NCBI GenBank assembly: GCA_016841665.1
Contig: JAENYT010000003.1
Coordinates: 83,376 to 147,375, forward strand
Source of the DNA: Methanobacteriota archaeon
GTDB taxonomy: Archaea; Halobacteriota; Methanomicrobia; Methanomicrobiales; Methanomicrobiaceae
Length of the DNA: 64,000 bases
Direction of reading: 5' to 3'
Part shown: positions 1 to 64,000 of the stretch, in pieces
Numbering within the stretch: position 1 is the stretch's first letter
Layout: each line of letters opens with the position of its first letter
Made by a program: the position numbers and the translations under genes
Notes under the pieces: model-generated
What the model was told of the DNA's origin: nothing
The model's input: the letters and a program-made list of their open reading frames with translations, nothing else
The model's database searches: none

Positions 1-955
1 CGTCGTATCCCATGTCCCTGAAATATTCACCGATGGTGATTCCCGTATAAATTGAGGCTTCCCGGGCTGCAACAGGCATGTTCGACGTATTCGCGATCAT
101 GACGGTGCGGTGAATCAGCGGTTTTCCGGTCCTCGGATCGACCAGTTCGGGGAATTCGGTGAGCACGTCGGTCATCTCGTTTCCCCGCTCCCCGCACCCG
201 ATGTACACGACGATCTGGGTGTCCGCCCATTTTGCGAGGGTCTGTTCGGATACGGTCTTTCCGGTTCCGAAGCCGCCGGGGATCATTGCCGTTCCCCCTT
301 TCACCAGCGGGAACATGCTGTCGAACACACGCTGTCCCGTGAGCAGCGGCACTGTGGGGTCCAGCTTTCTCGTATAGGGGCGGTTCTTCCGGACAGGCCA
401 GCGCTGCATCATGGTCAGCTCGGTGCCGTCCTCGAGCACGCAGACAGTGTCCTCGACCGTGCACGGTCCTTCGTGGATGTGCTGCACGACGCCGGAGACG
501 GTGGGGGGAACCATGATCCGGTGTTCGATGTGGTACTCCTGCACCGTGCCGAGGATATCTCCCGGCCCGACGGAATCTCCTTTCCTGACCGCAGGAGAGA
601 AGTCCCATTTCCGTGATCTGTCGAGCCCCGGAACGGTAATTCCCCGGGAGATGAAACTCCCGCTCATTTCCGTCAGTGCCGGGAGCGGTCTCTGGATTCC
701 GTCGTATATGGAGGAGAGCAGTCCCGGTCCCAGCTCCACGCTCAGCGGGACATCGGTTGTCGTCACCTTCTCCCCGACTTTGAGCCCTTCCGTGTTCTCG
801 TACACCTGTACAACGGCCTCGTCGCCGTCGAGTCTGATGATCTCGCCGTTCAGTTCCTCGTCGCCCACAAGGACCACGTCGTACATCCTTGATCCTTTCA
901 TGTTCCGTGCAACGACCACAGGACCGGAAATTCTTGCCACCAATCCCTCTGCCAT
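1..955 (-). CDS. atpA: A-type ATP synthase catalytic subunit A (3' end outside window)
   Basis: This is the N-terminal 318 codons of the catalytic A subunit, which binds and makes ATP in the A1 head of the archaeal ATP synthase. I translated the minus strand by hand because the ORF track omits this open-ended frame. It starts [14 protein letters not shown], shows the A-subunit non-homologous insert, and contains the Walker A motif GGFGTGKT followed by [12 protein letters not shown]. The ATG lies 5 nt after the atpF stop, so the two genes are tightly coupled. The gene runs off the left edge; atpB and atpD would be expected beyond it. Identification is firm. Confidence 0.97.
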
Positions 956-960
956 GTCCT

Positions 961-1278
961 TCACCCTACCACGATGTTGTACCCGATCGCCCTTCTGAGC
1001 AGTTGCTCGATGTACCGGGACCGTTCAGCCCCCCTCGTTCCCACGGGAATAGGAATGATGATGGGCCGGAAGGTCTTCTCGATTCTATCCATCAGCCGTT
1101 CATCGACCATTGCCATGAAATCCTCGTTCACCGCGACGATGCCCGTATCGTCCTTCAGCAGCAGGGTGGGGAGCAGTTTTCGTGCTTCTTCAAGGTCGGA
1201 TATTTCCATTACATCCACCCCCGCCAGACGAAATCCCGGAGCGGTGTCCGGATCAGTCACCACGACAAATCTATACAT
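961..1278 (-). CDS. atpF: A-type ATP synthase subunit F
   Basis: A 105-residue subunit F, a small Rossmann-like central-stalk protein that modulates rotation and ATPase activity. The protein begins [16 protein letters not shown] and contains the family segment [10 protein letters not shown] near residue 50 and PIIIPIPVG near 75. The ORF track extends it by 39 residues, but that extension is out-of-frame atpC sequence. The ATG at 1278 overlaps the atpC stop by 8 nt, which indicates translational coupling. Length matches the family. Confidence 0.95.
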
Positions 1279-2332
1279 AGAGCACCTCCTCCCGGATCTC
1301 CTCTTCCGGCAGGTAGGCGCCTTTACAGTGGGAAATGATCCGGATATTGGTGATTTCGTTGTTTTTTGCCGCGATATAGCCGATTGTTCCGGCAATGCTC
1401 AGCGGATCGCCTTTGAACATCCCGATCCCCTGTTCGATGAGATATCTGTCGAGCTCTTTCTCATATTCCGAAATTAATTCATTTCCCTGTCTTTTTTTCG
1501 TCAATGTGCTGAGAAACGAATACGGTGTATCCTTCAACGCCGCTCTGGCAGCGCGAACGGATGCGGTGTTCAGGAGATCGAGCAATGCCTGCATATCCAG
1601 GATCTTGCCACCGTCGATGAGTACGTTCTTTCCGTCCTCGGGTTTCACCCCGTCCCGGATAAGCCGCAGAACGCTCTTGATATTGACTACGTCGATTTCC
1701 ATGGTGATAAGATCCCGGACATTGCGGTCATCGATGGATCTCCTGGCAAGGAGCTGGAGAGCACGCTCGTAATAGAACCGATCGAGGGCGTATTCCAGGA
1801 TGGCGAGATCCTTTTTTTCCGCGTATTTGCCGAAACGTTCCGTCAATGGCCGTGCATAGGCAATATCCCACGTTGCGAGGAGATCGATCACGCCCCGGAC
1901 ATCTGGCTGCTTGATCAGTTCTATCAGGGTCACCTCGTCCAGCTGTCCTGCCGGCACCAGGCAGGCCAGAATCTCATCTCCGGGGACATGGACATTTTTT
2001 CCCCTGATAATGGTCTTTATATTCTGTATATCCCATTTTTCGAGGAATATCCGTACGTGTTTCTCAAACGCCTCGTCCCTGACCAGGGATAATATCAGCC
2101 GGTATGTCTGCACGAGATTGAAGCGCAGTGCCTGATCGATGAGGCGTATTCCTGAAGACTGGACGCTCGCCTTTTCGATCGCCTCGTGATAGGGTGTTTT
2201 TTCGAGCTCGGTGATGATCGCATCGATATCAGGCTTGTTCATCAGTTTCTCAAAGAACTCCCGATCCATCAGATGGCGCTTCATGCCCCGCACCCGTGCA
2301 TTGACGTACTCGATGTACACGCTAATCACCAA
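1271..2332 (-). CDS. atpC: A-type ATP synthase subunit C
   Basis: A 353-residue subunit C (the V-ATPase d homologue), the funnel-shaped helical protein that couples the central stalk to the membrane rotor ring. The sequence is all-helical with repeats of the V-ATPase-d type, for example the segment ending ITNIRIISHCKGAYLPEEEI near the C terminus, typical of this subunit. The start is a GTG at 2332 inside the end of atpE (11-nt overlap); a second GTG lies three codons downstream at 2323 and is also possible. Its 3' end overlaps atpF by 8 nt. Confidence 0.95.
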   Translation of the reverse strand: MVISVYIEYVNARVRGMKRHLMDREFFEKLMNKPDIDAIITELEKTPYHEAIEKASVQSSGIRLIDQALRFNLVQTYRLILSLVRDEAFEKHVRIFLEKWDIQNIKTIIRGKNVHVPGDEILACLVPAGQLDEVTLIELIKQPDVRGVIDLLATWDIAYARPLTERFGKYAEKKDLAILEYALDRFYYERALQLLARRSIDDRNVRDLITMEIDVVNIKSVLRLIRDGVKPEDGKNVLIDGGKILDMQALLDLLNTASVRAARAALKDTPYSFLSTLTKKRQGNELISEYEKELDRYLIEQGIGMFKGDPLSIAGTIGYIAAKNNEITNIRIISHCKGAYLPEEEIREEVLYV

Positions 2333-2939
2333 AGAGCGTCGAAAAAACCTCCAGTCTCATCGTTTCCTTTGACCGTTCAAGCCTCGATTCGAGGGTGTTG
2401 TGGACGGTGATGCGTCCATCCGGCGAACTGGCGTCCACCCCGCCAATGCACGTAATGTCCTGGAGAATCTCGGATTTCAGGCCGAGCTCCTCCACAATGC
2501 TCCGGCAAAGATCCACATCCCTTGGGTCGATGTGCAGTCTAATGCGCTGCTCATCCAGTGTCTGCACCGCTTCTTTGAGCAGGAGTCGAAATATCTTCTC
2601 GTAGGAGGCTGTGTGACGGATCCCTTCCAGATCGCGCCGTGCCCTGCCGAATGCCAGATCGAATACCCGATTCTGCTCCTGGGTCGTGGTATTTTTTGCC
2701 TCATTTGAGGCTTCATAATGCTGCACTATTCGTTCCCGCTCAACCGTTCTGGCCGCCTGTTCCATGTGGTGCCGCACTATCGTCTCTGCTTTCTTGCCTG
2801 CCTCTTCCCGTAACTTTTCCGCCTCTTTCTCACTGCTCTTCTTGATCCGACTGATCTCTTCTGAGGACTGTTCCTCCATTTCCCGCTTCAACTGCTCAAG
2901 TCTCATAACCTCATCCACAATTCTCAGGCTTGTCCTCAC
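2322..2939 (-). CDS. atpE: A-type ATP synthase subunit E
   Basis: A 205-residue peripheral-stalk subunit. The first half is a long charged coiled coil rich in Glu, Lys and Arg (residues about 12-110), which pairs with subunit H, and the second half is the globular domain that holds the A3B3 head, with the characteristic GGVDASSPDGRI segment near residue 165. Position between atpK and atpC and length fit the family. The 93-nt gap to atpK shows no separate gene. Confidence 0.94.
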   Translation of the reverse strand: MRTSLRIVDEVMRLEQLKREMEEQSSEEISRIKKSSEKEAEKLREEAGKKAETIVRHHMEQAARTVERERIVQHYEASNEAKNTTTQEQNRVFDLAFGRARRDLEGIRHTASYEKIFRLLLKEAVQTLDEQRIRLHIDPRDVDLCRSIVEELGLKSEILQDITCIGGVDASSPDGRITVHNTLESRLERSKETMRLEVFSTLFGD

Positions 2940-3032
2940 ATATGCATCCGAGATTAAAATGGAGAATTACACATGGAATGGCTGCCCTTTTCAGGTTCAC
3001 ACCTGAACGAATGACCCGCCACCGTGCCCTTC

Positions 3033-3245
3033 TCACAGGATCAATATCATAGCGGCTATCACGAATCCTAAAATTACCATCGTTTCCGGGATCGCTTCAA
3101 GAATTATCACCGATCCCGTAAGTTCAGGATTTTCTGCAATTGTTCCCGCTCCGGCGGCTCCGATACGACTCTGAGCCCACGCAGTACTGATTGCGCAGAC
3201 ACTGATTGCAATTGCCGCTCCGATTGCTACTCCCATCTCGACCAT
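3033..3245 (-). CDS. atpK: A-type ATP synthase proteolipid subunit K (c ring)
   Basis: A 70-residue, two-helix proteolipid that forms the membrane rotor. Helix 1 carries a Gln in STAWAQSRIGAAGAG and helix 2 carries the ion-binding acid followed by Thr in LEAIPETMVILG. A Gln in helix 1 plus Glu-Thr in helix 2 are ligands used by Na+-binding c subunits, so Na+ coupling is possible, but this is an inference from residues only. It is a single hairpin with no duplication. A GGTGG ribosome-binding site precedes the ATG. Confidence 0.96.
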   Translation of the reverse strand: MVEMGVAIGAAIAISVCAISTAWAQSRIGAAGAGTIAENPELTGSVIILEAIPETMVILGFVIAAMILIL

Positions 3246-3330
3246 GCTAAAACCACCAGATATACAATTATTTATTATTAATAGCTCTCATATAAGAACA
3301 TAATGATTAATAGTTATAATTAAAGTTTGG
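3246..3330 (-). promoter_or_regulatory. AT-rich gap, likely internal promoter for atpK
   Basis: The 149-nt space between atpI and atpK is the only long gap in the operon and is strikingly AT-rich compared with the genes around it. Read on the minus strand it contains TATA-like stretches such as AATTATAAC and TTCTTATATG about 50-75 nt upstream of the atpK ATG. Because each enzyme needs many copies of K, an internal promoter or mRNA-processing site here is plausible. No transcript evidence is available. Confidence 0.45.
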
Positions 3331-3394
3331 TCCCTCTACCCACCGTCCTGTCCGAGGGGTGCGATGAAAAAAATCGTTATCGGGGGTAAAAGCT

Positions 3395-5317
3395 CTAATG
3401 GGTGAGCTCCTGTCGTTTAAAGGGGTCGTAGAACTTGCCGCCCCCTTCGTAAAATTTTGAAAAGCACTCCACCACATGGAGACGTATTGAATGCAGTGAA
3501 GGGCTGAACATTGCCAGAACAATATTCAGGGTATGCAGAAGCATTGCCACCACCACCCCCAGAAGCAAGATGCCGAGCGCGTCCCCGAGGGTATTTGCCA
3601 CCACTGCCAGAATGACGGACGCCATGCCAATCGCCATAAGTCGTGCATAGGATAAAATGTTCCCAACGGTTCCCATGATTTCGAGCAATCCCATCGGTCC
3701 GGCGCCGTAGATGATCAGGGGCACCCCCATGATGAGTGCACCGAAGCCCGATTGGAGCAGAACCGGGGGGAGCGCCCCGGCAGCCGCGCCTAATATGAGG
3801 ATCAGACCGGAAATTGCGAATATCATGCCTGCTTTTTCGGCAGCATGCTTTATGCTCCGCATGGTGATGGCATTCATGATCCCGAGGCCCAGCCCCAAAA
3901 ATACATGGACGACCCCGACCGCCACGGCAATAATCAGCATGGGCAGCATCGCCTCCATCCGGTTCCAGGTGATCCCCATGAGGTGGACAGGATGGATCCA
4001 GCCCATCATCTCACCCAGATCCCCGAAAAACTCTCCGTAGAGGAATCCGAAGAAGATGGTGGGAATAGAGCAGATGATCATGATGTTCATGAGGCTCCGC
4101 AACCAATCGAGATCGGAAAACCGCCGTTTCATGAAGAGGGCGAATCCCAGGATCACCAGGCCATAGCCAATATCCCCTACCATGAGGCCGAAAAAAAAGG
4201 GGAAGAAGATGGCGAGAACCGGACTCGGGTCCACTTCAAGGTATTTGGGGGGTCGTACCAGCTGCATGAAGAACTCAAAGGGTTTGACAAGCCTCGAGTT
4301 TTCGTAGAATGTGGGGGCCTGATTATAGTCTTCACGGCTCAGGCTGAGTTCGGTGACGACCACCCGATCCCCGAACTTACCTTCAAGCGCCTCCCTGGTC
4401 GCGGTCAGGTACTTCTCGGGCACCCAGCCCATGAACATGCAGGTATGGTCCGTATACCCGAAGTGACCGAAGGCTTCAATCTCCTTGTTTTTATCGAGAA
4501 GAACCTTTTCCAGGACGGAGAGCTCAGGATACCACTCATCCGACAGAGACGCAAGCTGCGTATTGACGGACTCCATTTCCGCAGTCGCCTGACGGATCTG
4601 CTCATCGATCAGCACCAGCACTTCGTTGAAAGGCCTGCCCACGTATTCGGGAGGAAGGCGGACTTCATTGACATTCTTGGAAAAGATAAACGAATGGACG
4701 GCATCGGAGTATCGCTTGCTGAATACGGTGATGGTTGCGAGCGTATACTCATCGATCTCGGCAGATATCAGCTCAAACTGGTTGTTGGTGATGTTCACCA
4801 GCTCATCCTCGATGAGTGCGATTACATCCTCAAATTCCTTCTGGATCAGGAGAACCGTTACCTCAAATCCCTTCATTAACGGCAGTTGCTCCTCCAAAGG
4901 CTGGATTTTTCGAATGGTCTTTTCATACCTTATCAGGGAGGCAATCCTGAACTGGAGATCGCTCTTTTTCGCAGCCAGATCCCGCGTTCTGGATTCCAGT
5001 GTGTGAACTACCTGATTCACTCGCTCGACAAGATTGCCATGGTCCATCCAGTACAGGTTTTCATAGATCTTTCGTTGATGCTCCCAGAGGGTCTTGATGG
5101 CGGGAAGAGTTCGTATAAGCCCGCCGATTTTTACCAGCGACGCAGTGATGTCATCTCCGTATCCGCTCTCCCATTTTTCAAGGTTGATGGTCTCATGGGA
5201 AAGCCGGTCGGTCACGTCCTCAAGGTGCAGGGTCCCTGTATGGTACAGCACGTCCACGATATCATGGAATTCCCTTTTCGGGCCGATGACCAGAATTCCA
5301 TTCATCCTATGAAGCAT
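3395..5317 (-). CDS. atpI: A-type ATP synthase membrane subunit I (a-subunit homologue)
   Basis: A 640-residue stator membrane subunit that provides the ion half-channels next to the K ring. Residues 1-330 are the soluble arm with long coiled coils, and residues about 350-620 hold seven or eight hydrophobic helices, including the family segments FFPFFFGLMVGDIGYG and the arginine-containing ILSYARLMAIGMA, whose Arg faces the rotor carboxylate. Length is normal. It starts 7 nt after the atpH stop, with a second Met four codons in as an alternative start. Confidence 0.97.
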   Translation of the reverse strand: MLHRMNGILVIGPKREFHDIVDVLYHTGTLHLEDVTDRLSHETINLEKWESGYGDDITASLVKIGGLIRTLPAIKTLWEHQRKIYENLYWMDHGNLVERVNQVVHTLESRTRDLAAKKSDLQFRIASLIRYEKTIRKIQPLEEQLPLMKGFEVTVLLIQKEFEDVIALIEDELVNITNNQFELISAEIDEYTLATITVFSKRYSDAVHSFIFSKNVNEVRLPPEYVGRPFNEVLVLIDEQIRQATAEMESVNTQLASLSDEWYPELSVLEKVLLDKNKEIEAFGHFGYTDHTCMFMGWVPEKYLTATREALEGKFGDRVVVTELSLSREDYNQAPTFYENSRLVKPFEFFMQLVRPPKYLEVDPSPVLAIFFPFFFGLMVGDIGYGLVILGFALFMKRRFSDLDWLRSLMNIMIICSIPTIFFGFLYGEFFGDLGEMMGWIHPVHLMGITWNRMEAMLPMLIIAVAVGVVHVFLGLGLGIMNAITMRSIKHAAEKAGMIFAISGLILILGAAAGALPPVLLQSGFGALIMGVPLIIYGAGPMGLLEIMGTVGNILSYARLMAIGMASVILAVVANTLGDALGILLLGVVVAMLLHTLNIVLAMFSPSLHSIRLHVVECFSKFYEGGGKFYDPFKRQELTH

Positions 5318-5323
5318 GGCTCT

Positions 5324-5644
5324 TCACTCAAACGCAACTGCGGAGAGGATCTGCCGTACCGCAGCGGGGATGTTCTTTTCCCCACGCGTTATTGCCGTGT
5401 TTCTCGCCCCGGCAGCCTCCTCTCTGAGCGACTCAATTTCCTGCCTCAATGTAATCCTTTCTGTTTCGGAGTACCGTTGCGCTGCGTCTTTTCCTTCATG
5501 CTCGGCCTGCGCAATAATACGTTTATGTTCCTCTCGTGCTTCGGCAATGGTCTGTTCCGCGTTCCGTTTGGCTTCTTCGAGCCGGATGCAGCATTCTTCC
5601 TCTGTAGTACTAATTTCCTGAAGCAATCCTTTTTCGGCCTCCAT
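5324..5644 (-). CDS. atpH: A-type ATP synthase subunit H (peripheral stalk)
   Basis: A 106-residue, almost wholly coiled-coil protein (residues about 8-85, heptads rich in Glu, Ala, Arg) ending in a short segment AAVRQILSAVAFE. Subunit H pairs with subunit E to make the peripheral stalk. The ATG is preceded by GGAGGG at a good distance, and that ribosome-binding site overlaps the stop codon of the small upstream ORF, suggesting they are co-translated. Confidence 0.92.
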   Translation of the reverse strand: MEAEKGLLQEISTTEEECCIRLEEAKRNAEQTIAEAREEHKRIIAQAEHEGKDAAQRYSETERITLRQEIESLREEAAGARNTAITRGEKNIPAAVRQILSAVAFE

Positions 5645-5656
5645 TGTTCCTCCCTC

Positions 5657-5830
5657 CTAAAGTCCATGCCGATGTTTCAGTATAGACGTCATGCCATGCT
5701 TCCGCGTGCTCAGATCCACAACTGATAATGCCTCCCTCTTTGCTTCACGTGCCTTTTGTATCCGATCCTCGCACCTCTCCAGAGCCTTCCTTTTCAGATT
5801 CTGGATCAGCAGCAGTGTTTTTTGGTCCAT
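5657..5830 (-). CDS. 57-residue charged small protein leading the ATP synthase operon
   Basis: This ORF is too short for the ORF track. It begins MDQKTLLLIQNLKRKALERC and is strongly basic and helical for its first 35 residues, with the remainder short and basic. It is the first ORF after the operon promoter, and its stop codon sits inside the ribosome-binding site of atpH, so it is likely translated as part of the operon. I do not recognise a named family. It could be an accessory stalk or assembly protein, or a leader ORF that sets atpH translation. Confidence 0.6.
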   Translation of the reverse strand: MDQKTLLLIQNLKRKALERCEDRIQKAREAKREALSVVDLSTRKHGMTSILKHRHGL

Positions 5831-5880
5831 TCTCTTTCCCTGACAACCTGTCCAAAGGCACGTATCAATTAACTTGAAAT

Positions 5881-5892
5881 TATTTATATATT
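5881..5892 (-). promoter_or_regulatory. Predicted TATA box of the ATP synthase operon
   Basis: On the minus strand this reads AATATATAAATA, a good archaeal box A. Transcription would begin about 25 nt downstream, near 5860, leaving a leader of about 30 nt before the small ORF at 5830. Confidence 0.6.
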
Positions 5893-6040
5893 CCTATAGA
5901 AAGAGCAGATTTAATTTCTGTCGAATATGGGGTAAATTAATTGCATTACCTGCGCCTCCTATCCGCACGTGATAGGAAAAAGTGATGAGCAAAAATATAT
6001 AAATAAAAAATGTTTATCAAGAGAAATTTTGGAAAACGGC

Positions 6041-6325
6041 TTAATGCATCTCCGGAAATAATTTCCGAAGAGCACGGCTCGATATCGTGGCCGGATCTGA
6101 GGCAAGTTTCGTGAGCCTCTGACCTGCATCATAGTATTCGCCTTTTTTTGAGAGCATGGTTGCAGAATCGAGGCCGTTGATAATGTTCTGGAATTGCTCT
6201 TCATGTGTTATCGCCAGAGCATTCCTGGCCTCATTCAGGACTGACGACATCCCGGTGATGGCAATCTCCGATGCCGTACCATCCCCTTTTTGCGCCCTTT
6301 CTTCGTAAAGCCGGAGCGGAATCAC
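6041..6325 (-). CDS. Hypothetical 94-residue helical protein
   Basis: A small soluble, mainly helical protein with a GTG start. It has no membrane segment and no motif I recognise; the middle reads HEEQFQNIINGLDSATMLSKK. Amino-acid composition and codon use look like those of real neighbours rather than a shadow frame. No strong ribosome-binding site precedes the GTG, so the exact start is uncertain. It ends just before the ATP synthase promoter region and may form its own unit. Confidence 0.5.
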   Translation of the reverse strand: MIPLRLYEERAQKGDGTASEIAITGMSSVLNEARNALAITHEEQFQNIINGLDSATMLSKKGEYYDAGQRLTKLASDPATISSRALRKLFPEMH

Positions 6326-6528
6326 TCTCCATGATCCCTGCCCGAGGAGAGAATACAGCGGCGGCAGGTAACGTCCCCAATACCCTGTTCGGGTGCCTTT
6401 TCACGAACGTCTCCGCATGGGGTCGTAGCTACCGATCCCCCCGGGTCGCCTCCCCCTTGTCCCGGTAATCTGCGGAATTCGCGCACCTTCCGCTGCGGAA
6501 TGAGAGGGGAAAAAGTGTGATCCCGCCC

Positions 6529-7065
6529 CTATCTCCCCGAATGGGCCATCATGTCGAGCGCAGTGCTGATGGCGAGCATCAGGGCGTCGTCCTGGTCCGG
6601 GGCGACTTCCACCCCGTAGGTGTCCCGGACGCGGAACCACTTTTTGGATACCTCGGCAACCTTCGTCCGCCCCTCCTCGATGCGGTACTCGTGGTCGAGG
6701 ATGTTTCCCTTCACCTCCAGATCGGGCCCGTCCCTGATCTTGACCGACCAGCGGTCACGGATCGGGGAGATAATGGCCTTCTTCACCGTGGCGGCCACTT
6801 CGTCGCCCCGGTAGATGTCCATGGTGTCCTTGATGTGGAGCAGTTTCTCCTTGATGGTGTAGAGGTCGTTGCCCTGCATATCTTTAAACACCAGCGTCTC
6901 CCGGACCCGCAGAGCCTTGCCGTCCACGTAGAAGGCCCGCTCGCCCGCCTCGTTCTCGATAAAGAAGTCGTCACCGATGGAGACCATCTTCTGGCGCATC
7001 TTGTAGTGTGTGGCCTGTTCGCCTTCGCGGCGGAGCACACCCGCACCTCTTCTCAATGGTGGCAT
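6529..7065 (-). CDS. LURP-one-related (LOR/tubby-like) protein
   Basis: A 178-residue protein of the LURP-one-related beta-barrel family (YxjI-like, distantly similar to the tubby C-terminal domain). Residues about 25-160 carry the family pattern: a first strand MVSIGDDFFIENEAGERAF, then VDGKALRVRETLVFKD, and repeated short strands ending KWFRVRDTYGVEV. The family is widespread but its biochemical role is unsettled; lipid or membrane association has been suggested. A GGGGGA ribosome-binding site precedes the ATG. It probably shares a transcript with the upstream gene 37 nt away. Confidence 0.8.
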   Translation of the reverse strand: MPPLRRGAGVLRREGEQATHYKMRQKMVSIGDDFFIENEAGERAFYVDGKALRVRETLVFKDMQGNDLYTIKEKLLHIKDTMDIYRGDEVAATVKKAIISPIRDRWSVKIRDGPDLEVKGNILDHEYRIEEGRTKVAEVSKKWFRVRDTYGVEVAPDQDDALMLAISTALDMMAHSGR

Positions 7066-7101
7066 ATTCGTTCCCCCTTCAGAAAAAAATTGAGATTCCG
7101 G

Positions 7102-7665
7102 TCAGCGTGCAGGGGCGGCGACCTTCTTTTTCTCCATTGCCTGCTCTTCCCGCTCCGCCGCCTCCACCGCATCGGTGAGTGCCGCGCCCACCGAGAGCAG
7201 TAGCTCCGGCGTGATCATGCCCTGGGAGATCAGCACCCCGCCGGCACTGCGGAGTGCATCGCGGAAGTCGATGGCCCAGCGGTGCTCGATCAGCAGGAAC
7301 GCTGCAGCGGAGTTCCTGGGGATGGCATCGCCGATGGCGTCGATATCGACTTCGGCGATCCCGTAGTCGTGCTCTGCCACCCGCATGGCGCCGAGCTCGG
7401 CACCTGCACGCTCCCCCTCCTCGCCTGCGGCGCCGTACCCGATCAGCCCGCCGACGACGGCACCGAAGCGTTGCCGCTCCTCCTCGGAGAGATCGGTCGC
7501 CTCGAGGGTGTCGATGTTACCGTCCTCGTCCTTGTACACGAACTGGAGATCGATCAGCCTGATGATCCCCGCCTCCCTGACCTTCTTGAGTTCCTCGTAG
7601 ATCTGCCCGTGAAAGTCAGGGTTCTCAAATCCGATGACTAGCATCTGTACCGGTCCAATTGCCAT
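7102..7665 (-). CDS. DUF6325/DUF1269-like protein
   Basis: A 187-residue protein starting with a ferredoxin-like strand MAIGPVQMLVIGFENPDF, followed by a helix, then IRLIDLQFVYKDEDG and a Gly/Ala-rich middle (GAVVGGLIGYGAAG). A C-terminal AAFLLIEHRWAIDFRDALR segment completes the two-subdomain arrangement seen in DUF1269/DUF6325 proteins. No enzymatic motif is visible. A GGTGATG ribosome-binding site fits the ATG. It resembles the gene at 21,670, so the window holds two related proteins of this kind. Function is unknown, though such genes often sit with stress and membrane genes. Confidence 0.7.
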   Translation of the reverse strand: MAIGPVQMLVIGFENPDFHGQIYEELKKVREAGIIRLIDLQFVYKDEDGNIDTLEATDLSEEERQRFGAVVGGLIGYGAAGEEGERAGAELGAMRVAEHDYGIAEVDIDAIGDAIPRNSAAAFLLIEHRWAIDFRDALRSAGGVLISQGMITPELLLSVGAALTDAVEAAEREEQAMEKKKVAAPAR

Positions 7666-7771
7666 TTTTCATCACCTTTTTGTCTTTGTTTCCCGGCATG
7701 CCGGGGCAGTGCCGCCCCGCCCTCCCGGGATGTTCTCAATTCAAATCCTCATGCGGTCCTGCCGTACCCGC

Positions 7772-8191
7772 CTATCCGCCGCAGTTTGCCGAGGTGAACA
7801 CCTGCTGCCAGGCCTGCTTGACCGCATCGATCTGGGGCTGCAGCTGTGTCCTGGCCTCGCTGACGGTGATATCATTGGGGAGGCCCTGCACGGCATTGTC
7901 CAGGTCGGTGTAGGCGGCCTCGAGCTGGTCGGTGTTCACGTCTCTGCGTGTTTGTGCGGAACTCCTGACGTCGTTCCAGGCGCTGGTGACATTGGCTTCT
8001 GCCGCCTTCACATCGCCTATGGTTGCGGTTTCATTGAGGCTCTCGAGTTCCTGCAGCGACGTCTGGAGGTTGGTCAGATCCGCACAGAGCTGCGCCTCCG
8101 CCTCCTGCGGCGACGGCTGGGTACACCCCGCGACACAGAGGAGCAGGACTGCGGCACCGAGCACCAGGATCCATTTCATGTAACTGTCCAT
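7772..8191 (-). CDS. Secreted lipoprotein, helical
   Basis: A 139-residue predicted lipoprotein. After MDSYMKWILVL a signal peptide ends in the lipobox CVAGC, followed by helical sequence rich in Ala, Gln and Thr. The ORF track extends it far upstream, but the GGGAGG ribosome-binding site sits 6-7 nt before the ATG at 8191; a second ATG two codons upstream lies too close to it. The mature part looks like a coiled, four-helix-like domain facing the outside. No partner or ligand can be named. Confidence 0.75.
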   Translation of the reverse strand: MDSYMKWILVLGAAVLLLCVAGCTQPSPQEAEAQLCADLTNLQTSLQELESLNETATIGDVKAAEANVTSAWNDVRSSAQTRRDVNTDQLEAAYTDLDNAVQGLPNDITVSEARTQLQPQIDAVKQAWQQVFTSANCGG

Positions 8192-8555
8192 TCTCATTCC
8201 TCCCGCGACCGCAGGGGGATTCCGCCGGCCGCTGTACTGTGCGTGATCGGGCTCTGGTGAGCAGAAGGTTGTGGCGAATGGCGATATTTTCGACCCCACC
8301 GGGGTCTGCATGTTCATGAAGGCGCTGGACGTGTGCTGGACTGGGTCCCCTGCCCGATCCTTCCGTGGAATATGGCGATACGATATATAAATATAGCTGA
8401 ATATATTGGAATGAAAGGGATTTTTGCATTTATCGCTCAGGCATGGAGATTTCATACCGTCCCATTCATCCCATGGGAAGGCGGTCCAACTCCTGATCCG
8501 CCGATAGTACCGCTCCTTACAAGGGAATATGGAAACGAACACCTGATCGTGACGT

Positions 8556-9095
8556 TTACCGGAGTATCGCCGCGAGACCGAGGGCGCCGATCGCCACGCC
8601 CAATGTTGCGAGGAAGAAGCCGAGGGTGATCAGCAGGACGGATTTCATCTTCTCCCACCGGAAGAGCCACGCGATAACCGGGCAGGCATAGAGGCCGAGC
8701 CCCGGGATCCAGGAGATAAAAATGAGTGAATAGATGCCGAATTTCTCCAGTCGTTCGAATTTTTTCATCTTTTCTACGATCCCATCGACCCTTGCTTTGA
8801 CCCATTCTGACTGGTAGTAGAGGGTGTCGAGGATCTCGTAGATGGCGAGCACCATCCCGAAGGCATACGAGGTCATCACCGCCAGCACCAGTGACGCAGT
8901 GAGACCCGTGGCGAGCCCCACCGTCACCGCGGTCGCCTGCAGGATGAGGGTGGAGAACACCAGGCCCAGGATTCTGCCCGAAGGAACACCGGCCAGCGCA
9001 CCGAGGATCAGGGGGATCACGAGAGCGAACAACATCACAATGAGGAGCGCTTTCGAAATCTGGCGCAACCATGCGAAAAGACCCTGTATTTCCAT
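8556..9095 (-). CDS. Small multidrug-export-like membrane protein
   Basis: A 179-residue membrane protein with four or five hydrophobic helices and the conserved central segment WVKARVDGIVEKMKKFERLEKFG followed by ISWIPGLGLY, typical of the Sm_multidrug_ex family (PF06695 as I recall it). The family name comes from weak evidence and the true substrate is not established. GGAG lies 6 nt before the ATG at 9095; an in-frame GTG four codons upstream is the start used by the ORF track but has worse spacing. Confidence 0.75.
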   Translation of the reverse strand: MEIQGLFAWLRQISKALLIVMLFALVIPLILGALAGVPSGRILGLVFSTLILQATAVTVGLATGLTASLVLAVMTSYAFGMVLAIYEILDTLYYQSEWVKARVDGIVEKMKKFERLEKFGIYSLIFISWIPGLGLYACPVIAWLFRWEKMKSVLLITLGFFLATLGVAIGALGLAAILR

Positions 9096-9173
9096 GAAAA
9101 TCTCCACACCTGATCGTGAGGTGCGCTACCGCACGGAAGGGGCGAGCAGGTGATACATTACACAGAACGATGC

Positions 9174-9191
9174 TATAAAAATATTTTTATA
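9174..9191. promoter_or_regulatory. Perfect AT palindrome, divergent promoter
   Basis: TATAAAAATATTTTTATA is its own reverse complement, so it can act as a box A in both directions. It lies about 80 nt upstream of the export protein start on the minus strand and about 50 nt upstream of the small lipoprotein ATG at 9242 on the plus strand. Confidence 0.55.
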
Positions 9192-9241
9192 ATATATGGT
9201 GGTGGGGATACTCACAGCTCAACGCACAGGGAGGAGCTGCG

Positions 9242-9448
9242 ATGAACAGAACGATGTGCTTGATTTTAGTGGTGCTCTGCATCGCGGGCCTGGTCCTGAT
9301 TGCAGGGTGCACACAGGAGACTCCGCCGGAGACAACTCCGACGCCGACATCGACAGTAGAACTGCCCACCGAAGTCCCCAATGTCTCTCCCACGGAGGCA
9401 ACGCCGGCAGTTGAGGTGACCGCGGAACCGACGGTGAACCAGACCTGA
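9242..9448 (+). CDS. Small Thr/Pro-rich lipoprotein
   Basis: A 68-residue lipoprotein: signal peptide MNRTMCLILVVLCIAGLVLI, lipobox IAGC, then about 45 residues of Thr, Pro, Glu and Val in an unfolded, probably glycosylated stalk (for example PPETTPTPTSTVEL). The GGGAGGAG ribosome-binding site is ideal. It has no folded domain, so it may act as a surface spacer or be the remnant of a longer protein. Confidence 0.75.
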   Translation: MNRTMCLILVVLCIAGLVLIAGCTQETPPETTPTPTSTVELPTEVPNVSPTEATPAVEVTAEPTVNQT

Positions 9449-9627
9449 ACCACCAATCTCACCTTTTTTTCAGCCCTCAGCACGTCGGAGGGGAACCCGG
9501 GTCCGGAAGCGATGTTCTTTGCGATGTACATTGGAGGGAGGTCCCCTGGTTTTTCCCGCTGTGCTGTAGTAATTATGCGATCCGTGTCCGTTCCGGCCAA
9601 TGAATCCCATGGTCATTTATTTGTCGC

Positions 9628-10449
9628 TTATCTCTCCAGTTCTTCCTGCCTGTTACGCAATTCCCCCTCGATCTTCTCAAGCCGGCTGAGAATCTCGGCA
9701 TACATCTTCTCCTGCTGCTCCATCAATTTCCTGATTTCCGCGCTATTTGTGCCCTTATCTGGTTTCGTGGATGCGTGTTGGTCCCTGTGCCTCCGGGGGG
9801 CGATCAGCTTGTTGGAGAGAAACCCTGCCAGCGTACCAAAAATGCTCACGCCTGCGGCCATGAGAAAGACGCCCACGATCCGGCCCCGTGGGGTGACGGG
9901 GTACTGATCGCCGTAGCCGACGGTGGTGGTGGTTACGTAGGCCCACCAGAGGGCATCGCCTGCGGTCCTGATGTTTGCATCCGCAGCAGAGCGCTCCGCA
10001 TGCAGCACCAAAATCGAACATAATTCGATGAGAGCGATGATGAAGAATATGACGAAATAAAGCGCTCCTGACGCTCGTTCTTCGGAAAAGTCATATTTCA
10101 ACCGCCTGATGCCGAACTTTCGCATCAGCGAGACGATTCTCCCGATGCTGAAAAGGCGGAAGATCTTCATGCCCGGCAACGGGACCGAGGAGAGGAGGTC
10201 GGCCCAGCCCCAGTCCCGGCTGACGTAGTAGGCCTTCGATTCTGCGGTGAACAGACGGTACAGGAAATCCGCGAAGAACACGGCGGAGAGGAAGATATCG
10301 ATGACCAATGCCACTGCCGTTGCATCAGGGTAGAACGTGGGAAAGATGAGAAAGATGATGTTGCACACTGCGAGCAGGGAGGTGAGCAGGATGAAACCCT
10401 CATAGCTTGCTCCCTTGAAGCCGATGGGAGGCGTTGTGGGCTCGGTCAT
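9628..10449 (-). CDS. Voltage-gated-type potassium channel (6TM)
   Basis: A 273-residue K+ channel subunit. Hydrophobic segments S1-S4 occupy residues about 15-130, followed by S5, a pore helix with the selectivity filter TTTTVGYGD, and S6. The S4 region carries spaced Arg/Lys residues (IGRIVSLMRKFGIRRLK), so voltage sensing is possible. The C-terminal 60 residues form a coiled coil likely to tetramerise. I chose ATG at 10449 because GAGGG stands 7 nt before it; the track start 12 codons upstream has no good ribosome-binding site. Confidence 0.9.
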   Translation of the reverse strand: MTEPTTPPIGFKGASYEGFILLTSLLAVCNIIFLIFPTFYPDATAVALVIDIFLSAVFFADFLYRLFTAESKAYYVSRDWGWADLLSSVPLPGMKIFRLFSIGRIVSLMRKFGIRRLKYDFSEERASGALYFVIFFIIALIELCSILVLHAERSAADANIRTAGDALWWAYVTTTTVGYGDQYPVTPRGRIVGVFLMAAGVSIFGTLAGFLSNKLIAPRRHRDQHASTKPDKGTNSAEIRKLMEQQEKMYAEILSRLEKIEGELRNRQEELER

Positions 10450-10488
10450 CGATATTCCCTCGTGGTGAGGCTCAGAATCCGGCATACT

Positions 10489-11805
10489 TCATCTGCCGCA
10501 GCACTTTTTGTATTTCAGCCCGCTCCCGCAGGGGCAGGTATCATTTCGCCCGATTTTTGCCGTTCTTTTCCCTCCTGCTCTCTCCTCAGCGGCGAGCATC
10601 GGCATCACCTCGTCGGCGTAGCGCCCCTGCCGGAGCAGGTCGGCCATCATCCGCATGGGGCGGTCGATGTGGGAGAAGAACATCCGGTAGCCCTCGCAGA
10701 GGTAGTTGAGGCCCGGTTCACCGTCCGGCGTCGTGGCAAACCGGTTCCTGGGGCAGCCGCCGTGGCAGGCGAACCGCACGGGACACTCCCGGCAGAATCC
10801 AGGGAGTGCGTTTTGCTTGTCCTGCCCGAATTGCCGCTGCTTTGCCGAGCCGACGAGTTCTGCGAGGGGTGTTGCCGTGATGTTACCCAGAAGGAAGCCC
10901 GGCTCCACGAAATGGTCGCAAGAGTAGAGGTCGCCGTTGTGCTCCAGTGCGACAGCGGCGCCGCAGGTGGGTGCAAACGTGCACAGCCCGGGGGGGTGGC
11001 CGATCCCTGCCGCGAGGGCAGCATCGAAGTGCTGCACGAACATCTCCCCCACATCATTCCGCACCCACTCGTCGAAGACGGTGCAGAGGAACCGCCCCCA
11101 CTGCACCGGCCGGACCGAACGGTCAGTGGCCGTAGCTTCCTCCTGAACGCCGGCCCCGTTGTGCCGCTCGACGATGGGAATGAACTGGACGAATTTTGCC
11201 CCGGCCTCGTCGCGGAAGAATCGGTAGACGTCGAGGGGGTGGTCGCCGTTTGCGGCGTGCACCGCGCTGAGGATGTTGTACTCCACCCCGTGCTTTTGCA
11301 GGAGGCGACGTCCCTCCATCACCCGATCAAAGGTCCCCCGCCCCTTCCTGTCCACCCGGTAGGCATCGTGCAGCGCCTTCGGCCCGTCGATGCTGATGCC
11401 GACGAGGAAGTTATGCTCCTGGAAGAATGCGCACCACTCGGCATCCAGGAGGGTGCCGTTGGTCTGGATGGTGTATCCCACCTGCATGCCGGGTTTGCGG
11501 TAGTGCTCCGCCAGCTCCACGGAGCGGCGGTAGAAATCGAGGCCCATCAGGGTGGGCTCCCCCCCCTGCCAGGCGATGGTCACGGCGGGCACCTTTTGGG
11601 CTTCGATGTACTGGCGGAGAAACTCCTCCAGCAGCGAATCGGACATGCGGAAGGTGCCGCCGGGGTAGAGCTCCTGTTTCGAGAGGTAGAAGCAGTAGCG
11701 GCAGGCGAGATTGCAGCGCGCACCGGCGGGCTTGGCGAGCACGTGGAAGGAGGGAGGTGGGGTGTTCACGGGCTCCTTCACCTCGTGTTCCCGGATATTC
11801 CGCAT
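10489..11805 (-). CDS. Anaerobic sulfatase maturase (radical SAM/SPASM) with SEC-C tail
   Basis: A 438-residue radical SAM enzyme that converts the active-site Cys (or Ser) of sulfatases to formylglycine without oxygen. The [4Fe-4S] motif is CNLACRYC (Cys31, 35, 38), followed by the QGGEPTLMG glycine-rich loop. The SPASM region supplies further cluster cysteines (CTFAPTC, YSCDHF, CRECPVRFACHGGCP). The last 20 residues are a SEC-C zinc motif, DTCPCGSGLKYKKCC. The likely substrate is the Cys-type sulfatase at 17,560. It ends 1-2 nt from the neighbouring genes' limits, so it may be co-transcribed with the HdeD-like gene. Confidence 0.92.
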   Translation of the reverse strand: MRNIREHEVKEPVNTPPPSFHVLAKPAGARCNLACRYCFYLSKQELYPGGTFRMSDSLLEEFLRQYIEAQKVPAVTIAWQGGEPTLMGLDFYRRSVELAEHYRKPGMQVGYTIQTNGTLLDAEWCAFFQEHNFLVGISIDGPKALHDAYRVDRKGRGTFDRVMEGRRLLQKHGVEYNILSAVHAANGDHPLDVYRFFRDEAGAKFVQFIPIVERHNGAGVQEEATATDRSVRPVQWGRFLCTVFDEWVRNDVGEMFVQHFDAALAAGIGHPPGLCTFAPTCGAAVALEHNGDLYSCDHFVEPGFLLGNITATPLAELVGSAKQRQFGQDKQNALPGFCRECPVRFACHGGCPRNRFATTPDGEPGLNYLCEGYRMFFSHIDRPMRMMADLLRQGRYADEVMPMLAAEERAGGKRTAKIGRNDTCPCGSGLKYKKCCGR

Positions 11806-11806
11806 T

Positions 11807-12349
11807 TTACCGCATCATGAGGCCCGCCACGATGGCCATGATCCCGCCGAAGATGGCGAGGATGCCGAAGGTCCAGGGCAGGATGATGGCGCCGGAGATG
11901 GGGTTGACGAGCAGCAGGATGCCCAGGATCACGATCAGGATGCCGAGGACTGCCGATCCCCAGCCCCCGCCCTTGAATCCCCAGGCGAGCCTGACCGCAC
12001 CATAGATGATCGCCCAGATGGCGATCATGATGACGAAGAACGACAGCAGAAAGATGGTGCTGTAGATGGGATACGCCAGTATGGCGAGTCCGGCGAGGAT
12101 GCCCAGCACCCCGCTGAGCATCTTCCATCCCCAGTTCGATCGGTCGACAAATAGCCCGACCAGGGCGAATATGCCGCCGAACAGCCAGAAGATCCCCAGC
12201 ACGGTGATGAGCGTGACCGTGGTGATCCCCGGGGCAAATATCAGGAAGAGGCCGACGATGAGGGCGATGATCCCCTCCAGCAGGACCAGCCACCAGGGAA
12301 CGGCCATCGCTTCATACCCCAGTCCGTATGTGGTTGCAGATGATTCCAT
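11807..12349 (-). CDS. HdeD-family (DUF308) membrane protein
   Basis: A 180-residue protein with six hydrophobic helices arranged as repeated DUF308 units, beginning WWLVLLEGIIALIVGLFL and continuing with the pattern GI.ALVGLF and LLSFFVIMIAIWAI. HdeD relatives are linked to acid resistance in enterobacteria; in archaea the role is unproven. It lies immediately upstream of the sulfatase maturase, with essentially no gap, so co-transcription is likely although the functional link is unclear. Confidence 0.85.
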   Translation of the reverse strand: MESSATTYGLGYEAMAVPWWLVLLEGIIALIVGLFLIFAPGITTVTLITVLGIFWLFGGIFALVGLFVDRSNWGWKMLSGVLGILAGLAILAYPIYSTIFLLSFFVIMIAIWAIIYGAVRLAWGFKGGGWGSAVLGILIVILGILLLVNPISGAIILPWTFGILAIFGGIMAIVAGLMMR

Positions 12350-12840
12350 CGAGTTTCACTCCAGAGTTCCTTTTATTTTCATTCTCGTGTGGTAATCGTG
12401 CCCTACCGAACGTCCGAAGGTCGAGAAAAATGGATTATCTGTGTCTGCATGCCTGGACAAGGCGTATCTTTGTGCGGGTATCCATGAGGGTCATGAGGTA
12501 TCGCTTCGGTAGAATGAGCCTACTGTGCGCCTTCGCCATATAAGGATTGCCCCCACGTGGAGAAATCAGTGAAACGCCGCATTTTCCTGTATTTTCATGT
12601 ATCTAGAGTGTTTTTCAGGTACGAGCCGCATGGATCCCGTCGCCCGGGTTGCGATGGACTTCGGAGCGAGAGGCGTGTGCATGAAGGTATCCGGCAACAG
12701 CGTGCTCACCGCTAGAGGCAACGATAATTTGCCCGCAACCGTGTCATACACTCTCATCAGCATTCCTGTGCGGCCGCGGAAAAACTCTACCGGTTTTCAA
12801 TGACCGGGATAGTGCTGAAGCTCCACATTCATTCAGCCTG
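12350..12840. other. Gene-poor stretch, no convincing gene
   Basis: This 491-nt stretch has only short overlapping frames on both strands (65-71 residues) without ribosome-binding sites or recognisable domains. An AT-leaning patch lies near 12,350-12,400, upstream of the HdeD-like gene, and may hold its promoter. Confidence 0.5.
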
Positions 12841-14079
12841 CTATCCGGGCTCGTGCTCCTGCAAGACAAATGTCCGCAGGAGAGACATCGAGAGGTGGGA
12901 AGTGACAACGGCAATGCCAATCGGAGCCATTGCGATTGGACCAATGCCAATCGTGCCGGCCGCTATCAGTATCAGGGAAACCGGTGCGCTCAAGAACGCA
13001 CCGGGAATCGCCGCCAGCAAACATCCGACACACAGTGTAATGGGGAGCGCAGGGAAAATGCTGTGTACCAGGAGTCCCGCTGTCCCCCCTATAAAGATGA
13101 TGGGAAAGACGATACCCCCTAAATAGCCGCTCGATTCACTGAACGCCACTGCGAACATTTTGGCGATCAGGACGGCAATAAGAAAACCCGCTCCGAGTGT
13201 GGCGGAAATCTGAAGTTCGGTGGTAAGCTGGCTGCTGCCGGAGGTCGCCGTAAGGGGGAGGGCGAATGCGATCAGCCCGACGAATGCACCACCGATCATG
13301 CCAGCCACAAGAGGATTGGAGATGCGCGCGAATACGGCTGAAACCACCTTTCTAATGAGGATTAAGAGCAGCAGCACGAATGCGGACAACACACCGAGCA
13401 GTGCTCCTACCAGCAGATGACTGAAATTAAACTCATACGCCGGAAGAGCATAGGAACCCAGCATCGTGCTGCCGGTCACGCCAAAAAAAATCGCAAATCC
13501 GACGGTTGCTCCGAACAGTGCGGGAATGAACGCAACCAGATAGTACCGCTTCGGGGTCGGTCCGAGTTCAGACGCCAGCACTGCCGCAAACAGGGGGGCG
13601 CTGAAGGCGGCTCCCATACCACTCGCCATACCGGTTAGCGCATACTCATGCTTTGCTTCTTTATCCCGTATTCCCAGGCGGGTTACAAACCATGAGCCGA
13701 TACCCCCACCCAGCATGGTGAGGGCAAAAAACGGGCCCAGACTTGCGCCGGCAATAAGTGAGACTGCTGATATCGCAACCAGGGGGAGTACATTCCCCGG
13801 CTCGACCCACGCCTGGTGAGCGAGTGTTATTGGATCGGTGACTTTTTTTGGAATCTTCCAGAGTTTGCGTATCACGGCAACCGTAAGCCCCCCAAAGGCT
13901 GTCAATGGTATCCACCACCAGTTGCCGGTCCACCAGTCAGTACCGGAGTCACCGAAGAAAAAGTCTGTTCCCGTACCGGTAATTCCCATGAAGACGAGAG
14001 CTGATACGCCAGCAGCCACCCCGAGTACGAATGCATGCACGAGAAGTCGTTGGTACCACGATTGGTCAACCGGAAGCAT
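12841..14079 (-). CDS. ClC-family chloride channel/transporter lacking the gating Glu
   Basis: A 412-residue ClC protein with about 10-12 hydrophobic helices. The region equivalent to the GREGP loop reads AGASLGPFFALTMLGGGIG, with Leu where the external gating glutamate normally sits. The later SSGYLGGIVFPIIFIGG corresponds to the GxFxP loop. No cytoplasmic CBS domains are present. In studied ClC proteins, neutralising the gating Glu uncouples protons from chloride, so this may be a passive anion pathway (inference). An AGGA ribosome-binding site precedes the ATG. Confidence 0.88.
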   Translation of the reverse strand: MLPVDQSWYQRLLVHAFVLGVAAGVSALVFMGITGTGTDFFFGDSGTDWWTGNWWWIPLTAFGGLTVAVIRKLWKIPKKVTDPITLAHQAWVEPGNVLPLVAISAVSLIAGASLGPFFALTMLGGGIGSWFVTRLGIRDKEAKHEYALTGMASGMGAAFSAPLFAAVLASELGPTPKRYYLVAFIPALFGATVGFAIFFGVTGSTMLGSYALPAYEFNFSHLLVGALLGVLSAFVLLLLILIRKVVSAVFARISNPLVAGMIGGAFVGLIAFALPLTATSGSSQLTTELQISATLGAGFLIAVLIAKMFAVAFSESSGYLGGIVFPIIFIGGTAGLLVHSIFPALPITLCVGCLLAAIPGAFLSAPVSLILIAAGTIGIGPIAMAPIGIAVVTSHLSMSLLRTFVLQEHEPG

Positions 14080-14526
14080 ATCTGAATCCTGTCACTCTCT
14101 CCATGCCCCAGTATAGTTCCCGAAGCAGCGGATTGCAGTGGTGCGGAAATGCCCGGCGATGTTCGTGGGAATTGCCAGTATCTAGCCGAAATCGGAATCG
14201 ACCGGGCTATTCCCGGTGCTCACCGAAGCTGTCATTTCACTATCTTTTGGGGAGCAACTCTGATGCACATGGGTGTTCGCACATTTACGCACTTTACGCC
14301 CATTTTGGACGGTCTGAACCTTGATTTCGGGGCATTTTCCAATTTATTTACTAATATAAATATATTATTGCAGGCAGGCGGTACACGAACTCCGCAGCAA
14401 TGGTTCGGATAGAACTGCGCAATACCGGGTTCTCTCAAGGAGGAAAGAGCGGATCCGGGAGAGGAGGCGGTAGCCAAACTTTTTTTACCTCTCTTTCCGT
14501 TCATGCTTGCATGAAGGTGAGAGGCG
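14080..14526. other. Intergenic region with AT-rich promoter patch
   Basis: This 447-nt stretch separates divergent genes. Short frames here lack support. The AT-rich block around 14,340-14,370 (aatttatttactaatata) is a likely promoter, placed about 160 nt before the TMEM175-like gene. Nothing else is evident. Confidence 0.4.
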
Positions 14527-15204
14527 ATGGCTGCCCCCGATGAGAACAGGGAGACCTCCGGCCGGACCCGGCTGACCCATATTCTTCCCACGGACCGGCT
14601 GAATGCGTTCGCCGACGGCGTGTTCGCGATCGTCATCACGCTGCTCGTGCTCGAAATCCCGGTGCCGGAGGTTGCCGACGGCCTGTTCTGGGCACTCGTG
14701 GAACAGTGGCCCGACTTCCTCGCCTATCTCATCAGTTTTGTGTTCATCGGCGGGTTCTGGATGACACACGCAGCCATCACCCGGCTCACGGCGCAGGAAG
14801 ACCAGGTCACCTTCCGCCTGACGCTTATTGCGCTCTTCTTCGTCTCCCTGATCCCCTTCTCCACGAGCCTGATGGCCACGCACCTCACCGGGCCGGGTTC
14901 CCGGCTATCGGTATCCATCTACGGGCTGGACCTGCTCATCGCCTCGATCATGCTGAGCGGGATCATGCGCTACCTTGCCCGGCGCCGTGAGCTGCTCGTG
15001 GACGGCCTCGCGGAGGAGGATTTTGATGATATGGAACGAAAGCGGCGGTCGGGCATCATCTTCAACGGCATCGGGGTGCTGCTCGCCCTGCTCTTCCCCC
15101 CGCTGGCGGTCGCCGTGTACATCGGGGTGGCGATCTTCTTCTTCGTCCAGCCCCTGCTGTATAAACGGATTATACGGCGTTCTTTGAAAACGCACGGGGA
15201 GTGA
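14527..15204 (+). CDS. TMEM175-type potassium channel (DUF1211)
   Basis: A 225-residue membrane protein with six hydrophobic helices. The first helix carries the family signature RLNAFADGVFAIVITLLVLEI (consensus R..xFSDGVxAIxxTLL), with Ala in place of the usual Ser. TMEM175-family proteins form tetrameric K+ leak channels without a classical selectivity filter. GGTGAG precedes the ATG at a suitable distance. It lies among several other ion transport genes and probably has its own promoter. Confidence 0.88.
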   Translation: MAAPDENRETSGRTRLTHILPTDRLNAFADGVFAIVITLLVLEIPVPEVADGLFWALVEQWPDFLAYLISFVFIGGFWMTHAAITRLTAQEDQVTFRLTLIALFFVSLIPFSTSLMATHLTGPGSRLSVSIYGLDLLIASIMLSGIMRYLARRRELLVDGLAEEDFDDMERKRRSGIIFNGIGVLLALLFPPLAVAVYIGVAIFFFVQPLLYKRIIRRSLKTHGE

Positions 15205-15245
15205 AAATCCCGCTCGCCGGGAAAAGCGGGAATATCAACCGTGAA

Positions 15246-16577
15246 TTATTTCTCTTCGCCTTCACCGGCCCCGGCATATTCGATTGATGCGTATTCAAGG
15301 ACTCCGACCACGCGTCCCCGCCGGTCGGGAAGCTCCGGCACCTCCTCCTTTTCGGGCGCGGTATCTTGGAGAGTCTCTGCATACCGGGTGTAGCGTTTGA
15401 TCGCGGGATTCGCCGAGATACCGTGGGCAAACACGCTCAGGATGACCGTTGCCGTGACGGCAAGGGAGATGGTCTGCATTCCCGGGAGCGTTCCCGCTTC
15501 CCCGAGAACAGCGAGCAGCAGCACGATGGAGGCGAGGCCCCGGGGGCCGAACCATCCCAGAAACAGGACCGTAGCGGTGCCCAGGCGGGAGCCAATCAAG
15601 GCGATGGCCACCGGCAGCATGCGGACGAAGGTGAGACTCAGCACCGCATAGAGGGCGAGGACGAGGCTGAAGTGCTGGATCAGGACGTAGGAGAGGATGC
15701 CGAGGATGAAAAAGATGGCATGGCCGAGGATCTCGCCTTCGGCCTCGGTGAAATCGACGAGGGATCGGACGACGTTCCGGTATACCGCTCCTGCGAAAAA
15801 ACCGGCGATAAATGCGGCGATAAACCCGGATGCCCCCAGGAGATCGGCGAGAATCCAGGCGATGATGGCGATACCCATCAGGGCAATCCACTCGTAGATC
15901 TGCTCCATCCATCCGTGTTCCACCGCCCTGTTCATTAACCAGCCCCCGGCAAGTCCGACCATCGCCCCCACGATTACGGCCAGCCCGATCTGGACGATTG
16001 CGGAGACGATCCAGAACCCGGGGGTAAGCTGCAGCTCTTCCGTGATAGCGATCGTTACCAGGACGGTGAGCACCGGGATCACCGCCCCATCATTGAGGCC
16101 TGCCTCCACGTTGAGCGCCTGGCGTATCCGCAGGGGCACCTTCTCGCTGGACACGATGGCCTCGCCGAGCGCCGCATCGGTGGGCGAGAGGAGGCAGGCG
16201 AGGATTCCCGCTTCAAGAAGGGTGAGATCGGAAAAGAGGAGGACGCCCACCACAATGCCGGCCGCAATGGTCAGTGGCAGCCCGATCACGAGCAGACGTG
16301 CAGGGAGATCGCCGCTCCCTTTCAGCGCACGGAGGTTGATGCGGGAGGCATCGGAGAACAGGGTGAGCACCAGTGCGATCTCTGCGATCAGAAGCACGAA
16401 TTCTCTCTCGGCGGTGAGCGTGACAAGATCGATGCCCCCCGGCCCGAGCAGCAGGCCCGTGGTGAGAAACACCATCGGTGCGGTGAGGAACGTCCCCTCG
16501 ATCCGGCGGGAGACGAGGCTAAAGAGGAAGAGCACCGCCACAAAGGCGGCGAGAAAGATGATGACTTCTTCTGCCAT
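15246..16577 (-). CDS. CPA1-type cation/proton antiporter
   Basis: A 443-residue membrane protein with 11-13 hydrophobic helices and the CPA1 pattern. Helix-breaking SPTDAALGEAIV (residues about 130-141) and the ion-binding segment NVEAGLNDGAVIPV (around 155) correspond to the TD and ND motifs of Na+/H+ exchangers. The C-terminal 60 residues are hydrophilic and acidic. It would exchange Na+ or K+ for H+. The ribosome-binding site is weak. The 42-nt gap separates it from the convergent TMEM175 gene. Confidence 0.9.
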   Translation of the reverse strand: MAEEVIIFLAAFVAVLFLFSLVSRRIEGTFLTAPMVFLTTGLLLGPGGIDLVTLTAEREFVLLIAEIALVLTLFSDASRINLRALKGSGDLPARLLVIGLPLTIAAGIVVGVLLFSDLTLLEAGILACLLSPTDAALGEAIVSSEKVPLRIRQALNVEAGLNDGAVIPVLTVLVTIAITEELQLTPGFWIVSAIVQIGLAVIVGAMVGLAGGWLMNRAVEHGWMEQIYEWIALMGIAIIAWILADLLGASGFIAAFIAGFFAGAVYRNVVRSLVDFTEAEGEILGHAIFFILGILSYVLIQHFSLVLALYAVLSLTFVRMLPVAIALIGSRLGTATVLFLGWFGPRGLASIVLLLAVLGEAGTLPGMQTISLAVTATVILSVFAHGISANPAIKRYTRYAETLQDTAPEKEEVPELPDRRGRVVGVLEYASIEYAGAGEGEEK

Positions 16578-16741
16578 ATCGTCACGGTCGTTTGCCTTTT
16601 ACGGGGAGTATTCAATGCCTGCCCGGCCCCACACCTCCACTATCAGCTCCTTGCTGCTCTCCTCGCTACGAAACGTGTCTCGTCGAACGACCGGAAGAAC
16701 ACGGTCCCGGACGCCTTCCCGCCGTGTATAAAGGCCCTCTC

Positions 16742-17221
16742 CTATGCGGGAGTCTTTGCACTGATGCCGAAGGCCTCGGAGATCTCGTCAAGGACCGCCT
16801 TTTCCGGATCGCTCACGGCAACACCATGCTCTTTTGCCGCTTCGGCCACCTTTTGACCTATCGCCAATGCCCACTTCTTATAGGCCATTGCCTCGTCGGG
16901 AGATACCTTGGACAGCGCCGCAGAAGCGGATTTTGCTGCCTCGATGGTCGTATTCCGATAGCCCGTCTGGTTATGCCTCAGCAGATCCTGTTGCTCTTTA
17001 ATCAACGCCTTCTCCTCTGATTGCATCTCGGCGGATACCAGGCCGACCAGGGCACTCCCGCTTTGGGCTGCCAGCGTAACGGGTTCCTGGATCATGGCTT
17101 TCGTCTCGCCCCATGCGCCCAGGAACGATGGCGCTGCCGCAATGACCGTCATTGAAATTGCGAATGGCAGACGTACAAGGTTCTTCCATTCTTCATCCGT
17201 AAAATTCTCCTTTAGTTCCAT
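16742..17221 (-). CDS. Hypothetical Ala-rich helical protein
   Basis: A 159-residue protein I do not recognise. The first 25 residues are charged (MELKENFTDEEWKNLVRLP), then comes a moderately hydrophobic stretch AISMTVIAAAPSFLGAWGE, and the rest is helical with Lys, Ala and Glu. It looks like a soluble helical-bundle protein. A GGTGGTGGG ribosome-binding site precedes the ATG. It is a single gene between the antiporter and the sulfatase region. Confidence 0.7.
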   Translation of the reverse strand: MELKENFTDEEWKNLVRLPFAISMTVIAAAPSFLGAWGETKAMIQEPVTLAAQSGSALVGLVSAEMQSEEKALIKEQQDLLRHNQTGYRNTTIEAAKSASAALSKVSPDEAMAYKKWALAIGQKVAEAAKEHGVAVSDPEKAVLDEISEAFGISAKTPA

Positions 17222-17559
17222 GTCCCACCACCGGGAAGGTCTATATCAGTGCATATTATAAGAGAATTTCTATAAATCACCTCGATATCAAGGGAATGGT
17301 ACATTGCCAGACGAGGTGGCCGCACAGATGCCCGTCCGTCCGGCATCCGCACTCCCCGTCGCCTCCAATGAGACGAGCAGCACCTTGACCGGCCCCCTCC
17401 CGATGAAGATGATCAGGAAGAGGTCAATGAGGGGGAAGATCGATTGCCATTACCGTATACCTCCCCGCATCAACACCCCTGGCGGAGCCGGTTGCCCGCC
17501 CATAGAGGCACGGATTCGCTCACCCGGCTCCTCCTCCCCCGAGGTACAGGGGCGGGATA
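17222..17559. other. Intergenic stretch without a supported gene
   Basis: This 338-nt stretch holds an AT-rich patch at about 17,255-17,275 (tataagagaatttctataaat) that may be the promoter of the minus-strand hypothetical gene. The only frame, an 89-residue plus-strand ORF, has no ribosome-binding site and overlaps the end of the sulfatase gene. Confidence 0.45.
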
Positions 17560-19908
17560 TTAATCCCGCATGACCCAGGCGGTCACCTGTTTTTCGAAGT
17601 CGATATAGGGTTCGCCGCTCACATCAATCACCACCCGGTCGATGGTTCCGCCTGAAAAGGCGAACGGTGCGGCGTAGTCCGGCGATACCGGGGACCCGCT
17701 GTCACGGCCAATGCAGAGACCGTCGCCGGTGAGAGAGAAGTATCCAGGCTGGGTCTTGATCCGGCCCTCGCCCACCTTCTTCATGTCCATGTACAGGGTG
17801 AGGGTGCCCACAGGGCTCTTTGTCTCCGTATCCTCCCCGTCCTTGGCGAACTCCGCGGTGAAGACGTGCCGGCCGGCGGGCACGGCGCGTTCCGAGGAGA
17901 TCTTCTGGATGGCGTCCCCCAGCCAGTTGTAGACATAGTGCAGGCGTCCATCGGCGATGTACAGGCTGTGGCCGCCGGCCACACCTCCGTGGGCAAACAG
18001 CACACCCTGGACATCCGGGCCGTCGATAACCGCGCCGGCGGCGATGGTGTACGATCGCCCGCGGATATTGACGGCCACCGACTCGGGAACCTCGGCGGTG
18101 CCTGGGTAGTAGACATAGCGGTTCCTCGGCCGGGAGGGCTGGGGCCGCGGCGTGGTTAAGAGCTCCAGCGCGCTGCGGTCATCAAGCGGCATACCATGGT
18201 AGACGCCCGCATAGTAGAACCAGAGCCCCTTGAGGAGCTCCAGCATATCGGGGTTCTGGTCTGCAAGGTTCTGCATCTGGGCCCGGTCCTCCTTCAGGTT
18301 ATAGAGCTCCCAGACATCGTGTTCGAAGTTGCTCCAGCCGGAGAGAGGCGGGTGGAGGGTGTTTGCCAGCCAGCCCTGGTGATAGATTGCCCTCATGCCG
18401 AGCATCGCGTAGAACTGGGTCTCCCGTCCCGGTGCGTCGGGATTCTCAAAGCTGGCGTGGAAACTCTCCCCCTCGATCGGGCTCTGGGTGTAGCCCTTCA
18501 GCACCTCCGGCGGCTCGATTCCCAGCAGTTCATAGAGGGTGGGGACGATGTCCACGGCGTGGATGTACTGGTGGCGGATCTCGCCATGGGCGCGGATGCC
18601 CTGAGGCCACGCAACCAGGCACATGTCCGCGAGTCCGCCCTCGTATCCGGCGAACCGTTTCCAGTACGGAAACGGGGTATCGAATGCCCACGCCCACCCG
18701 GTGCAGTAGTGGTTGTATGTCCCCGGCCCCCCGAGCTCGTCGATGTGGGGGAGGTTTGCCTCGAGCGTATCCGGTACATTGTTGAAGAACTTGTTCTCGT
18801 TGAACGATCCGCTGGGACCGCCCTCGGCGCTGGCGCCGTTGTCGGATACCACGACGATGATGGTATTGTCGAACTGGCCGGACTCTTCCAGGTAGTCGAG
18901 GATCCGCCCGATCTGGGCATCGGTATACGTGACATAGCCGGCATAGACCTCTGCCATACGGATAAACAGCTTCTTTTCGTCCTCGTTCAATGCATCCCAG
19001 GGCGGTACGAAGTCGAGGGCGGGCCAGGGCTGCCCATCGGGCCCGGTCGTTGCCGGTTCGCCATGGGGATTGATGGGGGATAACCTGGTGTTTTCCGGCA
19101 ACAGCCCCATCTTCTTCTGGTTCTCCAGGATCTGCTCACGGATCTTCTCGTAGCCTATATCGAACCGGCCCCGGTACCGGTCGGCCCACTCCTTGAAGAC
19201 GTGGTGCGGGGCGTGGGCACACCCGGGACAGAAGTACATGAACCAGGGCTTTTCGGGAGCGATGGTCCTCGAGTCGCGGATGAACTCGATCGCTTTTTCG
19301 GAAATATCTCTTGAGAAGTGGTAGCCCTCATCCGGCCGATACCGTTGATCCATGGGGTGGTTGTCGTAGACAAGGTCGGGGTACCACTGGTTGGTCTCCC
19401 CGCCCAGGAATCCGTAGTAGCGCTCAAATCCCCGCCCGAGCGGCCAGCGCCCCTTCCATGAGGACATGTCGGTCTCTTCTCCCGGGGTCAGGTGCCACTT
19501 GCCGATGGCGTAGGTGTTCCAGCCCCGTTCGTTCAGCACCTCCGAGATAAACCCGTTCTCGAAGGGGATTCGGGAGGAAAGCCCCGGGAAACCGGCCGAA
19601 GCCTCCGTGATGCAGGCCATGTTGTTACTGGTGGCGTTGCGGCCGGTGAGCAAAGAGGAGCGGGTAGGTGAACAGAGCGCGGTGGTATGGAAATTGCCGT
19701 ACCGTATGCCCGCATCGGCGATACGCTGCATGGTGGGCGTCTCGATGGGCCCCCCGAATACATCCATGGCCCCGTAGCCCACATCGTCCCAGACGATCAT
19801 CAGGATGTTGGGGGCCCCCTTCGGTGCCTGCGGCTGCAGGAAGGGGTCCCAGTCCGGCACCGAATCCCGGATATCGAGATTGATTGTTCCATTAAATTGT
19901 TTTGCCAT
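17560..19908 (-). CDS. Large Cys-type arylsulfatase
   Basis: A 782-residue sulfatase. The catalytic signature is LCSPTRSSLLTGR with Cys79, which must be oxidised to formylglycine; metal ligands include DD41-42 near the N terminus and SDNGAS further on. The last 180 residues add a beta-rich domain after the alkaline-phosphatase-like fold. It has no signal peptide, so it probably acts in the cytoplasm. The ATG at 19908 follows GGGGGA; the track's start 11 codons upstream lacks a site. The maturase at 10,489 is its probable activator. The substrate, an organic sulfate ester, is unknown. Confidence 0.93.
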   Translation of the reverse strand: MAKQFNGTINLDIRDSVPDWDPFLQPQAPKGAPNILMIVWDDVGYGAMDVFGGPIETPTMQRIADAGIRYGNFHTTALCSPTRSSLLTGRNATSNNMACITEASAGFPGLSSRIPFENGFISEVLNERGWNTYAIGKWHLTPGEETDMSSWKGRWPLGRGFERYYGFLGGETNQWYPDLVYDNHPMDQRYRPDEGYHFSRDISEKAIEFIRDSRTIAPEKPWFMYFCPGCAHAPHHVFKEWADRYRGRFDIGYEKIREQILENQKKMGLLPENTRLSPINPHGEPATTGPDGQPWPALDFVPPWDALNEDEKKLFIRMAEVYAGYVTYTDAQIGRILDYLEESGQFDNTIIVVVSDNGASAEGGPSGSFNENKFFNNVPDTLEANLPHIDELGGPGTYNHYCTGWAWAFDTPFPYWKRFAGYEGGLADMCLVAWPQGIRAHGEIRHQYIHAVDIVPTLYELLGIEPPEVLKGYTQSPIEGESFHASFENPDAPGRETQFYAMLGMRAIYHQGWLANTLHPPLSGWSNFEHDVWELYNLKEDRAQMQNLADQNPDMLELLKGLWFYYAGVYHGMPLDDRSALELLTTPRPQPSRPRNRYVYYPGTAEVPESVAVNIRGRSYTIAAGAVIDGPDVQGVLFAHGGVAGGHSLYIADGRLHYVYNWLGDAIQKISSERAVPAGRHVFTAEFAKDGEDTETKSPVGTLTLYMDMKKVGEGRIKTQPGYFSLTGDGLCIGRDSGSPVSPDYAAPFAFSGGTIDRVVIDVSGEPYIDFEKQVTAWVMRD

Positions 19909-20037
19909 AATTCTTCCCCCAATGTGCTGCGATGCCAGCATTGGATTGGGGCAGATACTATTCGAGGATATTTATATTGGTTGTGCGATGGGTGACGCGA
20001 ACCGATCGGCGTGGAGCACCCTATCACGGGGACCGCA

Positions 20038-21123
20038 TTATCTTCTCCCCCCTCGCATGGTGAATCTCCCGAACAGTCCCGATGCCGCGGGTGATTCCGC
20101 CTGCCCCATCAGCGCTGCGATCCAGCGGGTCTCATCAAAGCCTGCCAGCAGGTACTTCACCATCAGGGTGAGGGGGACGCCGAGAAACATGCCCGGCACC
20201 CCGAGCACCCATGTCCAGAAGAGGATCGAGATGATCACAACAAGCGGGGAGATATCGAGCCGTTTGCCCGCCATCTGCGGGAACACGATGTTCTCTGCAG
20301 CAAAGTTGATGGCGCCGATGCCTACAAGGACAACCACCGCCCCCCCGAGACCGAGCTGAAGCCAGGCGATCCCCACGGGGGGGATGGAGGCGAGGGCGAG
20401 CCCGAAGTAGGGGATGAAGCTCATTACGAAGACCACGAGCCCCCAGAGCAGGGCCGACTGGATCCCCATCGCCCACAGCAGGACGGCCGTCGCCGCCCCG
20501 GTGATGAGGTTGATCTGGATCCTGATGACCACGTACTCGATGAGCTGGTCGCTAAAATTGATGAATTGCCCGAGCACAGTTTGTGCGGCTTTTGGTGTTT
20601 GATCCAGAGTGGCTCCCCATTTCGATACTTCAAGCAGCATGAACACGCTGAGGATAATAACCAGGAGCACATCGATGAGGAACTGGATCATCCCGGCGAT
20701 GATCGTGGTGATGGTGGGAATGAGGGAGGTGGTGCTGCTGATAATATCGATCTCCCTCATATCCGGGATTACGAGGCCGAGTGGTGCGATCAGACCCGCA
20801 ACGCGGGCGATCTGCTCGGCGAGCAGGTCCTGGTATGCCGGGAGTGCCCCCTCCAGTTCGGGGACAGAGAGGTTGAGAATGGCGATGAACAGGATCGCCA
20901 CGAGGGCGAGGCCGGCAATGAGGATGAGGACCGCCCCGAGCGTGGGGATCCCTCGCGCTTCGAGCTTTCGAAGCCAGGGAAGTGCGATGATGGCCAGAAA
21001 AAAAGAGAAAAGAACTACATTGACAATGGAAGCGCCGAAGTGCATGCCCGCAAGCAGCACCACGGTGCACGCCGCCGCAATGAGGGCCCGCGCCGGTGCG
21101 GAGAGAGCCGCTTCCGCTGTCAT
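20038..21123 (-). CDS. AI-2E-family (PerM-like) permease
   Basis: A 361-residue membrane protein of the AI-2E/PerM family with eight hydrophobic segments: two pairs near the N terminus, a soluble loop (residues about 85-140), and a C-terminal block with LLWGLVVFVMSFIPYFGLALASIPP and the motif GVPGMFLGVPLTLMVKYLL. Members include autoinducer-2 exporters and Na+(Li+)/H+ antiporters, so the substrate cannot be told from sequence. The ribosome-binding site is weak. It follows the sulfatase gene in the same direction. Confidence 0.88.
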   Translation of the reverse strand: MTAEAALSAPARALIAAACTVVLLAGMHFGASIVNVVLFSFFLAIIALPWLRKLEARGIPTLGAVLILIAGLALVAILFIAILNLSVPELEGALPAYQDLLAEQIARVAGLIAPLGLVIPDMREIDIISSTTSLIPTITTIIAGMIQFLIDVLLVIILSVFMLLEVSKWGATLDQTPKAAQTVLGQFINFSDQLIEYVVIRIQINLITGAATAVLLWAMGIQSALLWGLVVFVMSFIPYFGLALASIPPVGIAWLQLGLGGAVVVLVGIGAINFAAENIVFPQMAGKRLDISPLVVIISILFWTWVLGVPGMFLGVPLTLMVKYLLAGFDETRWIAALMGQAESPAASGLFGRFTMRGGRR

Positions 21124-21160
21124 GGTATCTCAGTACACGGTGGCCGTGCAGCGCACACCC

Positions 21161-21583
21161 TCATCCCCGCGGCACAGGCGTGACTTCGCGTCCTCTGTAC
21201 AATTCTTCGGGGTTTTCACGCAGCCAGTCCCAGGCGTCAACGATCTGCTCTTCGCTGAAGTAGCGGATATCGGTATGCGAGATAAACCCGAAGATCTTCG
21301 AGATCCAGGTCATCAGCTCCTCCCTTGAGTTTTCGCCGACCACTGCAATCCGCTCGATATTTTCGAGTTTGGACCAGAGTTTGAGGTCCTCCCATGCGGC
21401 CTCTGCGGTCCAGCCCTCGAAGTGCTCTAATTTGAAAAGCAGCCTGACATCCCCGTACTCGTCGATTGCCTCCTCGAGCAGGGGAATGAAGTAATCAGCA
21501 TAATCGTCGTCGGTCAGTTTCTCTGAGGCCTCAAACCCGATCACTTTTCCTGAAGATCTCTCCATCCACCGGATCATGTGCAT
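21161..21583 (-). CDS. SpoIIAA-like STAS/SEC14 domain protein
   Basis: A 140-residue soluble protein of the SpoIIAA-like family (PF11964 as I recall it). It starts near MHMIRWMERSSGKVIGFEASEK, then shows alternating strands and helices: DVRLLFKLEHFEGW and RIAVVGENSREELMTW are typical. The N-terminal 30 residues of the track ORF are not conserved-looking. AGGGTGG directly precedes the ATG at 21583 and is better spaced for the second ATG at 21577. These proteins often lie next to ion transport or stress genes; their ligand is not settled. Confidence 0.8.
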   Translation of the reverse strand: MHMIRWMERSSGKVIGFEASEKLTDDDYADYFIPLLEEAIDEYGDVRLLFKLEHFEGWTAEAAWEDLKLWSKLENIERIAVVGENSREELMTWISKIFGFISHTDIRYFSEEQIVDAWDWLRENPEELYRGREVTPVPRG

Positions 21584-21669
21584 CCACCCTGATTGGATTT
21601 GGTTTTTCTGGAAGCGATACGGAGGTGTGGCGGGGAAAGCCCCGCAACCCCTGCCGGACAGGTATTGGA

Positions 21670-22191
21670 TCACCCCATGGGCGGTATGCCCTCAACCGCT
21701 CGTGAAGGCGCTTCGCTGAACGCCTCCCGCAGTTTTTCCTCGTTCTCCTCCGATAGCGAGGTCTGGATGACCGTGCCCTTGAACTCGGTCAGCCCGGCGA
21801 GCACCTTGTCGGGCGTGGATTCCTTGATGAGCATGAAGACCGCGGAATTGCCCGGCTGAATCGTCTCTGCAATCTGTTCGATAAATTTGTCATCGATCCC
21901 GTAGTCGGAGAAATGTCCTGCAAGCGCACCGGTGATAGCACCGATTGCAAGGCCGAAGAGCGGCATGAAGAAGATGAGGCCCAGTAACAGCCCCCAGAAG
22001 CTACCGCTGAGTGCGCCGACCCCTGCCATACTTACCGACTGTTTGATATCGGGTTTGCCGTCCTGGTGGCGGACGACAACGACCAGATCCTCCAGTTTGA
22101 TGATATGTTCCTTCTGCATCTGTTCCAGCCGGTCCTTCACCTGGAAAGCCGTCTGTTCATCATTGAATGCAACAACCACTAAATCACTCAT
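21670..22191 (-). CDS. DUF1269 family membrane-associated protein
   Basis: A 173-residue DUF1269 protein. A ferredoxin-like domain (MSDLVVVAFNDEQTAF, then IIKLEDLVVVVRHQDGK) is interrupted by a glycine-rich hydrophobic hairpin (LSGSFWGLLLGLIFFMPLFG and AIGAITGALAG), and a final strand-helix unit ends in VIQTSLSEENEEKLREAF. It is related in plan to the gene at 7102. GGTGGG precedes the ATG. The SpoIIAA-like gene starts 86 nt downstream in the same direction, so the two may be co-transcribed. Confidence 0.85.
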   Translation of the reverse strand: MSDLVVVAFNDEQTAFQVKDRLEQMQKEHIIKLEDLVVVVRHQDGKPDIKQSVSMAGVGALSGSFWGLLLGLIFFMPLFGLAIGAITGALAGHFSDYGIDDKFIEQIAETIQPGNSAVFMLIKESTPDKVLAGLTEFKGTVIQTSLSEENEEKLREAFSEAPSRAVEGIPPMG

Positions 22192-22829
22192 TGTCCCACC
22201 CCACGATGGTCTCTACTCACCGTGCGATCAGTGCGAGGTAGGGGAACCATGCGCAGTGCCGTGTCTGCAACCGCCTGTTGTCCCTCACGCTGCTGAGTGT
22301 CATTGCAAATTATTTATATTAATTGGTGAATACCCATGGCGGGGGAGAGAGTACGCTTGCGAGATAATGACGCCATCCAATATTCATCGTGCAGGACGGA
22401 GCGTGGAAAGGACGGTATCGACCTGACATCGCAGATCCTGCATGTGCAGGAGCGGATCATCATGACCGACGGGTACGGCCCTCCCGCCCTGCTCCTGTTC
22501 TGGATAGGGCTTGCCGCGTTCTACGCACCGAAAATACGCCGTGTCTGCAGTCCCGGCCTGCGGCGGGTCTCGCACAGCATTCCGCGTCCTGCCATCCTCA
22601 CCCTGTCCGGCAGAAGGCGGTAACCCGGAGTGGGTACGCAGCGATCGGCCCTGTGTTCCTGCCTTTTGCGGTCTTTGTCGTGCCGAATCCCTCTTAAGCA
22701 TGCCCTGACATGACCAGTCGAGCCACGCCGGGCAACGGCAGTTATAACTGTGTAAATATTAAATGAACTATTATACTTGCTGCCGGGCGATGGCCGGATC
22801 CTCCGGACCACCGGAGCAACCAGGGGAAT
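22192..22829. other. Long intergenic region with a possible small membrane ORF
   Basis: The AT-rich block near 22,300-22,325 (attatttatattaattgg) is a good promoter candidate for the minus-strand DUF1269 gene. A plus-strand ORF at 22,462-22,623 would encode 53 residues beginning MTDGYGPPALLLFWIGLAAF, with one membrane helix and GGAG 10 nt upstream, but its basic tail looks random and support is weak. Other frames appear to be shadows. Confidence 0.35.
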
Positions 22830-22835
22830 GTGTTC

Positions 22836-24086
22836 ATGCGACGGCGAGTGTGCGGGCGGATGCGAGAGCTCGGAATGATAGCAGGTACCTGCATGCTGGT
22901 GCTGGCGCTGGTCTGCAGCGGGTGCATCGAGCCTTCGGTTCCCGGGCGGAATGGCGGCGCAGCGGGAAGCATGCCCGAAGACCTGACCGGGGGAACCTGG
23001 GTGCTGGACCACTATATGGCGGGTGACACCCAGTTTAAACCGGTGATCAACGGCACCCAGATCACCGCTATGTTCGGCGCAGACGGTTTGTTGAGCGGAT
23101 CCGGGGGATGCAATATCTATGCCGCCCAGTACGACGCCGGGGAGGAGCTGCTCTCCATCGGCCCGGTTGCCTCGGCAAAGACCATCTGCTCCCAGCCTCA
23201 GGGCCTGATGAACCAGGAGGCCGCCTATCTCACTGCACTCGACTCGGTTGCTGCCTACACGTTCTCCGGTGATGAATTGAGTCTGCTGGACGAAAAGGGC
23301 AGAACCGTTCTCGTCTTTTCCCGCGGCGACTTCTCCGCTCCAACCGAGCTTACCGGAAGGACATGGCGGCTGACGCATTTTGACAACGGGATGGGGAAGA
23401 TCCTGCCGGTCGTCGACGGCACGACGGTGACGGCATACTTCGACCACGAGGGATTCCTGCGGGGATCGGCCGGGTGCAATGCCTATGCAACAACCTGCAA
23501 TGCCAACGGAGAAACGCTGGACATCGGAATCGTCGACGTCACGCAGACCTTCTGCAGCCGCCCGACGGGAATCATGCAACAGGAGGCTACCTATCTCTCC
23601 ATGCTCAAACAGGCCGACACCTATGAGATCGACGAGAACCACCTGGTCATCAGGGATAACGAAGGGAATACCATCCTCATCTTCGAGAGCGCCAGATCCG
23701 AAGCCTTCATCTCGCTGACCGGGAAGCTGACCGGGAGGGCGTGGCACCTGCGGCGCCTTGCCGATGACGCCGGCGATATGGTGCCGGCCCTCTCGCAGGG
23801 CACCGTGACCGCGGTGTTTTCCGAGGATGGCCATCTGAGCGGGGCGGCCGGGTGCAACTGGTACGGGACCTACTACCGCCTTGAGGGGGACCGGTTGTTC
23901 CTCGAAGACATTGCCTATACCGACTTCTACTGCTCCACTCCCGAGGGCATCCTGCAGCAGGAACGGCAGTATTTCTCTCTTCTGAACCGCGTCGCGGCAT
24001 ACGAGATCAGGAGCGGCACACTGATCCTCTACGATGAGAATGACACACCCCTGCTGGAATTTTCGGGCGGCCCGCTGGGAGGATGA
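22836..24086 (+). CDS. Lipoprotein with three META (HslJ-like) domains
   Basis: A 416-residue lipoprotein. A basic N terminus and signal peptide end in the lipobox VCSGC. Three META/HslJ domains follow at about 45-160, 165-285 and 290-410. Each opens with a GxxW segment (GGTWVLDHYMAG, GRTWRLTHFDNG, GRAWHLRRLADD) and contains the GxxGCNxYxxxY motif and a final LxxLxxVxxYEI-like segment, with paired cysteines in each copy. META domains are known from heat-inducible HslJ; here the domains would face outside. ATG at 22836 was preferred over the GTG at 22830. Confidence 0.88.
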   Translation: MRRRVCGRMRELGMIAGTCMLVLALVCSGCIEPSVPGRNGGAAGSMPEDLTGGTWVLDHYMAGDTQFKPVINGTQITAMFGADGLLSGSGGCNIYAAQYDAGEELLSIGPVASAKTICSQPQGLMNQEAAYLTALDSVAAYTFSGDELSLLDEKGRTVLVFSRGDFSAPTELTGRTWRLTHFDNGMGKILPVVDGTTVTAYFDHEGFLRGSAGCNAYATTCNANGETLDIGIVDVTQTFCSRPTGIMQQEATYLSMLKQADTYEIDENHLVIRDNEGNTILIFESARSEAFISLTGKLTGRAWHLRRLADDAGDMVPALSQGTVTAVFSEDGHLSGAAGCNWYGTYYRLEGDRLFLEDIAYTDFYCSTPEGILQQERQYFSLLNRVAAYEIRSGTLILYDENDTPLLEFSGGPLGG

Positions 24087-24104
24087 AAAGAGGCGTAAAT
24101 ACGA

Positions 24105-24176
24105 TGGGCCCGATGCGATTCGAACGCATGACCGTCCGGTTATGAGCCGGACGCTCCACCACTAAGCTACGGGCCC
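24105..24176 (-). tRNA. tRNA with CAU anticodon (Ile2 or elongator Met)
   Basis: The minus strand folds as a complete tRNA: acceptor GGGCCCG/CGGGCCC, D stem GCTT/GAGC, anticodon stem TCCGG/CCGGA with loop CTCATAA (anticodon CAU), T stem ATGCG/CGCAT with loop TTCGAAT, and discriminator A. CCA is not encoded. The acceptor stem GGGCCC with A73 resembles archaeal isoleucine tRNAs, so this may be tRNA-Ile2, whose C34 becomes agmatidine to read AUA, rather than elongator Met. It does not look like the initiator, which carries GGG/CCC at the loop-proximal anticodon stem. Confidence 0.92.
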
Positions 24177-24311
24177 GCACGGTGCGCACCATTGCGGATT
24201 ATGATGCGTGTATATATACAGCAATCGGTGGTAAAAAAGGTTGCCGGGTTTCGGGGTGCACAGTGTGCGCCGATCGTGCTCTACCCCTGCCCGGGAGGGA
24301 TTTTCTCCCTC

Positions 24312-25691
24312 CTAGAACCCTTTTCTCCGCTTCAGGTTCCTGCTGCGCACCACCTTGATGCCCGCTCCCACCAGGATAATGCCTGCCACGGAGAGACCGG
24401 CGAGCCCGAACAGTGTCAGGTCGAGCTCTTTTTCGAGGGTGATGGTGACCGAGCGCTCCCCTTCGCCAGGCTCGATGCCGATTGCTGACCAGGAGGTTGT
24501 GTAGCCCTCCACCGATGCGGTGAAATTATAGGACTCGGCCGGCGGAAGGCTGTCGGTGATCGTTCCCTTGGCATCGGTAATCCCGAACGTATCACCATTG
24601 ACGGCAACATGCGCCCCGGCGATCACCTGGTGGTCCTGGTCTTCGACCAGCACGCTGACCGTCGCCAGCTCCCATGCCAGCTCGGCGGCAAGGTCCTGTC
24701 CCGCCTGGTCGATCATTTTCTCCTCTTCCCAGGCGACGTAGCCGTCCTTGGTGATAGCGATCGCGTAGGTTCCTTCCAGTACGTCCTGGAGGCTGAACCG
24801 GCCGTAGGTATCCGTTTCACCCTCTCGCTCCCCGTCGAGGAAGACCGCTGCACCCGCAACCGGGACTCCTGCGGTGTCGACCGCGATCAGGGAGACGGGG
24901 TAGGTGGCCAGCGCGAGCGAGAGATCCAGGATCAGGTCATCGTCGTCAATGTACCTGGCGAGCGTGAGATCGCGGAAGCCGTCGGCCTCAACTCGCAGCT
25001 GCACCTGTTCGCCCCGTTCGAGGCGGGTGATGAGGATGCCGCTGCTGCCGGTCACCCCGGTGCTCTTCCCATCGATGAAGACCTCGGCACCCGCGATGGG
25101 CGCATGGTCTGCAGCGCTGAGCACCCGCAGGGCAAAGCGCTCATCGTGCACGATCCAGCGATGCAGCGTGACGGTATCGGCATCGACTTCGTACTCCCAG
25201 GATTCGGGTGCGTAGTCGTCCGCCTCGATCTCGATGGTGTACTCCTCCCCGTTCACGAGGTCGAAGGTGACGCTACCGTCCGTGCCCGTCCGCTCCGTCT
25301 CCGTATCGTCGCTGCCCGTCGTGGTCACCCGTACGCGGGCGTTATATACCGGGCGGAGCGTGTCGGCGTCGTAGACCACAATCTCGATGCTCGCAGTATC
25401 CAGGACCAGGTCCACATCGACGGAGGTGTCGTCCTCGTCGATCCAGTCGCTCCAGTCCTCATATCCGCTCTTCTTCACTTCGAGCTCGAAGGACTCATCG
25501 AACGAATGGGAGAAGGAATAGTCCCCCTCGCTGTCGGTCTTTCCCTCGTAGTCCCCGTCGATATAGATGGAGGCCCCCCCGATCGCAGTTCCGTCGTCGT
25601 CATCCTGGACCGTTATTTCCAGTGTTATTGCCTGGACGGCACAGACCAGCACCGAACACACCAGAAGGGCTAAAAACAGGCGAATTCGCAT
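24312..25691 (-). CDS. Surface protein with repeated PEGA/carboxypeptidase-like domains
   Basis: A 459-residue exported, C-terminally anchored protein. A signal peptide (ending AVQA) is followed by about five beta-sandwich repeats with the phrase pattern 'A.V.IDG...G.TD..G.F....'. Examples are GGASIYIDGDYEGKTDSEG, PIAGAEVFIDGKSTGVTGSSG, VAGAAVFLDGEREGETDTYG and VIAGAHVAVNGDTFGITDAKG. A membrane helix (LFGLAGLSVAGIILVGAGI) and basic tail end the protein. The acidic composition suits an outer surface location. A role in surface architecture or adhesion is inferred. Confidence 0.82.
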   Translation of the reverse strand: MRIRLFLALLVCSVLVCAVQAITLEITVQDDDDGTAIGGASIYIDGDYEGKTDSEGDYSFSHSFDESFELEVKKSGYEDWSDWIDEDDTSVDVDLVLDTASIEIVVYDADTLRPVYNARVRVTTTGSDDTETERTGTDGSVTFDLVNGEEYTIEIEADDYAPESWEYEVDADTVTLHRWIVHDERFALRVLSAADHAPIAGAEVFIDGKSTGVTGSSGILITRLERGEQVQLRVEADGFRDLTLARYIDDDDLILDLSLALATYPVSLIAVDTAGVPVAGAAVFLDGEREGETDTYGRFSLQDVLEGTYAIAITKDGYVAWEEEKMIDQAGQDLAAELAWELATVSVLVEDQDHQVIAGAHVAVNGDTFGITDAKGTITDSLPPAESYNFTASVEGYTTSWSAIGIEPGEGERSVTITLEKELDLTLFGLAGLSVAGIILVGAGIKVVRSRNLKRRKGF

Positions 25692-25875
25692 GAAAATGTA
25701 TTTTCATCTATGGATTTGAATTCATCGGTTTGCATTGGAGGTGCTCTGGTGTCGGGTTTGGCCAGGGGCTCATCGTTCGGTGGTCGTGGCGTGCCGCCCC
25801 CTGAGTATCGATTCCGCGGGTGAGCCCCGACGGACTGATACATTAATCCGGGTGTACGTGCCATTCGGGGACGCC

Positions 25876-27057
25876 ATGAACCATACCGCATCAACCGCGT
25901 TTGTCCGGGAGATCATGATGGATTTTGCCGGTCTGACCGGACTGGAGCCTCCCGGTGCACGTCCGATGCGCTATCTATGGACGGATGCCTTTGCGGTCTG
26001 CGCCTATCTCGAACTCTTCCGCCGGACCAATGACGAGACCTGCCTGGACCTCGCGTTGCGCCTCGTCGACCAGGTGCACCACATCCTCGGCCGGCACCGG
26101 GATGACGATGCACGACGCGGCTTTATCAGCGGGCTGTCTGAGACGGAGGGGGCGCTGCACCCGACCGCGGGGGGCTTGCGGATAGGAAAGCGCATGAACG
26201 AACGCAAGGCCGGCGAGCCGCCCGACCCACGGCTTGAATGGGACCGGGACGGGCAATACTACCATTATCTGACAAAATGGATGCACGCACTCAACCGTGT
26301 GGCCGCTGCCACCCGGGATCCGGTGTATCTACGGTGGGCGATGGAGCTCGCGCAGGCAGCGCATGCCGCGTTTACATATGCCCCCCCGGCCGGCGACAGG
26401 AAGAGGATGTACTGGAAGATGAGTATCGATCTTGCCCGCCCCCTCGTCTCCTCCATGGGCCTGCACGACCCGCTCGACGGCCTTGTCACCTACCACGAAC
26501 TGCAGACGGCGGTTGCGAGGAATTTTGAGGGATCGGTGCAGCTCGATCTGTTCCATGAGAGTGCCGATGCGGCCGCGATCTGCCGGGGCATGAGCTTCGC
26601 CACGGACGATCCGCTCGGGACAGGCGGGCTCCTCTTCGACGCCTGGCGCATCGCGCAATTGATCAGGGAGGGGGGGTTTTGTGACGAAGGTCTCCTCGCA
26701 TCCGTCATGGATGCAGCCCTGTTCGGCCTGGAATCCTTTGTTGCAAGCAATACTCCTGCGCTGCCCGCCGACGTTCGCCTGGCGTTCCGTGAGCTGGGGC
26801 TTGCGATTGGGCTGAAAGGAGTCGAGAACCTTCAGGAAGAGATCAGGGAGCATCCGGGCGTTTTCGGCCGGAGCAGTTCCCTTCAGCAACGAGCCGAATT
26901 TCTCATGGGCTATGTGCCGCTCGCGGACACGATCGATCAGTTCTGGATGGATAAGAGAAACCGGGAAGCCAGCACCTGGATCGAGCACCGTGAAATCAAC
27001 ATGGTGATGCTCGCTATCAGTCTCGCTCCCGGGGAATTCCTGAGGGTACAGGATTGA
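25876..27057 (+). CDS. Hypothetical all-helical protein, six-hairpin-glycosidase-like
   Basis: A 393-residue soluble protein I cannot assign. Repeated helix pairs with aromatic residues (YLWTDAFAVCAYLELFRRT, HYLTKWMHALNRVAAATRD, LFDAWRIAQLIREGG) give it the look of an (alpha/alpha) barrel such as those of glycosidases or epimerases; this is an impression, not a match. The ATG at 25876 follows GGGG and removes 47 unlikely residues of the track ORF. It is divergently arranged from the surface protein gene and stands alone. Confidence 0.7.
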   Translation: MNHTASTAFVREIMMDFAGLTGLEPPGARPMRYLWTDAFAVCAYLELFRRTNDETCLDLALRLVDQVHHILGRHRDDDARRGFISGLSETEGALHPTAGGLRIGKRMNERKAGEPPDPRLEWDRDGQYYHYLTKWMHALNRVAAATRDPVYLRWAMELAQAAHAAFTYAPPAGDRKRMYWKMSIDLARPLVSSMGLHDPLDGLVTYHELQTAVARNFEGSVQLDLFHESADAAAICRGMSFATDDPLGTGGLLFDAWRIAQLIREGGFCDEGLLASVMDAALFGLESFVASNTPALPADVRLAFRELGLAIGLKGVENLQEEIREHPGVFGRSSSLQQRAEFLMGYVPLADTIDQFWMDKRNREASTWIEHREINMVMLAISLAPGEFLRVQD

Positions 27058-27339
27058 CTTCGAGGGAAAATGGCCGGATTACAGACTGTCTGGTACCGTT
27101 TCTCAGCGCCGGTGTTCGGTCGATTTTTCCGGAGCAGGGCAACTGTGCCCCCCTCTCTCCAGTAGTAGATCGCGAATCGGGCGCGGCCGATGATGTGATC
27201 CGACTGCGACCATTGCTCGGTGAACTGGGTTGCCCGAAAGGGAAAACAGTATGAGAAGATCCGTTGGATTTTTGGGCGGGCGGGGATCTGAGAAGCTACC
27301 TTTATGTGCGTTGAAGTGATCAGAAGCCCGGCGATCTGT

Positions 27340-27744
27340 ATGATCGGAGAAATGATTGGAGAGATGACAGGCAAAGTGACCGGGAAGCGCCTTGTCCACC
27401 ATTACGGGGGAGACCTGAAGCTCGAGACGACCATTGAGTCGAAAGGGACGATTCTCGGAACCGAAATCACCTTTATTGCCACATTCTGGTCGAAGGAGAG
27501 GCGTCAGGGCGGCAAGTTCTCGAAAGGCAACGGGATCATGATGACCGACTCCGGTGAAATGGCCGTGCTGCATGGCTCCGGAATCAGCATGCCGGGAAAA
27601 GGCCCCGCATGGAACCTGCGTGGAGTCCGGTATCTGCAGACCTCTTCGCCGGCCCTGAGCCGCCTCAATGATGTGGCGCTGGTCTTTGAGATCGAAATCG
27701 ATCCTGACGGGACGGTCCACGACAGGATGTGGGAGTGGAAATAA
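27340..27744 (+). CDS. Hypothetical beta-rich conserved protein
   Basis: A 134-residue protein starting MIGEMIGEMTGKVTGKRLVHH and rich in beta strands and glycine: NGIMMTDSGEMAVLHGSGIS and FEIEIDPDGTVHDRMWEWK are characteristic. I recall similar uncharacterised proteins in bacteria and archaea with the same C-terminal W-E-W-K ending, but no function. The N terminus is uncertain: the track start at 27304 adds 12 residues, while Met codons at 27340 and 27352 fit the family start better; GGAG precedes the latter. Confidence 0.65.
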   Translation: MIGEMIGEMTGKVTGKRLVHHYGGDLKLETTIESKGTILGTEITFIATFWSKERRQGGKFSKGNGIMMTDSGEMAVLHGSGISMPGKGPAWNLRGVRYLQTSSPALSRLNDVALVFEIEIDPDGTVHDRMWEWK

Positions 27745-28016
27745 CTTCTTCACCAGAACGGCATGGGACAACGGAAAGGTTTGATCGGCAGTGCCCGGTG
27801 CACCCTGAGAGAGCGCGTCGCGGGAGTAACGGGCATTCTTTTCTGGAAGTCATGAACCCGTGATATCGGGTCCGGAGAGGGATTTGGGGCGTGTCAAGGT
27901 GCATAGGGAGAAATATTGGAGGCCATGCACCGTTATTCCGGGATCGCGGGTGAGAGAAGGCCCCCTCCACCCGGATCCGCGCCTCAGACCGGCACCCGGA
28001 CTTCCCGGGAGGGCGT

Positions 28017-28358
28017 TCACACCGGTTGCGTGATCTCCGGCTTTACTTCCTTGGCTCTGGCCGCATAGACCTTGAAGTCCTTCACCTCGGGCGGGCCCGT
28101 GAGGTACTTCTCCAGCTCCTCAAACGGCCCCTTCAGGGTTCCCCCCGGATGGAAGATCTGCTCTGCAGAGGCTTTCATCGCCTCCTCGTCATCCCAGAAC
28201 GTGAGAATAACCTCGGAATCAGGATCCTCCCTCGACAGCAAGATGACATCCCCCCGAAACCCTCGCATGCCGGTTGCCATAATTTTGTCGAGCGTGGCAA
28301 GCGCCCGTTCCCGCTGTCCGCTCTTGTACTTCCAGACAGTCATCCGTGCAACTACCAT
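28017..28358 (-). CDS. Antibiotic-biosynthesis-monooxygenase-like (ABM) protein
   Basis: A 113-residue dimeric-barrel protein of the ABM type: an opening strand MVVARMTVWKYKSGQRERAL, a helix, then GFRGDVILLSREDPDSEVILTFWDDEEAMKAS, the usual strand-strand-helix. Members are small oxygenases or uncharacterised stress proteins; catalytic residues cannot be pinned down here. A TATA box CGTATATAATTG lies near 28,386-28,396, so the transcript would start only a few nucleotides before the ATG. Confidence 0.72.
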   Translation of the reverse strand: MVVARMTVWKYKSGQRERALATLDKIMATGMRGFRGDVILLSREDPDSEVILTFWDDEEAMKASAEQIFHPGGTLKGPFEELEKYLTGPPEVKDFKVYAARAKEVKPEITQPV

Positions 28359-28504
28359 GGTAACCGGGATTACGGATGGACGGATCAATTATATACGTTC
28401 TGCCGGCTGGTTGCGGGGTGTCCTCCAATCCCTGTACCTGAGATTGCAGGGGAACCGCTCCATGGTGCGGGCCGGAATGGGCGAGGAACGGAGGGGCTGC
28501 CCTT

Positions 28505-28918
28505 TCAGCGCGGCCCTGTCCGTCCTGCACCGCCGCACACGGTGCACGTCCCGGTCTGCACGCAGAGGACCCCGCCGCACTGCGGGCACCGCCATTGCTC
28601 CCGCTGGGCTTCGAGGAATCGTTCGACACCCACATCCCGGATCCGGAGGAGGGTGTCGATCACGCTCAGGTGGTATTGCTTGCGGAAGCGGCGATCCAGC
28701 CGTTGCAGTCGTTCGCAGGGGAACTCCCCGCATTCAAAACAATAGGAACAATCCCCCTCACGAAGGTGACGACAGTAGCGCTTGAGGGCCCAGCACTTTT
28801 TGTTGTCGTTCCGGCAGCCGCGGCAGGGGGTGAGCGTCCATTGGTTCCGCACCCAGTCCTGGTACCTGCTGCAGAGGGCGCAGTTCATACCGCAGGGGGC
28901 GATGAGCTCCGCGGACAT
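28505..28918 (-). CDS. DUF3795-type cysteine-rich protein
   Basis: A 137-residue cysteine-rich protein with the DUF3795 opening APCGMNCALCSRY, then CRGCRNDNKKCWALKRYC and SYCFECGEFPCERLQRLD. A C-terminal zinc-ribbon-like pair, CPQCGGVLCVQTGTCTVCGG, is added. The Cys pattern suggests metal or Fe-S binding; the family is common in methanogens and clostridia and has no proven function. The second Met of the track ORF matches the family start. Confidence 0.8.
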   Translation of the reverse strand: MSAELIAPCGMNCALCSRYQDWVRNQWTLTPCRGCRNDNKKCWALKRYCRHLREGDCSYCFECGEFPCERLQRLDRRFRKQYHLSVIDTLLRIRDVGVERFLEAQREQWRCPQCGGVLCVQTGTCTVCGGAGRTGPR

Positions 28919-29196
28919 CCGGATCATATTGGTAAATAGGTATTCTCATAGCTGAAATTATTGATTGGTGGTTATAATGGGGCATGCAGAATGGCCGGGA
29001 AATGGGTGCGGCGGTAGCGGGGGTGGATGGTGGAGGCGGGGGGAGACGAGCATCAGCCGGCCTGCATCATCGGACGGTGGCGGCACATCGCCCCAGGATT
29101 CACGGTTCTCTCCGGGAGCACCCCCGCCCCTTATGGTGCGCAGAAATAAATCCCTGAGTACCTGACGAACCATTGCACAGGGAGGAATTCTGGGGT

Positions 29197-29712
29197 ATGG
29201 AACGGGGATATATTCACCTATATACGGGAAACGGCAAAGGGAAGACGACTGCGGCACTGGGGATGTCGCTCCGGTGCGTCTGTGCCGGCAAACGGGTGTT
29301 CTTCGGCCAGTTCATCAAGGACTGGGCATACAGCGAACTGAAAGCAGGTACCCTGCTTCCGCGTTTCGAGATCGTCCAGTTCGGGCGCGGATGTTTCATC
29401 GACCGCGACCCCGATGAAGGGGATTTCATTGCCGCCCGCGAGGGCCTCGCACGCTGCGACCGGATCCTCCAGTCGGGCGAGTACGACCTTGTGGTGCTCG
29501 ATGAGGTCAACGTGGCGCTCTCCTACGGCCTCTTCGGCGTGGATGATGTGATTGCGGTGCTGGAGAGGAGGGATCCTCGCGTGGAGGTGGTGCTCACCGG
29601 AAGGTATGCACCACAGGAGCTGATCGATGTCGCGGACCTGGTGACCGAGATGAGGGAGGTCAAGCACTATTACCACGAAGGGGTGGGGGCCCGCAAGGGC
29701 ATCGAACGCTGA
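29197..29712 (+). CDS. cobO: Cob(I)yrinic acid a,c-diamide adenosyltransferase (CobA/CobO type)
   Basis: A 171-residue corrinoid adenosyltransferase that transfers the 5'-deoxyadenosyl group of ATP to cob(I)alamin or its precursors. The P-loop YTGNGKGKTTAALG is near the N terminus, followed by FGQFIKDWAYSELKAG and LVVLDEVNVAL (Walker B). Methanogens rely on corrinoids, which fits. The ATG at 29197 is preferred; GGAGG lies about 11 nt upstream and GGGG 1 nt upstream. It stands alone between divergent or convergent neighbours. Confidence 0.93.
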   Translation: MERGYIHLYTGNGKGKTTAALGMSLRCVCAGKRVFFGQFIKDWAYSELKAGTLLPRFEIVQFGRGCFIDRDPDEGDFIAAREGLARCDRILQSGEYDLVVLDEVNVALSYGLFGVDDVIAVLERRDPRVEVVLTGRYAPQELIDVADLVTEMREVKHYYHEGVGARKGIER

Positions 29713-29885
29713 CGGATCGGCGATCTGCCGCCTGCATCCCCGTTTTCTATGTCCGGCGCAGGATCAGCGCGAAGGATCGGTGCGCGTGTGAGAGCGGCGC
29801 ACTGGGTGCAGGAATCCGGGAAGACGAACATTCCGGACGTATCCCGATCCGTTCAGATCCACGGCGGGGACGCGCAGCCCCAGGA

Positions 29886-31592
29886 TCATTCCTCCCGGAG
29901 ATCTGAGATGGCGGCCGCAACCTCTGCCGATGCCTGCTGCAGCCGGGCGAGATCAGCCGCCGTTTCATTCAGGTGCTCCTTCCTCTTCCGGTAGGCGGCG
30001 GTGATGCCGCCCTGGGTGGTGTCGATGTTCTGGAGCGTCGCCCACCGGAGGTTCTCGGCGTTCCTGACCGCGAGATAGGCGATCTGCTTATCCAGCCGCC
30101 CCCGGATCCGCTTTTCCCGCATCGCACGGGGCAGGGCGCGGTCGAGGAGTTCCTTGGTGATCGGGCTGAAGGTGCTCTCCCAGCCCTTTCGAGAGACCCA
30201 GTACGGTTCCTGCCGCATCGAGAATACCCTGGCGCTCTCCGGAGCGCGATAGGGAATATCGAAGAGGTCTTGGGCGGCAAGCCGGATCGACTCGATGAGG
30301 TCGTCGGCCCGCTGCTGGTGGGATTGCAGGAGTGATGCCACCTCCCGCTCGATCGCGGCGGTTGTCTCCCCGAGTTCATGCTCGTAGAACGGTGGGATGG
30401 CGGCAGAAACGGCTTCCTGTGTCGCCTCCTCGTCCGGCCCGGCGGGATCGGCGAGTGCCCCCTCCGCTGCGTCCCGGAAGTGCACGAGTGACCGCTCCCG
30501 GAGCGCATCCACCTGCGCTTCAAGCCGCGCCACCACCCGTCTGCGATCACCTTCCAGGATGTCGGCGGCATGCCGCCGCTGCAGCTCCGCCTCACGGACC
30601 TTCCCCTCGAAGGTGCGCATTCGATCTTCGAGGGTATCGAGCGGCATCTCCAGCGCCCGCCTCGAGAGCCCTATCCGCAGTGCGACATCGCCCAGCAGAT
30701 CCAGGGCTTTCTTCCGGACCGCATCCCTGAGCACGGCGTTTTTCTCTGCGGCGAGGAACCCGATCAGGTGTTCCGAGACCGCCGCCATCCCGCTTGACTG
30801 CCAGAGGTCTGCGTCAGCGGCCGTTGCAGCGGCAAGCCCCTGCTTTGCCGATACCGGGAATACGGTGACCGCCCCTTCGATTCCTGCCCGGTCCCGGAGC
30901 ACCGCCTCGAAGAAGGCGAGCGCCGTCTCCTGCTCGTCGTCGCTGAGGTAATCCACCTTGTTGAGAACGAAAAAGACCCTGGCGACTGTATCCCTGATCA
31001 TATGGAGGAATTCGACCTCCACCTTGGTGATCGGCGGATCTGCGGAGACCAGAAAGAGCGTCGCGTCGCACTGGGCAAGAAAATTCAGGGTCATCTCCGT
31101 ATTGTGCTGGTGGACGGACCCGATCCCCGGTGTATCGATCAGGACGACACCCTTTGCCAGGATCGCGGCGGGGTGGGTCACCTCCACCTGCAGGACGCCC
31201 CGCTCGTTGTTCGGGTTGAACTCTTCCGAGACATACCCGAGGAGCGCCTGGTGCAGGTCCCGGGTGCTGTCGCTCTCGACGACCTCATCCTCGCGGTCGC
31301 CCTGGAAGCGGACGCGGACGCACCGCCGGTTGCCATGGAAGATGAGTGTGGGGATGGCGGTGAGGGGGATCACCGAGCTCGGGAGGAGGGCTTCGCCGAG
31401 AAGGGCGTTGATCAGGGTGCTCTTCCCCCGCTTGAACTGGCCGAGCACGGCGAGGTGGAACCGGCCGGTGTCGAGACGGTCCACCAGTGCCCCGAGCATC
31501 TCGGCACAGGGCGCATACTCAGGACCGAACGACCGGATACGGTTAACCTCCAGGGCAAGGATCTCGGGCAGAGACCGGATGTGGCTACTCAT
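29886..31592 (-). CDS. Dynamin-like GTPase
   Basis: A 568-residue large GTPase. The G1 motif is GQFKRGKST (residues 51-59), the switch region follows with SSVIPLTAIPT, G3 is VLIDTPGIGSVH and G4 is NKVDYLS. Residues about 300-560 are helical with long coiled-coil runs, as in the stalks of bacterial dynamin-like proteins, and no clear membrane segment is present. Bacterial relatives remodel or protect membranes. An AAGGAGAG ribosome-binding site supports the ATG at 31592 rather than the track start 28 codons upstream. Confidence 0.85.
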   Translation of the reverse strand: MSSHIRSLPEILALEVNRIRSFGPEYAPCAEMLGALVDRLDTGRFHLAVLGQFKRGKSTLINALLGEALLPSSVIPLTAIPTLIFHGNRRCVRVRFQGDREDEVVESDSTRDLHQALLGYVSEEFNPNNERGVLQVEVTHPAAILAKGVVLIDTPGIGSVHQHNTEMTLNFLAQCDATLFLVSADPPITKVEVEFLHMIRDTVARVFFVLNKVDYLSDDEQETALAFFEAVLRDRAGIEGAVTVFPVSAKQGLAAATAADADLWQSSGMAAVSEHLIGFLAAEKNAVLRDAVRKKALDLLGDVALRIGLSRRALEMPLDTLEDRMRTFEGKVREAELQRRHAADILEGDRRRVVARLEAQVDALRERSLVHFRDAAEGALADPAGPDEEATQEAVSAAIPPFYEHELGETTAAIEREVASLLQSHQQRADDLIESIRLAAQDLFDIPYRAPESARVFSMRQEPYWVSRKGWESTFSPITKELLDRALPRAMREKRIRGRLDKQIAYLAVRNAENLRWATLQNIDTTQGGITAAYRKRKEHLNETAADLARLQQASAEVAAAISDLREE

Positions 31593-31879
31593 AGAATCTC
31601 TCCTTGACAATCGGCATGCATCGATGGGCATTCGGCGTCCCGTATCCCCCGATGTACGGTAGGAGTCATCAGCCACAAAAGCGGTTAGAGGTGAACTCCA
31701 TCACCTTAATCTGTATCATCTGTATCTCGCATTGCAGAACAATTAATGCTTTGTCCTTCGACACCCTGCATCGCCGTTGCTGCCTGCGTCTCCCAACCGG
31801 TTCGCCTCCTCATCCACCACATTTCCGGCGATGCGCACAAATGAACAGGTTTTTCCCGCCCGTTGCGCTATCTCGTTGT

Positions 31880-31969
31880 ATGACGGATGTGATCGGCAAG
31901 CTGATCCGGCTCGTGCTCATCCTGGCCGCGGCCTGTGTGGTGTTCATCATGGTGCTGGTGATCGTGTAG
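31880..31969 (+). CDS. Possible 29-residue membrane peptide
   Basis: The frame reads MTDVIGKLIRLVLILAAACV and then a hydrophobic tail ending VLVIV before a stop. It would be a single membrane helix with a short basic start. There is no clear ribosome-binding site, so it may be chance; similar tiny membrane proteins do exist in methanogens. Confidence 0.3.
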   Translation: MTDVIGKLIRLVLILAAACVVFIMVLVIV

Positions 31970-32043
31970 CCGCGCCGGACCCGCCTTCGGCCCTTTTGCG
32001 CCTCAAGGGAACGCACTGGGAGGGGTGGAGGGTGCCGGGAGGA

Positions 32044-32224
32044 TTTCAATACCTTTTTGACACGATATGCCGACCCTTTTTCCAGGAAGGGCACATCGGC
32101 AATACCTTCCGTCTCCCCCCAAGGAAGAATCAAGTGTCGAATCATGTGCAACCTGATTTCAGCACCCCCCCAACGTAGGCCAGTAATTGATTCTCTTACC
32201 ATAATCTCTCCAGTGTGCCCTTCC
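32044..32224 (+). repeat. Dispersed repeat B, copy 1
   Basis: About 180 nt shared, in the same orientation, with 63,196-63,380. Identical blocks include atttcaatacctttttga, ccaggaaggg-like segments, ttgattctct and ctccagtgtgcccttcc; by eye identity is around 70%, with small gaps. Neither copy lies inside a recognised gene. Confidence 0.75.
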
Positions 32225-32437
32225 TGCCCTATCGTGGCTGTCTTTTAAGTCTTCTGGAGGGTTACTGCGGCACATCGGGAACGGTTCGGCGGCCGATGTG
32301 GTCCAGTCAGCGCATCATCCATTGAAATGCCCTGATTAGCCGTTTTCATCGGAACCAGTACGCTGAATCAGGGATAATGGAACACCTGGCTGATCAGTAC
32401 GGGCTTTGAAGTTCCCACAACAGGGAAATAATGGCCT

Positions 32438-32460
32438 ATTTATAAAAAGGATATATTATA
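32438..32460 (+). promoter_or_regulatory. AT-rich promoter of the receiver/sensor gene group
   Basis: The segment TTTATAAAAAG followed by atattataatc gives strong box A candidates 55-75 nt before the start at 32516. The corresponding region before the kinase at 40,229 is also AT-rich with partial similarity. Confidence 0.45.
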
Positions 32461-32515
32461 ATCACTTTTTTATCTCCTTGTGATGATTGTTCTTACTGCA
32501 TACCGGAGCTGATTT

Positions 32516-32791
32516 ATGATCCGTCTGCTGCTTGTCGACAATGAATCCATTGCTCTCGTCATGACCAAAACATTTCCTGGAAGAGACCATGCTGATATCG
32601 AGTGCGATACCGCCAATTCTGCACGGGAAGCTCTGGATAAACTGGCTGCTTCACCCTACGATGCCATCGTCTCCGACTATGAGCTGTCGAAGATGGACGG
32701 CGATGCCCTGAACCCTGTTGCGATAGAAGATCTGGTTGCGGTACTGAAGGGAAATAGGGCCAGGACCACCCGAAGCCGGGTTCCGGAGTGA
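32516..32791 (+). pseudogene. Truncated response-regulator receiver domain
   Basis: A 91-residue fragment of a CheY-like receiver. Its first 60 residues parallel the receiver of the kinase at 40,229: MIRLLLVDNES against MIRLLLVDDEP, and AIVSDYELSKMDG against AVVSDYEMPIMNG, including phospho-acceptor Asp54. After that the sequence diverges and ends, so helices 3-5 and the conserved Lys are gone. One acidic-pocket Asp is Asn here. It is very probably non-functional as a receiver. It is followed 4 nt later by the substrate-binding protein gene, so it may still be transcribed as the leader of that operon. Confidence 0.75.
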
Positions 32792-32795
32792 AGCG

Positions 32796-33812
32796 ATGCA
32801 AAAAAAGCGCGTGATAGCCGGACTTGCAGTCATCGCCATGCTAATGTTGGTCGGATTTGGCGTATGGCTTGTTCTCGACTCCCAGAAAACCACTGCAGAA
32901 CCTGTGGAATCGATCACGGTTGCGTATTCGCCGTTCGAGTTGACGGCACTGCTCTGGATCGCCGAGGACCGGCATTTCTTCGAGGACAATGGCCTTAACC
33001 TTACCCTGCGGAAATATGATTCCGGGGCCGGTTCAGTGGAAGGGGTCCTGAACGGCGAAGCAGATATTAGCGTGGGTGTCACGGAGTTCCCCCTTGTCGG
33101 GAAGGCATTTCAGGACGCTCCCGTCCGCGTGATCGGGAACATCGACAAGGGCGATATCATCTATATTGTGGCGCCAAAGGACCGGGGAATCAGAAATTTC
33201 TCCGACCTCAAAGGAAAACGGGTCGGAACCACTATCGGAACGGTCGCAGAATTCCACCTCGGAAGGTTTCTCACGCTGCATGGCATGACCCTGGGGGATA
33301 TCACCCTCGTCGACGTAAAAACCCCGGACGGTTGGGTAAATGCGGTTGCCGAAGGTGAGATCGATGCGATTTCGACCGCTCAACCATATGCCAATGCAGC
33401 CTGCGTTCGTCTCGGGGATAACGCGGTTTTCTGGCCCGCACAGAGCGGCACGCCAGTGTTCTCGCTGGTGGCCTCCACTGATGAATGGATAGCAGGGCAT
33501 CCTGTACAGGCGGAGCGGTTCCTCGAATCCCTCGTACAGGCAGAGGAGTACACCATCATGCACCCTGCTGAAGCCCGGGCCATCGTGCAGAAACGGCTGA
33601 ACCTCGATGCCGGGTATATGGATACTGTCTGGGAGCAAAACCAGTTCTCGGTCTCGCTCGACCAGTCGCTCGTCCTTGCGATGGAGGACGAGGCGCGGTG
33701 GATGATCAGAAACAACCTGACGAACGCAACGTCGGTGCCGGATTTCAGGCATTATATCCACACGGAGAGCATGGAAACCGTACGACCCGGTTCGGTGAAT
33801 ATCATCGGGTGA
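32796..33812 (+). CDS. Membrane-anchored NMT1/SsuA-type substrate-binding protein
   Basis: A 338-residue periplasmic-binding-type protein. An N-terminal membrane helix (residues 5-27) leads to a two-lobed domain of the NMT1/THI5-like class: VAYSPFELTALLWIAEDRHFFEDNG, then GEADISVGVTEFPLV, DLKGKRVGTTIGTVAEFHL and the hinge-region AISTAQPYANA. No permease or ATPase gene is nearby. Instead a histidine kinase begins 14 nt later, so I infer that this protein captures a ligand and informs the kinase. GGAGTGA precedes the ATG. Confidence 0.88.
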   Translation: MQKKRVIAGLAVIAMLMLVGFGVWLVLDSQKTTAEPVESITVAYSPFELTALLWIAEDRHFFEDNGLNLTLRKYDSGAGSVEGVLNGEADISVGVTEFPLVGKAFQDAPVRVIGNIDKGDIIYIVAPKDRGIRNFSDLKGKRVGTTIGTVAEFHLGRFLTLHGMTLGDITLVDVKTPDGWVNAVAEGEIDAISTAQPYANAACVRLGDNAVFWPAQSGTPVFSLVASTDEWIAGHPVQAERFLESLVQAEEYTIMHPAEARAIVQKRLNLDAGYMDTVWEQNQFSVSLDQSLVLAMEDEARWMIRNNLTNATSVPDFRHYIHTESMETVRPGSVNIIG

Positions 33813-33825
33813 GGGAAGGAACGCC

Positions 33826-35796
33826 ATGAAAGTCAGGACACAGTTGATCGCCGGACTGGTCATCTTCGCCCTTCTCCTAGCGTTCATATCCGGTCTGGTG
33901 ATCACGACAAACCAGCAGGTTGACCAGCTCGTCGCACAGGAGCGGATCGCAAACGAGATCGCTCTCGAGGTCGGCGAGCTCGGGTACCTCTCAAACGACT
34001 TTATCCTCTACCGCGAGCCCCAGCAGGTCCAGCGGTGGGAAGCGAAGTACGCCTCACTCTCCGACCTTATCGCAGGTCTCTCCGTTGAACCGCCGGAGCA
34101 GCGCGCGATCGTACGCAACCTTGCAGCAGACCTCAGGAACACCAGATCCGTCTTTGGCGACATCGTGTCAAACCCCGTGCAGCCCGGTGGGACGGATACC
34201 GAATTTGCCCAGCTTTCGTGGAGCAGGATGGCGGTCCAGAACCAGGGGATGGTCTTTGATGCGGTGAAGCTCGCCACCTCCCTCGGCGACCAGGCCGACG
34301 AACTGAGACAGGCACGGAACCTGTTCATCTTTGCGCTGACAGGAGCGTTCGTCGTGTTCCTCCTCACCAGCTACTTCCTCTTCTCGCGGCGGACGCTGAA
34401 GTCGATTGCGGACCTGCAGGAAGGGGCACGGATCATCGGGTCCGGGAACCTCGATTATACCATCGAGGTGAAGGGGGACGACGAGATCAGCGCACTCTCC
34501 CAATCGTTTAACCGGATGACATCCGATTTACGACGCGTTATCGCCACCAAGGCCGACCTGGAGTGGGAGATCGCCGGCCGGAAACAGGCCGAAGAGGAGC
34601 TGATTCGTGCCAACGCACAGCTCGGCCACAGCGAACAAAACCTGATCCAGCAGAATATCGAGCTCAACGCGCTCAACGAGGAGCTCACTGCAACGCAGGA
34701 AGAGCTGGAGCAGAACATCCACGAGCTCACCCGTGCCGAAACAGAGCTCCAGAGGCTCGCCGAGCAGCGCCAGGTTGCGCTGGATGCCGCCCGCATGGGC
34801 TGGTGGCACTATGACCCGATTACGCGTACAGGGTCGTGGGACGAACGCTACAGGGAGATCTTCGACGTTATCGGGTATCAGGGATCCAACGATGAGATCC
34901 TCGCCACCCGCATGCATCCTGAGGACCTTCCGGGTGTCTGGGCCAGTGTGGAGGCGGCCCTGGACCCGGTCCATCCGCAGTTCTATTCGGCGGAGTACCG
35001 CATCAACCTGCCCGACGGGTCGGTGCGATGGATCGAGGCGCATGGGATCGCGTCGTTCGAGGGGAACGGCGAGAACCGCCGGGCAACGCGTCTCGTCGGC
35101 ACAGTCGCCGACATCACCGACCGCAAGCAGGCCGAAGGAGCCCTCAAGGAGGCGAGCAAAAAGCTCAACCTGCTCACCAGCATCACCCGGCATGACATTC
35201 TCAACCAGATTACGGCACTGAAGGCGTTTCTCGTCCTCCTGGAGGATCTGCAGCACAGTGAAGGCGGAGCAAGGGAGATGTTCCACAATGTAGAGACGAT
35301 TGCCGATACCATCCGCCGCCAGATCACGTTCACCGGCGATTACCAGGATATGGGCGAGCGCGATCCCGAATGGCAGCATGTGGAATGGGTGGTGATGCGG
35401 GCGGCAGCAAGTGTGCGGCGAAACGGGGCAGCGCTCACGGTGACCACCGGTTCCCTGGAAATCTTTGCCGATCCCATGTTGGAGAAGGCCTTCTATAACC
35501 TGCTGGACAATGCCGTCGTCCACGGAGAGGGGGTGACGAATATCAGCGTATCGTTCCGAAATGAAGCAGACGCCGGAGTGCTTGTGTTCGAGGATGAAGG
35601 CGTGGGCGTGCCCGCGTCCATGAAGGACGATATTTTCCAGCGAGGGGTTGGTAAAATCACCGGGTACGGGCTGTTTCTGGTAAAAGAGATCCTCGATATT
35701 ACGGGTATGTCCATCCGGGAGACCGGAGAGGAAAAGAAAGGGGCGAGGTTCGAGATCGAGGTGCCGGCCGGGAAGTGGCGGATTGCTGAGAATTGA
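33826..35796 (+). CDS. Sensor histidine kinase (TM-HAMP-PAS-HK)
   Basis: A 656-residue membrane sensor kinase: TM1 at 7-27, an outer domain of about 135 residues, TM2 at about 166-188, HAMP, a long coiled coil (240-305), one PAS domain (about 310-430), the phosphoacceptor region TRHDILNQ with His456, and an ATPase domain with NLLDNAVVHG, EDEGVGVP and GYGLFLVKEIL. It has no attached receiver. The upstream binding protein is its likely input. The kinase half is closely similar to that of the gene at 40,229, so the two are recent relatives. GGAAGG precedes the ATG. Confidence 0.92.
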   Translation: MKVRTQLIAGLVIFALLLAFISGLVITTNQQVDQLVAQERIANEIALEVGELGYLSNDFILYREPQQVQRWEAKYASLSDLIAGLSVEPPEQRAIVRNLAADLRNTRSVFGDIVSNPVQPGGTDTEFAQLSWSRMAVQNQGMVFDAVKLATSLGDQADELRQARNLFIFALTGAFVVFLLTSYFLFSRRTLKSIADLQEGARIIGSGNLDYTIEVKGDDEISALSQSFNRMTSDLRRVIATKADLEWEIAGRKQAEEELIRANAQLGHSEQNLIQQNIELNALNEELTATQEELEQNIHELTRAETELQRLAEQRQVALDAARMGWWHYDPITRTGSWDERYREIFDVIGYQGSNDEILATRMHPEDLPGVWASVEAALDPVHPQFYSAEYRINLPDGSVRWIEAHGIASFEGNGENRRATRLVGTVADITDRKQAEGALKEASKKLNLLTSITRHDILNQITALKAFLVLLEDLQHSEGGAREMFHNVETIADTIRRQITFTGDYQDMGERDPEWQHVEWVVMRAAASVRRNGAALTVTTGSLEIFADPMLEKAFYNLLDNAVVHGEGVTNISVSFRNEADAGVLVFEDEGVGVPASMKDDIFQRGVGKITGYGLFLVKEILDITGMSIRETGEEKKGARFEIEVPAGKWRIAEN

Positions 35797-35999
35797 TTGT
35801 ACTTGTCATGGGTGAATGTGACAAGGAAGATCTTCGGGCGGGGTCGGGGAGCGGTTCATAGTCAAGTTTTTCCATCCTTGTTGTCCAGGACAGCGGCCCG
35901 TTCTGGGCCAAGATACCCCTGATGGTACACTAAATGCAAAATCAAAGGGAAGATAAGACGATGATTTTCTCGCCGTTTCTCGATCGGTCGATCTTGCTC

Positions 36000-36281
36000 G
36001 CTCGCTGTGGCGGGCCTCCGCTCACTTCGCATGAACAGAGTTCATGCTCGAAGCCGGAATCCATGGATGGATTCCGGCATTTCGCAACACCTCCCTTGTT
36101 TTTACCCGGCTGACGGGATCGGTGACGCCCTCACGCGTCGCATCTCCGCTTCGCTCCGGTGCTCTGCGTGACGGCTGCTCGTACACGCCGCTCTCGCAGA
36201 CTGCTCCGCGGCTGTGTTCTGGTGGAGTGCGAACGCCGCCAGGAATATCAGGTCTGCCGCCCTTCGGCGGCACCGCTCCAT
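36000..36281 (+). repeat. Interspersed repeat C, copy 1 (with hairpin insert)
   Basis: The first of three long copies between 36 and 40 kb. Shared blocks include aacacctcccttgtttttac, gtgacgccctcacgcgtcgc and ggaatatcaggtctgccgc. This copy has about 55 extra bases carrying two perfect inverted repeats. Frames inside it (for example GDATREGVTDPVSRVKTREV on the minus strand) are translations of the repeat, not genes. Confidence 0.85.
36053..36078. repeat. Perfect REP-like inverted repeat inside repeat C copy 1
   Basis: A 12-nt arm GCCGGAATCCAT, then GG, then its exact complement ATGGATTCCGGC. Just upstream, 36,031-36,045 reads ATGAACAGAGTTCAT, another perfect hairpin. Neither is present in the other two copies of repeat C, so this is a secondary insertion flanked by cttcgc/tttcgc. 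Confidence 0.8.
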
Positions 36282-36363
36282 GGACAATTTCCGAGTCTGA
36301 GAGAGAGGGGACGATATCCCTGCCCGGTGTTCCAGGTGGCCCTCTCTTGAAAAAAATGGTATA

Positions 36364-37626
36364 TTATCCCGCAACAGGTTCTGCAACCCTTCCCATGAAG
36401 AGCACATTGCCGTTTTCGTCGTCTATGATCATGAAGACGAAGGGGTGGTCGGCCCGAAAGACCGGAACGGGTTCTTCTTCCATGGCTGCGCTCTTTCCAA
36501 ACACGACCGCGGTGGCAGCGGCGGCCTCTGTCCCCTCCTCGTTCACCTCCACGAAGGCCTTGTGGATCACATCGGTGATGAAGAGTTCATGCGTCCCATC
36601 CAACCCCGAAAAATCGGCACCGGGGCCGAACGCGGTCGGCATGCCCATTGCCGGGAGTGTATCGGTCAGCAGGTAGTCGCACTCAAGGGTGAATTTCGGG
36701 AAGTATACACGCACCCGCTCATCTCGCATCCCTGCAATCGCATCGGAAAGCTCTTGGGTTCCGAGGGCCTCTTCCGCCATCCCGATATCGTTCGTCTTCG
36801 GGAGGAGGATAAGCATGGAGAGCGACGTTGTACCCTCGTGTTCATACGGCATCCTCAGGATCTGGAGGCTGTCGGTCTCCGTGTAGTTATAGCGGGCGTC
36901 CTCGTCCGTTCTCTGCATCATATCGACCGTGACTGTCTCTCCCCGGGCGGTCGTAAACGCCCACTCGGAGGTCAGCTCCTCATCGAACTGGAGCACCCAC
37001 GCGCCCTTGAAGTAGACCGCATTGGTGATTACGAGGCGCGTGAGGGAGTCGATGGCCCCGGCGGGGATCAAGTCCTTGATTTTCTCTTCTGTCCGGTCCT
37101 CCACCCACCGGTTGATGGTTTGCCTCGACGCTTCGGGAGCGGATACAAAGTCCATATTTTCCACCTCCGCACCATAGTAGTCCTCTGCGACGGAGATGTA
37201 GCCGGGCAGGAACGCATGGGTTTTTTCGGCCCAGAGCGCATTTGCGGTGCGGAGCGTGAAGTTGCTATCGTTTCTGTTGATACCTGCAATCAGACTTCTG
37301 TATTCCTCCCTGAGAGAACTCTTGTTTTCAGGGAAGTAGAAGACGGAGCGGATCTCGTCCGCAGTCTCTCCCCCAGCCCCCTCGTAGGTCAGCGCAAGGG
37401 CCGTGGAGATGCTGTGGGGCGAGAAGAAGATGTTTTGGCCCTCGTTTCTCTCTTCGTCGCTGAGCGTGCGGTAGAGATCGCAGGCAAAGCGGTTGTTTGC
37501 CTCGATAACCGTCCCTGTGTCTGCGGGGGAGGGTTGTTCCTCAGCGGTCGTGGTGCACCCGCCCGCAAGGATGCCGAAGAGGACAAGTACCGCCAGGGCT
37601 CCGGTCACCATCACTTTGTGATTCAT
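36364..37626 (-). CDS. Serpin lipoprotein (protease inhibitor)
   Basis: A 420-residue serpin with a lipoprotein signal peptide ending in GGC. Core features are NIFFSPHSISTALALTYEGA near residue 70, TNAVYFKGAWVLQF, and the reactive-loop hinge EEGTEAAAATAVV, whose small residues are those of inhibitory serpins. The C terminus has FRADHPFVFMIIDDENGNVLFMGRV. By alignment to alpha-1-antitrypsin the scissile bond would fall near GKSA, with Ser or Lys at P1, but this count is approximate. Archaeal serpins are uncommon. It would be anchored outside the cell and trap serine or cysteine proteases. Confidence 0.93.
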   Translation of the reverse strand: MNHKVMVTGALAVLVLFGILAGGCTTTAEEQPSPADTGTVIEANNRFACDLYRTLSDEERNEGQNIFFSPHSISTALALTYEGAGGETADEIRSVFYFPENKSSLREEYRSLIAGINRNDSNFTLRTANALWAEKTHAFLPGYISVAEDYYGAEVENMDFVSAPEASRQTINRWVEDRTEEKIKDLIPAGAIDSLTRLVITNAVYFKGAWVLQFDEELTSEWAFTTARGETVTVDMMQRTDEDARYNYTETDSLQILRMPYEHEGTTSLSMLILLPKTNDIGMAEEALGTQELSDAIAGMRDERVRVYFPKFTLECDYLLTDTLPAMGMPTAFGPGADFSGLDGTHELFITDVIHKAFVEVNEEGTEAAAATAVVFGKSAAMEEEPVPVFRADHPFVFMIIDDENGNVLFMGRVAEPVAG

Positions 37627-37871
37627 GATGTGTTGTTTTGTGCGGCATCACATAATTCTGGCGTAGATTACGATTTTTTTTGAACTTATCGAGAAGCGGG
37701 GGGTCGTTGTTACTCTGTCTTATCCCTCCTATGGTGCGGCCCCGGTATCGGGAGAGGACGTGGTGGTATACACGATGTGCCGATCGGGCGAGGTCAGCCA
37801 GCTCTGTGATCCGGGCGCCCCGGTGATGGAGCTGCTTGGGGTGGAGGGATGACCCCCTGCCCCAGTTTTTG

Positions 37872-38035
37872 CGATCGGCCGGGCTTGCTCGCTGCGGCAG
37901 GCTTCCGCTCACTTCGCAACACCTCCCTTGTTTTTACCCGGCTGACGGGATCGGTGACGCCCTCACGCGTCGCATCTCCGCTTCGCTCCGGTGCTCTGCG
38001 TGACGGCTGTGTACTGGTGCAGTTCGAACGCCGCC
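37872..38035 (+). repeat. Interspersed repeat C, copy 2 (shorter)
   Basis: Shares about 160 nt with copies 1 and 3 (aacacctcccttgtttttac through cgaacgccgcc) but lacks about 35 nt in the middle (the gccgctctcgcagactgctc block). The space from 37,627 to 38,274 otherwise contains no supported gene. Confidence 0.85.
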
Positions 38036-38274
38036 ATTTACAGTGGTATTCGATCATGTTTGTTCCAATTCTCGTAGAATAGGGGTATTTTCTTGCAGAT
38101 CAGGGAGGGCGCCGGTCGGAAGCGAACCAGCATTCCGTCGAACCATCAAAACGTGCCAGAGCGCTCATCTGCAGTGATCCGGCTTTTTTCGCAGATGGGC
38201 GTATATTACCGATTTTAAGCATGGTTTCTCTTCCGAACACTATAATTACCATGTATATATTATAGCTAACAAGC

Positions 38275-39618
38275 ATGGTTCGGTTTCCGAACTTCTCGGC
38301 CATTGCCTCCGATCTGGGCCGCATCTTTCTCTTCATGGGCCTGGTGTCCTACCTTCCCCTGCTCGTCGGCCTCTTCTACGGGGAGTACGGCATCCTTCTT
38401 CCGATGATATCTGCCCCGGTGGCTTTCACCGCGCTCGGGCTTCTCCTCCTCCGAATCCGGAGGCCATGTCCGGCTGGACTTCAACCGGTTTATCGCTGAT
38501 TCCCAATGTCGATGCCGTACCCCAGACGCTACTCTTCTGGCGGTCCCTCACCCAGTGGATGGGCGGCATCGGGATTGTTGCCTTCAGCGTGGCCCTTGCG
38601 AGCCGGTCAAGCCTGACAAGTTTCCGGCTCTACCGGGCCGAAGGCCGGAGCGAGACGCTCTGATGCCCAGTGTGGTGGCAACGGCGGCCCAGATGTGGCG
38701 CATCTACCTCATCCTCACCATAGCTGGGGTCGGCCTGGTTATGCTCTCCGGCATCCCTCTCTGGGATGCGGTCAATATCTCCATGACCGCGATAGCCACC
38801 GGCGGGTTCTCGGTGCACACACAGGGCATCATGTACTACCAGACCCGCTGCTCGAGATGCTGATCATCCCCATCATGATCGCCGGCGCACTGCCCTTTAA
38901 GCTCTACTACCTGACGTACTACCGGAAGCAGACTAATTTCTTTGCGGACTCGCAGGCACGACTGCTCTTCCTGCTGATCGCACTCGGTGTCGCGCTCGTC
39001 ACCTTCGACCTCGTCACGCTCACAAAGGCTGTTCCGTTCCAGGCACTCAGGGAAGGGCTTTTTATGGTGACGAGCGGCATCACCTGCACCGGCTTTCATA
39101 ACTCTAACCTGTATACCTGGTCCAGCGTCACGGTGCTCTTTCTCTCCGTGCTCATGCTCATCGGGGGATCGTCGGGGAGCACCGCCGGCGGCATCAAGCT
39201 CTCCCGGGTGAACCTCGGCATCGAGACCCTCGTGTGGTGGTTCAATAAACCGTTTAAGGGTAGTCACGCGCTTACCTCATTCCGCCATAATGGAAAGGCA
39301 GTCGGGATTACCATTGCCGAGTATGAAATCTCCAAGAACATGCTTGTCATCGCGCTCTTTATCCTGACCATCTTTACCGGAACGATCCTCCTCCTTCACC
39401 TGGGGCACACGCAGGGGTTCGACTCGAGCGAAGTGATCTTCGATGTGGTCTCTGCCATATCGAACGTCGGACTATCCAGCGGATTTGTCAACCCGCAGAT
39501 GAGCATGGCTGGGAAATGGCTCTTCATTATCATCATGTGGGCCGGGCGTCTGGAGATTCTGCCCGTGATCGCGCTTGTGATGGGGCTTTCCGGGCAGTTC
39601 AGCCAGAAACGGGGGTGA
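38275..39618 (+). pseudogene. Decayed TrkH-type potassium transporter gene
   Basis: Four successive reading-frame pieces each match parts of TrkH. Piece 1 (38,275-38,460) is the N-terminal helix pair; piece 2 begins MSGWTSTGLSLIPNVDAVPQ, the first selectivity-filter loop; piece 3 contains SMTAIATGGFSVHTQG, the second filter; piece 4 (from about 38,850) holds TSGITCTGFHNSN and later SNVGLSSGF, the third and fourth filters. Frame changes occur near 38,462, 38,660 and 38,850, and about 50 residues seem to be missing at the first junction. The four P-loops survive, so the decay may be recent. Sequencing error could explain single shifts but not the missing segment. Confidence 0.85.
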
Positions 39619-39749
39619 AAGGGGAGCGGTGGGCATATGCCGAGAGCTCCCCTCCCTTCTGAAATGGAGCCACATCCCATCCAGTTGACTGTGATTTGGA
39701 TTGATTCGCTACATACAAATCATGCCCCTGTGTCGGGATATCCTGGTAT

Positions 39750-40034
39750 GCGGGCTTGCTCTCTCGCTCCGGCAGGCCTTTGCTTGCATCGCAACACCTC
39801 CTTTGTTTTCGCCCGGTTGATGGTCATTGGTGACGCCCTCACGCGTCGCATCTCCGCTTCGCCCCGGTGCTCTGCTTGACGGCTCCTCGTGCACGCCGCT
39901 CTCGCAGACTGCTGGCGCAGACTGCTCCGCGGCTATGTTCTGGTGCGGTGCGAACGCCTCCAGGAATATCAGGTCTGCCGCTGTTCGGCGGCACCGCTCC
40001 CTCCGGTCGCTGACCAGATAATCCGGGCGGCTGG
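39750..40034 (+). repeat. Interspersed repeat C, copy 3 (longest 3' end)
   Basis: Shares with copy 1 the block from gcgggcttgct to gcggcaccgctcc and continues 38 nt further. That 38-nt end is repeated exactly at 58,324-58,361. It fills much of the space between the decayed trkH gene and the next kinase. Confidence 0.85.
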
Positions 40035-40228
40035 CCCTGATAAAATCCCCTCATTTCCTGGGATACTTGAGCCAGAACTCTTGGTTGTGTGAGTTGCGAA
40101 AAGCTGAGTGTCGATACGAGTGGCGAAGATTTCTGGAAGGGAATATTAGAATATTATAACAATAGTGTATCATAATTACGTTTTTATTGCATTAGATTAA
40201 TTGTTCTGTTTAACGTACTGGAGAGTTT

Positions 40229-42613
40229 ATGATCCGTCTGCTGCTCGTCGATGACGAACCCCTGTTTCTCATCGTAAGCAAAAAATTTCTTGAAAAAGAC
40301 GATTCTGGTATCGAGTGTGATATCTGCGATTCTGCTCAGGAAGCCCTTGAAAAATTGGCTACTTCCTCCTATAACGCCGTTGTTTCCGATTACGAGATGC
40401 CGATAATGAATGGTATCGCCCTGCTCAAAGCGGTGCGTGCTCAGCACCCCGGCCTCCCCTTCATCCTTCTGACGGGGCGGAGCCGCGAGGAGGTGGTCAT
40501 CGAGGCGCTGAACGAGGGCGCCGACTTTTATCTGCAGAAGAGCGCGGAGCCGAGCGCGCTCTATGCCGAGCTGGCCTCCAAGATCCGTCACGCAGTGGAC
40601 CGGCGTCGTGCGAGGGAAGCACTGCAAGAGAGTGAGGAGAAAGCGCGTGCCCAGCTCACCGAGATCGAGGCGATTTATACCTCGGCACCGGTCGGGCTGT
40701 GCCTTCTCGGTACGGATACCCGGTATCTGCGGGTCAACGAACAGTTTGCGGAGATGGATGGATTCTCCATTGAGGATCATCTCGGGAAAAAGGTCAGGGA
40801 GCTGGTTCCGGAACTTGCGGATGCGGCTGATGAACTCACCAGAACAGTGGTTGAGACTGGTGAGCCCGTACTCGATATCGAGATCGAGGGAGAGACCCCT
40901 GCACAACCGGGCGTACAGCGTTACTGGAAGGAATCCTGGGTGCCATTGAAGGATGCCCTGGGGCGTGTCAGGGCAATCAACATCGTTGCCGAAGATATTA
41001 CCGATAGCAAGAGGGCGGAAAAAGAGTTACGGCAGAGTCAACAGTCCGTTGCGGCGGAGCTCGACACCGCCCAACGCCTCCACCAGGTCAGCACGCAGCT
41101 GATCCAGGCCGACAGAATCGAGGCGCTCTATGAGCAGATTCTCGATACCGCGGTGATGATCATGCAGTCCGATTTCGCGAGCATCCAGATGCTCTACCCG
41201 GAACGCGGAACCATGGGGGAACTCCTCCTTCTGGGATACCGTGGCTTCACTCCAGAAGCCGCTAGGTTCTGGAAATGGGTGCGCCCGGATTCCGAGAGTT
41301 CCTGTGGAAAAGCTCTACGCACCAGGCAGCGCGTCACAGTCCCGGATATTCAGCACTGCGAATTCCTCGCTGGCAGCGCCGATCAGGAGACATATCTCCA
41401 GACTGGCATCCATGCTGTGCAGACCACACCGCTGATCTCGCGTTCAGGCACCCTGCAGGGAATGATTTCCACGCACTGGCGCGTGCCGCACGAGCCTACA
41501 GCAGATGAGCTGCGTTCCTTCGATGTTCTGGCACGCCAGGCCGCCGATCTCATCGACCGCACGCGGGCCGAGGGAACCCTCCGACATCAGACGGAGATGT
41601 TCCAGCGCCTCATCGATACGATTCCGGCGATGATCGCAATCTTCGATCCGAAGCTACACCGGTTCCGGTTCAACGAGGCGTTCCGGGACATTCTAGGCTG
41701 GACCAAGGAAGATGCCGCCAAAGGCGACTTCATGGCAATGCTCTACCCGGATCCTGCGTACCGGGCGCAAGTCTCGGCATTCATGCAATCGCTGGAACCT
41801 GGCTGGCAGGATTGGAAGGCGAAGGCAAAAGACGGAAGTATCGTGGAGAGCTCATGGGCGACCATCCGCCTCTCGGACGACACCCTGATCGGCATCGGCA
41901 TCGATCTCCGGGAGCGCAAGAACGCGGAAAAATCACTCAAAGATGCGAATAAAAAGCTCAATTTGCTCACCAGCATTACCCGCCACGACATCCTCAACCA
42001 GGTCACGGCACTGAAGGCATTTCTCACCCTGATGCAGGATCCGGACTACAATGAGGGCGAAGCAATGCAAATACTTCATCAATTGGATACAATCGCCGAT
42101 ACCATCCGCCGCCAGATCACCTTCACCGGCGATTACCAGGACATGGGGGAACGCAAACCCGAATGGCAGCAGGTGGAGTGGGTGGTGATGCGGGCGGCGA
42201 AGAGTGTGCGGCTGAACGGAGCTGCGCTCGCGGTGGATACCGGGTCCCTGGAACTCTTTGCGGATCCCATGCTGGAGAAGGCTTTCTTCAACCTGCTGGA
42301 CAATGCGGTCATCCACGGAGATGGGGTCAAAAATATCATCATATCGTTCCGTAAGGAAGAAGGCTCGGGAATGCTTGTGGTCGAGGATGACGGCGTGGGC
42401 GTGCCTGCATCCATTAAAGATACGATTTTCGAGCGCGGGGTGGGGAAAGTCACCGGATACGGCCTCTTTCTGGGAAAAGAGATCCTCGACATCACGGGTC
42501 TGTCCATCAGGGAGACCGGTGAGGAAGGGAGCGGAGCACGGTTCGAGATCGAGGTGCCGGCCGGGAAATGGCGGATGGCGGAGCATGAGTGTGCCTTTCA
42601 TGGACGGTTGTGA
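40229..42613 (+). CDS. Receiver-PAS-GAF-PAS hybrid histidine kinase
   Basis: A 794-residue soluble kinase. Order: receiver (1-125, VDDEP pocket, phospho-acceptor Asp54 in VVSDYEMP, Lys near 104), PAS (about 140-270), GAF (about 285-455, with a cluster of Cys and His but no clear haem motif), PAS (about 465-570), the phosphoacceptor TRHDILNQ with His586, and an ATPase domain (NLLDNAVIHG, EDDGVGVP). There is no membrane segment. It resembles the kinase at 33,826 in its C-terminal 220 residues and the decayed receiver at 32,516 in its N terminus. TGGAGAG precedes the ATG. Confidence 0.92.
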   Translation: MIRLLLVDDEPLFLIVSKKFLEKDDSGIECDICDSAQEALEKLATSSYNAVVSDYEMPIMNGIALLKAVRAQHPGLPFILLTGRSREEVVIEALNEGADFYLQKSAEPSALYAELASKIRHAVDRRRAREALQESEEKARAQLTEIEAIYTSAPVGLCLLGTDTRYLRVNEQFAEMDGFSIEDHLGKKVRELVPELADAADELTRTVVETGEPVLDIEIEGETPAQPGVQRYWKESWVPLKDALGRVRAINIVAEDITDSKRAEKELRQSQQSVAAELDTAQRLHQVSTQLIQADRIEALYEQILDTAVMIMQSDFASIQMLYPERGTMGELLLLGYRGFTPEAARFWKWVRPDSESSCGKALRTRQRVTVPDIQHCEFLAGSADQETYLQTGIHAVQTTPLISRSGTLQGMISTHWRVPHEPTADELRSFDVLARQAADLIDRTRAEGTLRHQTEMFQRLIDTIPAMIAIFDPKLHRFRFNEAFRDILGWTKEDAAKGDFMAMLYPDPAYRAQVSAFMQSLEPGWQDWKAKAKDGSIVESSWATIRLSDDTLIGIGIDLRERKNAEKSLKDANKKLNLLTSITRHDILNQVTALKAFLTLMQDPDYNEGEAMQILHQLDTIADTIRRQITFTGDYQDMGERKPEWQQVEWVVMRAAKSVRLNGAALAVDTGSLELFADPMLEKAFFNLLDNAVIHGDGVKNIIISFRKEEGSGMLVVEDDGVGVPASIKDTIFERGVGKVTGYGLFLGKEILDITGLSIRETGEEGSGARFEIEVPAGKWRMAEHECAFHGRL

Positions 42614-42687
42614 CGCAAAATCGTACGCTGGTCTGGATGAAGACGTAATCATGCATCATGACCGGTGTACCGGTGCGCTTGATTGAG

Positions 42688-43824
42688 CTACCTTGAAAAG
42701 ACATCGGGAAGGTTGGCGGAATTGTCAGACTGTCGGTATTCGTGCCTGTGGCGGTGGTGGATATCGGGCCGGTGGGGATGGGAATGCGTACATACCTCGT
42801 GTGTATGGAGGTGCGAATGAAATCCCCAGGTATCGAGGGGAGGCGCCTCCTCACTGTGCGCATGGTCATGGTGGCCGTCATCATGACTATGGCGGTGCTC
42901 ATGAACCTCGGAAGGATGCGTATGCCTATGGATGTGGTTTTCGGTGATAAGGAGGAAGCATCCCACCAGCATAAGGCCGAATGCGATAAAGAAAAGCGTT
43001 CCCGGCGTGTCGGAAAAGATGAGGAATGCAAACCCTACCCCGAAAAATGGCGAGAGTGAAAAGAGGGCTGCACCTCTGGCCGAACCCAGGCCCCGTATGG
43101 CGAGGACCAGGCAGATGCTCATGAGCCCGCCGAAACTTACCATCCCGATGGCCATGGCGGTCAGGGTGGTTGGGGGGGATGGCAGGGTCTCACCGAGAAC
43201 CTGCGCGAGAAAAAGAGAGAGGGTTCCGGCGCCAAGCCCTTTCACCATAATGATCGTGAAGGGATCCTTCCCCGAGATGCGCTGAATGATATTATTGTCA
43301 ACGCCCCACACGGTGCAGGCGAGGATCACGCCGAGCGCCCCGAGGGATACCCCGTAAGCGGCATCGGGCCTGTAGGTGAGCAAGGCGCAGGAGAGGGTGA
43401 TGAGCACGATCGAAAGCCCGATGCGCCTGTCCACGAATTCTCCCACCAGAAGCGCGGCGATGAGCATGGTGGCCACTCCTTCGAAATTCAACAGGAGCGC
43501 AGCGATTGATGCCGGCGTATGGGGGAGACTGAACATCAGGATCACCGGCCCCAGAAACGAACCCACCACCATGGTTCCCACGAGCCACGGCACATCTTCG
43601 CGGCTCAGGGCAGCTTCATGATGCCTCCGCGGTCTCCCGGACAGGGAAAGGAGAATCCTAATGAGGAGCAGGCTCAAACCACTGCCCAGAAAGAGCAGTC
43701 CGGCCATGGTGGCGGGAGGCACTTCGCCGAGCATATATTTCGAAGCCTGGGCTCCCGCACCGAACAGGAGAGCCGCGAGGATTCCGAAAACCACATAAAT
43801 ATGCCGTGATGACGCAATTGGCAT
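42688..43824 (-). CDS. DMT/EamA transporter with His-rich cytoplasmic tail
   Basis: A 378-residue transporter. Residues 1-300 hold ten hydrophobic helices in two EamA repeats. The last 75 residues are extraordinarily rich in His (HIHRHTHP, HEHRHSHDDGHHDHAHSEE, HSHLHTHEVCTHSHPHRPDIHHRHRH). Such tails bind Zn, Ni or Co in many metal transporters, so this permease may export or sense a metal; the transport substrate itself is inferred. The start lies before a weak ribosome-binding site. It is the last ordinary chromosomal gene before the first att-like site. Confidence 0.85.
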   Translation of the reverse strand: MPIASSRHIYVVFGILAALLFGAGAQASKYMLGEVPPATMAGLLFLGSGLSLLLIRILLSLSGRPRRHHEAALSREDVPWLVGTMVVGSFLGPVILMFSLPHTPASIAALLLNFEGVATMLIAALLVGEFVDRRIGLSIVLITLSCALLTYRPDAAYGVSLGALGVILACTVWGVDNNIIQRISGKDPFTIIMVKGLGAGTLSLFLAQVLGETLPSPPTTLTAMAIGMVSFGGLMSICLVLAIRGLGSARGAALFSLSPFFGVGFAFLIFSDTPGTLFFIAFGLMLVGCFLLITENHIHRHTHPSEVHEHRHSHDDGHHDHAHSEEAPPLDTWGFHSHLHTHEVCTHSHPHRPDIHHRHRHEYRQSDNSANLPDVFSR

Positions 43825-43932
43825 TAGATCTCACAGTATGTGGAGTTAAAGGAAAAAGTATTGTGATTTCTCTCGAATGCTCCCCCTTATATGAGAATGC
43901 ATCGGGGATGAGATCTCAATAAGAATAAAAGG

Positions 43933-43950
43933 ACGCCCCCGACAGGATCT
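43933..43950. other. att-like site 1 (tRNA-Asn 3'-end fragment, one mismatch)
   Basis: The 14-nt core cgcccccgacagga at 43,934-43,947 matches the tRNA-Asn 3' end (cgcccccaacagga) except for one base. Its right flank resembles that of site 2; its left flank, the presumed original chromosome, does not resemble sites 2 or 3. This would be the distal end of the first inserted element. Confidence 0.65.
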
Positions 43951-44119
43951 GCGGAATGGGCTTCAAATGTTCTTTATTTTGCATTTTGCAGCAATTTACG
44001 TATCTCTATTTTAAGCCAAAATGGGAAAAATCTTGCGCGTGCCTGCACCGGTGAGTAGGTCCTCTCCCTCACAAGCCCAAAGCGCCATCGTTTCGTAATC
44101 AGGGCCAATTTTTGCGCAC
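43948..44119 (+). repeat. Right-arm repeat Y, copy 1
   Basis: About 170 nt that align almost without gaps to 47,674-47,845, by eye around 80% identical. Shared stretches include aatgggcttcaaat, gcaatttacgt, gggaaaaatcttgcg and gtgcctgcaccgg. It directly follows att-like site 1. Confidence 0.85.
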
Positions 44120-44229
44120 CAATCACCCCTATTTAAATCTCTCAAGTAAGCCCGAATAATCCGTATTTTAGCCCGAACGTTCTCATTCACGCCCCTGTCT
44201 ATTATGACATTTTGTTTGACTGCCTCCAC
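44011..44229 (-). CDS. Small ORF or C-terminal gene fragment inside arm Y
   Basis: A 72-residue frame ending GPDYETMALWACEGEDLLTG then AGTRKIFPILA. The same region in the second arm copy, in a shifted frame of the track, reads GPYYETIAIVACEREDLLAG then AGTRKIFPFLA, so the amino acids are conserved along with the DNA. The upstream half (ENVRAKIRIIRAYLRDLNRG) is not present in copy 2. It could be the tail of a gene once adjacent to the att site. I do not recognise the family and see no recombinase motif. Confidence 0.4.
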   Translation of the reverse strand: MEAVKQNVIIDRGVNENVRAKIRIIRAYLRDLNRGDWCAKIGPDYETMALWACEGEDLLTGAGTRKIFPILA

Positions 44230-44350
44230 CTGCTCGTGCGCGATGGTGCGGTGCGAAAGCCGCTGGTGGGATTATAACCTTCCGCCTTATGAGGTGAAGA
44301 GTTGTTACATGGAGTCTATTCTTGTCAATTCACGAGATATCCCATCAAAA

Positions 44351-45532
44351 TTAGCTATAACAGGGTGAAACAGTATCTTCTCTATTACTGCGAATATTCT
44401 GTTCCGGAACCACTGTTGCAGACTTTGATGTATCATTTATTTTGCTTTGTTTTGGACGAAGCCCAAAAGCTTCTTGGAAGCTCTTGGCATTGACAAATTT
44501 ATCAACCAATCCTTGATATGGTGGGAAAGCTCCTCCAAATCCGATAACTCTACGAGCATCGGCGATTGATTCCAATTGATCTGGATTCCAAAAAGGCGAA
44601 ACATATTGGTTTTTCTTAAGTGATGTCAATGGCTCATATCTCATTGGATACGAAACACACCCCATTTTGGCAATGTCCTGAATTATTTCCAAAAATGAAT
44701 TTGGATCATCCCCATAACCAGTTTCTTGATTATAGAAATTATACAGAGTATAGAAGAGAATTTTCCTTCGCTTAATGCCAGCCTCTTCGAGATGTTTAAC
44801 TGCTCTTTCTACCGCATTTTTTTCATCTTTAAAATCATACGCCATTCGGATTATCGGCGTTTTAATTTCTCCAATAAGTTGAGCCTTTTCTTCATCCATC
44901 AATCTAGCATCGAGACCTTGATTAAAATCAATTTTTAATCCTGTCTCTTTTAAATCGAAAATTGTTTTTTTCCAGAGTGGAGATGCTAGAAAATTGTTAT
45001 CCCATAGGATTACTTGCTTATGATTGGGATGAATAAATTTTTGTATATCCGAAATTGCAACTCTAATTTTACCTTCAAGTTTTGGGACAATACAAAATGG
45101 ACAGTTCCTGATGCAGCCACGTGTAGTGAACAATATCGAACTATCCCATTTTTCCCATTTCTCAATGGTATTCAGAATGTCATATGCGGGCATGTATTGT
45201 TCAGCTGCGTCATGCAATCCTATGTGAACATTAACAAAAGGATAGTGGGCTTTAACTCTATTAGGCATAATTGAAGCATACAGCCCTCCAACAGATATTT
45301 TTGCGTCGGGAAATTTTTCATGATAGAATTCTATTGCTTTGTGCACTGGAGACCAGGCATATGTGAAAAGCGAAGTGATGTATATTTTATCAGGATCGGT
45401 ATTTAGGTTCTGTTCGAGGCCACGAATTAAACTGATCTGATCTCCACGTGAACGATGGTACGAAGCCAGTTTTAATAACCCTAATGGAGGATATTTTGAA
45501 TAATACTGTGGCTCGACGAGAAGAATATCCAT
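44351..45532 (-). CDS. Radical SAM protein with B12-binding-like N terminus
   Basis: A 393-residue enzyme. The first 110 residues look like the Rossmann domain of B12-dependent radical SAM proteins (MDILLVEPQYYSKYPPLGLL, VGGLYASIMPN) without the full cobalamin-binding DxHxxG motif. The cluster motif is RGCIRNCPFC (Cys140, 144, 147), followed by a TIM-barrel part (ILWDNNFLAS, FNQGLDARLMDEE). Reaction and substrate are unknown. Codon use is AT-rich like its neighbour and unlike the rest of the window. ATG 45532 is preferred over the track's TTG start; its ribosome-binding site is weak. It lies 98 nt after the GHKL gene and is probably co-transcribed. Confidence 0.85.
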   Translation of the reverse strand: MDILLVEPQYYSKYPPLGLLKLASYHRSRGDQISLIRGLEQNLNTDPDKIYITSLFTYAWSPVHKAIEFYHEKFPDAKISVGGLYASIMPNRVKAHYPFVNVHIGLHDAAEQYMPAYDILNTIEKWEKWDSSILFTTRGCIRNCPFCIVPKLEGKIRVAISDIQKFIHPNHKQVILWDNNFLASPLWKKTIFDLKETGLKIDFNQGLDARLMDEEKAQLIGEIKTPIIRMAYDFKDEKNAVERAVKHLEEAGIKRRKILFYTLYNFYNQETGYGDDPNSFLEIIQDIAKMGCVSYPMRYEPLTSLKKNQYVSPFWNPDQLESIADARRVIGFGGAFPPYQGLVDKFVNAKSFQEAFGLRPKQSKINDTSKSATVVPEQNIRSNREDTVSPCYS

Positions 45533-45630
45533 AAGTGGTATGTGTGGGTCTCTGATGTTAAGGATTCCGAAAATCAATCACTTGAGGATCCACATTATTG
45601 TGATTGATAGGATCCTTCGAATACTCGTTA

Positions 45631-47373
45631 TCAAACCTTCTCTGAATGGTCTATCAGACGGTAAAGTAAACCCATTACTGCCACGATTTGCGCCATGACC
45701 TTCAAACGTTCAGCTTCTGTCGTGCCTTCCAACCATTCCAGTGTATCATGCCCTTTTTCATGTTTAAATGAGTTGATGATTAAATCATAAAATGTGTATA
45801 CCATTACACCGAAGCGTCGATTTTTTTCTGGTTTGGGATGGAATTGTAATAGAGGGCCGCCTTTCCTTTCAGTTACGTTCCCAAAACCATAGGCCTTCGC
45901 AATTAAGTCAATAAATTTAGTTGCGTTTTCACCTGTTTTATCTTTAAGCAGTTCTTCAATGGAGTCGGCTACAGAATTTACAGGATTTAACAGTCCTTTG
46001 CCTTTGGATCTCTTTACGGAGTCCTTTACAGGTTTAGGGAGTGTTTCAATCATCTTGTTTAACTCTTCTCTTCTTTGTCGGATTAATTCTGCTTGTAAGT
46101 CTTTTTCTGAAAAATCAACTTGATCTGCAATTTGATCGAGTTCTTCCTTGATCTCTTCTCCGTGGGCATCAATAACGGTTTTAATTGCTAAAAAAGCCGG
46201 GTTTCCGGGGAAACTTCTTGATTTAACAGTGCTCTCTCTAACCTTTTTTATATCTTTTTTAGCTTCGGGTATGTTTCCCTTTTCAATTTTTTGTGAGATA
46301 CTTTTTAATTTACGAGACTTCACGATTTCTGCTTGATAGCGATTTGCAATTTGTAGTTGTTTTACACAATCAGCAACTTGATCAAAAAAAGGCCGAAAAT
46401 CCTCACTGTTGTATTCAAATCCATTTCTTCCTGCATTTTCACGGATATTTTCGGAGATTATGTGAATCTCTCCATATTGCCACTGATTATAAAATTCAGT
46501 ATAAAATGACTTAATTAAATTTTCATCTCCAATAGTCATCCCTTTCTTTTTAAAGAAAATACCGCCGTTTGGCCATTTTAGTACTTTATTTTCTTTTGTT
46601 GTAACAAACCACGCAATTGCAACAATCTTCTCCTTAACGGCAATTTTATATTGGATAATTGGCTCATAGTATAGATTTCCATTGTATGGGGGTCTGTATA
46701 TTTTCTCTTTATTAAACCGAATCTCAACATCAGGGAAGGAAATGCCATTCTCGATTAGATACTTGTTTACTTCTACTAACCGTGGGAATTTCACCAGGTC
46801 AAATGGTGCAGGGGCAATTTTTTGGAGATATTGCACAATTTCGCTATCAGAAAAAAATCGCATCTGATTCGGAAGTATTGTTTCGAGTCTTATTATGGTG
46901 AAGTGATCGTCTTTAAAAGATTCATTCTTTCCTAGCTCAACTTCTTCGATATCAGATGTGGCTTTTGTGAGGATATTTGTTATTGGCTCATTGCTTTGAT
47001 ATGCTTCTCTAAGTATTTCATTATCTATTTCTACCCTCAATTTTGGCTTATTTTTCATTTTCGATATAATTACAATCTTCATTGATGCCGACACGCCACT
47101 CCAAATCCCTAGACCTCTCCATCCAATCTGATCCTTTTCCTTTTTCGATTTGCCGATACTGAGAGCCTCTTTTAGGCCAGATTCGTCCATACCATCGGCA
47201 TCGTCGTGAATAACAAGAGTATTTCCATTTTCAAGATAGATATCGATATTTTTCGCGCCTGAATCTATGCTGTTCTGAATATATTCACGGACACAATTCA
47301 AATTTCCATCATAGAGACCAGAAGTAATTGTTTCAATTAAGCGTGCGCCGATAACCTCATTTGTAAATTCCAT
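45631..47373 (-). CDS. GHKL (Hsp90/MutL/MORC-like) ATPase
   Basis: A 580-residue protein with a Bergerat-fold ATPase domain at its N terminus: N-box VREYIQNSIDSGAKN (29-43), Mg/ATP motif DDADGMDESG (57-66) and ATP-lid GWRGLGIWSG (84-93). A transducer-like beta/alpha region follows (about 200-330), then a helical C-terminal half with coiled coils (about 350-450), without the His-kinase phosphoacceptor or a DNA-cleavage motif. GHKL ATPases of this plan occur in several bacterial defence systems; a role here is inferred from family and island context. GGTGAAGG precedes the ATG. AT-rich codon use marks it as acquired. Confidence 0.85.
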   Translation of the reverse strand: MEFTNEVIGARLIETITSGLYDGNLNCVREYIQNSIDSGAKNIDIYLENGNTLVIHDDADGMDESGLKEALSIGKSKKEKDQIGWRGLGIWSGVSASMKIVIISKMKNKPKLRVEIDNEILREAYQSNEPITNILTKATSDIEEVELGKNESFKDDHFTIIRLETILPNQMRFFSDSEIVQYLQKIAPAPFDLVKFPRLVEVNKYLIENGISFPDVEIRFNKEKIYRPPYNGNLYYEPIIQYKIAVKEKIVAIAWFVTTKENKVLKWPNGGIFFKKKGMTIGDENLIKSFYTEFYNQWQYGEIHIISENIRENAGRNGFEYNSEDFRPFFDQVADCVKQLQIANRYQAEIVKSRKLKSISQKIEKGNIPEAKKDIKKVRESTVKSRSFPGNPAFLAIKTVIDAHGEEIKEELDQIADQVDFSEKDLQAELIRQRREELNKMIETLPKPVKDSVKRSKGKGLLNPVNSVADSIEELLKDKTGENATKFIDLIAKAYGFGNVTERKGGPLLQFHPKPEKNRRFGVMVYTFYDLIINSFKHEKGHDTLEWLEGTTEAERLKVMAQIVAVMGLLYRLIDHSEKV

Positions 47374-47521
47374 TTTCCTTCACCACAATTGGATTTGAAA
47401 AACACCAAAAGGTCTACAATTAAGATCAATGGATAATTGACAAATATAGATATCGATTCTTAAAATGGATATTTCGAAATAATCTGAAATTTTCTAACTT
47501 AAAATTTCAAGAACAAAAACG

Positions 47522-47658
47522 TTGTCGAATAATGCTATCTTGAGCCTGTTCTCCTGTGGGTTGTTACCCCGTGATCAACAATAAATTCGAGACTCAAGCG
47601 TGCCGAAGAAACGATTGAAAAAAAACAGAGCGGGCCGCAACCGCACCCCACCAAAACA
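47522..47658 (+). repeat. Left-arm repeat X, copy 1
   Basis: This segment aligns with 63,808-63,947 in the same order: ttgtcgaataatgc against ttgtcaacaatgc, cgtgccgaagaa in both at the same 77-nt offset, then aaaacag.gcggg and gcacccc.cc.aa before the core. Identity is modest by eye, roughly 60-75%, strongest in the last 60 nt. Confidence 0.7.
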
Positions 47659-47676
47659 ACGCCCCCAACAGGATCT
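47659..47676. other. att-like site 2 (exact tRNA-Asn 3'-end fragment)
   Basis: The core cgcccccaacagga (47,660-47,673) is identical to the 3' end of the tRNA-Asn gene at 63,948-63,961. Its left flank resembles that of the tRNA site and its right flank resembles that of site 1, the arrangement expected at the junction of two tandemly integrated elements. Confidence 0.75.
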
Positions 47677-47845
47677 CCGAAATGGGCTTCAAATATTCGT
47701 CACTTTACATTTTGAAGCAATTTACGTCTCTCTATTTTGAGCCAAAAAGGGAAAAATCTTGCGTGTGCCTGCACCGGCGAGTAGGTCCTCTCTCTCGCAG
47801 GCCACAATCGCAATCGTTTCGTAATAAGGGCCAATTTTTTGTGCC
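47674..47845 (+). repeat. Right-arm repeat Y, copy 2
   Basis: The partner of 43,948-44,119. It ends right at the 3' end of the frameshifted small membrane gene, so in the outer element the arm directly abuts coding sequence. Confidence 0.85.
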
Positions 47846-48066
47846 TTATCCCCCCGCCCCCTGTCCCTCGATCCATTCCTTGAGCCGGACGGCAATGATG
47901 ATCACCAAGGTCAGGCAATCAGGTTGATGATGACGAAGTACGCCATCGAGAGATAGCCGTACGCCGGCACGCCGGTGATCTCGTAAGCGATACGTCCCCC
48001 TATCAGGAGGATGATTGCAGCGGCCCACAGCACCGCGAGGAAGAGTTTGATCCGTTTATCAGTCAT
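47846..48066 (-). pseudogene. Small membrane protein gene with one-base frameshift
   Basis: The frame starting MTDKRIKLFLAVLWAAAIILL ends early at 47,911 after VIINLIA. Restoring one base near 47,920 (a C in GCC TGA) lets it continue as ALTLVIIIAVRLKEWIEGQGAGG, a natural second membrane helix and tail, to a stop at 47,846. The full product would be about 73 residues with two membrane helices. GGGGAGGG precedes the ATG. Either a recent mutation or a sequencing error explains it. Confidence 0.65.
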
Positions 48067-48167
48067 TTTTCCCTCCCCTTTCTCTCCCACATAGCGTCTT
48101 TCGATCACTTCCGCCGGAACGCGATGAAGACCATTTTTCCAGGGAAACCAGGAGCACACTGTCACGT

Positions 48168-49517
48168 TCAGCCTGCACACCATCCTTTCCGAACATCACA
48201 TTCATACCAGGTGATGGCGTAGGAGACTTCATCTTCGACCGATTCTCCTGTTATCGCGCAATACCACCGTCCGGGGATAATTCCCGCGGGAGACGTGACC
48301 GAGAGCCTCACCCCTGCATCCATCATCCCGTCATCGCTGTCGGTAAACCGCAACACCGCTCCACCCGGGCCTACGAGCGTGCACGAGAGCGAGTCGTTTG
48401 CATTCTCCCATGAAAAGTCCAGGGACACTCCGGTGGTGCCGGGGGAGATGTCCAGTGCGTACCATCCGCACTCGCCCTCCCGCAGACGACCGTTCTGTGT
48501 CCCCGTCGACACGGGCATGACCGCCGCGGCCGGTTCGACCTTCAGCCCGCTCGAGGGCGGGGATGAAAACGGCTGATACTGGATGGAGAAAACTCCGCCG
48601 TGCACCTCTTCCACCCATGCAATCCCTTCTTCAAGGATCGCCGGCCTCGTCGAGGCCCGCAGCCTTCCTATCCGTGTCGTCTGCCCGTCTGCTAGATCGT
48701 GGCACCGGATCCGGCCGTCTTCCGACCATGCAACGATTGTCTCGCTGATGACCGCGCCGGAACGCTGTGCCGGTCCGCTGGAAAGGGTGTTCACGCCCTC
48801 TTCGGTCGATGCGAGAAGAACCGATCCCCCGTCGTCCCATACTGCCCGTCCCCCGTCGATGCGGGGGGAGACCGGGGCGGTGGTGGTAGCGAGGATGTCC
48901 CGCCGCCCGGATACCAGGTCCAGCGAGACAATTGAGTATGCATCACCACCGGAATGTTCGACCCAGACAACAGTGTTTCCGACGATATCGGGAGCGTAAC
49001 TATCGGTCCTGCCGGTAGAAAGGCACAGGAGATCGCCGGTTTTCGTATCATACATCACGATGCCGCGTTCACCGTCGAAGCCCTCCTCCCAGACAATGCG
49101 GCCGCCGCTCACGCGGGGATTGTGCTGGAGCCCGGTGGTGTGGAGTGCCAGGACCGTTCCGGTGCGAAAGTTATAGAGGACGATGTCGATGGCGGTCCCG
49201 CGCTCCTCCTCCCAGACCGCGAGATCTCCGTCGATATCGGGGGAGCGGGCATTGGTCGCCCGGGAGCGAATGAGGGTTTCGGTCTGCGATGTGGTGTTGT
49301 AGGCATGAATTGCGTGACGGCCCAAAAATGCATAATAGGGGGAGGAGGTGCTTTCGATCCACAGGATGCGGTCTCCATCGGCCGCCGGCGCGGATACGAC
49401 GCTGTTTGGGTGCGCAATCCGGAACGGCCCCTCGTCTGCAAAGGGCACCGCCGCCCCGGTTCCCGCAAAGATAACCGAGACGGCAATGAAGAGCGCAACG
49501 GTTCGTTCCGCCTTCAC
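48168..49517 (-). CDS. Exported beta-propeller protein
   Basis: A 449-residue secreted protein: a signal peptide (MKAERTVALFIAVSVIFAG), then six or seven beta-propeller blades with the repeated phrase '..P.I.G..VVW.......I..YD..TG' (for example SPDIDGDLAVWEEERG, NPRVSGGRIVWEEG, APDIVGNTVVWVEHSG). A beta-sandwich at about 325-440 follows. Blades of this kind are common in methanogen surface proteins. It lacks a C-terminal anchor. The GTG start overlaps the stop of the upstream propeller gene (GTGA), so the two are translationally coupled. Confidence 0.82.
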   Translation of the reverse strand: MKAERTVALFIAVSVIFAGTGAAVPFADEGPFRIAHPNSVVSAPAADGDRILWIESTSSPYYAFLGRHAIHAYNTTSQTETLIRSRATNARSPDIDGDLAVWEEERGTAIDIVLYNFRTGTVLALHTTGLQHNPRVSGGRIVWEEGFDGERGIVMYDTKTGDLLCLSTGRTDSYAPDIVGNTVVWVEHSGGDAYSIVSLDLVSGRRDILATTTAPVSPRIDGGRAVWDDGGSVLLASTEEGVNTLSSGPAQRSGAVISETIVAWSEDGRIRCHDLADGQTTRIGRLRASTRPAILEEGIAWVEEVHGGVFSIQYQPFSSPPSSGLKVEPAAAVMPVSTGTQNGRLREGECGWYALDISPGTTGVSLDFSWENANDSLSCTLVGPGGAVLRFTDSDDGMMDAGVRLSVTSPAGIIPGRWYCAITGESVEDEVSYAITWYECDVRKGWCAG

Positions 49518-51538
49518 CTGCTCCCCCTCTTCCAGAGCACAACCACTGCCGCAATGCCGGCAGCCATCACGCCAAATCCTACCGTCGAGGCGTCAGGGAG
49601 CGCACCCGCACCTGTGCCTTCTCCTGTCGCTTCACCAGGCTGTCTCTCCCCGGTGAATGTGGCGAGCCAGAGCTCCCGGACGCCCCGTGATTCATCGGAA
49701 TCGATGTAAAAGAGGTGATTGTCGTCGATGTTTGGATTGAACAATGATGTGCTGTCACTGGATGGCTCGAGAACTGTTCCGGTTGTTATGTCATACGCAA
49801 ATATCCGGCTTGAAGAGCGCTCTATCCTCTCTTCCCAGACAATCAATTCACCGTTTGAATGCGGATTGTATCGGCGTGGCGTTTCCGGGAGAGGGATGGT
49901 CATTGTCTTGATTTCGGGAAGTGTTATCGCCACGATCTCCGTCTTGTACGGCCCGTAGGTTTTATCGTCATAATAATGGAGAGGGGCCACCACCATCCCC
50001 CCGCCCACGAAAGGTGTCCCGTATAATGCACCCTCGGGAGGAGACAGGGTGGTCTGGCTTTGATCGGCCAGCGAGTGGATGGTGATGGGAATGGGCTCTC
50101 CAAATTCTCCTTTCGAATTGAGCCACACAACATACCCTTCGCCGATCGCCGGTTCGATCTGGTGGCCGGATGCATTGCAGAGGACCTGCGTTGTATTGGT
50201 CGAGATGGAATAGAGCATCATATCTCTTTGGTTGGTTTCGTGATCGACAGCAGACAAATCCACCCCTGAAAACGCGATCAGGTCGCCGTCCATTGCAATC
50301 TGGCTGATGTGGTAGCCTTGAAAGGGGATCACCTCAATGGTATCCGTCGAGATGGAATAGAGCCCGATACCGTCCTTCAGGTTGGGATCAACACTTAAAA
50401 TCTCCCACGCGATATGGTCTCCCGAGATGTCCATCGTGGAGGAGAGGTAGGTGGCGCCCTCGACTATCGTGCGTGTGGTGCCCGCCGGGATGTCGTACAG
50501 GTAGATGTTTGTCTTTTCATCCTCTGTTCTCTCGGCCCAGGTGATGTACTCGCCGTCGATGGCCGAGCACCATATCACCGCCTCGTCGGTCGTATAGATG
50601 AGTTCGTCGGTTGTGGGAATCGTTTCATACCCCGTGGTTTCGGCGGAAATCGGCTCCGGTTCGGTCGGCTGGCAGGAGACCTCCTCCGGCCCCTCCTGGA
50701 GCGTCTCGACCGTGATCGCGGGGGTCGGCGGCACGGTAAACCGGTTGTCGCAGAGGACAAACGTCGTGGTGGCGGCGGTGGGGCCGGAATCGAGGTTCAG
50801 TACATACTCCTCGCTATCAAGTTCGCCCGTATCGATATCGACGAACCAGTAGTTGTGGGAACCTCCCTTCACGACCTCGATGGTTCCCGATTCTGCCACT
50901 TCATCCCCCTCACAGGGATTGGCGGAGGCCGGGTAGATCAGGTAGGAAATCTCGTGACCAGGTGGCAGGTTGGTGGATCCTGAGAACCGCAGGAGGTCGC
51001 CCGGGTGACCGGTGGGGGATTGATCGATCCGTATCCATGGCTCTTCCACGAGAAACACCAGCTTCATCGACGCATCGTCGATCTCGGGGCGGTTCAGCGC
51101 TTCTGAGAGTGCCATTGCAGTATCCGAGTAGACGGTCTCGGGATCGTCGAGAGCAAAAAGGGGCATACCCTGGTAACAGACGATGGTCTGTTCGCCATCT
51201 TCGGCGATATCGAGGGCAAATTTCGCGTTGGGGCCCGTATCCTCGATGATCAGGAAATACTGGCCGCTTGCGAGATCGCGCGTCGTTTCCGCCGTGAATA
51301 ATTCTTCCGTAAATGCGTCGTCTTTTGTGGTGAAGGTCCGGCGTTCGTAATGGTTCTTGCCGATGATCCATACGGCGACCCCGGGAAAGTCTGTCTGCCC
51401 GCTGATCGAGAGGGGCAGCCCTTTGGGGAGGATCGGCTGGTTCACCTGTGCGGTAAGCGCAACGGCAGGTGCGATGACCATACACAGCACCAGAATGGCG
51501 GCTGCGCAGCGTGTAAAGTGCGAATTTGCTATCTTCAT
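49514..51538 (-). CDS. Large surface protein, beta-sandwich plus beta-propeller
   Basis: A 674-residue protein. After the signal peptide (MKIANSHFTRCAAAILVLCM...) residues 30-270 hold beta-sandwich domains like those found next to methanogen propellers (QPILPKGLPLSISGQTDFPG, GDLLRFSGSTNLPPG). A propeller at about 310-620 follows, and a C-terminal segment STVGFGVMAAGIAAVVVLW plus a basic tail forms an anchor resembling PGF-CTERM but with VGF. AGGAGGGG precedes the ATG, which lies 46 codons inside the track ORF. It is first in a three-gene minus-strand unit. Confidence 0.82.
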   Translation of the reverse strand: MKIANSHFTRCAAAILVLCMVIAPAVALTAQVNQPILPKGLPLSISGQTDFPGVAVWIIGKNHYERRTFTTKDDAFTEELFTAETTRDLASGQYFLIIEDTGPNAKFALDIAEDGEQTIVCYQGMPLFALDDPETVYSDTAMALSEALNRPEIDDASMKLVFLVEEPWIRIDQSPTGHPGDLLRFSGSTNLPPGHEISYLIYPASANPCEGDEVAESGTIEVVKGGSHNYWFVDIDTGELDSEEYVLNLDSGPTAATTTFVLCDNRFTVPPTPAITVETLQEGPEEVSCQPTEPEPISAETTGYETIPTTDELIYTTDEAVIWCSAIDGEYITWAERTEDEKTNIYLYDIPAGTTRTIVEGATYLSSTMDISGDHIAWEILSVDPNLKDGIGLYSISTDTIEVIPFQGYHISQIAMDGDLIAFSGVDLSAVDHETNQRDMMLYSISTNTTQVLCNASGHQIEPAIGEGYVVWLNSKGEFGEPIPITIHSLADQSQTTLSPPEGALYGTPFVGGGMVVAPLHYYDDKTYGPYKTEIVAITLPEIKTMTIPLPETPRRYNPHSNGELIVWEERIERSSSRIFAYDITTGTVLEPSSDSTSLFNPNIDDNHLFYIDSDESRGVRELWLATFTGERQPGEATGEGTGAGALPDASTVGFGVMAAGIAAVVVLWKRGSR

Positions 51539-51727
51539 TGTCGGCCCCTCCTGCACGTTCAACCGTGCAGGCCGTATTGATCGGTATTTCCCGTTGCCAT
51601 ATACCCTTTCTGTGAGAATCGCCAACTCCGGGCTCTGGCGAAGCCGGGATGGTCCGGGAGAGACGATGATTGTCACAGATCATTTTTATTATCCCGATTT
51701 CAAATGCATTGTCGGGAGGCGTTCAGG

Positions 51728-52504
51728 ATGGCTGGGATTTTCCGGATCACGCTGCTGGTTCTGGCTCTTGTCGCGATGGGTGCCGCACCCGTGGCGGCGG
51801 CCGGCATGTACTCGGTGGAGACGTGGGAAGCGCTCCCTCCCGGTGGGAACGTGATGGACGCCATGCCCCTGTCGTGGTGGGAGGTCGCTCCGCTGACGCT
51901 CACCTGGTATACGGTCTGCATGATCTGCCCCCTGTTCTGCTCCCCGGCGGACCTCCTCTACGCGGCCGGTGCATGGTGCTGCCTGGGCTTTCGTCGGGCA
52001 GTGCGCTGTGGCGTACTGAGTCATCCCCTCCGTGCGGATATATACGGCTATATTCGGATGCACCCGGGAACCTCGTTTTCCGTGATTGCAGAAGAAACCG
52101 GCATCAACCGTGGAACCCTGCACTACCACCTCTACATCCTTCTCCGGGAGGGCAAGATTTCGGAGCGGAAGGAAGGTGGGTATACGACATACTTTGAAAA
52201 CGGCGGCAGGTATTCTCCGGATGAACAACGGATCCTGTCCCGTCTCCGTGCAGGCACGGGCGGCGAAATCTGCAGGTTCCTCGCCCTGCGTTGCGGTGCA
52301 ACGCGACCCGAGATTGCCCGCCGGATGGGGATTGCTCCTTCATCCGTCTCGTGGCACCTCTCCCGCCTGAACAGCAGCGGCATCGTTGTTTCGGAAAAGG
52401 TGGGCCGGAAGACAACGTATCGCCTCACGTCCGATGCCGCTGCGCTTCTCTGCACCTGCACCCCCGATGGTGCCCGGGAACCAGTGGAGGAACCCTGCGC
52501 ATGA
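51728..52504 (+). CDS. Membrane-associated winged-helix regulator (two wHTH domains)
   Basis: A 258-residue protein. Residues 1-30 form a signal peptide or first helix, and a second hydrophobic stretch (WYTVCMICPLFCSPADLLYAAG) follows at about 65-95. Two winged-helix domains follow: one with HPGTSFSVIAEETGINRGTLHYHLYILLREG (about 115-145), and another with GATRPEIARRMGIAPSSVSWHLSRL (about 190-215). Membrane-tethered regulators of this type are common in methanogens. The lipoprotein gene starts 92 nt downstream. GGGAGG precedes the ATG at 51728. Confidence 0.8.
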   Translation: MAGIFRITLLVLALVAMGAAPVAAAGMYSVETWEALPPGGNVMDAMPLSWWEVAPLTLTWYTVCMICPLFCSPADLLYAAGAWCCLGFRRAVRCGVLSHPLRADIYGYIRMHPGTSFSVIAEETGINRGTLHYHLYILLREGKISERKEGGYTTYFENGGRYSPDEQRILSRLRAGTGGEICRFLALRCGATRPEIARRMGIAPSSVSWHLSRLNSSGIVVSEKVGRKTTYRLTSDAAALLCTCTPDGAREPVEEPCA

Positions 52505-52596
52505 ATATGGGCATATCACCGGCGGCGGGAGAAGACGGGAGGGCGAGAATGGAAGGCTGCGAAAATGACGAGATCTCTCTTATTGCAGGGAGAAAA

Positions 52597-53805
52597 ATGA
52601 AACCAAATCTCCTGACAGGATTCCTTGCGATCCTCATCGTCGGCTGCCTGCTGTCATCGGGATGCACCGGGCCGGCGGTTTTGGCCGGCGAGCCGGATGC
52701 CGCTCCCGCCCCCCCAACGCCCGTCGCTCGAATCACGCCCCTCTTTTTCACCTCTCTGCATCAGATGCAGAGCATTCTCGACCCAGAGATTACGCTTGCC
52801 CTTCCCTGCTATCTCCCGGAGGGGTATCTCTTTTCAGGCGGTGCCTGGCCTCCAGGGTCTGAAGATGGCTGGCGCCAGGTGTGCTATCTACGCGGCGAGG
52901 AGACACTCGTCCTGATCCAGCAGCCCTCAAACCAGGGGCCGTTCGATTCCGGAAACGACGAATATGTCGTGAATGCGACGGTCGGCGGCGGGCCGGCAAC
53001 CCTCGTCATCGGAGAGAAGACGGAGGTACGGTGGAGCCGGTATAATCTCTCGTTCCGGTTGACGGGAACCCTCCCGCAGGATGAGATGATCGACATCGCC
53101 GAATCCGTCCGTCCCGCCCCCTATGATCCCGACACACTACCTCCGTATGATTACCTGCCTCCTGCAAATCCCATGGAGGAAACGCTCGAGGTTGGCCGGA
53201 CGGTCTCGGCAAATAACCTCACGGTCACCTTCGTATCGCTGGAATGCACCCGGGAGCGGTGCGAGGCGGTGTTCTTTGTCGACCTCGTCGCATCGCCCAC
53301 AGCGCCTGCGCCCCCTGGTGGAACCACTCCGCCGCGCTCGCCCGATCCCCACGGCGAGTTCTGGGTGGACAACGGCACTCCTCTCCGGACCACGCAATCA
53401 TACAGCTACCGGCCGGAGGGAAACGGCACCCTCATCTTCTGGCGGACCGATCCCATTCCCTCCGACGCCGGGGTGTTTCATGCACGGATCACGAAGTTCC
53501 GGAATCAGGAAGGCTTCTGGGAATTTTCTGTCGCGCTCCACAGAGTATATCCGGACGATGCAGGCCGGCCGTATTTCTATGACCGGGAATCGATCTCGAA
53601 TACCGCGTCATTCCTCATCAGAACACACGATCCGCTTACCGAGGAACAGATCGAGACCTTAAGGAGAACCGGGGTCCGCAAACTGGCACCCTCGGAGATC
53701 GACACGATATACCACAGCCTGATCGAAGAAGATCGGGTCGAACGTGTCAGGGAACTGGAATGGGTGGAGGATGTCTATCCCAATAAGCTCAAAGATCAAG
53801 CATAG
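52597..53805 (+). CDS. Lipoprotein with DUF4367-like domain
   Basis: A 402-residue lipoprotein with lipobox SSGC after MKPNLLTGFLAILIVGCLL. Residues about 50-175 resemble DUF4367 (LPCYLPEGYLFSGGAWPPG, then VCYLRGEETLVLIQQ, and a final DEMIDIAESV). DUF4367 is often found in secreted proteins that respond to membrane stress. The remaining 220 residues are beta-rich with Cys pairs (ECTRERCEAVFF). AGGGAG precedes the ATG at 52597; the track ORF begins 102 codons earlier within the regulator gene. Likely co-transcribed with that regulator. Confidence 0.78.
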   Translation: MKPNLLTGFLAILIVGCLLSSGCTGPAVLAGEPDAAPAPPTPVARITPLFFTSLHQMQSILDPEITLALPCYLPEGYLFSGGAWPPGSEDGWRQVCYLRGEETLVLIQQPSNQGPFDSGNDEYVVNATVGGGPATLVIGEKTEVRWSRYNLSFRLTGTLPQDEMIDIAESVRPAPYDPDTLPPYDYLPPANPMEETLEVGRTVSANNLTVTFVSLECTRERCEAVFFVDLVASPTAPAPPGGTTPPRSPDPHGEFWVDNGTPLRTTQSYSYRPEGNGTLIFWRTDPIPSDAGVFHARITKFRNQEGFWEFSVALHRVYPDDAGRPYFYDRESISNTASFLIRTHDPLTEEQIETLRRTGVRKLAPSEIDTIYHSLIEEDRVERVRELEWVEDVYPNKLKDQA

Positions 53806-53967
53806 ATCACGAGCAACCCCATCGATCTGATGTCATATGTTTCACAAGAGCATTGTCGTCGCAGCACTTGGAAAAGAAATCCGGGTCGTTCATGAAAGCA
53901 TCCGTTCGCGACCTCGATCCTGAAACCCTGTTGGAAGGGTACCTTCATAGGAATCATTAACCGCAAT

Positions 53968-53977
53968 GTTTAAATAG
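53968..53977 (+). promoter_or_regulatory. TATA box for a leaderless HTH regulator transcript
   Basis: GTTTAAATAG lies with its centre about 26 nt before the GTG at 53,999, so transcription should begin at or within a few bases of the start codon. No ribosome-binding site is visible before that GTG, in line with a leaderless message. Confidence 0.5.
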
Positions 53978-53998
53978 ACAACCTCTCAATGTTGACAT

Positions 53999-54445
53999 GT
54001 GCCTCTCCCCTTGAATGACCGCCAGTTTGAGTTCTGGAGGCTCCGACGCAACGGCCTCGCCAATATACGCATCGCGGAGATCTTCCATATATCCCGGCAG
54101 GCGGTCTCAAAAGCACTCCTTTCCATGGATGGAAAGGTCGAGACCACGCTCCTTGAGATGGCCCACGCGAACCAGATCGAGATGGAGAAGCTGAACGCGG
54201 AGAAAGGAGTGCTCTTCGGGCGCTCAATCCCGTTTAATGCAGCCGCTATCGTGTTTATCTCCGTAAAGCACGGGGTACAGGTCTGGTACGAACACGAGGG
54301 AGACTGCGGTTCCTGCCCGCGTTACACGCAATGTATCGAGTTGCTCTGGGATTTTGCCGATGAGATGGGGGTTGAACTGACAACGACCGATGACCCGACG
54401 CGGATGGCGGATGAGCTGTTTGCGAAATTACAGGAGCTCGTGTGA
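53999..54445 (+). CDS. HTH regulator with cysteine cluster, heads the GWCPN gene set
   Basis: A 148-residue protein. Residues 5-50 form a Tfx-like helix-turn-helix (LNDRQFEFWRLRRNGLANIR, then SRQAVSKALLSM). A linker helix leads to a C-terminal part with the cluster CGSCPRYTQC, which could bind a metal or Fe-S cluster and act as a redox or metal sensor (inference). It uses a GTG start and an apparently leaderless transcript. Its stop overlaps the start of the next gene (GTGTGA), so it heads an operon with the five following membrane proteins. Confidence 0.8.
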   Translation: MPLPLNDRQFEFWRLRRNGLANIRIAEIFHISRQAVSKALLSMDGKVETTLLEMAHANQIEMEKLNAEKGVLFGRSIPFNAAAIVFISVKHGVQVWYEHEGDCGSCPRYTQCIELLWDFADEMGVELTTTDDPTRMADELFAKLQELV

Positions 54446-55086
54446 TCATGCCTCTCACGGACACGATACGGGCGTACCTCGGGTGGTGCCCCGCGGCCGG
54501 ATCAATGCGGGTGAATCGGCCGGTGCACCCGGAGGCCGGAACGGTGGACGCATCGGCTGGGAGGGACGAAGCCCCGGAGATCGTTCATCACTGGCGGAGC
54601 CGCTACCGCAATCAGCTGCTGGTCATGGCGGTAACCATGTCGGTGGCGGCAGCGACACTCTTTCTCCTGATCGAGGAAGTACCTGGATACTATACGGTGG
54701 GCATTGCCATCGGGATTGGCTCAGGGATAGGGTTCCTGCTCAGCTACCAAAAGAGATATGCCCGCGTCGCTGCCGGTGAGTTCGCCAGGGCCCGCGGGAC
54801 CCGGGCACAGCGTGTCATCCGGTATTTAACATCGCTGACGTTGTTTTCCGTGCCGGCATCGTTCGTTGTGATTGTCGCCGGTGTGGCGTGTTTTGCACTG
54901 CTGGGTCTGGTCGGAGCGATTTTCGCATTTTCGCTGGGGATGAGCATTACATGGTGGGCCCTCTATTGCCTCACGGTCTTCTGGGAACGGCGGCACCAGA
55001 CAACCCTGATATCAGACCATGGTTTGATGTATACAATGGATATGGTGGTGCATGGCGACAACAGGTCGGAGGGAGGCGTATGGTGA
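54442..55086 (+). CDS. DUF1673-type membrane protein 1 (GWCP motif)
   Basis: A 214-residue protein. The N terminus RAYLGWCPAAGSM carries the GWCP signature shared by all five genes; four hydrophobic helices follow (LVMAVTMSVAAATLFLL through TWWALYCLTVF), and the C terminus WERRHQTTLISDHGLMYTMD is soluble. I recall this signature from the DUF1673 family of Methanosarcina, whose function is unknown. GTG start with GGAG 5 nt upstream, overlapping the regulator stop. Gene 5 is its closest relative in the set. Confidence 0.78.
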   Translation: MIMPLTDTIRAYLGWCPAAGSMRVNRPVHPEAGTVDASAGRDEAPEIVHHWRSRYRNQLLVMAVTMSVAAATLFLLIEEVPGYYTVGIAIGIGSGIGFLLSYQKRYARVAAGEFARARGTRAQRVIRYLTSLTLFSVPASFVVIVAGVACFALLGLVGAIFAFSLGMSITWWALYCLTVFWERRHQTTLISDHGLMYTMDMVVHGDNRSEGGVW

Positions 55087-55781
55087 CGAGGCTCGCGGAA
55101 GCACTACGAAAATGGGCGGGATGGTGCCCGAATCAGGGCGTGAGTGCGTCGTTTCAGAGAACCAACCGCTATGCCGATTCACATTCTCCAGCACCTCCTG
55201 ACAATGATGCGCAGGTGCTGAGCGGTGTGATCGTGGATTATGGAGGATGGATCAGCACTCCTTCTCTTGTCATTGCGTTGGCTGCAGGTTTCGTCGTACT
55301 TGTCCTGTATCTCTCCGTCATGTATCCTCCCGCAGGCGGCTTTCTGTTCCTGACGCTCTGTCTGGCCTATTCCGGCATGGAACTGTACACGACGTTGCGA
55401 AGAGACCGGATTGAGGTAGCTGGGGATTGCATCGTCTTCCGGCGGTCGCTCCTCCCGTCCGTCACCATTCCGAAGGACACCGTCGTGAAGGCGGAGGTGA
55501 GAGAAAACAAACCCCCCATGCCTTTCTGGCTCCTCGCGGCGGCAATTGTATTGATCCTGGCGTCAGCAGTCGGTAGTATCTACAGAGGATTGGATAATCC
55601 TGCTTCGTTTCGGGTTATATGTGGTTTCGGCGCCGCGGTCTTTTTCCCCGTGATGTTCTACCGCACCTGCATCCGCACACGCTACCCGCAGGTGCTGGCG
55701 CTCACGACTGCACAGAAAAAAATCGCTATGATCTATGCCGATGATCCCGATAGCATCGCAGGGATTCTGGAGGTATCCTGA
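55080..55781 (+). CDS. DUF1673-type membrane protein 2
   Basis: A 233-residue protein with N-terminal LRKWAGWCPNQGVS. A helix pair at about 60-95 is followed by a beta-rich, PH-like segment (IEVAGDCIVFRRSLLPSVTI) and a second helix pair at about 145-195. The C terminus YPQVLALTTAQKKIAMIYADD is typical of the family as I recall it. The start (ATG at 55080, GGGAGG upstream) overlaps the stop of gene 1, removing 64 residues of the longer track ORF. Confidence 0.8.
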   Translation: MVTRLAEALRKWAGWCPNQGVSASFQRTNRYADSHSPAPPDNDAQVLSGVIVDYGGWISTPSLVIALAAGFVVLVLYLSVMYPPAGGFLFLTLCLAYSGMELYTTLRRDRIEVAGDCIVFRRSLLPSVTIPKDTVVKAEVRENKPPMPFWLLAAAIVLILASAVGSIYRGLDNPASFRVICGFGAAVFFPVMFYRTCIRTRYPQVLALTTAQKKIAMIYADDPDSIAGILEVS

Positions 55782-56263
55782 TGGCAATCTTTGTGGAATT
55801 TTTCAGGAAAAAACTCGGGTGGTGCCCCAACGCGAATTCCATCAGAACGTCCGGGCACACGGGGCAGGAAACGGAATTCGGAAATGCACGCAAGAAATTT
55901 GATCCAGAAAAGAGTCCGGATCCGGCATCCGCCGGTGCCAGCGGAGGCGTTCAATCCGAATACAAGGAAAACATACTGTTGATCCTCATTGCGGTGGCCT
56001 GGCTGTTTCCGGTCGTCTACCAGCGTGAGTTTCTCCCCATCCTCGCCGTCCTGAGCGCCGTTGCCATGTATTGCGATGCACAGGATATTCATGCCGGCCG
56101 CAATTTCGAGAAAGAGACGTTACTCGGCAATGTTGTCACCTGGCGCCCCCTCACGTGGGGAGCGGCAACGTTCGTAGGCGGGATTATTATTATGGCCATT
56201 TACCTGTTCCACCGAAGGGAGATCTTCAATGCAAACAGGGAGGGCAGCGTTCGTGAACAGTAG
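55781..56263 (+). CDS. DUF1673-type membrane protein 3 (short)
   Basis: A 160-residue member: FFRKKLGWCPNANSI at the N terminus, a long polar linker, then two or three hydrophobic segments (NILLILIAVAWLFPVVY, ILAVLSAVAMY, AATFVGGIIIMAIYLF). It lacks the soluble C-terminal domain of gene 2. Its ATG overlaps the previous stop as TGATG, and the next gene's start lies inside its end. Confidence 0.75.
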   Translation: MAIFVEFFRKKLGWCPNANSIRTSGHTGQETEFGNARKKFDPEKSPDPASAGASGGVQSEYKENILLILIAVAWLFPVVYQREFLPILAVLSAVAMYCDAQDIHAGRNFEKETLLGNVVTWRPLTWGAATFVGGIIIMAIYLFHRREIFNANREGSVREQ

Positions 56264-56822
56264 GTCATGGGTTGAAAGATATGCCGGCTGGTGCCCGCGT
56301 GCGAGTGCGTTCCGTTCTGATCTCGATACCGGCTCGATTCTGCAGGATACGCAAAAAAGCAGGGCTGCGCTGCCTCGGCGGGTCCTCGCACCCGCGCTGG
56401 TATTCCTCCTCCCCCTCCTATCTGCGTTGATTTTTGTGGGTTATACCCTCATGATCCCGGTTCTTCTCCCCTCGACGGAGGTGCAATTGGCGGTGAAATC
56501 CCTCATGGTCGGCATCCCGGAGGCCGTCGTCATCCTGTACGGCCGAAGGACACTCGATGCGATCGGTGCGACGCTCTCGGGTGCGTTCCTGTACCCTCTC
56601 TTCGGGATATACTCCCAGGCCCTTGGTCTGCTATTCATTCCCGGGTTCATGGCAACGCCGGCTATATACTGGCTGCACTGGAGCATGGTCGTCGGCGCTG
56701 TGCCCTTTGTCGTTCTGCTGGGTGCGATGGGCTTTTTCGCATCGAAAAAAACGAGCGGACCGCTTCTCATTGCAGCCATTCTCGGCACGCTGGCGATTGC
56801 GATCGTGTGGGGGCTGGGCTGA
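56253..56822 (+). CDS. DUF1673-type membrane protein 4
   Basis: A 189-residue member beginning, with a GTG start, as RSWVERYAGWCPRASAF. Five hydrophobic helices follow (LVFLLPLLSALIFVGY, then MVGIPEAVVILYG and three more) with little soluble sequence. The GTG at 56253 lies 9 nt after GGAGGG; the track start at 56229 lies inside the preceding gene. It overlaps the previous gene by 11 nt. Confidence 0.75.
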   Translation: MNSRSWVERYAGWCPRASAFRSDLDTGSILQDTQKSRAALPRRVLAPALVFLLPLLSALIFVGYTLMIPVLLPSTEVQLAVKSLMVGIPEAVVILYGRRTLDAIGATLSGAFLYPLFGIYSQALGLLFIPGFMATPAIYWLHWSMVVGAVPFVVLLGAMGFFASKKTSGPLLIAAILGTLAIAIVWGLG

Positions 56823-56846
56823 ACTCTACGGCAGAAGGTGGATGAA

Positions 56847-57392
56847 ATGAATGTTCTAAAAAAATTGAAGGTTTTAATGGGGTGCCCGAACGCAGGCATG
56901 CAGCCGGACCGGAGACCGGTGAGCGATATCGGGTATCCACATCAGGTACTGGTAATGGCAGTAACGATGACCTTAACTGTCACAGCGCTGTTTTTATTGT
57001 TCGACACTACCCCGGATGTACACCGGAAAGCGTCGACTATCGGGATTTCGGTCGGGATTGCAGCAATTCTTGTTACCCTGTGGCATTCCTGGAAGAGATA
57101 TGACAGAATTGATGCAGGTGGATTGAGCAGAACACATGAAACGAAACGACAACGAACTCTCCGGTATATTGGCATTCTTGGTTTTTCCATCGCGGTAATC
57201 GGCTCGATGGCATGGTGGGCATTGAATAGCGACTTTGGTCTCATTCTTGCGGAATTCGTGGGTGCAGGCATGGTCGTCTGGGCGTCATACCTCACCGTGG
57301 TCGTCTGGGAGAGGCGCCATCACAAGGTAGTGATGTCGGAAAAAAAGTCAATGTACACAGTGGATGTGACATTTGGGCGCACTTTGCGCTAA
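56847..57392 (+). CDS. DUF1673-type membrane protein 5
   Basis: A 181-residue member: KVLMGCPNAGMQ at the N terminus, with Trp of the motif missing (MGCPN instead of GWCPN), four hydrophobic helices and the C terminus VVVWERRHHKVVMSEKKSMY. It is the closest relative of gene 1, sharing the LVMAVTMT opening helix and the WERRHH ending, so a local duplication is likely. AAGGTGG precedes the ATG at 56847. It ends the operon. Confidence 0.75.
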   Translation: MNVLKKLKVLMGCPNAGMQPDRRPVSDIGYPHQVLVMAVTMTLTVTALFLLFDTTPDVHRKASTIGISVGIAAILVTLWHSWKRYDRIDAGGLSRTHETKRQRTLRYIGILGFSIAVIGSMAWWALNSDFGLILAEFVGAGMVVWASYLTVVVWERRHHKVVMSEKKSMYTVDVTFGRTLR

Positions 57393-57516
57393 TATCCCTC
57401 CGCTGGGAATAATTACCTCTCTGGCCTCTCCAGAGCCCGGGGGGAAACATATCCCCAAATTATATAGTCTGCCACTGGGAATAGCGGTACAAGGAATAAC
57501 AGTCGATTATACCGTT

Positions 57517-58203
57517 TTAAGGAATGTCAACCTGATATTTCTCCTCGATCTCCTTTATTCTCTGTTCTCTTTGCCTGATGTGTTCCCAAAGAATTTCTCT
57601 GATGAATTTCTGATCATCATCAGAAAGTGGTGTTGAGAGGTCGATTCCGGCATTCTCCGCATCTCTCAAAACACTCTGGGCATATATGTCCTCAACTTCC
57701 CAAAAATCCAGCATTAATTGAGTATACTCATCGCTATACGAGGGGACTGGAGGGCCATAGGCAAATCCGGTTTCTGCACCATTGGTATCGCTTCCATTCA
57801 CGGCCCTATTCACCGATTCATTTCTCCCGATGTAGCCAAAATCTCCTATTTTGGTTACCGTTTTGCCGAGCAGTTTGTTCGCGCTCACCTGAACCGCGTA
57901 AAAGATTTCGCCATTTTTCTGAACATAAAATCGGTAATATAGGGGATACCCGTTGGAATCGAGCAGGATTGCGGGTTCCGGGGACACCACCGAACCGTTG
58001 AATCTATCATATGTTTCCTGGCTGACTCCGTTGAGGGTGTATAGTTCAAGGATTGCCACTGCTGCCTGATCCCACCCGCGCTCTAAAGGGACGGTTGTAT
58101 TGACGGCTAAACTCTGTTCATCAGGCGCTATACAGCCGCATATGATGGCGCAGGTCACGATGAGTGCTACTGATGCAAGCGAAGGAATTGTGCGGGAGTT
58201 CAT
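57517..58203 (-). CDS. Secreted lipoprotein of unknown family
   Basis: A 228-residue lipoprotein (lipobox IICGC). The mature part has a mixed alpha/beta region (AILLDSNGYPLYYRFYVQK, then IFYAVQVSANKLLGKT) and a helical C-terminal half ending with a charged coiled coil (REQRIKEIEEKYQ). It resembles propeptide-like lipoproteins in outline, but I cannot assign it. A box A, GATATAAACG near 58,238-58,247 on the minus strand, would give a leader of about 15 nt. Confidence 0.72.
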   Translation of the reverse strand: MNSRTIPSLASVALIVTCAIICGCIAPDEQSLAVNTTVPLERGWDQAAVAILELYTLNGVSQETYDRFNGSVVSPEPAILLDSNGYPLYYRFYVQKNGEIFYAVQVSANKLLGKTVTKIGDFGYIGRNESVNRAVNGSDTNGAETGFAYGPPVPSYSDEYTQLMLDFWEVEDIYAQSVLRDAENAGIDLSTPLSDDDQKFIREILWEHIRQREQRIKEIEEKYQVDIP

Positions 58204-58323
58204 AAATATGACTTCTATTGAGAGATCTATTCTTGCGTTTATATCATTTGTCCCTCGTCATGGCGGTTGGCCGCAGCTAAGTGGAAGCAAGGTACGCATG
58301 CTTCCAGAAATATCATATCCGCC

Positions 58324-58361
58324 CTCCCTCCGGTCGCTGACCAGATAATCCGGGCGGCTGG
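58324..58361 (+). repeat. 38-nt exact match to the end of repeat C copy 3
   Basis: The segment from ctccctccggtcgctg to atccgggcggctgg is identical to 39,997-40,034. The 25 nt before it also show partial similarity. It is a truncated fourth copy, located inside the presumed outer element. Confidence 0.9.
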
Positions 58362-58406
58362 AAAGAGCAAATGTGATACGCATACAGGTCGATGCTGGCC
58401 TGATAG

Positions 58407-58682
58407 ATGTCCCGGATGTCTCACGCATTCCTGCGCACCGCGCTCTGCGCTACCCTGGCCATTGCAGTTCTGCTCAGTATATTCCTGATACTGTCACTGC
58501 TTCCCGTAATGACCGGTCAGATCCTCTATCCCATGGATGGAAAGGATGATATCCCGCAACCGGTGATGAGCGATCCCGGGATCCTTCCGCCCGAACTGCT
58601 CGTACTGTTGTTGATTATCGATGTCACTGCATTTCTTGCGATTTATCTGTATATGCGGACGCAAGGGATGGAAATTCGCTGA
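58407..58682 (+). CDS. Small two-helix membrane protein
   Basis: A 91-residue protein with two hydrophobic helices (ALCATLAIAVLLSIFLILSLL and ELLVLLLIIDVTAFLAIYLYM) joined by a short polar, Pro-rich loop (DGKDDIPQPVMSDPG). No family is recognised. Starts at 58407 or three codons later at 58416 are both possible; neither has a strong ribosome-binding site. Confidence 0.55.
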   Translation: MSRMSHAFLRTALCATLAIAVLLSIFLILSLLPVMTGQILYPMDGKDDIPQPVMSDPGILPPELLVLLLIIDVTAFLAIYLYMRTQGMEIR

Positions 58683-59091
58683 TCTCTCTCCCGAATTTCC
58701 CTTCACTGTGATATTATTAAGGGAATGCAGATCTCGTGGTGATTGGTTAAGTAAAGGCTTTATAATAGGAAAATACGTCCAAAACGTCGTTTTTTCGACC
58801 TTCACAGATTGTCTCAGACGGACGATCTCTTCTTTCCCCATGATAAGGTTCGACCGAAGGAAGAAACATCGGGAAATGGCTTTATAGTAAAACCCTCAAA
58901 TTTCGCTCATTTCAACAAATAACCTGTATAGTCTGTATCTTTTCTACAGCCATACAGGTGTGGCATCTCCACCTATCACCAACATCCTGAAATAAGCCCG
59001 AATCTGCCGAATTCAAGGCCGAACAAGAAGGGATATGGTTCTCATGCCGGCGCAGGGGCGGTACGCGTAATCCCGACCACCGCAGAGAATA
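58683..59091. other. Intergenic region between convergent genes
   Basis: No gene is supported in this 409-nt stretch. It contains several AT-rich patches (ggctttataatagg, ggctttatagtaaa) that could serve as promoters, and one copy of the TAAGCCCGAAT motif at 58,993. Confidence 0.5.
58993..59028 (+). repeat. TAAGCCCGAAT intergenic motif, copy 2
   Basis: This 32-36-nt motif begins TAAGCCCGAATCTGCCG and has a second GCCGAAC-like half about 21 nt on. It aligns without gaps to copies at 44,147 (inner element) and 62,062. All three are in the same orientation and in noncoding DNA. Confidence 0.6.
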
Positions 59092-60273
59092 TCATCCCCC
59101 GCGCCTCCTTACCCCGAAGAAAACGACAGCCAGCGCCAGGATTCCCGCAAGGGTCCCAAATCCTGGCGCTGCGATCTCTTCTTTGTTGGGTTCCTCCGTG
59201 GGAAGCGGCAGGGTCGCTTCCGCTTCGGGTTCGAATTCATAGAGATAGAGCCCCTTCTCTTCGGGGTAGAAATTGAACCATACCACCCGATCACCGGAGA
59301 TCGCGGGGTGCACCTGGTTGCCCCACCCGGTATCCAGCGGGAATGACTCTCCCGTTTCCAAGTCGGTGCAATAGATATCGCTCCCGTTGTGCTCAAACAC
59401 CGATCCCCGTTCGCCGAACTCCCAGACGATGCGGGTGCCGTCCATGTCGGGATTTTTTTTCGGAACGGGATCGGCTAAGACCACCCGGTCTTCTCCGGTC
59501 GAGCAGTTAAACCGGTGGATCTCATTGAGTTCCCATAGTTTGCCGGATGCGGATTCCATCCACACGATGCGATCGCCCGTGACATCCAGGATCTGGAGGG
59601 TTGCATTTGTCATGAATACGGGGCTCTCGTTTCCCGAGGCCACGTCATAGCGGTAGATTCCACGTTCTGCGCCGCGTCCCGCAATATAGAAGATGTGGTC
59701 TTCCGAGACGAAAGGCCGGCTCTGTAACTGATCCGGGAGGATTGCCGTCTCCGTTCCCGCAGGAATGGAGTAGTAATAGATACGGCTTGTCTGTCTGCTC
59801 GGGGTTTCCTGCCATGCGACGATATCGCCGGAGATCACGGGAAATTGCTGGTCGCCCGGTCGTGTGCAGACCGGCGTTTCGGTCCCGCTGGTGATGTTGT
59901 AGAGATAGAGATCGCTCCCGGTGGTGCCGTGGGTGCGGTCGTCCTCCCATACCACACGATCACCCGAGATCACGGGAAAGTTCTGGTTTGCAGGATTGGC
60001 GGAGAGGAGGGTCATCTCTCCTGTGGAGAGATCGTAGAGGTTTACGCCGTAGTCTTGCTCCCTGCGATCTTCGTGGGGGTCGTAGGGGTGCTGGAGACTT
60101 GACCAGACCACATAATCGCCGTCGATGGCGAGATTATCGCCGCCGACATTCGCCGTGGCGATCAGGGTGCCATTGCGCTGCAAATCCCCTCCTGCTGTTG
60201 CAGTGACACCCGCGCTGCTTATCGCGAGCAGCAGGGCCACGAAAACCAGCCATTTCATTCCATTGCGCGTCAT
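59092..60273 (-). CDS. PGF-CTERM surface beta-propeller protein
   Basis: A 393-residue surface protein: signal peptide (MTRNGMKWLVFVALLLAIS), then six or seven propeller blades with the phrase '..PVISGDRVVWEDDR....DLYLYNITSG' (for example FPVISGDIVAWQETPS, HPAISGDRVVWFNFYP). The C terminus is APGFGTLAGILALAVVFFG and an Arg-rich end. The PGF plus helix plus Arg layout is the archaeosortase A recognition signal, so the protein is probably cleaved and attached to lipid. It starts 6 nt after the upstream small gene and shares its transcript. Confidence 0.85.
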   Translation of the reverse strand: MTRNGMKWLVFVALLLAISSAGVTATAGGDLQRNGTLIATANVGGDNLAIDGDYVVWSSLQHPYDPHEDRREQDYGVNLYDLSTGEMTLLSANPANQNFPVISGDRVVWEDDRTHGTTGSDLYLYNITSGTETPVCTRPGDQQFPVISGDIVAWQETPSRQTSRIYYYSIPAGTETAILPDQLQSRPFVSEDHIFYIAGRGAERGIYRYDVASGNESPVFMTNATLQILDVTGDRIVWMESASGKLWELNEIHRFNCSTGEDRVVLADPVPKKNPDMDGTRIVWEFGERGSVFEHNGSDIYCTDLETGESFPLDTGWGNQVHPAISGDRVVWFNFYPEEKGLYLYEFEPEAEATLPLPTEEPNKEEIAAPGFGTLAGILALAVVFFGVRRRGG

Positions 60274-60279
60274 ACTTGT

Positions 60280-60570
60280 TCATCTCGTGCGTGGGTGATC
60301 GGTTTTTTCATTCTTCCCTCCGTTCTCTCCTCGTCGAAGGGCATGACGGAGGACATTCGTGATAGTGGGGTCTGTCAATTTTTCTTTACGTCGATACCAG
60401 ACCATGATGAGGAAGTGCAGTGCAGTGGGAATCAATGCCAGGATAAATGTGGAGGATAGTGGTAATGGGAGGTATCCACGTATTATCAGGAAACCAATAG
60501 CGAGAAACGAGATGAAGTATACAGCAATCGAGCGCCACAATTCCTCCCTGATGATAAAATCGATTTTCAT
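60280..60570 (-). CDS. Small two-helix membrane protein
   Basis: A 96-residue protein with two hydrophobic helices (WRSIAVYFISFLAIGFLII and STFILALIPTALHFLIMVWY) and a basic, charged C terminus (RHALRRGENGGKNEKTDH). It lies directly before the PGF-CTERM propeller gene, separated by 6 nt, so the two form an operon. No family is recognised; it may assist export or anchoring of that protein. Confidence 0.72.
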   Translation of the reverse strand: MKIDFIIREELWRSIAVYFISFLAIGFLIIRGYLPLPLSSTFILALIPTALHFLIMVWYRRKEKLTDPTITNVLRHALRRGENGGKNEKTDHPRTR

Positions 60571-60700
60571 AGTTCATCAACAATCCTCAGGTGTTCTGAT
60601 TCGTCCCATGCCCAAAAAATAAATCCTCGTTATCTGTTAATTATCCCAACATTTTCTGTACCCGAAAATTCCTCTTTCTCATCCACATCGCGCCTTTCGA

Positions 60701-61927
60701 TCACTCCCGCCGGAACGCAATGCCCACCGCTGACGACCCGCTTCCGGACGGCAGTGCCATCCCGCCGGCAGGACCGTGGGTGACGACGAGGAGATGACCG
60801 CCGTCCTTGGTCCTGACAAATGGCCCGGTCTGGCTCCCTTCACCGAGATCGATGGGGATGTCCAGGATCACCGCCCCCGTCTCATCGAGCTCGACGATGT
60901 GCAGTACGTTCCCGTAATAGAACCAGTCGTTCCCTTCCCTCGGGAACGCGGCGAAGGTATAGCCTCCGTCCGCCGACCGGAGCACCGGGGTAAACGCATC
61001 CAGCATCCGCCGATCGGCAATTGTCCCGTTCTGTTCAATCGTGGCAACGACCGTCTCGCAATCCCCGTCGCATCCCGGCCGGATAACCTCATAGACCACA
61101 CCGATCTTCCCTTCAGTCTCCCAGAGGTCCGAGATATCCCAGATGATCACGGGAACCATCTGATCTCCCTCTTCCAACGTCCGGTCCCAGAGTATCGAGC
61201 CCACCTTGTCTAGCCGTGCAACCCAGGCTGACGAAGGAATCTGCTGCCCATCGCCGGCGGTTCCCGCAACGGCAAAGCCGCCGCTCGCGAGCGGCAGGAT
61301 CCGTTCGGCCGACGCATCCTCAAGACCGCCGAATGCCGTCACCCAGAGCACCCGGCCTGATCCGTCCAGCTGTGCGACCGCGGCCGCTCCGTGCGCAACA
61401 CCCCCGATCAGATACCCGCCGGAGGTGTCCGTCACGATTGTTCGCAGTGCCGTCCAGTCGAGGAGCACCCGTTCCCACTGGACCGTACCGTTCGCATCGA
61501 GGTGCAGGATACTCCCGAAACTGCCGGTGACGGTCAGCCCGCCGTCCGGTGCCGGGGCCGCATCGCCGGCTTCCAGACCAAGGGTCGGCGGGAGTGTCCG
61601 GTTCCAGAGGATCGAGCCGTTTTCATCGAGCATCGCCACGAAGGGGCGGGGAGGGCTGAAGGTCCCCTCGTCCGACACCGTGTTGCCGGTAAGGATATAG
61701 GTGCCATCCGGCATCGGCACCACCGATGATGGCATCGTATCGCGCCCGAGGGTGACACGAGTCTGCCACTCGACGGTCCCGTTCGGATCGAGTTTGATTA
61801 CCGAGGCGTTGCGGATCAGATCCGGAATCTCACCTGCAGGGCCGGGTGAGGATGATCCCATGGAGATGCATCCGGCCACGATGACCATTCCTGCAATAAG
61901 CACGAGAACCGGCAGAAGATACCTCAT
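60701..61927 (-). CDS. Lipoprotein with PQQ-like beta-propeller repeats
   Basis: A 408-residue lipoprotein (lipobox IVAGC). Residues 40-400 are repeated propeller strands with Asp/Gly turns of the 'LD.NG...W.R.L' kind (KLDPNGTVEWQTRVTLG, MLDENGSILWNRTL, HLDANGTVQWERVLLD, RLDKVGSILWDRTL), typical of propellers in outer surface proteins. A Cys pair lies at GCDGDCETV. It lacks a C-terminal anchor and is tethered by its lipid. The ribosome-binding site is weak. Confidence 0.82.
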   Translation of the reverse strand: MRYLLPVLVLIAGMVIVAGCISMGSSSPGPAGEIPDLIRNASVIKLDPNGTVEWQTRVTLGRDTMPSSVVPMPDGTYILTGNTVSDEGTFSPPRPFVAMLDENGSILWNRTLPPTLGLEAGDAAPAPDGGLTVTGSFGSILHLDANGTVQWERVLLDWTALRTIVTDTSGGYLIGGVAHGAAAVAQLDGSGRVLWVTAFGGLEDASAERILPLASGGFAVAGTAGDGQQIPSSAWVARLDKVGSILWDRTLEEGDQMVPVIIWDISDLWETEGKIGVVYEVIRPGCDGDCETVVATIEQNGTIADRRMLDAFTPVLRSADGGYTFAAFPREGNDWFYYGNVLHIVELDETGAVILDIPIDLGEGSQTGPFVRTKDGGHLLVVTHGPAGGMALPSGSGSSAVGIAFRRE

Positions 61928-62061
61928 GAACGTTTGCTTTCATTTGCCCATCCAATAGTCTTTTTCTTTTCCTCCAGACCCGCAAGATGGTGGTTTTGCC
62001 CCTGCGAACCGCGGCATATAGACCATCCCGCCGCACTATAACAACAAATTATTATTAAAAA

Positions 62062-62097
62062 TAAGCCCGAATCAGCCCGCTATCAGCCCGAAAAAGA
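62062..62097 (+). repeat. TAAGCCCGAAT intergenic motif, copy 3
   Basis: Reads TAAGCCCGAATCAGCCCG followed by a third AGCCCGAA. The two GCCCGAA halves lie about 21 nt apart, two turns of the helix. It sits between the lipoprotein gene start and the small membrane ORF, in AT-rich DNA, where a control site would be expected. Confidence 0.6.
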
Positions 62098-62109
62098 GGG
62101 GGAAATCCC

Positions 62110-62238
62110 CTAATCTCCCCCGGACCGGGCGATATGGTCCAGCACCATATCCCACATGATGAGCAGGCCCGGGATCACGACGTATCCCAGCAGGCCGGCC
62201 CCCACGAAGATCCCGACGATGAGGATCTCGTTGTCCAT
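62110..62238 (-). CDS. 42-residue single-helix membrane protein
   Basis: Too short for the ORF track. It begins MDNEILIVGIFVGAGLLGYV and has one membrane helix and an acidic end. GAGGTGA lies 4 nt before the ATG, a near-perfect ribosome-binding site. It lies 36 nt after the gene for the 167-residue protein, so both are likely co-transcribed. Tiny membrane proteins of this type are common in virus-derived regions. Confidence 0.62.
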   Translation of the reverse strand: MDNEILIVGIFVGAGLLGYVVIPGLLIMWDMVLDHIARSGGD

Positions 62239-62274
62239 CGGCTCACCTCACAAGAGGAGGAGGGGATTGCCCCC

Positions 62275-62778
62275 TCAGGCCAGGGCCGGGACGGTGTCCG
62301 CCCAGGCCTCCACCGTGGTGCGGATGGCATCGTCCTGGTAGGAGGTGATCCGCACATTGTCACGCCCGAAGGTGACGTAGTAGATCTCGCCCGAGGGGTC
62401 GTGACACTTGAGCTGGCAGGAGTAACTCTCGTGCGCATAGTCCCTCACCGGATCGCCGCCCATGGCGGTGGCAAGAGCCGTGTCAGCCAGAATGTCGGTG
62501 GCCACGGTCTCGAACGCAGCTACGCCCGGCGCCTTGGCCGAGATGGACCCGACACGGTTGGCGTCGAGGTCTTCGTAGTTGATCTTGGCCGTGTAGCTCT
62601 CCCTGTTCTTTTCCACGCCGTCGTGGTTCACGCCGCCCTGGATGTAGCCGACACAGCCGAAGGGGTTGGTGTCGAGCACTTCCTGGACGATGGCCGCGAA
62701 GGTGGCAACGTCCGCAATCGGGGCGGCGAGCTCACGCACGGCGGTCCTTGTGTTGTTGGTCTCGATGAAATCAGCCAT
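62275..62778 (-). CDS. 167-residue hypothetical protein, virus-element-like
   Basis: A soluble protein beginning MADFIETNNTRTAVRELAAP, with alternating strands (YTAKINYEDLDANRVGSISA, CQLKCHDPSGEIYYVTFGRD) and a final helix. It looks like a small structural or coat-associated protein, but I recognise no family. AGGAG lies 10 nt before the ATG; the track ORF adds 29 unsupported residues. It pairs with the 42-residue membrane protein and lies divergent from the XhlA-like gene. Confidence 0.65.
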   Translation of the reverse strand: MADFIETNNTRTAVRELAAPIADVATFAAIVQEVLDTNPFGCVGYIQGGVNHDGVEKNRESYTAKINYEDLDANRVGSISAKAPGVAAFETVATDILADTALATAMGGDPVRDYAHESYSCQLKCHDPSGEIYYVTFGRDNVRITSYQDDAIRTTVEAWADTVPALA

Positions 62779-62915
62779 TGTGGCACGCTCCTGCCTGCCG
62801 GCCCGCAGAATGAGCCGGCATTTCCCCAGTGTCCGACAGGCACTCTTCTTTTCGATCATAAGCAATTTTAATCTGCCTTAACATTGAGGTATTTTCCAAA
62901 ATTAGGGGGCAGAAC

Positions 62916-63191
62916 ATGGCAGACGAGAAGACCACCCGCGAGATGATCTGCGAGACCAGCCGGGACGTGAAATGGATCGTCCACACCCTCGAGCGGATGG
63001 AGACCCGGCATGCCGACTTCGAGGGCCGGCTGCGGGGGCTGGAGGGCTGGAAGCAGGCCAAGGTTGGCGAGGATCAGAAGGCCCGGCAGATTAGCGCAGG
63101 GGCTGGCGGGATCATGGGCGGCGTCGTGGCGGTGCTCTCCCGGGTGCTATTCGGGTGGGAGTGCCGCGGCGCCTGTATCATCAGACCATGA
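62916..63191 (+). CDS. XhlA-like small coiled-coil/membrane protein
   Basis: A 91-residue protein: an N-terminal amphipathic coiled coil (TSRDVKWIVHTLERMETRH, FEGRLRGLEGWKQAKVGED) leads to a C-terminal hydrophobic helix (ISAGAGGIMGGVVAVLSRVLF). This is the layout of XhlA/haemolysin-associated phage proteins found beside holins. A GGGGG ribosome-binding site precedes the ATG. A virus-derived origin is inferred from shape and context only. Confidence 0.65.
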   Translation: MADEKTTREMICETSRDVKWIVHTLERMETRHADFEGRLRGLEGWKQAKVGEDQKARQISAGAGGIMGGVVAVLSRVLFGWECRGACIIRP

Positions 63192-63195
63192 GGAT

Positions 63196-63380
63196 AATTT
63201 CAATACCTTTTTGATACGATGTGCCGAATGCTTTTCAGGAAGGGTACTGCGACAATATTTCTCACTTCCCCCCCTAGAGAGATCACATTGTCGATTCATG
63301 TGCGTTCAGCCTTTCTGCACCTACCCAATATTGGCCAGAAATTGATTCTCTTTACCATAAACTCTCCAGTGTGCCCTTCC
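63196..63380 (+). repeat. Dispersed repeat B, copy 2
   Basis: The partner of 32,044-32,224, with identical ends (atttcaatacctttttga and ctccagtgtgcccttcc) and interior similarity. On the minus strand the repeat contains CTGGAGAGTTTATG, a ribosome-binding-like start also found before the kinase at 40,229, but no intact gene follows. Confidence 0.75.
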
Positions 63381-63487
63381 TTCATTTTAATCGTGCTTTC
63401 GCTGGTCAGGATCGCGTTTGAAAAGGGGGGATGCAGTTCGTAATGTTGGATTGCGATGAGAAGAGTATAGTAAAAATTATCGTGGTG

Positions 63488-63607
63488 TTATCGCCCCTCA
63501 ACAATTCTGATCCCCTCTTCCGTCAGCCCGTACAGCTCATACACCAGCCGGCTGAGCTCGGCATCGTTTTTCTGGGCCCCGCATGTAGCAAGGGAGATGA
63601 AATTTAA
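63488..63607 (-). pseudogene. C-terminal remnant of a restriction-modification methylase
   Basis: The minus strand reads LATCGAQKNDAELSRLVYEL then YGLTEEGIRIVEGR and a stop. The segment LVYELYGLTEEEI.IVEG is, as I recall it, the near-invariant C terminus of Eco57I/type IIG-like and related DNA methyltransferases. Only about 40 residues are present and no start or upstream methylase motifs are found, so it is a fragment left by deletion or insertion. Confidence 0.6.
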
Positions 63608-63767
63608 AATTCTGCATAAGATTGATAATTGCCGGGGGAACTGCCATACAAAAAAACCATCAGGTGACCGAGAGAAAATAATTCCGAAACGTTAGGCTGA
63701 TAGGCTCCCCTCCTGCAATTTTCCCTGAGAGAACCAGCTCCACGGCGCCCCCATGGCATCATTGAAG

Positions 63768-63785
63768 TGTCAACGTCTGTTGACA
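63768..63785. promoter_or_regulatory. Inverted repeat site 1 near the tRNA att site
   Basis: TGTCAACGTCTGTTGACA: perfect 7-nt arms around a 4-nt spacer. Together with the next site, centred 41 nt away (about four helical turns), it forms a pair likely bound by one dimeric protein on the same DNA face. Confidence 0.55.
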
Positions 63786-63806
63786 ATCTCAAAGGAAAAG
63801 CTACAA

Positions 63807-63828
63807 TTTGTCAACAATGCTTGACAAA
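63807..63828. promoter_or_regulatory. Inverted repeat site 2 near the tRNA att site
   Basis: TTTGTCAA, six bases (CAATGC), TTGACAAA: perfect 8-nt arms; it also contains TGTCAAC-N4-CTTGACA, which matches site 1 except for one base. A degenerate counterpart (TTGTCGAATAATGC) lies at the same position relative to att-like site 2, near 47,522. Confidence 0.55.
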
Positions 63829-63947
63829 CCGGGATGATGATGAAGCACCCTTCAGCCGGGAACATGCCCCGCTCGATGGAGCAACGTGCCGAAGAATTAA
63901 TGAGAGAAAAAACAGCGCGGGACCCCGATCTGCACCCCGCCGAACAG
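63808..63947 (+). repeat. Left-arm repeat X, copy 2
   Basis: The partner of 47,522-47,658, ending at the tRNA-Asn 3' end. The last 60 nt (cgtgccgaagaa ... gcaccccgccgaacag) are the best conserved. Confidence 0.7.
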
Positions 63948-64000
63948 CGCCCCCAACAGGACTCGAACCTGTGACATTCTGGTTAACAGCCAGACACTCT
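63948..64000 (-). tRNA. tRNA-Asn (GUU), 5' part outside window; att-like site 3
   Basis: The minus strand reads the anticodon arm TCTGG-CTGTTAA-CCAGA (anticodon GUU), a variable loop, the T arm ACAGG-TTCGAGT-CCTGT and the acceptor 3' strand TGGGGGC with discriminator G. The 5' half lies beyond the right edge. CCA is not encoded. The 3'-most 14 nt (63,948-63,961) recur at 47,660-47,673 and nearly at 43,934-43,947, marking it as the target of the integrated elements. Confidence 0.92.

What the first reader, a model, noticed from the sequence alone, without database searches (positions are those of the whole stretch)
44351..47373. AT-rich two-gene cargo: GHKL ATPase plus radical SAM enzyme, candidate new system
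The inner element carries only these two intact genes, in one direction, with 98 nt between them and composition clearly different from the host. GHKL ATPases of the Hsp90/MORC type appear in several defence systems, and radical SAM enzymes (such as prokaryotic viperins) also act in defence or nucleic-acid modification. The pairing on a small tRNA-borne element is what one expects of a compact defence or modification module. I do not know of a described system with this pair. The radical SAM protein has a B12-like N terminus and is not of the viperin sequence type.
Basis: inference. Interest (0 to 1): 0.78.

Follow-up and report, generated by a model that had tools for sequence, protein, structure and literature searches.

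The report
Radical SAM–GHKL pair, likely DNA-marking defence
Two neighbouring genes on a small foreign stretch of a methanogen's chromosome belong to a recurring, apparently undescribed gene pair that travels with known antivirus machinery and probably puts a chemical mark on DNA so the cell can tell its own DNA from a virus's.

Summary
Window 44351-45532(-) encodes a radical SAM (rSAM) enzyme and 45631-47373(-) an Hsp90/MutL-like GHKL ATPase. They lie 98 nt apart on an AT-rich (~36% GC) insert bounded by a 187-nt direct repeat, not by a tRNA.

The pairing is not chance. A GHKL-only profile scan of viral contigs found 13 loci; 12 have the rSAM gene directly beside it. The same 12 plasmids carry both families. 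In Methanomicrobiales, 5 of 5 assessable GHKL genes lie within 3 kb of the rSAM. The genes usually overlap by 1-4 nt and their distances correlate (Mantel r = 0.94, 18 pairs).

The wider context is defence: NurA-like/HerA/GHKL/rSAM operons; ParB-like/SNF2/DndB-like/rSAM/GHKL clusters; and DISARM-like DrmABC loci with rSAM where DISARM has its methyltransferase. Phages carry the rSAM alone, or with a ParB/DndB-like protein, as they do modification enzymes.

Best explanation: rSAM marks DNA and GHKL is its ATP-driven clamp or switch. Defence association is strong; DNA as substrate and the role of GHKL are inferred. I found no description in the open papers searched. The window copy is a minimal pair with no nuclease nearby.

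The parts
45631..47373 (-). GHKL (Bergerat-fold) ATPase, 580 aa, first gene of the pair; Hsp90-like N-terminal plus middle-domain layout, helical C-terminal region of unknown fold
   Evidence: ORF; HATPase_c_3 5e-16; profile hits HtpG/Hsp90/MutL; conserved motifs; model pLDDT 65 overall, higher in residues ~30-340; Foldseek Hsp90/TRAP1
47203..47286 (-). GHKL ATP-site motifs: Glu30, Gln33/Asn34 (EYxQN, 47272-47286) and Asp57 (47203-47205), invariant in all 14 aligned members
   Evidence: invariant columns
44351..45532 (-). Radical SAM enzyme, 393 aa from ATG 45532 (the ORF is open from TTG 45577); N-terminal Rossmann domain plus partial TIM barrel
   Evidence: (PHROG 9298)
45092..45115 (-). CxxxCxxC [4Fe-4S]/SAM motif (Cys140, 144, 147 in 393-aa numbering), invariant
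44114..47652 (.). AT-rich insert carrying only these two genes
   Evidence: (GC ~0.36 against ~0.58)
43927..44113 (.). 187-nt direct repeat, low-coordinate copy
   Evidence: (87% identity to the other copy)
47653..47839 (.). 187-nt direct repeat, high-coordinate copy; related to a dispersed intergenic element (one related copy in a congener in a different context; 79% partial match at 63882-63967)

Best explanation
The pair is the minimal form of a family of modification-based antiviral systems. The radical SAM enzyme (class-B/MiaB-like fold) is the catalytic core and places a chemical mark, most simply a methyl or other carbon-radical modification, on DNA. The GHKL ATPase is its dedicated partner: like MutL or Hsp90 it would close around DNA or the rSAM on ATP binding, and either delivers rSAM to its target or couples recognition of unmarked DNA to an effector. 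In larger relatives the effector is in the same cluster: NurA-like/HerA, an SNF2 helicase with ParB-like proteins, or DISARM DrmABC with a ~1,100-aa protein. In the window the effector is absent, so the copy acts with a host effector, by modification/ATPase blockade alone, or as a protective remnant. SHOWN: intact pair, catalytic motifs, folds, conserved linkage, co-divergence, defence-type neighbours. INFERRED: DNA as substrate, the mark, the GHKL role, the antiviral phenotype.
For: (1) Linkage: a GHKL-only scan gave 13 viral loci, 12 with rSAM directly beside it. The same 12 plasmid records carry both families. In 232 genomes of the order, 6 have the GHKL; the 5 assessable have rSAM within 3 kb. 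(2) Coupling: gaps of -26 to +98 nt, mostly -1 or -4; Mantel r = 0.94, p = 1e-4 over 18 pairs. (3) Context: NurA-like/HerA/GHKL/rSAM operons in three archaeal genomes and gut/viral contigs; ParB-like/SNF2/DndB-DpdB-like/rSAM/GHKL; DrmA-DrmB-DrmC-p1100 with rSAM, plus DndB/DpdB-like in three of five, and no methyltransferase-motif ORF in the clusters; rSAM-DndB next to PbeA/PbeC in a defence island. (4) DndB/DpdB-like and ParB-like ATPases are partners of DNA-modifying enzymes; DpdB is described as driving dPreQ0 insertion into DNA (PMC12839542). (5) Phages carry rSAM alone or with a ParB/DndB-like gene, as they do self-protecting modification enzymes. (6) Fold: rSAM matches the nucleic-acid enzyme MiaB best.
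Against: No experiment or base-modification data were available. MiaB acts on RNA, so DNA is not proven as substrate. Four relatives (L004, L032, L033; L031 beside an AAA_12 helicase) sit outside an evident defence cluster. The window copy has no nuclease or DndB-like neighbour, and no DrmA was found in its 85%-complete assembly, so it may be incomplete. Co-divergence also follows from joint transfer alone. The GHKL model is poor beyond residue ~340.
Confidence: 0.6

Rival explanations
1. The rSAM is the effector and GHKL the sensor: on infection the GHKL ATPase switches on the rSAM, which damages invader nucleic acid or makes an antiviral nucleotide, as viperin does.
For: Other GHKL proteins in defence systems are thought to act as switches (own knowledge). 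A two-gene sensor/effector layout would explain the nuclease-free window pair and L003.
Against: rSAM occurs without GHKL in DISARM-like clusters and in phages; a stand-alone antiviral effector in hundreds of phage contigs is hard to explain. The fold is MiaB/class-B-like, and no viperin model matched in PADLOC, Pfam or NCBIfam.
Confidence: 0.13
2. The rSAM modifies RNA (tRNA or rRNA) or a protein, and the system protects translation or alters a host factor that viruses need.
For: Best structural match is the tRNA enzyme MiaB, then MgmA, a protein methylase. One phage carrying the rSAM has RtcB-like RNA ligase and ASCH genes nearby.
Against: The MiaB-type N-terminal cysteines are absent or not conserved. 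Neighbours across the family are DNA-handling (HerA, NurA-like, SNF2, DrmABC, DndB/ParB-like).
Confidence: 0.14
3. The GHKL is a chaperone or maturase that folds or loads cofactor into the rSAM, and the pair does unrelated metabolism.
For: Closest GHKL folds are Hsp90/TRAP1; translational coupling.
Against: rSAM relatives live without GHKL; distribution is patchy (6 of 232 genomes in the order) and on plasmids, phages and inserts; defence neighbours recur in unrelated lineages.
Confidence: 0.06
4. The window copy is a decayed remnant or a lone protective modification gene set that no longer defends, although the family does. (Compatible with the best explanation for the family; it concerns this copy only.)
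For: No effector genes in the insert; repeats bound a 3.5-kb piece; no DrmA found in the assembly.
Against: Both frames are intact with all catalytic residues, and a 78-80% identical pair is kept intact in another contig, which implies selection on both genes.
Confidence: 0.2

Closest known systems
DISARM (DrmA/DrmB/DrmC with DrmE or DrmD and a DNA methyltransferase)
   Same: Five archaeal rSAM loci hold DrmA, DrmB, DrmC and a ~1,100-aa protein with a very weak DrmE_C match
   Different: No methyltransferase-motif ORF in those clusters; rSAM with or without a DndB/DpdB-like gene takes its place. The window pair has no Drm gene
Dnd / Dnd-Pbe phosphorothioation systems
   Same: DndB-like (PF14072) partner; one rSAM-DndB pair sits beside PbeA and PbeC
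   Different: No DndC/DndE-type modification genes were detected there; rSAM is not a DndC relative by any search made here
Dpd (7-deazaguanine in DNA)
   Same: DpdB-like ParB-fold ATPase next to a nucleic-acid-modifying enzyme; SNF2 helicase like DpdE
   Different: No DpdA (TGT-like) found; rSAM instead
HerA/NurA-type defence clusters
   Same: NurA-like and HerA-like genes form the first half of the 4-gene operon
   Different: GHKL and rSAM form the second half; the NurA assignment rests on a DGS motif and synteny only
MiaB/RimO methylthiotransferases and class-B radical SAM enzymes (MgmA, AprD4, TokK)
   Same: Overall two-domain fold and CxxxCxxC motif
   Different: Lacks conserved N-terminal auxiliary-cluster cysteines; ends soon after the barrel
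BbrUII/HgiDII GHKL restriction enzymes and the MZA system
   Same: GHKL ATPase in a DNA-targeting system (weak partial matches)
   Different: Far below the family cut-offs (29.8 of 550 and 15.5 of 850 bits); no Z1/AIPR neighbours seen
Prokaryotic viperins
   Same: Radical SAM enzyme in antiviral defence
   Different: Different fold relatives; no viperin model matched

Membership tests
Radical SAM superfamily | CxxxCxxC cluster motif in a partial TIM barrel | tested here: met
   Invariant in 53 of 53 members; model pLDDT 92, Foldseek to rSAM structures E ~1e-11
Cobalamin-dependent (class B) radical SAM | N-terminal Rossmann B12-binding domain | tested here: inconclusive
   Rossmann domain modelled with invariant GG; Pfam B12-binding below cut-off; no DxHxxG, which many class-B enzymes also lack (own knowledge)
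MiaB/RimO methylthiotransferase | Three conserved N-terminal Cys for an auxiliary cluster | tested here: not met
   Zero Cys N-terminal to the motif in the window protein, none conserved in the family
GHKL ATPase | Bergerat-fold motifs (E/N, DxxG, G-rich lid) | tested here: met
   Invariant E30, N34, D57, G61, G84-G89; HATPase_c_3 5e-16; Hsp90/MutL profile hits
DISARM | DrmA, DrmB and DrmC core genes | tested here: not met
   Absent from the window insert; DrmA not found in the own assembly. Met in related loci L026, L027, L029, L034, L035
DISARM | DNA methyltransferase | tested here: not met
   In the five Drm-bearing relatives no methyltransferase-motif ORF lies in the cluster (motif scan only)
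Dnd | DndC/DndD/DndE modification genes | tested here: not met
   None in the window insert; the PbeAC-linked relative L028 showed no DndC/DndE in the ORFs scanned
Dpd | DpdA TGT-like enzyme | tested here: not met
   No such match among the neighbours scanned
Viperin | Viperin sequence family | tested here: not met
   No viperin model matched
Modification-based defence (functional class) | Chemical mark on host DNA that depends on the system | not testable with these tools
   Needs nucleoside mass spectrometry or single-molecule sequencing

The most novel reading that the evidence does not exclude
A new class of self/non-self defence in which a radical SAM enzyme writes a carbon-radical-derived mark on DNA, read by a GHKL clamp. 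It is modular enough to replace the methyltransferase of DISARM, and phages have captured the marking enzyme as a shield.
Probability: 0.45. Interest if true: 0.92.

Novelty: new variant of a known kind. Interest (0 to 1): 0.78.

Why it matters
If right, an unrecognised and widespread enzyme family (407 viral loci in one scan; methanogens, rhizobial plasmids, gut contigs) marks DNA by radical chemistry, adding to methylation, phosphorothioation and 7-deazaguanine as host-virus identity tags. It would explain DISARM-like loci that lack a methyltransferase, give a role to an abundant unassigned phage 'radical SAM domain protein' (PHROG 9298), and supply a GHKL switch that can be tested in two genes.

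Tried and rejected
tRNA attachment: no tRNA or Rfam match in the region; the repeats are a dispersed intergenic element, found once in a congener in a different context.

Empty-site comparison: flanking genes are only partly conserved and not syntenic in the relatives searched, so the insertion event itself was not shown.

Known-system labels: PADLOC, Pfam and NCBIfam gave nothing above cut-off for rSAM beyond superfamily level, and no system for GHKL.

Single-sequence viral scans found nothing; profiles did. Genome contigs with one sequence gave only two relatives.

NurA assignment of the first operon gene: no Pfam hit; best solved-structure match is NurA at E = 0.76. Kept as 'NurA-like' on motif and synteny.

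Literature: ten searches of the open-access library found no paper joining radical SAM with GHKL defence, DISARM or DGQHR/DndB in this sense. Most subscription papers and bioRxiv preprints are not covered.

Full report
OBSERVATION. Two intact genes lie on the minus strand: a GHKL ATPase (45631-47373, 580 aa) and a radical SAM protein (44351-45532 from the conserved ATG, 393 aa), 98 nt apart. The stretch is 35-40% GC in a ~58% GC chromosome. A 187-nt direct repeat at 87% identity brackets it and occurs nowhere else in the 68-contig assembly at that sensitivity. No other gene-like ORF over 100 aa lies between the repeats. The 'tRNA-borne' idea is not supported. The repeat belongs to a dispersed intergenic element: a congener holds one copy in a different context, and a partial 79% match lies at 63882-63967.

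THE PROTEINS. The rSAM is in PHROG 9298 (E = 6e-65). Its CxxxCxxC is invariant in 53 members; other invariant blocks are DNN and the G-D-R residues within a largely conserved DFNQGLDxR. AlphaFold2 gives pLDDT 92. The closest solved folds are MiaB, MgmA, AprD4 and TokK, i.e. an N-terminal Rossmann domain plus rSAM barrel. It lacks the conserved N-terminal cysteines of methylthiotransferases. Cobalamin binding is plausible, not shown. The GHKL has the Bergerat motifs and matches Hsp90/TRAP1 over ~400 alignment columns, but the model is poor beyond residue ~340.

CO-OCCURRENCE. GHKL profiles were used without any rSAM information. In IMG/VR the profile A2 found 13 loci. Eleven have an rSAM ORF within 300 nt on the same strand by script; in L137 the GHKL frame, missed by the ORF picker, directly follows the rSAM; only L139 lacks it. 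So 12 of 13. In PLSDB the 12 records with substantial GHKL matches (Rhizobium, Mesorhizobium, Bradyrhizobium, Agrobacterium, Novosphingobium, Roseomonas) are the same 12 that carry the long-form rSAM; several are near-identical, so this counts fewer independent events. Among 232 genomes of the order (profile A4), 6 carry the GHKL: the window's, three with a four-gene operon, G286 (rSAM across one gene), and G391, whose contig ends. One further contig, filed under Ruminiclostridium but 78-80% identical to the window pair, has the same two genes 47 nt apart.

COUPLING. Across 18 pairs (17 on one strand) the gap runs from -26 to +98 nt, mostly -1 or -4. Both gene orders exist. Pairwise distances of the two proteins correlate at r = 0.94 (permutation p = 1e-4; 0.93 after removing four close relatives). 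This shows they move and evolve as a unit; it does not by itself prove contact.

WIDER CONTEXT. Three recurring layouts appear. (A) NurA-like, HerA-like, GHKL, rSAM: archaeal L147, L148, L149; gut scaffold L040; viral contigs L129 and L135 (the HerA ORF was not called in L135). Marinitoga virus 1 has rSAM beside genes annotated as HerA and as a NurA-type exonuclease. (B) two ParB-like proteins, SNF2 helicase (ZorD/DpdE-like), sometimes a DndB/DpdB-like protein, rSAM, GHKL: L021, L128, L130-L134; L036 shares the SNF2 and ParB-like genes. (C) DrmA, DrmB, DrmC and a ~1,100-aa protein with rSAM, plus a DndB/DpdB-like protein in three of five (L026, L027, L029, L034, L035). L029 also has the GHKL, 38-40% identical over its full length to the window's. 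A scan for methyltransferase motifs found none in these clusters; it is a motif scan, so a divergent enzyme could be missed. In L025 rSAM precedes DrmA and DrmB. In L028 rSAM and DndB-like sit beside PbeA and PbeC in an island that also has RmrA-like and PDC-S41 genes. The window genome has a second rSAM (50% identical) with a DndB-like and a DndB/DpdB-like protein beside provirus tail genes.

PHAGE BRANCH. A profile scan found 407 viral loci with the rSAM. In the 80 kept most are short forms without GHKL. Some have a small ParB-like gene directly upstream (L060, L075), or a 767-aa DndB-like protein (L052). This is the pattern of a phage that carries only the marking half of a host system; it is an analogy, not proof.

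TREE. On the rSAM tree, GHKL-linked members fall in two separated supported regions, a large bacterial/archaeal clade of layouts A and B and the archaeal branch with the window, L003 and L029, with DISARM-linked members between and beside them (five label changes). So the GHKL link is ancient or was gained more than once, while the rSAM-defence link spans the cellular part of the tree.

MECHANISM. Shown: intact pair, catalytic motifs, folds, linkage, defence-type neighbours. Inferred from established roles of the neighbours: DndB/DpdB/ParB-like ATPases accompany enzymes that mark DNA; DpdB is reported to drive insertion of the modified base (PMC12839542). A class-2 DISARM is described as DrmE, DrmA, DrmB and a methyltransferase (PMC11705971), and here rSAM occupies that slot. 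The simplest reading is that rSAM marks DNA, GHKL is an ATP-driven clamp or switch, and variable helicase/nuclease modules act on unmarked DNA. For the window copy no effector is present, so its own activity is less certain.

NOVELTY. Ten searches of the open library found no description of this pair or of rSAM in DISARM-like clusters. Most subscription literature and bioRxiv preprints were not searched. I place it as a new variant of modification-based defence, with a fair chance of being a new class.

Noticed in passing
L026, L027, L029, L034, L035 (archaeal genomes G233, G080, G286, G156, G257): DISARM-like DrmA-DrmB-DrmC plus a ~1,100-aa protein (very weak DrmE_C match) with a radical SAM gene and, in three, a DndB/DpdB-like gene, and no methyltransferase-motif ORF in the cluster.
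   Followed up: partly
L147:5336-11593, L148:5504-11762, L149:5466-11776, L040:454-6730: Four-gene operon NurA-like/HerA-like/GHKL/rSAM shared by methanogens and a human gut scaffold (three of the four L040 proteins are 43-58% identical to the archaeal ones), suggesting inter-domain transfer.
   Followed up: partly
L024:5575-10491 (own genome, contig C68): A second rSAM (50% identical) with a 472-aa DndB-like and a 791-aa DndB/DpdB-like protein lies beside provirus tail genes in the same genome.
   Followed up: partly
L052:3645-7170, L060:5417-7200, L075:5382-7134: Phage contigs with a ParB-like or DndB-like gene directly upstream of the rSAM, which suggests a phage marking module.
   Followed up: no
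L148:2153-3601, L026:3037-4530, L027:12461-13963: The same ~490-aa gene (MNPVRIFISSVQKEFADER...) flanks layout A in one genome and layout C in two others, so the systems may swap at one defence hotspot.
   Followed up: no
L148:11924-15406: Next to the four-gene operon lie a NO VEIN C-terminal (PD-T4-1-like) protein and a second, different HATPase protein with a weak zincin-like match.
   Followed up: no
window 39752-40035: Sequence about 89% identical to a congener's contig in a non-syntenic place, apparently another dispersed intergenic repeat family in this genus.
   Followed up: no
window 42688-43824 (-): EamA-family transporter with a very His-rich C-terminal tail, possibly metal-related.
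   Followed up: no
L003 (JAAYJG010000296.1): A 3.7-kb contig filed under Ruminiclostridium carries a pair about 80% identical to this archaeal one; mis-binning or recent inter-domain transfer.
   Followed up: no
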